Assembly: GCA_016176845.1 (NCBI GenBank)
Contig: JACOWJ010000031.1
Location: 1 to 33,685 of the forward strand
DNA: 33,685 nucleotides
Reading direction: 5' to 3'
Origin: Nitrospinota bacterium
Lineage (GTDB): Bacteria > 2-12-FULL-45-22 > JACOWJ01
Shown: positions 1 through 33,685 of the stretch, piece by piece
Numbering within the stretch: the first letter of the stretch is position 1
Layout: every line of letters begins with the position of its first letter
Translations under genes and position numbers: made by a program
Notes under the pieces: model-generated
Told to the model about the DNA's origin: nothing
What the model saw: the letters and a program-made list of their open reading frames with translations, nothing else
Database searches by the model: none

Positions 1-396
1 CTCGGCATATCTCTCCAGGAAATATTGGGTCATCCCAAAGCGGTAACCGGCCTCCGGGTAATTGGGCCGGAGCTTCAATGCCAGGACCTGGCGATAGGCC
101 CGAGCCAACTCTGGGTCGTCGGGCTTGAGCTTCACCAGATCCTCATACTGGCGGGCAGCCAGGTCGAGGTAAAGGCGGGCGAGGTTAATCAGAGCTGGCT
201 CGTAAGTAGGGTCGATCTTGATTGCTTTGCGGAACTCCTCTTGGGCCAGGTCAAACAGGCCGGTGGCCTGGTAGATGACCCCCAGGTTGTTATGGGACTG
301 TACGTGATCAGGGTCCAGTTCCAACACCCTGACGAATCTCTCCCTGCGGACGGATGATCTTGTCGCATAGAAATTTCCATTTTCAGGGGCTAGGGA
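1..396 (-). CDS. TPR-repeat protein, C-terminal side cut by window edge and 5' end apparently lost
   Basis: The frame is open from 396 to the left edge. It reads as tetratricopeptide repeats: VLELDPDHVQSHNNLGVIYQ, then a second unit with AIKIDPTYEPALINLARLY, and a third with KLKPDDPELARAY. TPR units are protein-binding helix pairs; no partner can be named. Upstream the frame runs into the GGGATTAG repeat element and hits a stop (TAG, 399-397). No ATG lies in frame, and the only in-frame start I see is a GTG at 327 inside the first TPR helix. The amino-terminal part therefore seems lost, replaced by the repeat, or joined by a frameshift. It may be a pseudogene or a short remnant. The TPR identity is clear; the gene boundary is not. 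Confidence 0.6.
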
Positions 397-478
397 CTAG
401 GGGCTAGGGATTAGCAAAAGCTCTTCTTTTTTACTAGCCCCTAATCCCTAATCCCTAATCCCTAATCCCTAATTCAAC
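385..478. repeat. GGGATTAG-word inverted repeat (hairpin)
   Basis: One arm is made of GGGGCTAGGGATTAG words and the other of CTAGCCCCTAATCCC words, around a loop that includes AAGCTCTTC. The same arm-loop-arm design occurs at 19251-19325, where the loop has AAGAGCTTTTG. Next to this copy, at 362-380, is an AAATTTC core like the one adjoining other repeat copies. Confidence 0.7.
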
Positions 479-509
479 AAAATCACACCCCAAAAATTAT
501 AGCACATCC

Positions 510-1619
510 CTAAGGCAAGGCGTCGGGGGAAAGATACCGCTCCTTGGCCTCGGGGTTCATCCAGCACTTGGGATCCGAGGCCTCCATATCCCCGAGGTAG
601 TGATAGGCCAGGGCCCGGCAGCCCCAACAGACGTCGTTGTTCTCACAATCGGCACATTTGCCCTTGAGCTTGAGGGTACGAAAGAGTAAAGTGTCTCCAT
701 GCTTCTCGAAGATCTCCTGGAGACTCAGTTCGTAGATATTGGCCACCACCAGATCCCGCGACATTTGGCTGCAGGGGGAGACCCCCCCGTCGCAGGTGAG
801 GGAGAACTTGGCCTGACAGTAAAGCTTGCTACACTCCATGGTAGCGATCCGCAGCCAGTGATTTCCCAGCTTCTTGGCCCGGTACTCGAAGACCCTCCGG
901 ACATCCGAGAGGCTGGGCTCCCAATGGTGTTGCCCGCAGGCCAGCCCGTAAGGCTTGTAGACCAGGAAGCCCAGATTGCTGGCCCCCATCTCGTCCACCA
1001 CAAAGTCCAGGGTCTCCTCGATCCTCTGGGCCATGGGGCGGGAGAGCGTGGGAATGGGCAGAATTCGGCTCCTGGGAAAACCGGCCTCCAGCAGGTTCCC
1101 ATATCCCTCGATCTTGGCCTGGAGGACCTTGGGGTTGTGGTGGAGCTCATCGAAGACCCCCTGGTCGATCGTCTCGAAGTTGAAGCCGACCATGCCGACG
1201 TTGGGATGCTCGACGAATCTTTTGGCCAGGGCCTTGGAGATCATCCCACTGGTAAAGATGACGTTACGCAGCCCCACCTCGGTGGCTTTGTCCACTAAGC
1301 ACCAAAAGTCAGGGTGGAGGACGGGGTCCCCCCCGGCCCACATCGCCTGCTGCATACCCAGCTCGGCCATCTCCTCCAGGAACCGGAGCATCCGGCCGGT
1401 CTCGAGGTAAGTCGTCCTGGAGCTCTCGGAGCCGGCCAGGCAATACTTGCAGCCGGCATGACACTGGCTGGTGAGCTCGATATCGACCTGGTAGGGCCGT
1501 CCCTCCGTTGCTGCCTGGCGTTTCCCAGGGCTGGTGTATTTAAGGAAGATCTCCAGGCTCTCCTGATCCTGAGCTGCATCAGAGCGGCCCTGGGGGCCCC
1601 AAAGTGGATCTGCGGTCAT
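510..1619 (-). CDS. Radical SAM protein with SPASM-type C-terminal Fe-S domain
   Basis: The predicted protein is 369 aa. The radical-SAM motif CX3CX2C is C53, C57, C60 (CHAGCKYC), followed by a glycine-rich AWAGGDP region as expected for AdoMet binding. The C-terminal 110 residues carry many cysteines (CDGGVSPC, then CADCENNDVCWGC and a final DPKC), a SPASM/twitch pattern that binds auxiliary 4Fe-4S clusters. SPASM enzymes often modify peptides or mature enzymes, but no substrate peptide is visible here. I chose ATG 1619 because AAGGAGGAG lies 7 nt upstream. A longer in-frame version from 1790 has no such site and would reach the tRNA-Glu 3' end. It lies just downstream of the tRNA pair on the same strand. 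The substrate is unknown. Confidence 0.85.
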   Translation of the reverse strand: MTADPLWGPQGRSDAAQDQESLEIFLKYTSPGKRQAATEGRPYQVDIELTSQCHAGCKYCLAGSESSRTTYLETGRMLRFLEEMAELGMQQAMWAGGDPVLHPDFWCLVDKATEVGLRNVIFTSGMISKALAKRFVEHPNVGMVGFNFETIDQGVFDELHHNPKVLQAKIEGYGNLLEAGFPRSRILPIPTLSRPMAQRIEETLDFVVDEMGASNLGFLVYKPYGLACGQHHWEPSLSDVRRVFEYRAKKLGNHWLRIATMECSKLYCQAKFSLTCDGGVSPCSQMSRDLVVANIYELSLQEIFEKHGDTLLFRTLKLKGKCADCENNDVCWGCRALAYHYLGDMEASDPKCWMNPEAKERYLSPDALP

Positions 1620-1794
1620 CGTATGCTCCTCCTTCGAATTGAGGATGGAATCGAGTGTCGCCCTTGGGGATGAGCAACTCTTCTGGGTTATGGCTGTTTT
1701 TTTGGAGGGCCCCCACGGTGCTCCCGGCAGCGGGAGGCCGAGCCAGAGGCCGAAGAGTAACGCGAAAGGGGAAAACGAGGTTGCTTGCATTACC

Positions 1795-1872
1795 TGGCGT
1801 CCCCAGGGGGATTTGAACCCCCGTTACCGCCGTGAAAGGGCGGTGTCCTGGGCCGGGCTAGACGATGGGGAC
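1795..1872 (-). tRNA. tRNA-Glu (anticodon UUC)
   Basis: The minus strand folds as a cloverleaf: acceptor arms GTCCCCA/TGGGGAC, anticodon stem CCGCC/GGCGG around CTTTCAC (anticodon TTC), and T arm GGGGG-TTCAAAT-CCCCC. The 3' CCA is encoded (1795-1797). It is 5 nt downstream of tRNA-Lys and shares its promoter. Confidence 0.96.
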
Positions 1873-1877
1873 GCTTT

Positions 1878-1953
1878 TGGTGAGCCGCCTGGGACTCGAA
1901 CCCAGCACCACCGGCTTAAAAGGCCGGTGCTCTACCGGATGAGCTAGCGGCTC
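1878..1953 (-). tRNA. tRNA-Lys (anticodon UUU)
   Basis: Cloverleaf on the minus strand: acceptor GAGCCGC/GCGGCTC, D arm GCTC/GAGC, anticodon stem CCGGC/GCCGG around CTTTTAA (anticodon TTT), and T arm CTGGG-TTCGAGT-CCCAG. CCA is encoded at 1878-1880. It is the first gene of a two-tRNA unit. Confidence 0.96.
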
Positions 1954-1968
1954 TCAGATGGGTTGTTT

Positions 1969-1997
1969 TTTATACTAGATATCCTGCGGTTTGTCAA
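1969..1997 (-). promoter_or_regulatory. Sigma70-type promoter for the tRNA-Lys/tRNA-Glu unit
   Basis: On the minus strand a perfect -35 TTGACA (1997-1992) is followed by a 17-nt spacer and -10 TATAAA (1974-1969). Transcription would start near 1962, a few bases before the tRNA-Lys 5' end at 1953. Confidence 0.85.
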
Positions 1998-2096
1998 AGG
2001 ATATTTTCCCGACCCGGAGTGGGAGAATGTGGTAGAATAGCCAAATCAAATATTTTTGAGAGACCCATGGAACACCCATCAGAGAAGGAGGAGGCG

Positions 2097-3110
2097 ATGA
2101 GGGAAGTCAACGTTTTGATCTCTTTGTACCCCCCTAAGCACCTTTCCACCTTTCCTGCCTACCCTGACAGCTGTGCTGAGCGCATTCGGGAGGAGTTTCC
2201 GGGGATCGAGGTGGTCTCGTCAAAAAACCAAGAGGAGCACCGAAGGGAATTGCCAAGGGTTGAGGTGCTCTTCACCTGGCGCCCTTCGGGTCAGGACATC
2301 CAGCAGGCCGGTCGCCTCCGGTGGGTCCACGTTCCCTCAGCCGGCGTCGACCACAGCCTCCCCCGGGAGCTGACGGAGAGCCCCATCCTCCTCACCAACT
2401 CCCGCGGCCTCCATGGAGTCCCCATCGCCGAGAACGTCTTGGGGATGATGATCGTCATGGCCCGTAAACTCCACGACTGTATGCGGTTCCAATTGGAGGG
2501 GCGATGGGGTCGAGACGACCTCATGAGGGCCTACCCGACCCTCTCCGAGCTTTACGGTCGTACGGCCGGGATCGTTGGACTGGGAAGTATCGGGGTCGAG
2601 ATCGCCAAGCGGGCCAAGGCCTTCGGAATGCGCGTCCTGGCCACCAAGCGGGATTTAAGCGGGGACCTGGGGCTCACCCAGGGCTGGGTCGATCGTTTGC
2701 TTCCCTCCGAGGGTTTACCTGAACTGCTGAAGGAGTCCGACTTTGTGGTGATCGCTACCCCACTCACCCCTGCCACTCGAGGCCTGATCGGAGAGGCTGA
2801 GCTGCGGATGATGAAACCCACCGCTTTCATCTTCAACATCGGCCGCGGCCCCATCATCCAGGAGGCCGTTCTCATTCGGGCGCTCAAGGAGGGCTGGATT
2901 GCCGGGGCGGGCCTGGACGTCTTTGAGGTGGAGCCCCTCCCCTCCGAGAGCGAGCTTTACCGGCTTCCCAACGTCCTGGTTACCCCGCATTACTCGGGGA
3001 TCGGGTCGGGTTACTGGGAGCGGGCCACCGACCTCTTCTGCGCCAACTTGCGCCGATTCCTGCGGGGGGAGGGGCTGGCCAACCTGGTCAATAAGGAGAT
3101 GGGCTACTAG
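2097..3110 (+). CDS. D-2-hydroxyacid dehydrogenase, NAD-binding
   Basis: The product is 337 aa, normal for the D-isomer-specific 2-hydroxyacid dehydrogenase family, which interconverts 2-oxo and 2-hydroxy acids with NAD(P)H. The Rossmann motif GLGSIG is at 161-166. The catalytic triad is present: Arg250 in NIGRGP, Glu279 in DVFEVEP and His298 in TPHYSG. An ATG at 2019 is in frame, but the ATG at 2097 has AAGGAGGAGG 3 to 4 nt upstream and aligns with the family start, so I use 2097. It stands alone between the divergent tRNA unit and the phosphatase gene. The substrate (phosphoglycerate, glyoxylate or another 2-oxo acid) cannot be told from sequence alone. There is no C-terminal ACT domain, so it is not a long-form SerA. 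Confidence 0.9.
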   Translation: MREVNVLISLYPPKHLSTFPAYPDSCAERIREEFPGIEVVSSKNQEEHRRELPRVEVLFTWRPSGQDIQQAGRLRWVHVPSAGVDHSLPRELTESPILLTNSRGLHGVPIAENVLGMMIVMARKLHDCMRFQLEGRWGRDDLMRAYPTLSELYGRTAGIVGLGSIGVEIAKRAKAFGMRVLATKRDLSGDLGLTQGWVDRLLPSEGLPELLKESDFVVIATPLTPATRGLIGEAELRMMKPTAFIFNIGRGPIIQEAVLIRALKEGWIAGAGLDVFEVEPLPSESELYRLPNVLVTPHYSGIGSGYWERATDLFCANLRRFLRGEGLANLVNKEMGY

Positions 3111-3166
3111 ATCAAGGTTTTTTTGATCTTCATCAATTTATTGGTCAAACGAGCTGGGGAAAAAAC

Positions 3167-3195
3167 TTGACTGGGTCTGGAGGCTATGCTAGTTT
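3167..3195 (+). promoter_or_regulatory. Possible promoter for the metallophosphatase gene
   Basis: TTGACT (3167-3172), a 17-nt spacer and a weak -10 TAGTTT (3190-3195) lie about 95 nt before the ATG at 3289. The -35 is good and the -10 poor. Confidence 0.4.
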
Positions 3196-3288
3196 TTTCA
3201 CAGTTATTTCGGGGAGACTCAAAGAGCCCGTTCCCCATCGAAAGACGAGGTTTTCGGCGGGGTTTTTGATAGCCCTGGAGGGAAATGG

Positions 3289-4302
3289 ATGGTTGGGTAT
3301 GTTCTACGTTCCATGGTATTAGGGATCTGCCTTCTCGCAGTCCCCCCAATGGTCAGGGCGACCGAGACCCCGTGGACCCTTACGATCCTTTATACCAACG
3401 ACGTGCAAGGCAACCTCGACCCCTGCGGATGTGCCAAGGAGCAGTTGGGGGATATCTCCACCCGGGCTGCCATTTTGCGCTCCCTCCGGGCCCGAGAGAA
3501 GAATGCGATCGTAGTGGACTCGGGGGACGCCTTCTCCGATGAGAGCCTTTTCAACACTTTCGACCGGGCACGGAGGGAGCTCATCGTGGAAGCCATGGGC
3601 TACATGGGCTATGATTACCTCAACGTGGGGGACACCGAGCTGGGCTTCGACCTGCCGGTGCTGAAAGAGATCCAGGCAAAAGCTCCATTTAAGCTCCTTT
3701 CGTCCAACATCCTGGACCGGACCCGCCGGGAACCTGTCTTCTCCCCTTACGCCCTCCACCCCGTGGAAGGCCTCAAGGTAGCCCTGATCGGCCTGGTGAC
3801 CGACCGTCCTCCGAAACGCCTCCCCCCGGAGCATCTCCGAGAACTGCTCTTTGCGGATCCCATCATTGCCGCCCAAGGTTACGTTTCCGCCCTGAGGGAC
3901 CAGAGCGACTTGGTGGTGGTGGTGGCTCACCTGGGGCTCGAACGGGAAAAAGAGCTGGCCCGGGCGGTGCCGCAGATCGATGTCATCATCGGTGGCCATG
4001 GGGGTCAACTGCTCCAGACCCCCTTGAAGGTGGGGAAGACCCTCATTCTGGAAGGGGGGGATCAAGGCCAATATGTGGGGAAGCTCTCTCTGAAGCTCAA
4101 TCAGGCCAAAGAGGTGGTCTCGTACGAACACGAGCTGGTTCCCGTGGATGCCCGGCATTTCCCGGCTGACCGCCACGTCCAGGCCCTTTGGCAGGCTTAC
4201 AAGGAACGGGAAAGAAAGGGAGACATCTATGATCGTCGGGACCGAAGGAGGAGCATGACTTTTTCCCTGGAGGGCCCTCCCAAGCCCAAGGGAAGAGATT
4301 AG
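3289..4302 (+). CDS. Exported 5'-nucleotidase-like metallophosphoesterase with altered metal motifs
   Basis: The protein is 337 aa. It begins with a hydrophobic signal segment (about residues 3-22, ending near VRA-TET), so it is probably exported. The order of motifs is that of the UshA/5'-nucleotidase N-terminal metallophosphatase domain: TNDVQG (36-41), DSGD (77-80), VGDTELGFD (113-121), VVVAHLG and IIGGHGG. Compared with the usual TNDxHG, GNHEFD and GGHxH, several metal-site residues differ: His to Gln in the first, Asn-His to Asp-Thr in the third, and the last His to Gly. A CGC pair follows the first motif. The C-terminal nucleotide-specificity domain is absent. GGAGGG lies 6 nt before the ATG. 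The substrate is unknown and it may not be a classical nucleotidase. Confidence 0.75.
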   Translation: MVGYVLRSMVLGICLLAVPPMVRATETPWTLTILYTNDVQGNLDPCGCAKEQLGDISTRAAILRSLRAREKNAIVVDSGDAFSDESLFNTFDRARRELIVEAMGYMGYDYLNVGDTELGFDLPVLKEIQAKAPFKLLSSNILDRTRREPVFSPYALHPVEGLKVALIGLVTDRPPKRLPPEHLRELLFADPIIAAQGYVSALRDQSDLVVVVAHLGLEREKELARAVPQIDVIIGGHGGQLLQTPLKVGKTLILEGGDQGQYVGKLSLKLNQAKEVVSYEHELVPVDARHFPADRHVQALWQAYKERERKGDIYDRRDRRRSMTFSLEGPPKPKGRD

Positions 4303-4337
4303 GGATTAGCTAGAGGCAATGCGCTGCGGAAAGCCGC

Positions 4338-4366
4338 TTGATATTCTCGGCGACATGTGATAAAAA
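4338..4366 (+). promoter_or_regulatory. Sigma70-type promoter for rpmB
   Basis: TTGATA (4338-4343), exactly 17 nt, then TAAAAA (4361-4366). The predicted start near 4373 gives a leader of about 60 nt before rpmB. Confidence 0.6.
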
Positions 4367-4435
4367 ACAATCCCTTTGCGATTAAACTAAGAGACGAAAA
4401 CGTTGGAAGATCGATAGCTGCGGAGGTCAATGAAA

Positions 4436-4627
4436 TTGGCGAATAAGTGCGATATATGCGGAAAAGGGCCTGGCTTTGGCCATAAAGTCAGCCATGCCCA
4501 CAATCTGACCCATCGGCGGTGGAACCCCAACATCCAGAAGGTCCGGGCCAGGGTCAACGGCTCCAATCGGCAGATCAAGGTCTGCACCCGCTGTTTGCGT
4601 TCAGGAAAGGTCGCCAAGGCTTCTTAA
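4436..4627 (+). CDS. rpmB: 50S ribosomal protein L28, zinc-binding form
   Basis: This small basic protein has the L28 signature CDICGKGPGFGHKVSHAHN and the later RCLRSGKV. The two cysteine pairs (CDIC and CTRC) mark the zinc-binding type of L28. I take TTG 4436 as start: GGAGGT (4422-4427) lies 8 nt before it, and L28 proteins usually begin Met-Ala a few residues before the first cysteine. The ATG at 4430 is only 2 nt from the ribosome binding site and would add two residues. It is transcribed towards relA, with only 15 nt between the two stop codons. Confidence 0.93.
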   Translation: MANKCDICGKGPGFGHKVSHAHNLTHRRWNPNIQKVRARVNGSNRQIKVCTRCLRSGKVAKAS

Positions 4628-4642
4628 AGGCCTAATCCGAGC

Positions 4643-6868
4643 TCAAGATAGGTCCTCCTCCTCGGGCATCCAGGAGAGATCTCGCACCCGCTCTACTGTG
4701 AGGACCCCTTTCACCTCTCGGATAGAGCGGAGCACCTTGTTTAGCTGCTCCAGGCTCTTGATCTCCAGGATGAAGTCGAGCAAAGCCCGCCGGTCCTGAG
4801 TGGTCTCCACGTTGGCCCAGCTGATGTTGACATCCCCGGCGGCAATGGCTGAGCTGATCTTGCCGAGCATTCCGGGTCGATCCACCGTCTCCACCTTGAT
4901 GCGAATGGGAAAAGAGCGCGTGGAGTCCCCGTCCCACTCGATCTCGATTTTGCGCTCCCTATCGTCGGCCAGGCCGGCCATGGTCGGGCAGTCGATGGTA
5001 TGAACGGAGATGCCACGCCCCCGGGTGATGTAGCCGATGATCTCGTCCCCCGGGACCGGCGAGCAGCAGCGGGCAAAACGGACCAGGATGTCCTCCACCC
5101 CTTTGACCCGGATCCCCTCATGCGGGCTCTTGCGGGTGACCACCTTTCCGACCAGGGTCTTAAGGGTCAGCTTTTCCCTCTTCTTCTCGAGCTTCTTTTC
5201 CAGCTCCTCCTCGGGAAAGAGCTTGTGGATCACCTGGATGGCCGAGACCTTGCCGAAGCCCACTCCCGCCAACAGCTCCTCCCAAGAGGTGAAGCCCAAT
5301 CGGCGGGCCACCTCGCTCAGCTCCCGCTCCTTGCCCTTGAGGGCCCCCTCGGGGTCCAGCCCGTACTTCTGGAGCTGCTTCTCCAAGATTTCCTGGCCGA
5401 GCTCCCGGCTTCGCTCCTTCTGCTCCGACTTGATCCAGCTACGGATGCGGGCCCTGGCCTTGGAGGTCTGGACAAATTTGAGCCAGTCTCGACTAGGGGT
5501 ATGGCTGGGTGAAGTCAGGATCTCGACGATGTCCCCGCTCTTGAGCTGATACTCCAGGGCGACCATCCGGTGGTTCACCCGTGCCCCCACGCACTGGTCG
5601 CCGACCTCCGTGTGAACGCTATAAGCAAAGTCTACCGGGGTAGAGCCACGGGAGAGGTTTTTGACCGCTCCTTTGGGGGTAAAGACGTAAACCTCGTCGG
5701 GAAAGAGGTCGATCCTGAGGGCATCCATGAACTCCTTGGGGTCTTTCATCTCTTGCTGCCAGTCCAGCATGCGCCGCAGCCAGAGAAGCCCTTCCTCGTA
5801 CTTTTCCTCCTTCGAGAGCCCTGCCTTATAGCGCCAATGGGCGGCGATCCCTTCCTCGGCAATCTGATGCATCTTCTCGGTCCGGATCTGGAACTCTACC
5901 CGCTCCCCCTTGGGGCCGATGACGGTGGTATGAAGGGATTGGTACAAATTGGGTTTGGCCAGAGCGATGAAGTCCTTAAAGCGGCCGGGGATGGGCTGCC
6001 ACCCGAGGGAATGGATGATCCCCAGGATGGCGTAACAGTTGCGGACGGTATCCGTGATGACCCGCAAGGCGGTCAGGTCATAGACATCGTGGAACTCGAT
6101 GTCCTGCCGCTTGATCTTGCGGAAGATGCTGTATATGTGCTTGGGCCGGCCCTCCACGCGGCCCGGGATCCCCATCGACTCCAGCTCGGCCACTACCCGC
6201 TTGCGGATCTCACCGATGAAGCGCTCCCGCTCCTCGAAGCTGCGCTCGATCTTGGCCTGGATCTCCTCGTACTCCTCAGGGTGGAGGCACTTGAAGCTGA
6301 GGTCCTCCAGCTCGGACTTCAACCAGCCGATCCCCAGCCGGTGGGCGATGGGGGCATAAATGTCCACGGTCTCCTGGGCAATCTCCCGCTGCTTCTGTGG
6401 GGCCTGGTACCCGATGGTCCGCATATTGTGAAGCCGGTCGGCCAGCTTGATCAGGATCACCCGGATGTCCTTGGCCATGGCGAGGATGATCTTGCGGAAG
6501 TTCTCCGCCTGCCGCTCCTCCGTGCTGGAGAAGCTCATCCGGCTGATCTTGGTGACCCCATCCACCAGGAAGGCCACCTCCTCCCCGAAGAACTCCTCGA
6601 TCTCCTCGAGGGTGACCTGGGGGACGTCCTCCACGGTATCGTGGAGCAAGCCGGCGGCGATGGTGCAGGTATCCAGCTTCATTTTGGAGAGGATGTAGGC
6701 CACTTCTAGAGGATGGAAAAGATAGGGACTTCCGGAGAGGCGGGTTTGGCCACGGTGGACCTTGGCCGAATAAACGTAGGCCTTCCAAATAATATCGATA
6801 TCCGCTTGGGGGTTATCAGAGAGAAACGTCTCGGTAATGTCCTGTAAGCGGACAACCCTTTCAGGCAT
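4643..6868 (-). CDS. Bifunctional (p)ppGpp synthetase/hydrolase (RelA/SpoT)
   Basis: At 741 aa this is a full-length RelA/SpoT homologue that makes and degrades the stringent-response alarmone (p)ppGpp. The HD hydrolase domain is intact: His52, LLHDTVED (His76/Asp77, Glu80/Asp81) and LADRLHNMRT. The synthetase domain follows, with RPKHIYSIFRKIKR, DLTALRVI and YQSLHTTVIG. Then come a TGS domain (VYVFTPKGAVKNL...TPVDFAYSVHT), a helical and cysteine region (RFARCCSPVPGD), and a C-terminal ACT domain (IKVETVDRPGMLGKISSAI). Both active sites look complete, so it is bifunctional rather than RelA-only. The start ATG 6868 has GAGGTG 4 nt upstream; a TTG four codons earlier (6880) is the alternative. 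Confidence 0.95.
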   Translation of the reverse strand: MPERVVRLQDITETFLSDNPQADIDIIWKAYVYSAKVHRGQTRLSGSPYLFHPLEVAYILSKMKLDTCTIAAGLLHDTVEDVPQVTLEEIEEFFGEEVAFLVDGVTKISRMSFSSTEERQAENFRKIILAMAKDIRVILIKLADRLHNMRTIGYQAPQKQREIAQETVDIYAPIAHRLGIGWLKSELEDLSFKCLHPEEYEEIQAKIERSFEERERFIGEIRKRVVAELESMGIPGRVEGRPKHIYSIFRKIKRQDIEFHDVYDLTALRVITDTVRNCYAILGIIHSLGWQPIPGRFKDFIALAKPNLYQSLHTTVIGPKGERVEFQIRTEKMHQIAEEGIAAHWRYKAGLSKEEKYEEGLLWLRRMLDWQQEMKDPKEFMDALRIDLFPDEVYVFTPKGAVKNLSRGSTPVDFAYSVHTEVGDQCVGARVNHRMVALEYQLKSGDIVEILTSPSHTPSRDWLKFVQTSKARARIRSWIKSEQKERSRELGQEILEKQLQKYGLDPEGALKGKERELSEVARRLGFTSWEELLAGVGFGKVSAIQVIHKLFPEEELEKKLEKKREKLTLKTLVGKVVTRKSPHEGIRVKGVEDILVRFARCCSPVPGDEIIGYITRGRGISVHTIDCPTMAGLADDRERKIEIEWDGDSTRSFPIRIKVETVDRPGMLGKISSAIAAGDVNISWANVETTQDRRALLDFILEIKSLEQLNKVLRSIREVKGVLTVERVRDLSWMPEEEDLS

Positions 6869-7027
6869 CTCGCACCTCAATCCCCCCGATCTAACGCCTT
6901 GTCATCTCATCGTTTGATTGCCTTCACACGGTAAACCTTCAGACAATACAATATTTTTGCCATCTTCGTTGCGCCAAGTCAAGAGGATTGTGGACTAAAT
7001 AACTTGCCCATTTGGTTCCCTGCAGAA

Positions 7028-7089
7028 AGTTTTAGGTTTTAGGTTTTAAGTTTTAAGCCCTAAAACCTAAAACCTAAAACTTAAAACCT
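7028..7089. repeat. AAAACCTA-word inverted repeat
   Basis: Tandem TTTTAGG words (7029-7047) face tandem TAAAACC words (7061-7088) and can form a long AT-rich hairpin. It has the same architecture as the other spacer repeats but a different word. Confidence 0.7.
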
Positions 7090-7126
7090 TCATTTTTCAT
7101 TTTTCATTTTGCCTTTCTTTGTCCCT

Positions 7127-7177
7127 TAAAATAAAACGGGCGCCGGGCATGCGAGGTCTGCCCCCATGCCCGGTGCC
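7127..7177 (-). terminator. Strong intrinsic terminator of the CODH/ACS-like locus
   Basis: On the minus strand, arms of 13 nt (7177-7165 and 7151-7139) pair with a single A-C mismatch, 12 of 13 pairs and GC-rich. The sequence CGTTTTATTTT follows at once. It begins 11 nt after the stop codon of the last gene, so it closes the whole minus-strand locus. Confidence 0.85.
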
Positions 7178-7188
7178 TTCATGGCCTG

Positions 7189-7716
7189 CTAACCGCCAGG
7201 CTTGGTGAAGCCCCCGTGGGCATCCACCTTGATGTCCTTGCGCAAGAGCGTCCGCTCCGACCGGTCCATCTGGGCCCGCGGGGCCCTTCGATCGACCCGC
7301 AGGGCATACTTGGGACACTTCCGCTCACAGGTCAAGCAGATGTCACAATTGACCAGGTTCGCTTCCGCCGGAAGTAACTTACCCTCTACAATGTGCAAGA
7401 CCCCCAGATCCCCAGCATCCTCCCCGGAGTAGAGGCAGGCCTTGATGCAGGTCCCACACCCATCGCACTTGTCCAGGTCCAGGATGAACCAGGCCATCTT
7501 GCGCAGGTTGGTGCCTACCCCAAAAGCCCTGGAGAGCCTCTCGTACCCCTCCGCATACTGCTCCTCATGGATGGGAGGACAATCATCGATGTTCTTCTTG
7601 CCAGCGATCAACATCATGGCGAAGGCCATGCATTTGGGAAGGCCGCACAGGCCGCAATTGGTCTTGGGCAGCATATGGTAGATTTCCGGTGGCTGTAACT
7701 TCCTTTCATCGGCCAC
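7189..7716 (-). CDS. Fe-S protein: CFeSP-type cluster domain fused to a ferredoxin domain
   Basis: Predicted 175 aa. Residues 12-50 carry a CX2CX4C-type cluster motif (NCGLCGLPKCMAFA, with a later DDCPP). This matches the Fe-S domain at the N-terminus of the large subunit of the corrinoid Fe-S protein (CdhE/AcsC, PF04060-like). A ferredoxin part follows with CDGCGTCIKAC and CDICLTCERKCP. The corrinoid-binding barrel is absent. The start is GTG 7716, with AAGGAG 8 nt upstream, and it begins 3 nt after the acetyl-CoA synthase stop, which indicates tight coupling. By inference it delivers electrons to that protein, for example for reductive activation of its nickel-iron site. It is the last gene before the terminator. 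Confidence 0.75.
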   Translation of the reverse strand: MADERKLQPPEIYHMLPKTNCGLCGLPKCMAFAMMLIAGKKNIDDCPPIHEEQYAEGYERLSRAFGVGTNLRKMAWFILDLDKCDGCGTCIKACLYSGEDAGDLGVLHIVEGKLLPAEANLVNCDICLTCERKCPKYALRVDRRAPRAQMDRSERTLLRKDIKVDAHGGFTKPGG

Positions 7717-7719
7717 AGA

Positions 7720-9009
7720 CTAAGCTCCTTCATACCTCGACTTAATGGGATGGCCTGCCTCGATCAGCCACTTTTTGATGGCATCGGTGTCGGCCGTCCC
7801 CACTTCTTCATCGGCGATCCTGGCATAGAGCTCTTCGGGGATCGCATCCGCCAACCGCTCCTTAAGCTCCTTGGGCATCCAGACTATCCGCTCCCAGCCG
7901 CCATCGCCCTGCATGAACTTGTCGATGCGGGCCGTCCGGAGGGAGGTCCCGCAATATCCATCGAACTGCACCCCACCGCTGACCTGACCGGCCACCGTGG
8001 AGAAATCCAACCCTAAAGGCAACAACTCTTTGAAACCGCGATGCACGATCCCTAAACCATCCAGGTCGGGAATGTAGAAACACAAGATCTCGAATCACCC
8101 TCACGAAGTTTGGGGGTAACTGATCGTGCTGTAAAGGTGGAGCCGCTTGATGGTATCATTCGACTTCTGGCGCACGGCGTCATTGATACCCTCGTACTCC
8201 CCTTGCAGCTCATCGATCAGATTCCCCTTCTGGAACTTGTGGAGGTAACCATGGGGGTCCATCTCGATGATGATCTCCGCATCATCGTACATGGTGATCC
8301 CGCAGAAGGGCGGCCGCTCTGGGGCGATCACGCAGACATGGTTGAAGGCGAAAGTCTGGCAGAGCGTGCAGCCGAAGAAGTGCTCCACGTCGTCATCCTT
8401 GCGCTCACCGATGTAACGGTCCCGCTTGTCCCAGATGGGCATGGCATAGTTCTCGATCTGATCCCGGACGGCATCCGGGTCGCAGGTGCGGAACTCCGCC
8501 TCGATAGCGTCCACCATGTCGGGCAGGGCCGCCTTAATCATCATCATGGTGCCCCGGGCCAGCTCGGCGGCGGTAAAGCCGCCCTTGACGAGCTTCTTGG
8601 TCAGACGCGTCCAGAGGTACTGCCGGGTGTTGACCCGCATGTAGCCCTCGACCTGATCCTGGAACTCGATGAGGTTGCGCTCCACCAGAGAGGTGTGCCG
8701 CTCGGTGAGGTTCGCCCCATAGACCCTGAGGATCCAGACGAAGGGATAAATGCCCCCTTGCTCCATCTCATTGAAATCCGGTCCGATCAGCGTGACCTTC
8801 CCGTCAGTTACTTTGGTGGGATCCGACTCGGTCACCAACAGGTCGAACCCGCAGCTTTTTGGGCCTCCTAACTCCACGAACATGTCTTCTCTGAGGACGC
8901 GCTCGCCCAGGTAGCGAGGGCCGAAGTTCACGGTGATGCCTTCGGCCAGTTCCTCAGGATCCGTGGGAAGCTGGAAGACCCTGGGTTCCCAGGTCTTCTC
9001 TTCCGCCAT
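7720..9009 (-). CDS. CdhC-like acetyl-CoA synthase with two in-frame UGA codons at the A-cluster cysteines (putative selenoprotein)
   Basis: A single frame of 429 codons, read through UGA at 8103-8101 (residue 303) and 8097-8095 (residue 305). The N-terminal part matches archaeal-type CdhC (MFVELGGPK, KVTLIGPD). The A-cluster cubane cysteines are C214, C217, C226 and C236, in the family spacing CX2CX8CX9C. Families then read HTSCGCFE..FYIP; here it is QTS-UGA-G-UGA-FE..FYIPDLDG with no gap. The C-terminal part is also canonical (GGGxQ-like GGVQ, DGGWERIVWMPKELKERL, IADEEVGT). The two Cys hold the distal nickel and bridge both nickels in the known enzyme. UGA ends several other genes here, so selenocysteine is the likeliest insertion. 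ATG 9009 has AAGGAGGA upstream. The long N-terminal CODH-docking domain of acetogen enzymes is lacking, as in archaea. Confidence 0.85.
8049..8071 (-). promoter_or_regulatory. Candidate bacterial SECIS hairpin inside the acetyl-CoA synthase gene
   Basis: On the minus strand CCCGACC (8070-8064) pairs with GGTT (8058-8055) and GGG (8052-8050), with a two-base bulge (8054-8053) and an outer T-A pair. The apical loop TGGAT (8063-8059) has a G at its second position. The loop begins 31 nt after the second UGA and 37 nt after the first. As I recall it, the bacterial SECIS model needs roughly 16-37 nt and a G in the first two loop bases. The stem is short and bulged. Confidence 0.45.
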
Positions 9010-9074
9010 ATGAGATTCCTCCTTCTCCAATAATCCGATTGCTACTGTGTGGTCTTCCAGGGCCCTGGGATCCA

Positions 9075-9144
9075 AGGTGGGGCCCCGCCCCTAAGGGGTC
9101 CCCCACCTCATTGCAACCTGCAAAATGCCAATTGCAGGTTGCAA
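9075..9144. repeat. Two consecutive hairpins between cdhB-like and cdhC-like genes
   Basis: The first has AGGTGGGG (9075-9082) pairing with CCCCACCT near 9101-9108, with further GC pairing inside. The second is a perfect 12-bp stem, TTGCAACCTGCA (9111-9122) with TGCAGGTTGCAA (9133-9144). They lie in the transcribed spacer before the acetyl-CoA synthase gene. Confidence 0.65.
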
Positions 9145-9166
9145 ATCTCCAATCTCAATTTACCCC

Positions 9167-9625
9167 TCAAGCCAACCCCTGCAAGGCTTTCAGCCATTCC
9201 TCATGGGAGAGGTGCCGATCGGCCAAACAGAGGTCGGCCCCCTCGATCGGGTCCCGATCCAGAGAGACGGCGGTCACTTTACCGCCGTAGTTCTTGCAAT
9301 TGTTCACCAGCCGCTGCAGTTGGTTCCGATAGAAGGAAAGGAACAGCACCGCCTTCCCATCGTACCCCTTCCGCTGGGTGGATTCCACCAGAAACTCCGA
9401 GACCGGCAGGAACTTCACCTTCTCGTAAAAGGTGTACTTATCCGAAGCATACTTCACCACGCTGGCCAGGGAGTAGACCTGGGCCTTGACGTTGGGGACC
9501 AGCTGCTGCAGCAGGTCCAATAGCTGGGAAGAACCGTCCTGGTAATCCACCGGCTCCTTGGGGCCGATGATCAGGACGCTGCCCTCCTGGCCAAGCCATT
9601 CCTTGATGCGCTGAGAATCGCTCAC
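9167..9625 (-). CDS. CdhB-like (ACDS epsilon-type) subunit
   Basis: Predicted 152 aa. It resembles the small epsilon subunit of the acetyl-CoA decarbonylase/synthase complex (CO dehydrogenase beta-subunit family, PF02552-like). An early VLIIGPKEP strand corresponds to VVGTE-type sequence in CdhB. The C-terminal YDGKAVLFLSFYRNQLQ...VSLDRDPIEGADLCLAD matches the YDMVVFLGF...IAIDRNY pattern. The fold is Rossmann-like without a catalytic site; in ACDS it packs on the alpha subunit. The start is probably GTG 9625, before SDSQRIKEW; AT-rich repeat sequence precedes it, so longer starts are unlikely. The position directly after the CdhA-like gene fits the cdhA-cdhB order of methanogens. The assignment rests on remembered similarity and synteny. 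Confidence 0.6.
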   Translation of the reverse strand: MSDSQRIKEWLGQEGSVLIIGPKEPVDYQDGSSQLLDLLQQLVPNVKAQVYSLASVVKYASDKYTFYEKVKFLPVSEFLVESTQRKGYDGKAVLFLSFYRNQLQRLVNNCKNYGGKVTAVSLDRDPIEGADLCLADRHLSHEEWLKALQGLA

Positions 9626-9639
9626 TTTTCCACCCACCT

Positions 9640-9775
9640 CCCTTTGCTCGCTTCGCGAGAATTGCAAATTGCAGAATGCAAAGTGCAAAGTGCAAAATGA
9701 AAATCTAGATTACTGCGGTTCTTCCATTTTGCATTTTGCATTTTTCATTTTGCATTCTGCACTTTCCCCGAAGGG
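9640..9775. repeat. AATGCAAA-word inverted repeat spacer
   Basis: Tandem words (TTGCAGAATGCAAAGTGCAAAG) face CATTTTGCATTTTGCATTTT words, preceded by the palindrome CTCGCTTCGCGAG near 9647. The same composite occurs at 12614-12730 and 14970-15108, each between genes of the same locus. Confidence 0.7.
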
Positions 9776-9778
9776 GGG

Positions 9779-12346
9779 TTAAAACTCTCCGCGGGTCTGC
9801 TCCTTCAAGACCAGGTTCTTCTGGATCGTCGCGAAGATCCCCAGCGGCACCGTATGGTTGGCGAACATCTCCTCCGGGCTGACGTGACGCCCATCGGGCC
9901 GCTTGAAGCTGAGGATCCGACCCTTCTTGACATCGACCTCCCAGCCCATCTCCGAGAGGCTCCGCAGCAGCTTGAACTTCAGCCGCAGGGGAAGCTCGTT
10001 CTGGTCTCGCAGATAGCGGTCCCAGTCGGGAGGCAGGTCGGGATCCAACATCTTATAGGCGTCGATGTAGTTGGCCAGACGGCACGAGCGGCCGTCGCGC
10101 ATGTCATTGGGGTTGTTGACCAGCTTGGAGATCATCATCACCGCCTCCTGCACATCCTCCACCGGCGCGATGAGGTGGTTGGGGCAGGGTTCCACCAGGA
10201 GCTTCTTGCCGGTGAATCCCTGATAGACCCACCAGCGATCCTCCTGGGCATAGTCCCCCAGGAAGAACCGCTCCAGGTACTCCTCCCCCCGCGGACCCAC
10301 GATCACCGGGATGCCCATCCGCGCCCAGCCGGCGATAGAGGTCACCATCTCGTCGGTCGCTGGGCCCCAGACGATCACGCTGGTCGGGTAGCGGTTGAGC
10401 TGGTAGTCGGCCAGCTCGGCATAGTTGCCCCGGTAGGGGACCTTGCCGGCGATGCTCACCAGCTTGGTGTCTCCGCCCAGGCAGTGGCTGTTGGCCGAGG
10501 ACTCGCCCACGTTGACGATGGCCCGCACCTGCAGGAGGCTATAATGCTTCTCGTAGACCGTCTTGCCGTCCTTGTCCTTCTTGAAGGCGGCCGCGATGGC
10601 GGCATTACCGGTAATATTGATCCCGAAGCCCCGCTCGGAGAGCTCCTCCACCAGCCAGCCGATCTCTTTCTTCGCCTGGGGGGTGTGGCAATCGCCGGTG
10701 ACCGTGATGAATCCGATGCAGTTGCCGAAGCCCATCTGGAAGGCGACATCCCGGTACTCCATGTGGCAGATGGGTCCGCGGCCGCCTCGCATGTTGCAGG
10801 ACTCTGCCTGAAGCTCCTCCTGGGAGGCCTTCAGGATCAGGTCGATCAGAGGAACTCCGTTGGAGGAGAGGTTGCCGCAGTGCGCGCACCGGCAGGTATC
10901 CTCCAGCCCCTTGAGCAGCGAGAGATCTCCCTGGCTGGCCGCCTTCAGGGCCTCCAGGGCATCCGCCTCCACCAGGCAGTTCGCGTTGAGCTGCGGGCAG
11001 CCCAAGAAGGACTTGGCCAGCTCAGGCACGCTCCCTTCCATGAAACGCAGCGCCTTGCGCTTGTTGGGCAACTTGCCCCGCAAGCCCAGGGCCGCTGCGG
11101 CCGCCTTGCGGTAGTTGTAGACCAGGAGCGCCGGGGCCTTTCCCTGCGCCAGGCAATCGACGATCGCCTCGATCGACTCCCCGGTGGCATCGGGCAAGGA
11201 CAAGGTGTGGAGCGCCGGAGCCGCGATGACCGGGATCCCCAGCTTCTGGGCCTCGGCCACCACGTCAAACTTCTCGCTCGTGTCGCTCAGGACAATCACA
11301 TCGGGCACGGCCAGCCGCAGGCACTTGAGGATCTCCTGGCTCAGTCCCAGGATTTTGGTTTCTTCGTAGACGCGGGTAAGCTTGAGGCCGCTGTCCCCCA
11401 AGCCGCACAGCTCCACCTGGTCTTCCAGCCCCTGTGCCTTGACCTGCTTGGCCAGCTCGTAGGAGATGATATCCCCCGTCCCCACCAGCATGACCACGTG
11501 CTTCGATTTGTCCACGCCCGCTACCCCGGCCGGAGTGGTCGCGGTCGGCCAGTTCATCAGGCTGTTGAGATCGAGCTTTCCGGCAGAGGTGTGGTCCAGG
11601 ACGGTGATGTTGATCAGCTCGGCCGTCTCCATCGCCACGAAGGCCAGCATCCCTGCATGGAAGGCCCGTGACTCCATGTCCTTAGCGCTGAGGCCGCTGT
11701 AAGGGTTGGCCACTGCGGCCACCTGCAGGATCTGCTGCTCCAGGTAGCTCACCACCTGCTCGAGCTCCTTGAGCTTCCGGGGCTTGATCCCCACTACCAT
11801 CCAGATGATGGGGGCGAGGTAAAAGATCTCGCTCCCCAGGTTGATGCGGGCCTCGGGATCGAAATGCTCGGCCATGTAGTCGTAGAGAAGCCGGGCCCGT
11901 CGGATGTAGCGCTCGGTCCCCTGACAGCAACGCTGGAGGTTCCTCAGAGAGGCCGCCTCCCCCAACGTGAGGCCGCAGTGGCCCTTCTGGTCCGCCGTCA
12001 GCCGGCACGCGTGGCCGGGGCAGACCCCACAATCCACCGTGGCCGGGGTGTAGACGATATCGAAGCGGTCCAGCAGCAGGCTGTCCCACTGCTTGGCCAG
12101 GTACTCGTGGCGGGCAAATACCTCGAGATGCGGCTGCACCTGCCGCAGCCGCTTCTCCATCCACTCGTCCTCGATGATGTCCTTGGCCAGCTCCCCGTGC
12201 CTCTTGACGTCATCCACCACGTCGGCGACCTTGACGTTGGTCGACCCGACCGTGATGCTGTCCTCATGCCGGACGACCTTGCGGTCGATCAGCTGTCTGT
12301 CTTCCTGCTCTAGAACTTCCTCTTTCGTCAAGGGTTGCCCTTCCAT
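9779..12346 (-). CDS. CdhA-like protein (CODH alpha fold) lacking most C-cluster ligands
   Basis: At 855 aa it aligns along its length with the alpha subunit of archaeal ACDS/CODH. The N-terminal cluster motif is partly kept (C106, C109, C114, C124). Signatures of the fold are clear: KLGIPVIA, DKDGKTVYEK, RGNYAELADYQLNR, GIPVIVGPRG and LPPDWDRYLRDQNELPL. The sites that bind the Ni-Fe-S C-cluster in CODH are changed. GHN is GTGD (289-292), GLCCT is GLGDSG (315-320), DEQC is SDTSE (354-358), the SGCAA site is TGNAA (579-583) and VGSC is VGES (613-616). Only the GDC cysteine near 553 might remain. The His relay after the N-terminal cysteines and the two ferredoxin clusters are also degraded (CRCAHCGNL). 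ATG 12346 has GGAGGAG upstream. I infer it does not oxidise CO. Confidence 0.8.
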   Translation of the reverse strand: MEGQPLTKEEVLEQEDRQLIDRKVVRHEDSITVGSTNVKVADVVDDVKRHGELAKDIIEDEWMEKRLRQVQPHLEVFARHEYLAKQWDSLLLDRFDIVYTPATVDCGVCPGHACRLTADQKGHCGLTLGEAASLRNLQRCCQGTERYIRRARLLYDYMAEHFDPEARINLGSEIFYLAPIIWMVVGIKPRKLKELEQVVSYLEQQILQVAAVANPYSGLSAKDMESRAFHAGMLAFVAMETAELINITVLDHTSAGKLDLNSLMNWPTATTPAGVAGVDKSKHVVMLVGTGDIISYELAKQVKAQGLEDQVELCGLGDSGLKLTRVYEETKILGLSQEILKCLRLAVPDVIVLSDTSEKFDVVAEAQKLGIPVIAAPALHTLSLPDATGESIEAIVDCLAQGKAPALLVYNYRKAAAAALGLRGKLPNKRKALRFMEGSVPELAKSFLGCPQLNANCLVEADALEALKAASQGDLSLLKGLEDTCRCAHCGNLSSNGVPLIDLILKASQEELQAESCNMRGGRGPICHMEYRDVAFQMGFGNCIGFITVTGDCHTPQAKKEIGWLVEELSERGFGINITGNAAIAAAFKKDKDGKTVYEKHYSLLQVRAIVNVGESSANSHCLGGDTKLVSIAGKVPYRGNYAELADYQLNRYPTSVIVWGPATDEMVTSIAGWARMGIPVIVGPRGEEYLERFFLGDYAQEDRWWVYQGFTGKKLLVEPCPNHLIAPVEDVQEAVMMISKLVNNPNDMRDGRSCRLANYIDAYKMLDPDLPPDWDRYLRDQNELPLRLKFKLLRSLSEMGWEVDVKKGRILSFKRPDGRHVSPEEMFANHTVPLGIFATIQKNLVLKEQTRGEF

Positions 12347-12361
12347 ACATCTCCTCCGGCA

Positions 12362-12598
12362 TCAGAAGTTGAGATCGGGTACTTCCAGGTTCTCCAGGCA
12401 GGTGTTGCAATAGTAGTTCTTCTCTCTCCCCACTCTCCCAATAGCAGCCTTCTCGTGACCTTTGATGCTCAACGCTGGGTGGCCAAACTGCATGATAAAC
12501 TCCTTGGCGCACTTGGGGCACAGGGGCTTGGCGCACTGGCTGCACTTCTGGGTGGCCGCCTCGATATTACAAATCTCGCAGAGCTTCGTGTCTGCCAT
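12362..12598 (-). CDS. Small zinc-finger protein (B-box/RING-like cysteine pattern)
   Basis: Predicted 78 aa, with cysteine pairs CEIC, CSQC and CPKC in close order and a last CNTC near the C-terminus. This is eight cysteines, enough for two zinc sites. Between them is a histidine-containing stretch (FGHPALSIKGHEKAA). The cysteine spacing resembles a treble-clef or B-box finger, but the family is not recognised. The start is ATG 12598, 9 nt after GGAGG; another ATG two codons upstream (12604) is only 3 nt from it. The gene ends 15 nt before the CdhA-like gene, so the two are probably co-translated. A role as a metal chaperone or assembly adaptor is a guess from position. Confidence 0.7.
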   Translation of the reverse strand: MADTKLCEICNIEAATQKCSQCAKPLCPKCAKEFIMQFGHPALSIKGHEKAAIGRVGREKNYYCNTCLENLEVPDLNF

Positions 12599-12613
12599 GT
12601 TCATCGTCCTCCT

Positions 12614-12730
12614 TCTCGCTTCGTTCGCATTGCAAAAGGAAAAATGCAAAGTGCAAAGTGCAAAGTGCAAAATGAAGATTTAGGTTGCATCTTCTTCCAT
12701 TTTGCATTTTTCATTTTTCATTTTGCACTT
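12614..12730. repeat. AATGCAAA-word inverted repeat spacer
   Basis: CTCGCTTCGTTCG is followed by tandem ATGCAAAGTGCAAAG words and, after a short centre, by TTTTGCATTTTTCATTTTTCATTTTGCA words. It lies within the locus between the AAA+/VWA and zinc-finger genes. Confidence 0.7.
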
Positions 12731-14961
12731 CAACTGTGTGTAACCGTCGCCTTCTGCTCCTGGAGCATGATGTCCGGCAACGCCTTGATGTCCTCCACCA
12801 GGAAGATCCGCCCTCCCCCGATCTTGGCGAGCTTGCGCATCAAATCGACGTTGGAGTTGCCCTCCACCAGACAAACCGTGGAGAGGGTGATCCCCTTGCT
12901 GCGGGTGATCACGGCCTCCTTGATGGCATAGCCATTCGGATCGGTGTAAGGGGCGGTGGCATCCCCATCCGAGATCAGGATGATGTGGGGGGTGGTGGTG
13001 GACTTCTTCTGCATCAAGGCCACCTCCCGGGCCACCTTGAGGGCCTGGCCGATGTTGGTGAAGGCCTTCTTGTGGATCGAGAGGTTAACCATGGTCTCCA
13101 TGATCAGGATCGGATTGTCGGTAGGGTCCAACAGCTTCTTGGCCATGTTGGAGAAGGTCAGCAGCCCCACCCGGTCGTGGTAGATGGTGCTGGCGCTGGC
13201 CAGTGCCCCCGCCGCCTCCTTGGCGTACCAGAGCTTGTCCCCCTGGACCATGGTCCCGGAGACGTCCAGGGCCAGGTAGATGTCCAGGCGGGTGGTCCGG
13301 CCGTGGTCGTAGACCCGAAAATCCTCCCGCAGGATGTGATCCCGCTTGTTTTTGATGGCCTCACGGATCGTCTCCCGCAGGGCGAAGTCCTTGTAGCGAT
13401 CGCCCAGCCGGTACTTGCGGACATTCAAGGAGCGCTCCTTGAAAAGCACGGCGGTCCGCGTGTTCGTCCGATGCTTGCCATCGGCCGAGATGCGGGCCCG
13501 CTGGCCGAATTCCGGGGGCAGCAGGTTGTCCATCAGGCGCCGGACCCCCCGCTTGTGGAGCACCCAGCCCTCCCGGTCCCGCTGGAGCACCTGAAGCTTG
13601 TGGAGGACCTCCAGCGTCGCCTCCAGGGCGTCCTTTTCCAGCTCCTTGAAGAGGTAGTCGTCGTCCTCCATCCGCTCCCGCGCCTCCTCGATCTCCTGGA
13701 GCACCTCCCAGTCGTGGGCCAGCTTCTTCTTCTTGTCGGCCATCGACTCTTGTTTCTTCTTTTTGAGCTCCTCGAGCACCTTGGCGTGGAGTTGCGCCAG
13801 CTCCGAGTCGGGCATGTTCTTGATCCGCTGGAGCAGGATATCATTGAAGCCGTAGCGCAGCGGGATGCGGAAGAGGTCCTTCTCGGCGATCTCCTTGGAG
13901 ATATCCGTGATGTCCTCCAGGTCGTACTGCTCCCGCATCTCCATCTCGTTGAAGCCTTCGTCCTCCGGCTTGCCCAGGATCAGCTCCGAGACCAGCCGAT
14001 TGGGGTCCACGCAGGAAATGGCGGACCGCTTCAGCTTGATTCGATGAGGGAAGGAGAGCATGGCCGCCTCGTAGAAGTCATCCATCGACATTTTCCGCTC
14101 ATGGATGTAAGGCAAGGTCTCAAACAGCTCCACGCAGCGGATGGTCCCCCGGGGGCTGATCCCCTGCTGGACATCATCGTGTCGGCGGATCTGGTAGACC
14201 AGGTCGATCGCCTTCTCCACGTACTCCCGCATCCCATCGCCCTTCTCCACCAACCCCTGGATGTTTTCATGCAGGATTCGCTGATCTTCCTGGGGATCCT
14301 CGGGATAGGAGACCTTGATCACGTCAAAGTGGTCCAGCAAGTCGGACGAGAGCCTCCGAACCGCCTTCTCGTTGCCCGTGCCCACGATGACCAGGTCCAG
14401 GGGCAACTGCCGGTCCACCCGGCCCAGCTCCAGCATATCCCCATCCAGGACCTGCAGGATGAGGTTCAGGGTCCGCTCCGGGATCTGGTCGATCAGGTCG
14501 ATCAAGAGGACCCCGTTGTTTCCCTTGAGGAGCTTGCCGGGCGAGAAGGAACGCAGGTCCCGCATGCCGAACTGGAGGCTGTACTCCGGGGCCAGATCCC
14601 CGACGATGTCGTTGGGCTTGAGGTCGGGATGGCCCTGGATCTTGGTGAGCCGCTCCTCACCGCCGAGGCTGGCGCGGGTCTTTTCTCCATCTCCCAGACA
14701 CCAGGGACACTTCGGATCCTCCCAACGGCACCGCAAGGGGCAATCCCGGACGATATCGATCCGGGGAAGGATGTTGGCGATGTTTCCGGCCAGCCGGGTC
14801 TTGCCACTGCCCGGCGGCCCCAGGATCAGGATATGATGTCCCGACATCAGACTCGAGATGAGGTCTTTCTGGGTCTTCTCGCTAAATGCAAGTCCACTGA
14901 ACAACTGCTCTCGCTTTGCCGGGTCTTGCAGCGCCGCGTAAATCTCTTCCTTAATCAGCAT
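12730..14961 (-). CDS. AAA+/VWA fusion protein, chelatase-like (MoxR/BchI plus BchD architecture)
   Basis: At 743 aa it combines an N-terminal AAA+ domain with a C-terminal von Willebrand A domain, as in the I and D subunits of Mg/Co chelatases. Walker A is GPPGSGKT (48-55). The Walker B region reads LLIDLID (152-158), so the catalytic Glu of the usual DE pair is Leu, which suggests weak or no ATP hydrolysis. A CX3CX6CX2C motif (C74, C78, C85, C88) lies between the two and recurs in the neighbouring AAA+ protein. A charged helical linker (about 385-465) leads to the VWA domain, with MIDAS residues D566, S568, T570, T635 and D665. ATG 14961 has GAGGGGG 4 nt upstream. By inference it acts with the other AAA+ protein to insert or remodel the metal site of the CdhA/CdhC-like proteins. 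Confidence 0.85.
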   Translation of the reverse strand: MLIKEEIYAALQDPAKREQLFSGLAFSEKTQKDLISSLMSGHHILILGPPGSGKTRLAGNIANILPRIDIVRDCPLRCRWEDPKCPWCLGDGEKTRASLGGEERLTKIQGHPDLKPNDIVGDLAPEYSLQFGMRDLRSFSPGKLLKGNNGVLLIDLIDQIPERTLNLILQVLDGDMLELGRVDRQLPLDLVIVGTGNEKAVRRLSSDLLDHFDVIKVSYPEDPQEDQRILHENIQGLVEKGDGMREYVEKAIDLVYQIRRHDDVQQGISPRGTIRCVELFETLPYIHERKMSMDDFYEAAMLSFPHRIKLKRSAISCVDPNRLVSELILGKPEDEGFNEMEMREQYDLEDITDISKEIAEKDLFRIPLRYGFNDILLQRIKNMPDSELAQLHAKVLEELKKKKQESMADKKKKLAHDWEVLQEIEEARERMEDDDYLFKELEKDALEATLEVLHKLQVLQRDREGWVLHKRGVRRLMDNLLPPEFGQRARISADGKHRTNTRTAVLFKERSLNVRKYRLGDRYKDFALRETIREAIKNKRDHILREDFRVYDHGRTTRLDIYLALDVSGTMVQGDKLWYAKEAAGALASASTIYHDRVGLLTFSNMAKKLLDPTDNPILIMETMVNLSIHKKAFTNIGQALKVAREVALMQKKSTTTPHIILISDGDATAPYTDPNGYAIKEAVITRSKGITLSTVCLVEGNSNVDLMRKLAKIGGGRIFLVEDIKALPDIMLQEQKATVTHS

Positions 14962-14969
14962 AATCCCCC

Positions 14970-15108
14970 TCGCTTCGCGAGAATTGAAAAATGCAAAATG
15001 TAAAATGCAAAATGAAAATTTAGACGGAATTTAGATTGCCATGGCTCTTTCATTTTAAATTTTGCAATTTTCAATTTTCATTTTGCATTCGACATGCGCA
15101 GCATGTCG
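14970..15108. repeat. AATGCAAA-word inverted repeat spacer
   Basis: CTCGCTTCGCGAG is followed by GAAAAATGCAAAATGTAAAATGC-like words; on the far side lie TTTTGCAATTTTCAATTTTCATTTTGCA words. It is the third copy of the composite spacer inside this locus. Confidence 0.7.
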
Positions 15109-15906
15109 TTAAAGGATTTCCAGCTTCCGGAGGACCTCCTTGACTCCCTGGACCGTGGTGGAATCCGCCGGGAGCTCCAATAGCGAGCGGCCCTCGATAT
15201 CGAATTGGGTGACGTACGGGTCGGGCGGCAGGATGCCGATCGGCTCGATCCCATATTGCTTGAGCTTCTCGGCGACAGGCGGGCCCATGGCCGGCTCCAC
15301 CCGGTTGATGATCCCGTACATCTCCGCGATCTCGACCCCCGATTCCTCCTTCATCTCCTTGGTCAGGTCTTTGACCACCTTGGCCGTCGCGACCCCCTTG
15401 GCAGAGGGATCTGTGACAATGAACATGATGTCCACCCCTCGAGTGGTGCGGCGGCTGAGGTGCTCCATGCCCGCCTCACAATCGATGACACAGAAATCGA
15501 AGGCCTTGGACAGAGTATCGATGGCCGATCGAATGATGTGGTTGGATGGGCAATAACAACCTGGTCCTTCCGGGCGACCCATCACCAGGAGCGAGTAGCC
15601 CTCGGCCTCCACCATGCTCTGGAGCAGCTGGTACTCGAACATCGTGCTGGCGTGATGGATCCCTTTCAGGGTGGGCACCCGCTTACGGGAATCGGCCTTC
15701 ATCTCCTCGCGGAGATGGCCCACCGACTCGTACTCTCGAATCCCCAAGGAGATGGGCAAAGAGACCGCCGGGTCGGCATCCACCGCCAGGATCTTCTTGT
15801 GGGTCTCTTCCCGTAAGACCTTGATCAGCACCGTGGTCAGCATCGTCTTGCCCGTGCCGCCTTTCCCGGAAAAAGCTAACACCAGGCTCGATCCATTACT
15901 TCTCAT
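15109..15906 (-). CDS. CooC-type nickel-insertion ATPase
   Basis: At 265 aa it belongs to the MinD/ParA-like P-loop family. The deviant Walker A reads GKGGTGKT (15-22), followed by AVDADPAVSLP. The GPGCYCPSN stretch carries the CXC pair that binds nickel or zinc at the dimer interface of CooC/AcsF. These proteins use ATP to help nickel insertion into CODH or acetyl-CoA synthase. FCVIDCEAGMEHLSRR and IVTDPSAKG are further family motifs. The start is the ATG at 15906 (GGGAG 11 nt upstream). Its presence supports the view that the complex encoded here still receives nickel even though the CdhA-like site is changed. Confidence 0.88.
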   Translation of the reverse strand: MRSNGSSLVLAFSGKGGTGKTMLTTVLIKVLREETHKKILAVDADPAVSLPISLGIREYESVGHLREEMKADSRKRVPTLKGIHHASTMFEYQLLQSMVEAEGYSLLVMGRPEGPGCYCPSNHIIRSAIDTLSKAFDFCVIDCEAGMEHLSRRTTRGVDIMFIVTDPSAKGVATAKVVKDLTKEMKEESGVEIAEMYGIINRVEPAMGPPVAEKLKQYGIEPIGILPPDPYVTQFDIEGRSLLELPADSTTVQGVKEVLRKLEIL

Positions 15907-15934
15907 AATTCGTGCTACTCCCTATATAAAGGCA

Positions 15935-16075
15935 GGGGTTAGCCGTTAGGGATTAGGGGTTGGCAACGACTTCCATTTGCCAGAACCTCTCGACACCTTG
16001 TAAACCCCATGGAATTACCCCAACGTGTCAACCGGCGATCTTTGCGCGGATACTAATCCCTAACCCCTAATCCCT
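15935..16075. repeat. GGGATTAG-word inverted repeat spacer
   Basis: GTTAGGGATTAGGGGTT on the left faces CTAATCCCTAACCCCTAATCCC on the right across about 90 bases with no visible gene. It lies between the CooC and AAA+ genes. Confidence 0.65.
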
Positions 16076-17095
16076 CTATTTTGTGACGTCCTTGATTACC
16101 TTCTCCAGCAACTCGTCCGGGTTCTCATAATACTGAGACTGGGGCGATATGCGGATGCGGCTCATCAGAACCGAGCCGGCACACTCCAGCAGGTCGCTCA
16201 CCGAGGCCTCGTGACGGCCGTTAAAGAGGGTCAAGGTCTGTACCTTCTCGTAGAGACCGATGCTGGCACGGGGGCTGGCCGGCTGTTCAAACTCGTCGGC
16301 CCACTTGCCGCTGCGGGTCGCCTGGACCATCCGGACGATCGAATCAACGACGCTATCGGGGACGATGCCGTCACCGTATTTCCTGGACTTCTCCAGGATG
16401 ACGCGCCGCTCGATCTCGGGCGACTCAGGATAGGTCATGCGGACCATGTCGAAGCGGTCCAGCAACACGTCCGAGAGCTCCTCGGTCCCGGCATGCTCCT
16501 TGGGGTTCATGGTGGCGATCATGATGAACTCGGCCGGGTAATCGATATCGTAGGAGCCGATGGTAGCGATATGCTCCTCGAGCACCTGCAGCAAAGAGTT
16601 CTGGAGCTTCTCGGGGACGCGGTTGATCTCATCGAAGAAGACCACGCCGCGGTTGCCTTTGAGCAGCTTGCCCGGGGTGAAAACCCGGTAGTCGGTAGGG
16701 CCGTATTTGAAGGCCAGGGAGGGATCGATATCTCCCAAGAGGTCTTCGACCGAGAGGTCGGGGCTGCCCTGGATGCGGCGGAACCGGTTGACGCCCGGTA
16801 TGGTCTCTGCCTCGAGGGAGCCCTCTTTCGACTTGCACATCGGGCAAACGGGGGATTGCGGCTCGCAGAAGAACTGACAGCCCTTCACGGCCTCCACGGA
16901 GGGCAGCAACGTGGCGATCTGCCTGGCCAGCGTGGTCTTGCCGATCCCCGGAGGCCCCACGATGATCACATGGTGTCCGGCCAGGACCGAGGCCAGGATC
17001 TGCTTTTTGGCCTTCTCCTGGCCATAGATATCCGTTAACGGATCGGTATCCAGCCTGGTGTTTCTTCTTAATGCCTCGTAGACTTTCTCTGCCAT
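16076..17095 (-). CDS. MoxR-type AAA+ ATPase (chelatase I-like)
   Basis: The product is 339 aa. Walker A GPPGIGKT (47-54) and Walker B VVFFDEIN (151-158, with intact Asp155 and Glu156) indicate an active ATPase. Sensor 1 reads MIATMNP and the LLDRFDM motif follows, as in MoxR and BchI. Between the Walker motifs sits CX3CX6CX2C (C73, C77, C84, C87), identical in spacing to that of the AAA+/VWA protein. The PGKLLKGNRG loop is also shared. The start is ATG 17095, 8 nt after GGAGGAG; an upstream in-frame ATG (17119) would place the ribosome site inside the gene. It is probably the active motor of a two-subunit complex with the AAA+/VWA protein. Confidence 0.88.
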   Translation of the reverse strand: MAEKVYEALRRNTRLDTDPLTDIYGQEKAKKQILASVLAGHHVIIVGPPGIGKTTLARQIATLLPSVEAVKGCQFFCEPQSPVCPMCKSKEGSLEAETIPGVNRFRRIQGSPDLSVEDLLGDIDPSLAFKYGPTDYRVFTPGKLLKGNRGVVFFDEINRVPEKLQNSLLQVLEEHIATIGSYDIDYPAEFIMIATMNPKEHAGTEELSDVLLDRFDMVRMTYPESPEIERRVILEKSRKYGDGIVPDSVVDSIVRMVQATRSGKWADEFEQPASPRASIGLYEKVQTLTLFNGRHEASVSDLLECAGSVLMSRIRISPQSQYYENPDELLEKVIKDVTK

Positions 17096-17126
17096 AAACG
17101 CTTCTCCTCCATGAGTCATGGTAGCT

Positions 17127-17678
17127 TTAAGAGGTAGATTCGACGTCGGTAGGAGGCTCCGGTTTTACCTGGGAGAAGCCCTCGAACTCCTCCCAAGTAT
17201 GGAACCCCCTCACCAGAAAATTCCGCACCCGGTTCTCGATCACTTTTTGGGCACCAGAACCCAACATCGACTTGCTTTGCATCAGCCTGGACATCAGCTT
17301 GAAATCAAATCTAGGCAGGGAGCCAGTGACCAGGAAGAGGTCCCCGCTGGCAGAGTCCATCCCCCATATATTGATGTCATGTTCGGCGCAGAAGCGGTAG
17401 CGCTTGGCGATCACCTCGATAGGCTGCAGCGATCCGCTGCCCACCTCGTTTCCCGGGGCCACCACCACCTTGTAAGCCTCTTCTGCCTCCCCTTCTTCCA
17501 GAAGCAACAGATCAATCGCCTGATTCAGGTCGGCATGGGTCCATTTCTCGACCACTCCGACTTTGAGGGCCTTCTTTCTCTGAGCCCAAAATGAATGCCC
17601 CTGCGGATCCAGGGACCTCAGGGTATACCCGCATTCCTGCAGCAGCGCCCTGATCTGATCCGATATCGCCTCGACCAC
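17127..17678 (-). CDS. Unrecognised conserved-looking protein, first gene of the CODH/ACS-like locus
   Basis: Predicted 183 aa, soluble, with no signal peptide or membrane segment. It begins with a helical stretch (EAISDQIRALLQECGY). The centre has a beta-like GNEVGSGSLQPIEVIAKRYRFCAEHDINIWGMDSASGDLFLV, and the C-terminus is charged and disordered-looking (EPPTDVESTS). No catalytic motif stands out, and cysteines are few, so it is not an Fe-S protein. The start is GTG 17678, with AAGGGG about 8 nt upstream. The distance to the next gene is 31 nt. As the first gene after the promoter it is probably specific to this system, but I cannot assign a role. Confidence 0.65.
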   Translation of the reverse strand: MVEAISDQIRALLQECGYTLRSLDPQGHSFWAQRKKALKVGVVEKWTHADLNQAIDLLLLEEGEAEEAYKVVVAPGNEVGSGSLQPIEVIAKRYRFCAEHDINIWGMDSASGDLFLVTGSLPRFDFKLMSRLMQSKSMLGSGAQKVIENRVRNFLVRGFHTWEEFEGFSQVKPEPPTDVESTS

Positions 17679-17819
17679 CTCGTTTACCCCTTACCCCATC
17701 CGGGGAATTAAAAATTGGAAATTGCCCATCTTCCAATTCTCTCGTCGCACGGTTAGGTTTCTCAATTCTCGGTTAGATCTTTCGACAAGATCGCCTTTTC
17801 CGGACGAAAAGTTGTTCTC

Positions 17820-17849
17820 ACCCTATCATGGCTGGCCCCTCCATGTCAA
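17820..17849 (-). promoter_or_regulatory. Candidate promoter of the CODH/ACS-like locus
   Basis: On the minus strand TTGACA (17849-17844) is followed by 18 nt and TAGGGT (17825-17820). The -35 is perfect and the -10 moderate. The predicted leader is about 135 nt to the GTG at 17678. Confidence 0.55.
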
Positions 17850-17892
17850 GGCTTTTTTTGGGCAAGAGGAAGCTTCACCTCTTAGAAGGGTG

Positions 17893-17921
17893 TTGACTTG
17901 GGGGGAGAGTTAAGCTATGGT
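17893..17921 (+). promoter_or_regulatory. Promoter of the acyl-CoA dehydrogenase gene
   Basis: TTGACT (17893-17898), a 17-nt spacer and TATGGT (17916-17921). The leader to the ATG at 18027 is about 100 nt. It is divergent from the CODH/ACS-like locus promoter. Confidence 0.65.
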
Positions 17922-18026
17922 AGGGAACCTGACTGTCTATCCGGAAACCCCCCTTTCTCCTTGTGTTTTTTTGCTTTTTTGCTTTTGAGGATTAACCGAC
18001 ATCCCAATATGGAGGAGATCCACAGC

Positions 18027-19181
18027 ATGCTCAACCTTTCCTTCTCCGAAGACCAGGAGCTCTTCAGGCAGATGGTACGTGAATTCGCCCAGACGGAGCT
18101 GGCCCCCGGCTACCTGGAGAGGGCCAAGCGAGAGGAGGCCCCTCGCGAGGAGTTCCGGAAGATGGCAGAGCTGGGCCTCACCGGCATCAACATTCCCGAG
18201 GAGTACGGCGGCCAGGGGGCCGATTATGTCACCATCGGAATCGCCATCGAGGAGATCGCCCGGGCAGACATCAACTGCTCCTATCCGATTGCCGTCGGGG
18301 GGCTAGGAGGCGGCGCCTTCCTCAAGCACGGCACTCCAGAGCAGCGGGAAACATGGCTTCCCAAAATCACCCGGGGAGAGACGCTGTTAGGCCTGGCCCT
18401 GACCGAGCCCGGCTGCGGCTCGGACGCTGCCGCCATGAAGACCACCGCCTTGCGCGAGGGGGACGGCTACGTCCTCAACGGCGAGAAGTCCTCCATCAGC
18501 TTCGTCAACTGTGCCACCGACTTCTTCCTCTTCGCCAAGACCGACCCCAAGGCGGGGGCCCGGGGGGTGAGCTGCTTCCTGGTGCCGATGGATGCCCCAG
18601 GCCTGACCACCTCCATTTTCCACGATATGGGCTGCAAGCCGATCGGACGAGGGGCCCTGGCCCTGAAAGAGGTGCACATCCCGGCCTCCAGTCTGATGGG
18701 CCAGGAGGGACGCGGCTTTCACCTGGTCATGGAGGAGTTCGACTACACCAAGGTCTTGATCGGCCTGATGTGCCTGGGAACGGCCCAGGCAGCCCTGGAG
18801 GACGCCATCGCCTACGCCAAGGAGCGAAAGGCCTTCGGGAAGCCTATCGCCCGCTTCGAGGGGGTCTCCTTCCTGATCGCCGAACATGCCACCCGCATGG
18901 AGGCCGCCCGGCTGCTTTGCTATCAGGCCCTGTGGCTGCGCGACCAGGGCAAGCCCCACACGAAAGAGGCCTCGATGTGCAAGTGGTGGGTCCCTAAGAT
19001 CTCCGCCGAGGCCATCCACGATGCCCTGCTGATCCACGGTCACCTGGGCTACTCGGACGAGTACCCCCTGGAGCAGCGGTGGCGAGACGTCCTGGCCTTC
19101 CAGATCGCCGACGGGACCGCCCAGATCCAAAAAATCATCATCAGCCGGGAGATCCTGGGGAGGGAATATCTGCCGTATTAA
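18027..19181 (+). CDS. Acyl-CoA dehydrogenase with Asp in place of the usual catalytic Glu
   Basis: At 384 aa it has the size of a short/medium-chain acyl-CoA dehydrogenase, an FAD enzyme that oxidises acyl-CoA to enoyl-CoA and passes electrons to ETF. Family motifs are in order: INIPEEYGGQGAD, LALTEPGCGSDAA (FAD/substrate), NGEKSSISF, YAKERKAFGKPI and IHGHLGYSDEYPLEQRWRD. The usual YEGTSEIQ near the C-terminus reads ADGTAQIQ, so the catalytic base Glu appears to be Asp362. This may shift the substrate range or reaction. ATG 18027 has GGAGGAG 9 nt upstream. A longer open frame starting at TTG 17898 overlaps the promoter and is rejected. The electron acceptor is probably the ETF encoded downstream. 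Confidence 0.92.
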   Translation: MLNLSFSEDQELFRQMVREFAQTELAPGYLERAKREEAPREEFRKMAELGLTGINIPEEYGGQGADYVTIGIAIEEIARADINCSYPIAVGGLGGGAFLKHGTPEQRETWLPKITRGETLLGLALTEPGCGSDAAAMKTTALREGDGYVLNGEKSSISFVNCATDFFLFAKTDPKAGARGVSCFLVPMDAPGLTTSIFHDMGCKPIGRGALALKEVHIPASSLMGQEGRGFHLVMEEFDYTKVLIGLMCLGTAQAALEDAIAYAKERKAFGKPIARFEGVSFLIAEHATRMEAARLLCYQALWLRDQGKPHTKEASMCKWWVPKISAEAIHDALLIHGHLGYSDEYPLEQRWRDVLAFQIADGTAQIQKIIISREILGREYLPY

Positions 19182-19183
19182 AT

Positions 19184-19325
19184 TAGGGGACAGGGAACAG
19201 GGGACAGGGTCCCAATAATCTGTGCCCTAATAATGAAAATTCCTGGTTTTAAATTAGGGATTAGGGGCTAGGGCTAGTAAGAAATAAGAGCTTTTGCTAA
19301 TCCCTAGCCCCTAATCCCTAACCCC
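19184..19325. repeat. GGGACAGG and GGGATTAG word repeats
   Basis: ACAGGGAACAGGGGACAGG words come first. A hairpin follows with arms TTAGGGATTAGGGGCTAG and CTAATCCCTAGCCCCTAATCC around a loop with AAGAGCTTTTG. That loop and arm design matches 385-478 in reverse orientation. Confidence 0.7.
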
Positions 19326-19436
19326 TAACTTGATCGCATAGGAATTTCCTTTTCCGATGAATGCAGTACCACCATGAGCAGGAAATAGAGAGGGGGAGTT
19401 CCTATCCCCTATCCCCTGTAACCTGTCCCCTAACTT
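19326..19436 (+). repeat. Dispersed repeat of about 105-110 bp, copy 1 (inverted relative to copy 2)
   Basis: It runs from AACTTGATCGCATAGGAATT through a unique-looking centre (GCAGTACCACCATGAGCAGG) to TATCCCCTGTAACCTGTCCC. The reverse complement at 25276-25380 differs at only a few positions. It sits just before etfB. Confidence 0.85.
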
Positions 19437-19450
19437 GAGGAGAGCCGACA

Positions 19451-20236
19451 TTGCCGGAGATGATCGTCTGTTTCAAAGAAGTGGTGGACGAGCGGGAGCT
19501 CAAGGTAAACCCGAAGACCCAGGAGCTGATGACCGAGGGGATCACCCGCAAGATCAGCGATTTCGACCTGAACGCCATCGAAGAGGCCATCCGGATCAAG
19601 GAAATGCACGGGGGGCGGGCCACCGGAGTCATCGTGGGCCTGCCGGAATGCAAGCCATCCATCAAGAAGGCTCTCTCCATGGGGCTCGATCGCGCCTGCC
19701 TGCTCAGTGACCCGGCCTTTGCGGGCTCCGATACCCTGACGGTGGCCGCCATCCTGGCCGCAGCCATCCGGAAGCTAGGCCCCTTTGACATGATCCTGTG
19801 CGGCGAGGCCAGCACCGACGGCTTTTCGGCACAACTGGGCCCCAGCCTGGCGGAGCGGCTGGACCTCCCCCAAATTACCGCCGCCAGCCAGGTGACGATC
19901 GAAGGGAATCAGGTGGTGGCCGAGCGCAGCCTGGATGATGGCATCGAGGTGGTGGAGGCCTCTTTTCCCGTCCTCCTCAGCGTGACCAAGGAGATCAACA
20001 AGCCCCGATTGGCCACCCTCAAGCAGATCCTGGCCGCCTCGAAGAAGGAGGTCCTGGAATGGAAAGCAGCCGACCTGGGCCTCTCGACCGATGCGGTTGG
20101 GCTACAGGGATCGCCGATAGTGCTGAAACGGGTGGCCGCCTTCCGGATGGAGCGCAAAAACATCCGGCTGGAGGGGACTTTGGCGGAAGCGGCCGAGAGG
20201 GCGATCCGGGAACTGCTCCGAGAAGGGGTACTATAG
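19451..20236 (+). CDS. etfB: Electron transfer flavoprotein beta subunit
   Basis: Predicted 261 aa. It has the EtfB pattern: MIVCFKEVVDE at the start, KISDFDLNAIEEAIRIKE, KKALSMGLDRACLL, the GPFDMILCGEASTDGFSAQLGPSLAERL segment that contacts AMP/flavin, and SFPVLLSVTKEINKPRLATLKQI (the recognition loop region). EtfB and EtfA form a heterodimer that takes electrons from acyl-CoA dehydrogenases. The TTG at 19451 has GAGGAG 8 nt upstream, which favours it over the ATG at 19460. The stop overlaps the GTG that precedes etfA by one base, so the two genes are translationally coupled. The repeat element separates it from the acyl-CoA dehydrogenase gene. Confidence 0.93.
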   Translation: MPEMIVCFKEVVDERELKVNPKTQELMTEGITRKISDFDLNAIEEAIRIKEMHGGRATGVIVGLPECKPSIKKALSMGLDRACLLSDPAFAGSDTLTVAAILAAAIRKLGPFDMILCGEASTDGFSAQLGPSLAERLDLPQITAASQVTIEGNQVVAERSLDDGIEVVEASFPVLLSVTKEINKPRLATLKQILAASKKEVLEWKAADLGLSTDAVGLQGSPIVLKRVAAFRMERKNIRLEGTLAEAAERAIRELLREGVL

Positions 20237-20238
20237 TG

Positions 20239-21231
20239 ATGAAGAACGAGGAGTATCGAAATGTTTGGGTCTTCTCGGAGGTCAAAGAGGTCGCCCTGGA
20301 GCTTCTAAGCCTGGGACGACAACTGGCTGACTCCCTGGGGGTCGAGCTGGGGGCGCTGGCCCTGGGGAACGGGGCTGAGGCCCAGGCGAGCGAGTACATC
20401 GCCTATGGGGCCGATCGGGTCTACGTCGGCCAGCACCCCGCCCTGAGCCGTTTCTCCGTCGAGCCTTACACCGATCTCATCGCGGGCCTGGCCGGGCAGC
20501 ACCGTCCTGAGGTCCTGCTCATCGGGGCCACCAAAAGGGGGAAAGAGCTGGCCCCTCGGGTGGCCACCCGCCTGGGGACAGGCTGTGCTGCCGACTGCAT
20601 CTCGCTGACGATTGAGGGGGAATCTCGGGCCCTGCAGGTCGAGCGGGTGGTTTACAGCGGCAATGCCCTGGCCATGCTCACTTATCGGAACCGGCCCCAG
20701 GTGGCCACCATCCCCCCAGGGATCTTCCAGCGGCGGGAGCGGGAGGAAAATCGCCCCGGCGAGATCATTCTGGCCGAGCTCCCCATCCGGGAGCCGCGCA
20801 CCAGGGTCCGGGAGGTGCGGGAGAAGGAGAAGGGGTCAGTCAACATCGAGGCCGCCGAGGTGGTGGTATCCTGCGGTCGTGGATTGAACCATCCCGAGGA
20901 CATTCAGCTCATCCGGGAGCTGGCTGAGCTTTTGGGGGCAGAGGTGGGCTGCTCTCGCCCCATTGCCGCCGACCTGCAGTGGCTCTCGGAGGATCATTGG
21001 GTGGGACTCTCCCGCCATAAGGTGCGCCCTAAGCTCTACATCGCCTGCGGCATCTCCGGGCAGATCCAGCACATCGCCGGCATCCGCGATGCCCGCATCG
21101 TCCTGGCCATCAACCAGGACGATGCGGCCCCCATCTTTCAGTCGGCCGATTACGGCATTGTGGGCGATCTCTATCAGGTAATCCCGGCGCTGAAGGAGGC
21201 CTACCAGCGGATCGTGAAGCGGGAGTCATAA
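20239..21231 (+). CDS. etfA: Electron transfer flavoprotein alpha subunit
   Basis: Predicted 330 aa. The C-terminal FAD domain is diagnostic: VVSCGRGLNHPED, GCSRPIAADLQW, VRPKLYIACGISGQIQHIAGIRDARIVLAINQDDAAPIFQ (in pieces) and ADYGIVGDLYQVIPAL. The N-terminal half has the ETF alpha/beta fold (VWVFSEVKEVALELL, YIAYGADRVYV, PEVLLIGATKRGKELAPRVATRL). FAD is bound here and electrons pass on, usually to a quinone oxidoreductase or a bifurcating partner. Neither is encoded nearby. The start is ATG 20239; GTG 20236, which overlaps the etfB stop, is equally spaced from GAAGGGG and remains possible. Confidence 0.94.
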   Translation: MKNEEYRNVWVFSEVKEVALELLSLGRQLADSLGVELGALALGNGAEAQASEYIAYGADRVYVGQHPALSRFSVEPYTDLIAGLAGQHRPEVLLIGATKRGKELAPRVATRLGTGCAADCISLTIEGESRALQVERVVYSGNALAMLTYRNRPQVATIPPGIFQRREREENRPGEIILAELPIREPRTRVREVREKEKGSVNIEAAEVVVSCGRGLNHPEDIQLIRELAELLGAEVGCSRPIAADLQWLSEDHWVGLSRHKVRPKLYIACGISGQIQHIAGIRDARIVLAINQDDAAPIFQSADYGIVGDLYQVIPALKEAYQRIVKRES

Positions 21232-21238
21232 TTTTTTC

Positions 21239-21267
21239 TTGACAGCGCCCCTCCCCTTTTTTAAACT
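21239..21267 (+). promoter_or_regulatory. Promoter of the B12-type radical SAM gene
   Basis: A perfect TTGACA (21239-21244), 17-nt spacer and TAAACT (21262-21267) directly after etfA. Leader about 60 nt to ATG 21332. Confidence 0.65.
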
Positions 21268-21331
21268 TAACTCTAAAATAGGCTATAGTCCAAAAATACA
21301 TTGAAGTCCAATCACAAGGGAGGGGGAAATC

Positions 21332-23146
21332 ATGCCCAAAGTCCTCTTAAGCACGCCCTGCCAACCTTATCCGACCCATGCCTGGAACGATTCGCTCACC
21401 GATGTGATGTCCCAGCGCTTCACCAAGGGACAGGACATCTTCACCATGAGTGGCCACCAGCATTGCTTCGGCAGCCATCTCATCGCCCAGAACCTCTCGG
21501 TCCCCTCGGTCTTCCTGGAGTACCCCACCTGGGAGGGATTCGAGGACGAGGCGCGAAAGGGGTACGATTATGTCGGCATCAGCTTCTTTCCCACCTGCAT
21601 GGAGATCGTGCTCGACATGTGCAAGACCGTCCGCCGCCTCTCCCCTTCCAGCCAGATCGTGCTCGGCCATTACGGGGCCCTGGCGTTCGATGCCGCCTTC
21701 CCCGAGGATTTTAAACGCGAACATGCGGATCATGTGTGCATTGGAGAGGGAGTCGGTTTCTTCCGAGAGCTGCTGGGCGAGCCGGTCATGGCTCCCGTCC
21801 GCCAGAGCCATATGCCCAAATGCTCCTTCAGCCTGCCCTGGCTGGATTACTACGCCAAGGGGATGCAGGGTTTCACCGTCGCCGGCCTGGGCTGCCCCTC
21901 GGGCTGCGACTTCTGCTCCACCACGCAGATGCACGGCAATGCCTGGGTCCAACTGGCCACCCCGCAGCAGATCTTCCAGGAGCTCAAGCGGGCCTTCCGG
22001 GAGGACCCCGATCTGCAGCAGATGGCCATCTACGACGAGGACCTCTTCAAGCACAAGGAGTTCGTGACCGAGCTGCGGGAGTTGATCGAGAACGACGAGG
22101 AGATGGGGCTGCGCCGCCTCGACTTCTTCGCCCTGGGGAGCGTGGAATCCTTGAGCCAGTACGATTGGGACGAGATCGCCCGGACGGGGCTGGGGACGAT
22201 CTTCATCGGGCTGGAGAGCAAGTTCGCCCCCGACCGCGGCTACCAGAAGCGCTCCGGCGATGCCCGGGAGACCTTCACCGAGCTCCAGCGGCGGGGCATC
22301 ACCATCATCGGGGGCTGGATGTGTGGCTTCGACTTCCACGATCGGGTCAACGTCTTCGACGACCTGGACTACTTCATCTCCCTGGAGCCCACCAGCCATC
22401 AGCTGACCAAGGTGACCGCCTTCCCCGGCACTCCCCTCTGGGAGCGGCTGAAGGAGGAAGGACGGCTGCGGGAGATCCCCTGGGAGGACGTGAACTTCTA
22501 TGGCGGGGGCTTCAAGCACAAGAACTTCGAGGATCACGAGATCATGGAGATCCTGCTCCACGGCTACCGCAAGTCCTACGAGACCCATGGGCCTACCCTG
22601 ATGCGCCAGCTCAAGGTGGAGCTGAACGGCTACGAATATTGCCGGGCCTCCCAGAACCAGGCCCTGCGGGAGCGGCGGGCCGAGCGCCATCGGGAGCACT
22701 GCGAGCAGCTCTATCCCCTGATCCGGGCCTGCGAGCACTTCGCCCCCAACGGGATTGTGCGCCGCAAGATCCGCCAGATGGAGGAGCGGTACCTCAAGAA
22801 CTTCGGGCAGCCCTCCAGCGCCCTGAAGGCCCAGTCTGCCTACATCCTGGCCAAGGCCTTCCAGGAGAAGGCCCGAGAGAGCCTCCTTCCCAGGAACCGC
22901 GAACCCCGGCAGGAGCCCTTCAAGAAGTATCTCTATTCGGGAAGGGCTCCCGTCGGGGATGAGTCTCCTTATCGGGTCGTTTATCCCAACCGGGACCAGG
23001 ACTGGAGCTATCGGTTGGACCGGGCCTGGATGGACCTCAAGCTGGGAGCCATGGGCCAGGCCTTCAAAGCACTGGATGCGATCGATCAACTGCGCGGTCG
23101 CCAGCTGACCCGAACCTCCGGCGCCCAACCGCGCACCCGGCTTTAG
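21332..23146 (+). CDS. B12-binding-type radical SAM protein, substrate unknown
   Basis: At 604 aa it has the layout of class B radical-SAM proteins. The N-terminal 150 residues have a Rossmann-like B12-domain pattern (YDYVGISFFPTCMEIVLDMCKTV, IVLGHYGALAFD, HADHVCIGEG). The radical-SAM motif CX3CX2C is in GCPSGCDFCSTT (about residues 189-196). Downstream motifs include MAIYDEDLFKHKEF, IFIGLESKF and KVTAFPGTPLWERL. The last 170 residues are helical and rich in Arg. The canonical DxHxxG of B12-binding is not seen, so cobalamin binding is uncertain. The gene has its own promoter and no obvious operon partner. Methylation or rearrangement of a lipid or cofactor is typical of the class, but nothing here fixes the substrate. 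Confidence 0.8.
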   Translation: MPKVLLSTPCQPYPTHAWNDSLTDVMSQRFTKGQDIFTMSGHQHCFGSHLIAQNLSVPSVFLEYPTWEGFEDEARKGYDYVGISFFPTCMEIVLDMCKTVRRLSPSSQIVLGHYGALAFDAAFPEDFKREHADHVCIGEGVGFFRELLGEPVMAPVRQSHMPKCSFSLPWLDYYAKGMQGFTVAGLGCPSGCDFCSTTQMHGNAWVQLATPQQIFQELKRAFREDPDLQQMAIYDEDLFKHKEFVTELRELIENDEEMGLRRLDFFALGSVESLSQYDWDEIARTGLGTIFIGLESKFAPDRGYQKRSGDARETFTELQRRGITIIGGWMCGFDFHDRVNVFDDLDYFISLEPTSHQLTKVTAFPGTPLWERLKEEGRLREIPWEDVNFYGGGFKHKNFEDHEIMEILLHGYRKSYETHGPTLMRQLKVELNGYEYCRASQNQALRERRAERHREHCEQLYPLIRACEHFAPNGIVRRKIRQMEERYLKNFGQPSSALKAQSAYILAKAFQEKARESLLPRNREPRQEPFKKYLYSGRAPVGDESPYRVVYPNRDQDWSYRLDRAWMDLKLGAMGQAFKALDAIDQLRGRQLTRTSGAQPRTRL

Positions 23147-23565
23147 GGCCCGTCGGGGCTCTCAACGCCCCAACCGAAACGCTCTCCCTCCATCTGTAAC
23201 TGCAGCTGGCCGAGGGCCTCCCTCATTATTATTCCCTCGGCCAGTCAGCGGCCTCGTCGGTATCCGAGCTGCCCGTAACGGCCAGGCCATCATCGATTGG
23301 ATGGGTGGGACACACCCCTTGTGAGGTGCGCCCCACTGATCCAACTTTTGCCAAGGAAGAAGTGAAGTAAGGATGATTGCGCACTCCTTCGCGCCAAAAT
23401 CGAGGATTATTACGCACTTCGTCGTTTGTCGCTGCGCCGCTTTCAGTTGACAGGAGCACGGGAATCGGTTAAAGTGTCGTTGATATATCAAGCTTTTTAC
23501 GCCGTATCGATCGCTGAATTTCTTCCATCTCTCGGGACGAATGGGGTGTTTGGGATTACGGGAAA
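23147..23565. other. Intergenic region without a supported gene
   Basis: These 419 bases hold a perfect 10-bp inverted repeat TGGCCGAGGG/CCCTCGGCCA (23207-23216, 23234-23243) with a 17-nt loop and no T-tract, and the HIT-thiDN promoter. A minus-strand open frame of about 110 codons (23162-23491) has no family resemblance or convincing start and is not called. Confidence 0.6.
23447..23475 (+). promoter_or_regulatory. Sigma70-type promoter of the HIT-thiDN unit
   Basis: A perfect TTGACA (23447-23452), 17-nt spacer and TAAAGT (23470-23475). Predicted start near 23482, about 84 nt before the HIT gene. Confidence 0.75.
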
Positions 23566-23910
23566 ATGAAAGGCTGCATATTCTGTCAAGCCATTGCGGG
23601 AGAAAGGCCAGCCAAAAAGGTCTGGGAGGACGAGAAGGTGCTGGTGATCGAGGACATCCATCCCCAGGCCCCTGTCCACCTCCTGATCCTGCCCAAGAAG
23701 CACATCGCCACCCTCCTGGAGGTCGGGGAGGAGGACCAGGACCTTCTGGGCGCCATTGTGCTTACGGCCAAAAGGTTGGCGGAGATCCATGGGGTCTCGC
23801 AGCGGGGCTTTCGCCTGGTGGCGAACTGCCTGGCCGAGGCCGGGCAATCCGTCTTCCATCTTCATTTCCACTTCCTGGCCGGAAGGCCGATGCGGTGGCC
23901 GCCGGGGTAA
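23566..23910 (+). CDS. HIT-family nucleotide hydrolase/transferase (HINT-like)
   Basis: Predicted 114 aa, the usual HINT length. The histidine triad HLHFHFLAG lies at 98-106, with His98, His100 and His102. HINT proteins hydrolyse purine nucleotide phosphoramidates. The N-terminal CIFC (C4, C7) and the [23 protein letters not shown] segment are typical, and the Cys pair may bind zinc with a triad histidine. The gene has a weak ribosome site (GGGA near the ATG) but a strong promoter 90 nt upstream. It is 26 nt before thiDN and shares that promoter. The metabolic substrate cannot be deduced. Confidence 0.92.
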
Positions 23911-23936
23911 GCGTAACCAGCTTTGAGGAGGTCCCA

Positions 23937-25283
23937 GTGAATCGCGAAACGGTTCTGACCATCGCAGGCTCCGACCCCTGCGGAGGGGCGGGGATCCAGG
24001 CCGATCTGAAGACCCTGGCGGCCTGTGGGGTCCATGGCGTATCGGCCATCACCGCCATCACGGCCCAGAATACCAGCGGCGTCCAGCAGGTCTTTCCCCT
24101 GCCGGCGGAGCAGGTGGCCGCCCAGATCGACGCAGTGGCGGGAGACCTGAAGATCGCAGCCGCCAAGACCGGGATCCTCTGTCAGGCCGCGATCGTCCGG
24201 GTCGTCTGCCAAAAGGCGGTCCAATACCGCCTGGAGAAATTGGTCGTCGACCCCGTCTTGTGGTCAGGGAGCGGCCATCCCTTCTTGCAGGGGGAAGACC
24301 TCCGCGTCTTCCAGGCGGAGCTGGTTCCCCGGGCTTACCTGTTAACCCCCAACCTGACCGAGGCCGAGGCCTTGACCGGCCTGAGGGGCATCCAGGACAC
24401 GAGGGGGATGAAGGAGGCCGCGGTGAAGTTGCATGGATTGGGGGCCAGAAACGTCTTGCTCAAGGGAGGCCATCTGCCGGGAGAGCCGCTCGACCTGCTC
24501 TACGATGGCCTCGCCTTCACGGAGTACCGGGAGGAGCGAAGGCCCGGGCTGGCCCATGGGACCGGCTGCACGCTGGCGGCGGCCATTGCAGCGGGACTGG
24601 CCAGGGGGTTAGATCTGCAAGCGGCCGTAGGCAAAGCGAAGGCCTACCTGACTGCCCTGCTGGATCATCCCCTGAAGGTAGGCCAGGGGCAGCTGCTGCT
24701 CGATCCCCTCTTTCCACTGCGGCGAGAGGCGGAGCGTTATGCCCTCCTCCAGGAGACGAATCGGGCCCTGGAGCGGCTCAAGCAAGAGAAGATTGGACGG
24801 CTCATTCCCGAGGTGCAGAGCAACCTTGGGGTGGCCCTGACGGGGGCCGAAGGGGCGGAGGATGTTTTGGCGGTGCCCGGTCGCATCATCGGCCTGGGGG
24901 AGGAGATCCACTGGATCCGCCCCCCCGCCTTTGGGGCCTCGCGGCACGTGGCCAAGATCATCCTCACTGTCCTGCGGCACGACCCGGCCCGGAGAGCCGC
25001 CATGAACCTCCGCTATTCTCCCGAGATCCTGGAGGCCTGTCGTCGCCTGCAGCTCAGGATCGGCTCCTTCGATCGATCCGACGAGCCGGCGGAGGTGATG
25101 AGCCGCGAGGGGGCTTCCCTGGAATGGGGGACGGAGGAAGCGATCCGGCGCTTCGGGGGGGTGCCCGACATCATCCACGATGGAGGGGGAATCGGGAAGG
25201 AGGCCATGATCCGCGTCCTGGGAAACGACGCTGAAGATCTGGCCAACCGAGTCATCGCAATCCACCGGGAATTGACAAGTTAG
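23937..25283 (+). CDS. thiDN: Bifunctional HMP/HMP-P kinase - thiamine-phosphate synthase (ThiD-ThiN fusion)
   Basis: At 448 aa it joins two enzymes of thiamine synthesis. Residues 1-265 are Thi[21 protein letters not shown] (substrate site), [39 protein letters not shown] and [18 protein letters not shown] (catalytic Cys region). The remainder is ThiN (PF10120-like), which replaces Thi[52 protein letters not shown] and [20 protein letters not shown]. The fusion is common in archaea and occurs in some anaerobic bacteria. The start is GTG 23937, with GAGGAGGT 4 nt upstream; an open frame continuing upstream overlaps the HIT gene out of frame and is not real. No thiE or TPP riboswitch is visible. 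Confidence 0.93.
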
Positions 25284-25380
25284 GGGACAGGGAACAGGGG
25301 ATAGGAACTCCCTCTCTCTATTTCCTGCTCATGGTGGTACTGCAATCATCGGAAAAGGAAATTCCTATACGATTAAATTA
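25276..25380 (-). repeat. Dispersed repeat of about 105-110 bp, copy 2
   Basis: The reverse complement of 19326-19436 with only a few changes. It begins at the thiDN stop codon. Together the two copies flank etfB, etfA, the radical SAM gene, HIT and thiDN (about 5.8 kb) as an inverted pair. Confidence 0.85.
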
Positions 25381-25437
25381 GATTCCTCGCTTCGCTCGGA
25401 ATGACAAAAGTAGAAACTGTCATCCCGAAGGAGCGAT
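25378..25437. repeat. CTCGCTTCGCTCGGAATGAC repeat, copy 1
   Basis: It shares 29 identical bases with 26100-26128, in the same orientation. An inner GAATGACA and a later TGTCATCCC can pair in a hairpin. It lies after the thiDN repeat and before the engB stop. Confidence 0.8.
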
Positions 25438-25486
25438 GTAGGCCGAAGCCCTGCAGGATAGGTGATGAGAAAAAGGGTTCAAACCC

Positions 25487-26089
25487 TTACTTCAGGCGAC
25501 GGGCCTTAGCGCACATTTCGATGAGATGCCATAGATCCTCTCTGCCTTCTCCGGTCTTAGAGGAGAAGATCACACTGGTCATATCGGCATCCCTCCAGTA
25601 GGGCGTATCTTTCAAGTTCTCCCCCATCTCCCGCCTCTTCTCTCTTCCCAACTTATCGGCCTTATTTAAGACCGCGATGGCAGGAATTCGGTAATGGTCC
25701 AGCCACTCTCGCATCATGATGTCCAGCTCTGTGGGCCCAATCCGGATGTCCAGGATGTGCACAACGGCCCTCAGCGTCCGCCTTTGGGCCAGATAGGCCT
25801 CCATCATCGGGCGCCAGGTAGCCCGGACCGCCTCGGGCACGCGGGCATAGCCATAGCCCGGCAGATCCACGAAGATCAACTGCTGGTCGATGTTAAAGAA
25901 ATTGATGAGCTGAGTCTTGCCCGGGGTGGAACTGATTTTGGCCACTCCCTTCCGCTGCAACAAGGCGTTGATGAGCGAGGACTTGCCCACGTTGGAGCGC
26001 CCCGCAAAGGCGATCTCCGGCAAGCCCTCCCTCGGATATTGCGGGGGAGATTTGGCGCTGGTGAGAAACTCGACCGTCTTGACCTTCAT
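25487..26089 (-). CDS. engB: Ribosome biogenesis GTP-binding protein YsxC/EngB
   Basis: At 200 aa it is a complete single-domain GTPase of the EngB/YihA group, required for 50S ribosome assembly. G1 is GRSNVGKS (30-37), followed by ISSTPGKTQLINFF (G2/switch region), G3 VDLPGYGYA, G4 NKAD and a G5 region SVIFSSKTGEG. The usual TKAD of G4 is NKAD, which still fits guanine recognition. The ATG at 26089 has no clear Shine-Dalgarno sequence. The gene is bracketed by two copies of the CTCGCTTCGCTCGG repeat. It is probably constitutive, and nothing links it functionally to thiamine genes. Confidence 0.94.
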   Translation of the reverse strand: MKVKTVEFLTSAKSPPQYPREGLPEIAFAGRSNVGKSSLINALLQRKGVAKISSTPGKTQLINFFNIDQQLIFVDLPGYGYARVPEAVRATWRPMMEAYLAQRRTLRAVVHILDIRIGPTELDIMMREWLDHYRIPAIAVLNKADKLGREKRREMGENLKDTPYWRDADMTSVIFSSKTGEGREDLWHLIEMCAKARRLK

Positions 26090-26099
26090 CGGAATGAAC

Positions 26100-26152
26100 T
26101 TAGATTCCTCGCTTCGCTCGGAATGACAGGCATACTATTTGTCATTTCGAAG
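26100..26152. repeat. CTCGCTTCGCTCGGAATGAC repeat, copy 2
   Basis: Begins 11 nt before the engB start, in the same orientation as the copy at 25378-25437. Its later GTCATTTCGAAGGAGCG arm can pair with the first part. Confidence 0.8.
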
Positions 26153-26212
26153 GAGCGTTAGCGACTGAGAAATCTGAAAAAAATGGAAATTCCTATGCTC
26201 TAAATTTAGACA

Positions 26213-26300
26213 AGATGAACAGGATAAAACAGGATAAACAGGATTCGTCAACTTCCTGTCCTCATCCTGTCCGTCCTGATAAATCCTGTCAATCCTGTCA
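26213..26300. repeat. CAGGATAA-word inverted repeat
   Basis: Tandem AACAGGATAAAACAGGATAA words (26218-26243) face tandem ATCCTGTC words (26265-26300). This is another member of the spacer hairpin class with its own word, next to a GGAAATTCC core near 26306. Confidence 0.7.
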
Positions 26301-26328
26301 AAAAAGGAAATTCCTGGTTACGATTAAC

Positions 26329-27681
26329 TTACTCTTCGAACTTATGAATGACCAGCCCGCTGAGGAGCTTGGGGTAGAAATAGGTGGACTTCTCCGGCAT
26401 TCGATGGCCCGCAGTGGCCACCCGCCGGACCTCTTCGATCCGCGTGGGGTTCAGCAGGAAGGCCAGCGAATAGCCCTCCGAGCGAACCGAACGGATCGCC
26501 TGGGCGGCGTCTTGCGTATAGCCCAAACACTCCCCCTGGATCTCCTCTGGGGTCAGCCCCAACGCCCCTTCCAACAGGAGGAGGTGGAGGATGACCACAT
26601 CCAGGCTCCTCCAGACCTCGGGGATACCCCCACGCAGGAAGACCGGTGGAAGGGCCTCCCCTTTCAGGGTCAACTGGTAAGCGCGATCTTCCCCTGCGTA
26701 AAGGCCGAAGGCATGGCGAGCTCCCCTACCCTTTTGGGCCATCGTCTCCAGCATCGCCCTCGCCCATCCGGCCTCGTCTTCTCCTGCCGGGTCAAGGGGA
26801 AGCTGTTCGACCTGGAAATGCTCTCCGATCCTCTCCAGCAGGGAGGGCAACGACTTCGGTCCCTGGTCAGGAATTCGGCGGACCAGTCGATGGGTGGGCA
26901 GGATCGAGATCCCCTCATCATCATCCAGGTTGGCCAGGTAGATCATCGTGTAATTGAAGGACTCTTCCCCAGAGCAGGAAGGCAAAATTCCCCTCATCTC
27001 TCGCTGATACTCCAGGGCGGTCTCATAGCGGTGATGGCCGTCGGCAATCAGGACCTGGCAGTCCCTCATGGCGGATGAGACCTTTTCTGCGACCTCCTTG
27101 TGGGAAAGGGCCCACAGGGCATGCTCCACCCCCTGGTCGTCCTCGACCTGAAATCGAGGTACCTGGCGAGCTTCCACCTCCTGAAGCAGGGCGTTGACCT
27201 CCTGAGCCGGATCGGAGTACAGGCCGAAGATGGGGCTGAGATTGGCCCGACAACTCCTCATCAAGGCCAGGCGATCGGCCTTCGGGGCGGGGAGGGTCTT
27301 CTCATGGGGCAGGACGTCTCCTTTCCCGTACTCCTCCAGCCGGATCAGGCCGATGAAGCCCCTCCTCACCCGCCTTCTCCCCTCCAAGGAGTAGGTCTGT
27401 CGGTACAGGTAAAAGGAGGGATGCGTGTCAGCCCGCAGGACTCCGCGCTGCAGCCAGGAGCTGAGGAGCTCGGCTGCCCGGGTGTAACGGTTGCAGTTGG
27501 CATGATCTCCCGGGTAGATTTGCCCTAAAATGAGCCGGATGATGTTATAAGGGCTTCTCTGATGGTAGAGCTCTTGTTCCTTCGGAGAGATCACATCGTA
27601 AGGGGGGGCCACTACCCCTTTCATATCTCCCACCACTTCCGAATTGTAAAGGGTTCCCTTGAAAGGGATTACAATGGCCAT
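26329..27681 (-). CDS. DUF1015 family protein
   Basis: At 450 aa it matches the DUF1015 family (PF06245-like) in length and signature: IPFKGTLYNS, VVAPPYDVISP near the N-terminus, PHEKTLPAPKADRL, ADGHHRYETALEYQ and the late GGIPEVWRSLDVVILHLLLLEG. The function of the family is not established. The ADGHHRYET and PHEKT segments look like conserved active-site residues of an unknown enzyme, and some members sit beside amino-acid or serine metabolism genes. The start ATG 27681 is 18 nt after the upstream gene's stop, so the two are probably co-transcribed. No strong ribosome site is visible. Confidence 0.9.
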   Translation of the reverse strand: MAIVIPFKGTLYNSEVVGDMKGVVAPPYDVISPKEQELYHQRSPYNIIRLILGQIYPGDHANCNRYTRAAELLSSWLQRGVLRADTHPSFYLYRQTYSLEGRRRVRRGFIGLIRLEEYGKGDVLPHEKTLPAPKADRLALMRSCRANLSPIFGLYSDPAQEVNALLQEVEARQVPRFQVEDDQGVEHALWALSHKEVAEKVSSAMRDCQVLIADGHHRYETALEYQREMRGILPSCSGEESFNYTMIYLANLDDDEGISILPTHRLVRRIPDQGPKSLPSLLERIGEHFQVEQLPLDPAGEDEAGWARAMLETMAQKGRGARHAFGLYAGEDRAYQLTLKGEALPPVFLRGGIPEVWRSLDVVILHLLLLEGALGLTPEEIQGECLGYTQDAAQAIRSVRSEGYSLAFLLNPTRIEEVRRVATAGHRMPEKSTYFYPKLLSGLVIHKFEE

Positions 27682-27699
27682 GGCTTCATTTCTCGCTTC

Positions 27700-28614
27700 T
27701 CACTTTGATGGTTTATATTTGTAAACGACCCGGTCTCCCGTCTGCATCTCGGAGAGAGAATAAGTAATGATGGCCGTGGCCGTCCTTTCCCGGGTAGAGA
27801 TCACCACCAGTTCCCCGAGCTCGATCTGTGGGAGCTGGCGTTGTTCCAAGGCCAGCTCCTCGACCACTTTTCCCGGGCGATAGACCGTAAATATATCCCC
27901 CGGGGCGGTCCCGTCATTGCTCCCCCGATCGATATAGACGATATCGTTCTGCCCCACGAACTGCTTGTCCTCCTTGAGGGCCACGATGACCCCACGGATG
28001 TCCTTGGCCTCGGGGACCTTAAGGGCCTCCACTTGAGGGACTTCGGGCTCCTCATACGAGGTGATCCGATCCCCCTTAAAGATGGGGTTATTGTAAGACT
28101 CAGCAATAATCGCGGTGGAGATCTTCTCCTGGCATTCGATCACCTCCAAAGTGCCCAAGGCGGTAACCAGATAACCCAGAGGCTCCTGCGTAAAAGGATG
28201 AGCCACGAGCTTTCCCAAGCGATAGACAAGAAATGTCTCCCCCGGGAAAACCCCTTCCACCTTTCCCGCGTTGATATAAACTACGTCGCCCTCCGCCAAG
28301 GCCTCCACATCTTTTTCGCCGGCAAAAATCCTTTTATCCGAAGGCGAAATTTCGGTAGAAAGAATGTACCCAGCCCTCTCCAATTGGGATCTGGACGCCA
28401 CGGGCCGTTGAGACCTCCTTCCCAGTCCGGTCGTGGGGGATTCTCCCGCGCCCTTTCCCGTGGCGCTCGCGGAAGGCCCAGTAGGGGCGGTTCGCGAGCC
28501 ATCCATACCGGCGTGCGTATGGGTGGGGGCGGGGAAGCCCCCCCCTTCAAGGGGTCCCCCCCAAAGCGGCAAGCTCAACCACAGAAAACCCAAGCAAGCG
28601 GAGGTCCGTATCAT
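27700..28614 (-). CDS. Exported protein with a duplicated domain, function unknown
   Basis: Predicted 304 aa. A signal peptide (IRTSACLGFLWLSLPLWG) leads to a low-complexity Gly/Pro/Ser/Thr linker (about residues 22-70). Then come two related units of about 90 residues: VVYINAGKVEGVFPGETFLVYRLGKL...AIIAESYNNPIFKGDRI and IVYIDRGSNDGTAPGDIFTVYRPGKV...AIITYSLSEMQTGDRVV. Each ends with a GDR motif. The layout suggests a periplasmic or envelope protein of beta-strand modules. I chose ATG 28614, 5 nt after GAAGG; TTG 28626, 6 nt after GGAGG in the rng stop region, is the other option. It overlaps or abuts rng and is followed by DUF1015. Confidence 0.7.
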   Translation of the reverse strand: MIRTSACLGFLWLSLPLWGGPLEGGGFPAPTHTHAGMDGSRTAPTGPSASATGKGAGESPTTGLGRRSQRPVASRSQLERAGYILSTEISPSDKRIFAGEKDVEALAEGDVVYINAGKVEGVFPGETFLVYRLGKLVAHPFTQEPLGYLVTALGTLEVIECQEKISTAIIAESYNNPIFKGDRITSYEEPEVPQVEALKVPEAKDIRGVIVALKEDKQFVGQNDIVYIDRGSNDGTAPGDIFTVYRPGKVVEELALEQRQLPQIELGELVVISTRERTATAIITYSLSEMQTGDRVVYKYKPSK

Positions 28615-28627
28615 TTTGGCCTTCAAT

Positions 28628-30241
28628 TCAATCCTCCAGAGCAACCACCTCGAAGTCCTCTCGGTGCAGATTATTGTCCACCTTGACGATGATCTTCACC
28701 TGGAGGTCCTTCTCCAATTGGTCCAGGTAAGCGCTCTCCTCGCCATAAATCAGATCGGCCACCTCGGGATGGACTGTGACCAAAATCTTCTTTTCCCCAT
28801 CGGGAGTCCCCTTATAGAAAACCCCGGCATCCCGCTCCAGGGCCTCCGGGCTCAGGTCTCCGCCCCGACTGGCAGAATGCCGGACCCGCTGGATCTCCCG
28901 GAACACCTCGTAACAGACCGTGGTAGTTGATCGGATCCTACCCGTCCCATCGCAATCCGGGCAGGGCTGGCACAATGTCCTCTCGAGGCTTTCCCTCACC
29001 CGCTGGCGCGTCATCTCCACCAGGCCCAATTCCGAGACCTTCAGGATATTGGTTTTAGAGCGGTCCCTCTTGAGGGCCTCCTCCAGGGCCCGGAAGACCC
29101 TTTCCTTGCTCTCCTCCTTGTCCATATCGATGAAATCGATGATAATCAGCCCCCCCATGTTCCGCAGGCGAATCTGGTGGGCGATCTTTTTGATTGCCTC
29201 CAGGTTGGTCTTCAGGACGGTTTCCTCTGGGTCCCTTTCGCCCACGAATCGGCCCGTATTTACATCGATGGTACAGAGGGCCTCGGTCTGCTCGATGACG
29301 ATATAGCCGCCCGACTCCAACCAGATCTTTCGTCCCAGGGCCTTATTGATCTCCAGCTCGATGTTGTAAGCATCGAAGATGGGCTCCTTTCCGGAGTAAA
29401 GCTCCACCTTCGATTCCAGCTGAGGGGAGAAGGTCCGGATGAATTCCAGGCAGTTGTGGTATTCTTCCGGGAAATCGATGACGAGCCGATCGACCTCGTG
29501 AGTGAAGAGATCCCGGATGGTCCTCAGAACCAGGTTGAGGTCCCGGTGAACCAGACAAGCTGGGGAGACCCTCTCGCTCTTATCCAGGATATTCCGCCAA
29601 AGCCGGTTCAGATAGGCAATATCCTGGGCGAATTCCTCCATGTTCTTCCCTTCGCTCGCTGTGCGCACGATGTATCCTACCCGGGGCTCCTTGATCTGGC
29701 GGATCATCTCTTTGAGTCTCTTTCGTTCCTCATCGTTTTCGATGCGTCGAGAGATCCCGATCTGATCGATGGTGGGCATGAAGACCAGGTAACGGCCGGG
29801 CAAGGTAATGTATGACGTCAGCCGAGGGCCCTTGCCTCCCAGGGGGTTTTTGGAAACCTGGACCAGGATCTCCTGCCCCTTCTGCAGCATCTCCTCGATC
29901 GGGATGTGTCCCTGGAGCTTGATCCGGCGCTGCACGGGGAGGGTTTCCTCGATCTTCTCCCCACCTTCCAGGGCCTCCCCCTTCATCATCTCCTCGTATT
30001 CTTCCAGGCTGGCGACGAAGTCCACATCCGAGACGTATAAGAAGCCTGCCTTTTCCAGACCGATATCCACAAAGGCCGCCTGCATTCCAGGGAGCACATT
30101 GAGGATTCTTCCCTTATACACATTGCCCACCACGCCCCGGTCTTTACTCCGCTCGATGTAAAGCTCCGAGACCATGTGGTTTTCCAGGATCGCGACGCGG
30201 GTCTCCAGATCGTTCCCATTGATGATGATTTCGGTGGACAT
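28628..30241 (-). CDS. rng: Ribonuclease G (RNase E/G family)
   Basis: At 537 aa it is the RNase G form, without the RNase E C-terminal scaffold. The start STEIIINGNDLETRVAILE and an S1 RNA-binding region (VGNVYKGRILNVLPGMQAAFVDIG) precede the catalytic core. Magnesium-binding Asp residues are in CTIDVNTGRFVG and LIIIDFIDMDK. The zinc-link CPDCDGTG follows (CQPCPDC). It cleaves single-stranded RNA 5' to 5S/16S rRNA ends and mRNAs, as part of rRNA maturation and mRNA decay. The S1 region has an insertion (EYEEMMKGEALEGGEKIEE), as in many non-gamma-proteobacterial homologues. No convincing ribosome site precedes the ATG. Confidence 0.94.
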   Translation of the reverse strand: MSTEIIINGNDLETRVAILENHMVSELYIERSKDRGVVGNVYKGRILNVLPGMQAAFVDIGLEKAGFLYVSDVDFVASLEEYEEMMKGEALEGGEKIEETLPVQRRIKLQGHIPIEEMLQKGQEILVQVSKNPLGGKGPRLTSYITLPGRYLVFMPTIDQIGISRRIENDEERKRLKEMIRQIKEPRVGYIVRTASEGKNMEEFAQDIAYLNRLWRNILDKSERVSPACLVHRDLNLVLRTIRDLFTHEVDRLVIDFPEEYHNCLEFIRTFSPQLESKVELYSGKEPIFDAYNIELEINKALGRKIWLESGGYIVIEQTEALCTIDVNTGRFVGERDPEETVLKTNLEAIKKIAHQIRLRNMGGLIIIDFIDMDKEESKERVFRALEEALKRDRSKTNILKVSELGLVEMTRQRVRESLERTLCQPCPDCDGTGRIRSTTTVCYEVFREIQRVRHSASRGGDLSPEALERDAGVFYKGTPDGEKKILVTVHPEVADLIYGEESAYLDQLEKDLQVKIIVKVDNNLHREDFEVVALED

Positions 30242-30330
30242 TTTTTGACCGTGAAAATGCCCGGGTCTCTCTGGAGCCCATTTTATTGTCGGGGGCAGCC
30301 AGCTTTGCCGGGCGATGACGGTTTAAATGG

Positions 30331-32925
30331 TCACTTCAGCTTTTTGATCCCCAGGAGGTTGACCTCCTCAGGCCCTAAGCCGTAAAGGTTCGCCATGACT
30401 TCGGAGGGTTTAACCCCCCCGGAAGGACCGTACTGAAGCCCGAGCTCCAGCACGACCCCATTCCCCCCCCACTGCCTGACTTCCAGGTGGATCACCAGCG
30501 GACGAATGTCTATCTGCCGATCTACCCTGCACGGGCCGCCCCCGGCGCTTTCGACCTGGGAGCCCCGGTTACCCCCTGGCAGCGATGCCGCCCCCCCTCC
30601 CTGGGAGAGATCCCGGGGGTGAGCCGTTAAAATCTCCCTTTGCGCCAGGAAGTCGGAGATCCGCTTCAAGTGGTATTCCAGCGGTTTATCAGCCATTAGA
30701 GGGATTGCTGCGGGAGCGAGAGAGACCTCGAACCTTACCTCCCTTTCCGCGCCGGCCAGCATCGGAGTCTGCGCCGATATGACCTCTCCGCTCGAGACCT
30801 CCAGCCCTTCGGGGAGCTCGGCGTTCAATTTTGCGATGAGCTCCTTCGTGAGGACATGGGCCTCTCCCCCGAAGGGGGCCCTGAATTCCAGGTCCACATA
30901 CTCCCCTTCGCTCTCCACGCCAACCGGCAGGGCCTGATCGAAGGCCATCTTGGGGTGAGGATGATATCCCTGGGAGTAGGCCAAAGGGAGTCCGGCCCTG
31001 CGGCAGGCACGGACCAGGGCCCGGCCGAACTCCAAGTGGGATAGATACCGGGCGGAACCCCTCTTCCCTATGCAGATCCGAACCTTTAAGCTCTTAGAGC
31101 CTATCCGAAAACCTCCCAGAAGGCCTTCCCGGACCGAAAAGGCAGAGGAGCAAGAGGGGTTTCCGGATAGACCGTTAAGGTCCCGGAGGGCGCAGGCGGG
31201 CAACCCACAACCCTGGCAGCCCCCAATCCTACAGTCCGGTGTGCTCTCGGCTTCCATGCTCTTTCGGTATTCCCTCGCCAGATATCCTTTTTCCACGCCG
31301 GGCTGCAGGTGGTCCCACGGGAGCGGATCCTCCAGAGATCTGGCCGCATAAGCGTAATCGGCCCAGTCCACCCCGGATTCCTCGAAGGCCTTCTCCCAAA
31401 GGGGGAAAGAAAACTGGTCGCTCCAACTGTCGAAGCGGCAGCCCAGGCTCCAGGCCTTCTCCAGGACGAGACCGAGCTTCCGGTCTCCTCGGGCCAGGAC
31501 CGCCTCCAACAAGCTCATCTCCGCCTGCTGCCATTTCAAAGTAAAGACGCGATTTTCCAGGAGATGTCTTAAGTGCTTCAGCTTGGCCTTGAGGGCGGCT
31601 GTTTCCTCTTGCGGCAGCCACTGGAAAGGGGTGTGGGCTTTGGGGACAAAAGAGGAGAGGCTGACCCCAATCCGCTGGATCCGCTTGCCCTTCCGGGAAA
31701 GCCGTAGGATATTCCGGCAGAGGCGGGCAATGCTATCGATGTCCTCCTGGGTCTCGGTAGGCAGCCCAATCATGAAATACAGTTTGAAGGAATCCCATCC
31801 CGACTGCAGGAGCTGAGAGACGTCCTGCAGCAAGGCCTCCTCGGAGACCTCCTTGTTGATCACCCTCCGAAGCCGCTCTGTGCCGGCCTCCGGGACCAGG
31901 GTGAAGCCCGTTTTCCTTCCTCCCCCCAAGATCGCACGAAAGATGGTCGCATTGAGCGATCCCGGGCGCAGGGTGGGAAGGGAGAGGGCGGTCTTCTCCC
32001 GGGAGAGCTCCTCCGCCAGAGAGGAGACCAGAGGGGTCAGGCAACTGTACTCCCCGATGTTGAGGGAAGAGAGGCTGGCCTCCTCGTAACCGCTGTTTCT
32101 CAAGGAGAGGGCCATGAGCTCCCGGATCCTCTCCGGCGACCTCTCCCTTAAGGGCCGGTAAAGGATACCCGCCTGGCAAAAGCGGCATCCCCGCGTGCAG
32201 CCCCGAGCCACTTCGAGGGTAATACGATCGTGAATGATCTTCAAAAAAGGGACGACGGGAGCTATAGGGAAATCGGCCCCATCCAGGTCGTTTAAGGTCC
32301 GCTTCTGCACCACACGAGGATAAGCCGGCACATAGATCCCAGAAATCCCGGCCAACGCCTCCAGCAGCTCCCCCTTGGTGGCCGCGGCCTCCCGCCAACG
32401 CTGATGGGTCTCCACGACCTCGAGGATCGCTTCCTCCCCATCGCCCAGCAAAAAGAGGTCGAAGAAGTCCGCCAGGGGCTCGGCGTTGAAGGCGGCCGGT
32501 CCTCCCCCGATCACCAGGGGGGCATCCTCCTCCCGCCGGGCCGACTTCAAAGGGATCCCGCCCAGGGATAACATGTTCAGAATATTGGTATAGGAAAGCT
32601 CGTATTGCAAGGAAAAACCTACGATATCGAACCGGTTGAGGGGGCGACAGGATTCTAAGCTGCAAAGGGGAAGCCCTTTTCGGCGCAGCCGGCCCTCGCA
32701 ATCTTCCCCCACGGCAAAGACCCGCTCGGCGGCGACATCAGGGCGCCGGTTGAGGATATGGTAGAGGATCTTCAGCCCCAAATGGGACATCCCTACCTCG
32801 TACAGGTCCGGGAAGGCCAGGGCCACCCAGGTCTTCACCCTTGTCGGATCGCTATGGACCGTATTGACTTCGTTGCCCAGGTAGCGCGAGGGCCGCTGAA
32901 TGAAAGGGAGGATTTCTCGGTACAT
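30331..32925 (-). CDS. TIGR03960-type radical SAM protein fused to DUF2344
   Basis: At 864 aa it combines the B12-type radical SAM family TIGR03960 with a C-terminal TIGR03936/DUF2344 domain. The radical-SAM motif is CTRGCRFCQAG (about residues 240-250), after an N-terminal Rossmann part with VIGGGPAAFNAEPLADFFD. A cysteine cluster (DCRIGGCQGCGLPAC) separates the halves. The DUF2344 part begins near SLKVRICIGKRGSARYLSHLEFGRAL and contains SQGYHPHPKMAFDQALPVG. In many bacteria this pair lies immediately before rng and ribosomal genes, and that synteny is kept here. The function is unknown; RNA or ribosome modification is suspected. Its ATG directly follows the rodA stop codon with no spacer. 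Confidence 0.93.
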   Translation of the reverse strand: MYREILPFIQRPSRYLGNEVNTVHSDPTRVKTWVALAFPDLYEVGMSHLGLKILYHILNRRPDVAAERVFAVGEDCEGRLRRKGLPLCSLESCRPLNRFDIVGFSLQYELSYTNILNMLSLGGIPLKSARREEDAPLVIGGGPAAFNAEPLADFFDLFLLGDGEEAILEVVETHQRWREAAATKGELLEALAGISGIYVPAYPRVVQKRTLNDLDGADFPIAPVVPFLKIIHDRITLEVARGCTRGCRFCQAGILYRPLRERSPERIRELMALSLRNSGYEEASLSSLNIGEYSCLTPLVSSLAEELSREKTALSLPTLRPGSLNATIFRAILGGGRKTGFTLVPEAGTERLRRVINKEVSEEALLQDVSQLLQSGWDSFKLYFMIGLPTETQEDIDSIARLCRNILRLSRKGKRIQRIGVSLSSFVPKAHTPFQWLPQEETAALKAKLKHLRHLLENRVFTLKWQQAEMSLLEAVLARGDRKLGLVLEKAWSLGCRFDSWSDQFSFPLWEKAFEESGVDWADYAYAARSLEDPLPWDHLQPGVEKGYLAREYRKSMEAESTPDCRIGGCQGCGLPACALRDLNGLSGNPSCSSAFSVREGLLGGFRIGSKSLKVRICIGKRGSARYLSHLEFGRALVRACRRAGLPLAYSQGYHPHPKMAFDQALPVGVESEGEYVDLEFRAPFGGEAHVLTKELIAKLNAELPEGLEVSSGEVISAQTPMLAGAEREVRFEVSLAPAAIPLMADKPLEYHLKRISDFLAQREILTAHPRDLSQGGGAASLPGGNRGSQVESAGGGPCRVDRQIDIRPLVIHLEVRQWGGNGVVLELGLQYGPSGGVKPSEVMANLYGLGPEEVNLLGIKKLK

Positions 32926-33685
32926 CTAATACAGGAACCTTCTCATACGAATGTTCAACAGCAGGCCAATCCCGATCATAAAGGTGAGCATCGCCGATCC
33001 CCCATAGCTCATCAAAGGCAGGGGAATCCCCACCACGGGGAACAGCCCCAAAGTCATCCCGATGTTAAAGACAATGTAGAAAGCGATCATCACGGTGACG
33101 CCGGTGGCGATCAGGGTAGACATCTTATCGGACGACTTGATCGCCAGGTCGCAGGCCCTGAAGAGCAGAGCCAGATAAAGCAAAAGCAGGACGCCGGCCC
33201 CGATGAAACCCATTTGCTCGGAGAAAACGGCGAAGATGAAGTCGGTGTGTTTCTCCGGCAGAAAGTTTAATCGGCTTTGAGTGCCGGCGAAGAGGCCCTT
33301 TCCCCAGAGTCCTCCGGAGCCGATGGCGATCTTGGACTGAAGGCTGTGGTAGCCCGCTCCCAAGGGATCCGCCTCGGGGTTGAACAGGGTCAAGATTCTC
33401 TCCTTTTGATAATCCTTTAGCGAGAACCACCCTCCGGGGAGGGCGACCACCCCGACTAAGGCCAGGATCAAAATGGAGCGGGGCCTCAGCCCTGCCACCA
33501 AGGCCATCACCAGGAAGATCAGCAGGAGAACCATGCCGGTCCCCAAATCGGGCTGCTTGATGATCAGCCCGACGGGAATCAGGGTGAACAGGGCAGGCAG
33601 CCACAAGTCTCGCAACCGGTATAGACCGCTCCATTTGCGGTCGTGAAAATACTTGGCCAGGGCCAGGATGAGGCTGAGCTTGGCC
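32926..33685 (-). CDS. rodA: Rod shape-determining protein RodA, 3' part (5' end beyond window)
   Basis: About 252 codons are visible, reading off the right edge. RodA is the SEDS glycosyltransferase that polymerises peptidoglycan strands during elongation, with PBP2. Recognisable parts are AKLSLILALAKY (edge), IKQPDLGTGMVLLLIF, the EKHTDFIFAVFSEQMGFIGA loop with the conserved Asp, and GMTLGLFPVVGIPLPLMSYGGSAM. At least seven hydrophobic segments are visible. An internal TTG near 33615 could be mistaken for a start, but the homologous sequence continues upstream to the edge, so this is an incomplete gene and not a short one. It is co-transcribed with the radical SAM gene. Confidence 0.95.
   Translation of the reverse strand, partial: AKLSLILALAKYFHDRKWSGLYRLRDLWLPALFTLIPVGLIIKQPDLGTGMVLLLIFLVMALVAGLRPRSILILALVGVVALPGGWFSLKDYQKERILTLFNPEADPLGAGYHSLQSKIAIGSGGLWGKGLFAGTQSRLNFLPEKHTDFIFAVFSEQMGFIGAGVLLLLYLALLFRACDLAIKSSDKMSTLIATGVTVMIAFYIVFNIGMTLGLFPVVGIPLPLMSYGGSAMLTFMIGIGLLLNIRMRRFLY

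Follow-up and report, generated by a model that had tools for sequence, protein, structure and literature searches.

The question raised by this locus is what two in-frame UGA codons encode at the nickel site of an apparent acetyl-CoA synthase (ACS), and what kind of chemistry such a subunit might serve. The window, i.e., the whole 33,685-nt stretch of Nitrospinota DNA that was analyzed, holds the gene on its minus strand (Table 1). Its frame starts at an ATG with a Shine-Dalgarno-like GGAGGA just upstream and runs continuously to a TAG, the sole interruptions being two TGA codons with GGG between them (TCG, 8106-8104; TGA, 8103-8101; GGG, 8100-8098; TGA, 8097-8095; TTC, 8094-8092). When TGA is read as selenocysteine (Sec), the product matches TIGR00316/PRK04456 CdhC across residues 23 to 426 with scores exceeding the curated cutoffs (443 bits against TIGR00316; cutoff, 355.95). 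U303 and U305 align with Cys278 and Cys280 of the solved Methanosarcina thermophila CdhC (9c0s), the thiols of which were modelled in that structure as ligands of the proximal nickel (PMC11474084). Direct reading of the frame and this alignment agree with the sequence-only reading of the same DNA, which had placed UGA-Gly-UGA in one frame at the A-cluster Cys-Gly-Cys and had found the four other A-cluster cysteines kept; C214, C217, C226, and C236 are invariant in the family. At the Cys-Gly-Cys used to recognize CdhC, the window ACS thus has UGA in both columns and Gly between them, and Sec at both nickel columns is expected to be a functional equivalent of Cys. An AlphaFold model of the subunit built on 22 sequences reached a pLDDT of 90.6 (an input of 10 sequences gave a poor C-terminal half), and every one of its 28 significant PDB matches was an ACS, the best being 9c0s (E value, 1.3e-51). 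Several uncultured bacterial lineages appear to have an acetyl-CoA-synthase-type subunit with Sec at both nickel-bridging positions.

Table 1. Features of the ACS gene and its neighbors in the window
Feature	Positions	Strand	Remarks
175-aa protein with CdhE/AcsC-type FeS domain (PF04060) and ferredoxin domain	7189..7716	-	3 bases behind the ACS stop
CdhC-like acetyl-CoA synthase (ACS beta), predicted selenoprotein gene	7720..9009	-	429 aa; ATG 9009, TAG 7722-7720
Candidate SECIS hairpin UCCCGACC-UGGAU-GGUUuaGGGA	8049..8071	-	Spacing, loop, and energy within published bSECIS limits
Second predicted Sec codon UGA (U305)	8095..8097	-	Column of Moorella Cys597/M. thermophila Cys280
First predicted Sec codon UGA (U303)	8101..8103	-	Column of Moorella Cys595/M. 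thermophila Cys278
A-cluster [4Fe-4S] cysteines C214, C217, C226, C236	8302..8370	-	Invariant across the family
173-aa protein in CdhB (epsilon) position	9167..9688	-	Assigned by position in the cluster
CdhA-like subunit, 855 aa	9779..12346	-	TIGR00314 E value 4e-151, 504 bits, below the cutoff of 781
AAA+ and VWA protein (ChlD/cobaltochelatase-like), putative metal-center maturation	12730..14961	-	
CooC-like MinD/ParA-type P-loop ATPase, putative nickel insertion	15109..15906	-	Neighbor kept in relatives
MoxR/ChlI-type AAA+ ATPase	16076..17119	-	Conserved neighbor

A DNA-pattern scan for UGA-Gly-UGA-Phe-Glu in 84,980 species genomes returned ten matches, six of which are ACS genes from four Deltaproteobacteria metagenome-assembled genomes (MAGs), one Nitrospinae MAG, and one Chloroflexi MAG. 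The other matches (L036, L041, L042, and L043) lacked ACS surroundings and were rejected as chance. The double UGA occupies both columns in seven genomes, that of the window and six other MAGs, whose ACS proteins are 38 to 44% identical to the window ACS; the sequence-only reading had proposed a search for homologues with TGA at these columns, and the outcome is in its favor. One of these genomes, G001, belongs to the same order as the window, and its ACS, which shares 38% identity with that of the window, has both TGAs as well. In a sample of 386 genomes, 39 ACS copies were found; TGA was present in 2 of them, both of the window's order, and in none of the remaining 37. Denoting the residues at the three loop columns by their letters (U, Sec), same-clade relatives of the UGU proteins carry UGC in one paralogue (G065) and CGC in two (G060 and G063) at identical columns. 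UGU, UGC, and CGC proteins form one clade, with support of 100/100, that branches apart from both archaeal CdhC and bacterial AcsB and all members of which are known from MAG contigs. Sec and Cys thus interchange at exactly these columns. An equivalent of Phe512 is present in the window ACS and in clade A (G060 to G063), with Ile in its place in clade B (G001 and G065). G065 has two ACS paralogues, one UGC and one UGU (L063:5399-6769 [+] and L064:1842-3200 [+]), and G060 and G063 each combine one UGU copy with one CGC copy; the paralogous clusters within one genome may work together. Genes of this kind are easily overlooked, because gene callers that take UGA as a stop split them in two.

Decoding of UGA as Sec relies on dedicated machinery and on a SECIS element behind the codon. 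The window genome, a 1.53-Mb MAG that is 68% complete, encodes tRNA-Sec (UCA anticodon), SelA, SelB, and SelD, i.e., all four components that the sequence-only reading had proposed to look for, and SelA is present in all six other genomes hosting a double-UGA ACS. The selD gene of the window genome (L017, G000:C23:19348-20271) is itself a selenoprotein gene with an in-frame TGA, behind which a GCAG-GUC-CUGC hairpin places its loop at 33 nt. Bacterial SECIS elements are expected 16 to 37 nt behind the UGA (PMC13188914). The UGGAU loop of the candidate hairpin in the window ACS gene (-11.0 kcal/mol) lies 31 nt past the second UGA and 37 nt past the first. This stability was equaled by 19 of 60 synonymous recodings, so a SECIS in the window is considered plausible; the hairpin sits in the same place as the block conserved in the relatives and differs from it in sequence. 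Folding energy was rejected as proof of a SECIS, similar energies being reached by synonymous recodings and by Cys-coded homologues, and an Rfam scan of the SECIS region matched no family.

Codon comparison of clade A with clade B revealed 91% identity of synonymous codons (59/65) in a block behind the UGAs versus 39% (671/1705) elsewhere, and the most conserved of the 388 12-codon windows fall in this block. Pairwise, G060, G001, and G065 are identical at 8/8 codons of the block, and their longest identical DNA runs, of 24 to 27 nt, begin 27 to 30 nt from the first base of the first UGA. A nucleotide-identical block thus extends in three lineages from about 30 to 54 nt from the first UGA, and it behaves as a SECIS would. 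The block, AUCCC-UCA-GGU-UGA-Y-GGGAU, is predicted to fold as a hairpin with its GGU loop 29 nt past the second UGA and 35 nt past the first, within the 16- to 37-nt rule. As both codons fall within the bacterial range, one hairpin could serve both.

The genes around the ACS gene recur in the relatives, where the conserved cluster comprises a MoxR/ChlI-type AAA+ protein, a CooC-like ATPase, an AAA+/VWA protein, a CdhA-like subunit, mostly a CdhB-like subunit, and ACS. The candidate CdhB of the window (P0005) gave only a weak collinear signal (E value, 0.02). The 175-aa FeS/ferredoxin protein is likely an electron donor. No corrinoid CdhD or CdhE is encoded within the window ACS cluster. The G001 cluster is followed directly on its 3′ side by a gene resembling formylmethanofuran dehydrogenase subunit B (L062:241-1461 [-]; TIGR03129 E value, 4.8e-90), which connects it to C1 metabolism. 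In the window, genes for an acyl-CoA dehydrogenase and EtfA at 17898-21231 (+) are divergent from the adjoining cluster, and a functional link is possible. Window intergenic spacers also contain repeats with a 7-nt period (TTTTGCA, CCCTAAT, and TTTTAGG), frequently paired face to face as hairpins, at 385-477, 7025-7091, 9647-9768, 12615-12741, 14969-15094, 19246-19438, and 25272-25305; given these repeats, a single transcript across the cluster is no more than possible.

The CdhA-like partner was compared with CO dehydrogenases (CODHs) at the C-cluster ligands His261 and Cys295, 333, 446, 476, and 526 (CODH-II numbering from the 1su6 alignment), using published ligand equivalences for mapping onto CdhA (PMC10502027). 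None of the six ligands is in register in CdhA alignments of the window subunit. Both exo-iron ligands, His261 and Cys295, are absent from 8/8 members of the CdhA-like family, including the relatives at L059, L060, L061, L062, and L066. The other four C-cluster cysteines are kept by the six relatives covering all sites, and a truncated relative keeps both cysteines that can be read; these relatives could hold a plain [4Fe-4S] cluster in place of the C-cluster. Replacement of Cys295 leaves a CODH unable to interconvert CO and CO2 (PMC13240472). Because of this precedent and the loss of C-cluster ligands, the CdhA-like subunit very probably does not act as a CO dehydrogenase.

The reading of both UGAs as Sec, which we consider close to certain, was weighed against three other origins of the two codons. 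UGA might be read as another residue (Trp, Gly, or Cys) through code reassignment or readthrough, and the frame stays open whatever UGA encodes. This alternative is nevertheless highly improbable: UGA terminates the RelA/SpoT, AAA-VWA, Rng, TIGR03960, and FlgT_C genes, so that at least five clear genes of the window end with it and the code is not simply reassigned, as had been argued from the sequence at the outset; besides, UGA alternates with Cys only in the relatives, and the Sec machinery is complete in the window genome. A gene decaying through two nonsense mutations would likewise present two in-frame stops, and the adjoining CdhA-like protein without catalytic ligands would suit such decay, but the conservation of the double UGA in seven genomes, among relatives as distant as those described above, refutes a pseudogene, the probability of which we take as negligible. 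Apart from the two UGAs, neither stop nor frameshift interrupts any of the seven double-UGA ACS genes, and in the window the surrounding ORFs are intact and the ribosome site is good. In no relative do the two halves occur as free-standing genes, an arrangement that would have spoken against a single product. Misreading or misassembly of TGC/TGT codons is just as negligible a possibility, refuted by seven separate assemblies that have the same UGAs in differing contexts (preceded by TCG or AAC and separated by GGG or GGC). With both UGAs at these columns in seven genomes and none in 37 other ACS copies, the pair is not due to chance, which bears out the initial judgment that two random nonsense hits were unlikely.

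A different objection accepts Sec but holds that the protein is an ordinary acetyl-CoA synthase/decarbonylase receiving CO from a separate CooS and the methyl group from a corrinoid protein encoded elsewhere, with selenium merely tuning rate or oxygen tolerance. The A-cluster cysteines, the Phe512 equivalent of the window and clade A proteins, and the entire ACS fold are retained, as this explanation would have it, and CooS was found in six of seven host genomes. We nonetheless deem it unlikely, with perhaps a quarter of our confidence, since the CdhA-like partner is devoid of C-cluster ligands, clade B has Ile in place of Phe512, and G060 to G063 already carry a normal CODH/ACS besides the Sec-ACS cluster. 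Neither CooS nor CdhD was found in the window genome (G000), which is weak evidence given its 68% completeness, and G001 has CooS and no corrinoid CdhD/AcsCD above the cutoff, the latter being the case in G000 too. These findings in G060 to G063, G000, and G001 favor a function beside or other than normal acetyl-CoA synthesis. The initial assignment as acetyl-CoA synthase therefore holds for the protein family, whereas ordinary function is called into question by the separate clade, the ligand-poor CdhA-like partner, and the normal CODH/ACS of some hosts; the complex alone probably does not carry out ordinary CO2-to-acetyl-CoA synthesis.

The explanation that we favor, and hold to be very likely as a whole, is that of an ACS-type subunit with a Sec-Gly-Sec loop, working in a CODH/ACS-derived complex without a C-cluster and performing nickel organometallic chemistry. 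Sequence comparison shows the Sec reading, its position, the clade, the cluster, and the loss of C-cluster ligands, beyond which nickel occupancy, selenolate bridging, the maturation roles, and the reaction are inferences. SelB and tRNA-Sec would decode both UGAs, guided by one SECIS hairpin within range of each. The Sec-Gly-Sec loop would substitute for Cys-Gly-Cys, the two selenolates bridging the proximal and distal nickel beside the Cys-bound [4Fe-4S] cluster; a selenolate nickel site in the window ACS is strongly suggested. The subunit would act in a complex descended from an archaeal-type CODH/ACS, in which the CdhA-like partner without a C-cluster could serve as scaffold and Fe-S electron relay, electrons entering via the 175-aa FeS/ferredoxin protein and the CdhA-like clusters. 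The CooC-like and ChlI/ChlD-like ATPases would, judging from what CooC and ChlI/ChlD do, load metal. The nickel site might support acyl/alkyl/CO organometallic chemistry, making or cleaving acyl-CoA, with CO or another substrate not supplied by a C-cluster of the same complex. Compared with thiolates, selenolates are better donors, are more polarizable, and are more readily re-reduced once oxidized; they could favor nickel in a low-valent state or shield the site. As to the more specific proposal that a selenolate-bridged dinickel A-cluster, in a complex without CO2/CO interconversion, catalyzes an organometallic transfer of acyl or alkyl groups that has yet to be described, we see the chances as evenly balanced.

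ACS ranks among the oldest enzymes of carbon fixation, and how its nickel site works remains a matter of debate. Natural selenium at both bridging positions would be a ready-made probe, accessible to 77Se magnetic resonance and Se K-edge X-ray absorption, which could report oxidation states and bridging modes of the nickel pair. The Sec reading would add ACS to the selenoenzymes and, if true, the acyl/alkyl-transfer reading would make this the first nickel site with two selenocysteines and would open a new branch in the ACS family. The paired C-cluster loss suggests a branch of ACS chemistry that may be uncoupled from CO2 reduction.

In open-access PMC full text, we found no description of Sec in CdhC, acetyl-CoA synthase, decarbonylase, or CODH, in keeping with the sequence-only reading, by which no described enzyme is known to have a Sec-Gly-Sec nickel site, although a prior description elsewhere is possible. 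CdhC/ACS beta is missing from the 119 prokaryotic selenoprotein families catalogued in a 2026 review, among which Sec-containing HgcA appears. The latter, a CdhE-like protein listed in reviews of the prokaryotic selenoproteome, is also a relative of a CODH/ACS component, but it is a corrinoid protein with one Sec and no nickel site. UxxU Prx-like, FmdB-like, and MbdU proteins are precedents for two close Sec residues in one bacterial protein; they represent other families, and among those listed there is no UGU motif in ACS. The CdhA-like partner recalls CODH-V (CooS-V of Carboxydothermus hydrogenoformans), which has altered C-cluster ligands and shows no interconversion of CO and CO2 (PMC13240472 and PMC9311411); CODH-V is, however, of the bacterial CooS type with Glu at position 295, whereas the window partner is of the CdhA type and lacks the equivalents of His261 and Cys295. 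Like Sec-ACS, [NiFeSe] hydrogenases have Sec in place of a nickel-binding Cys (PMC13188914), with one Sec at the nickel and hydrogen chemistry as opposed to two predicted Sec residues at positions bridging two nickels. Finally, Sec-ACS has in common with CdhC (TIGR00316) and the two C-terminal domains of AcsB the fold, the four cluster cysteines, and the S/N-x-G-x-F-E loop, and differs from them in the predicted replacement of both nickel-bridging cysteines by Sec, in its separate clade (100/100), and in having no A1 domain.
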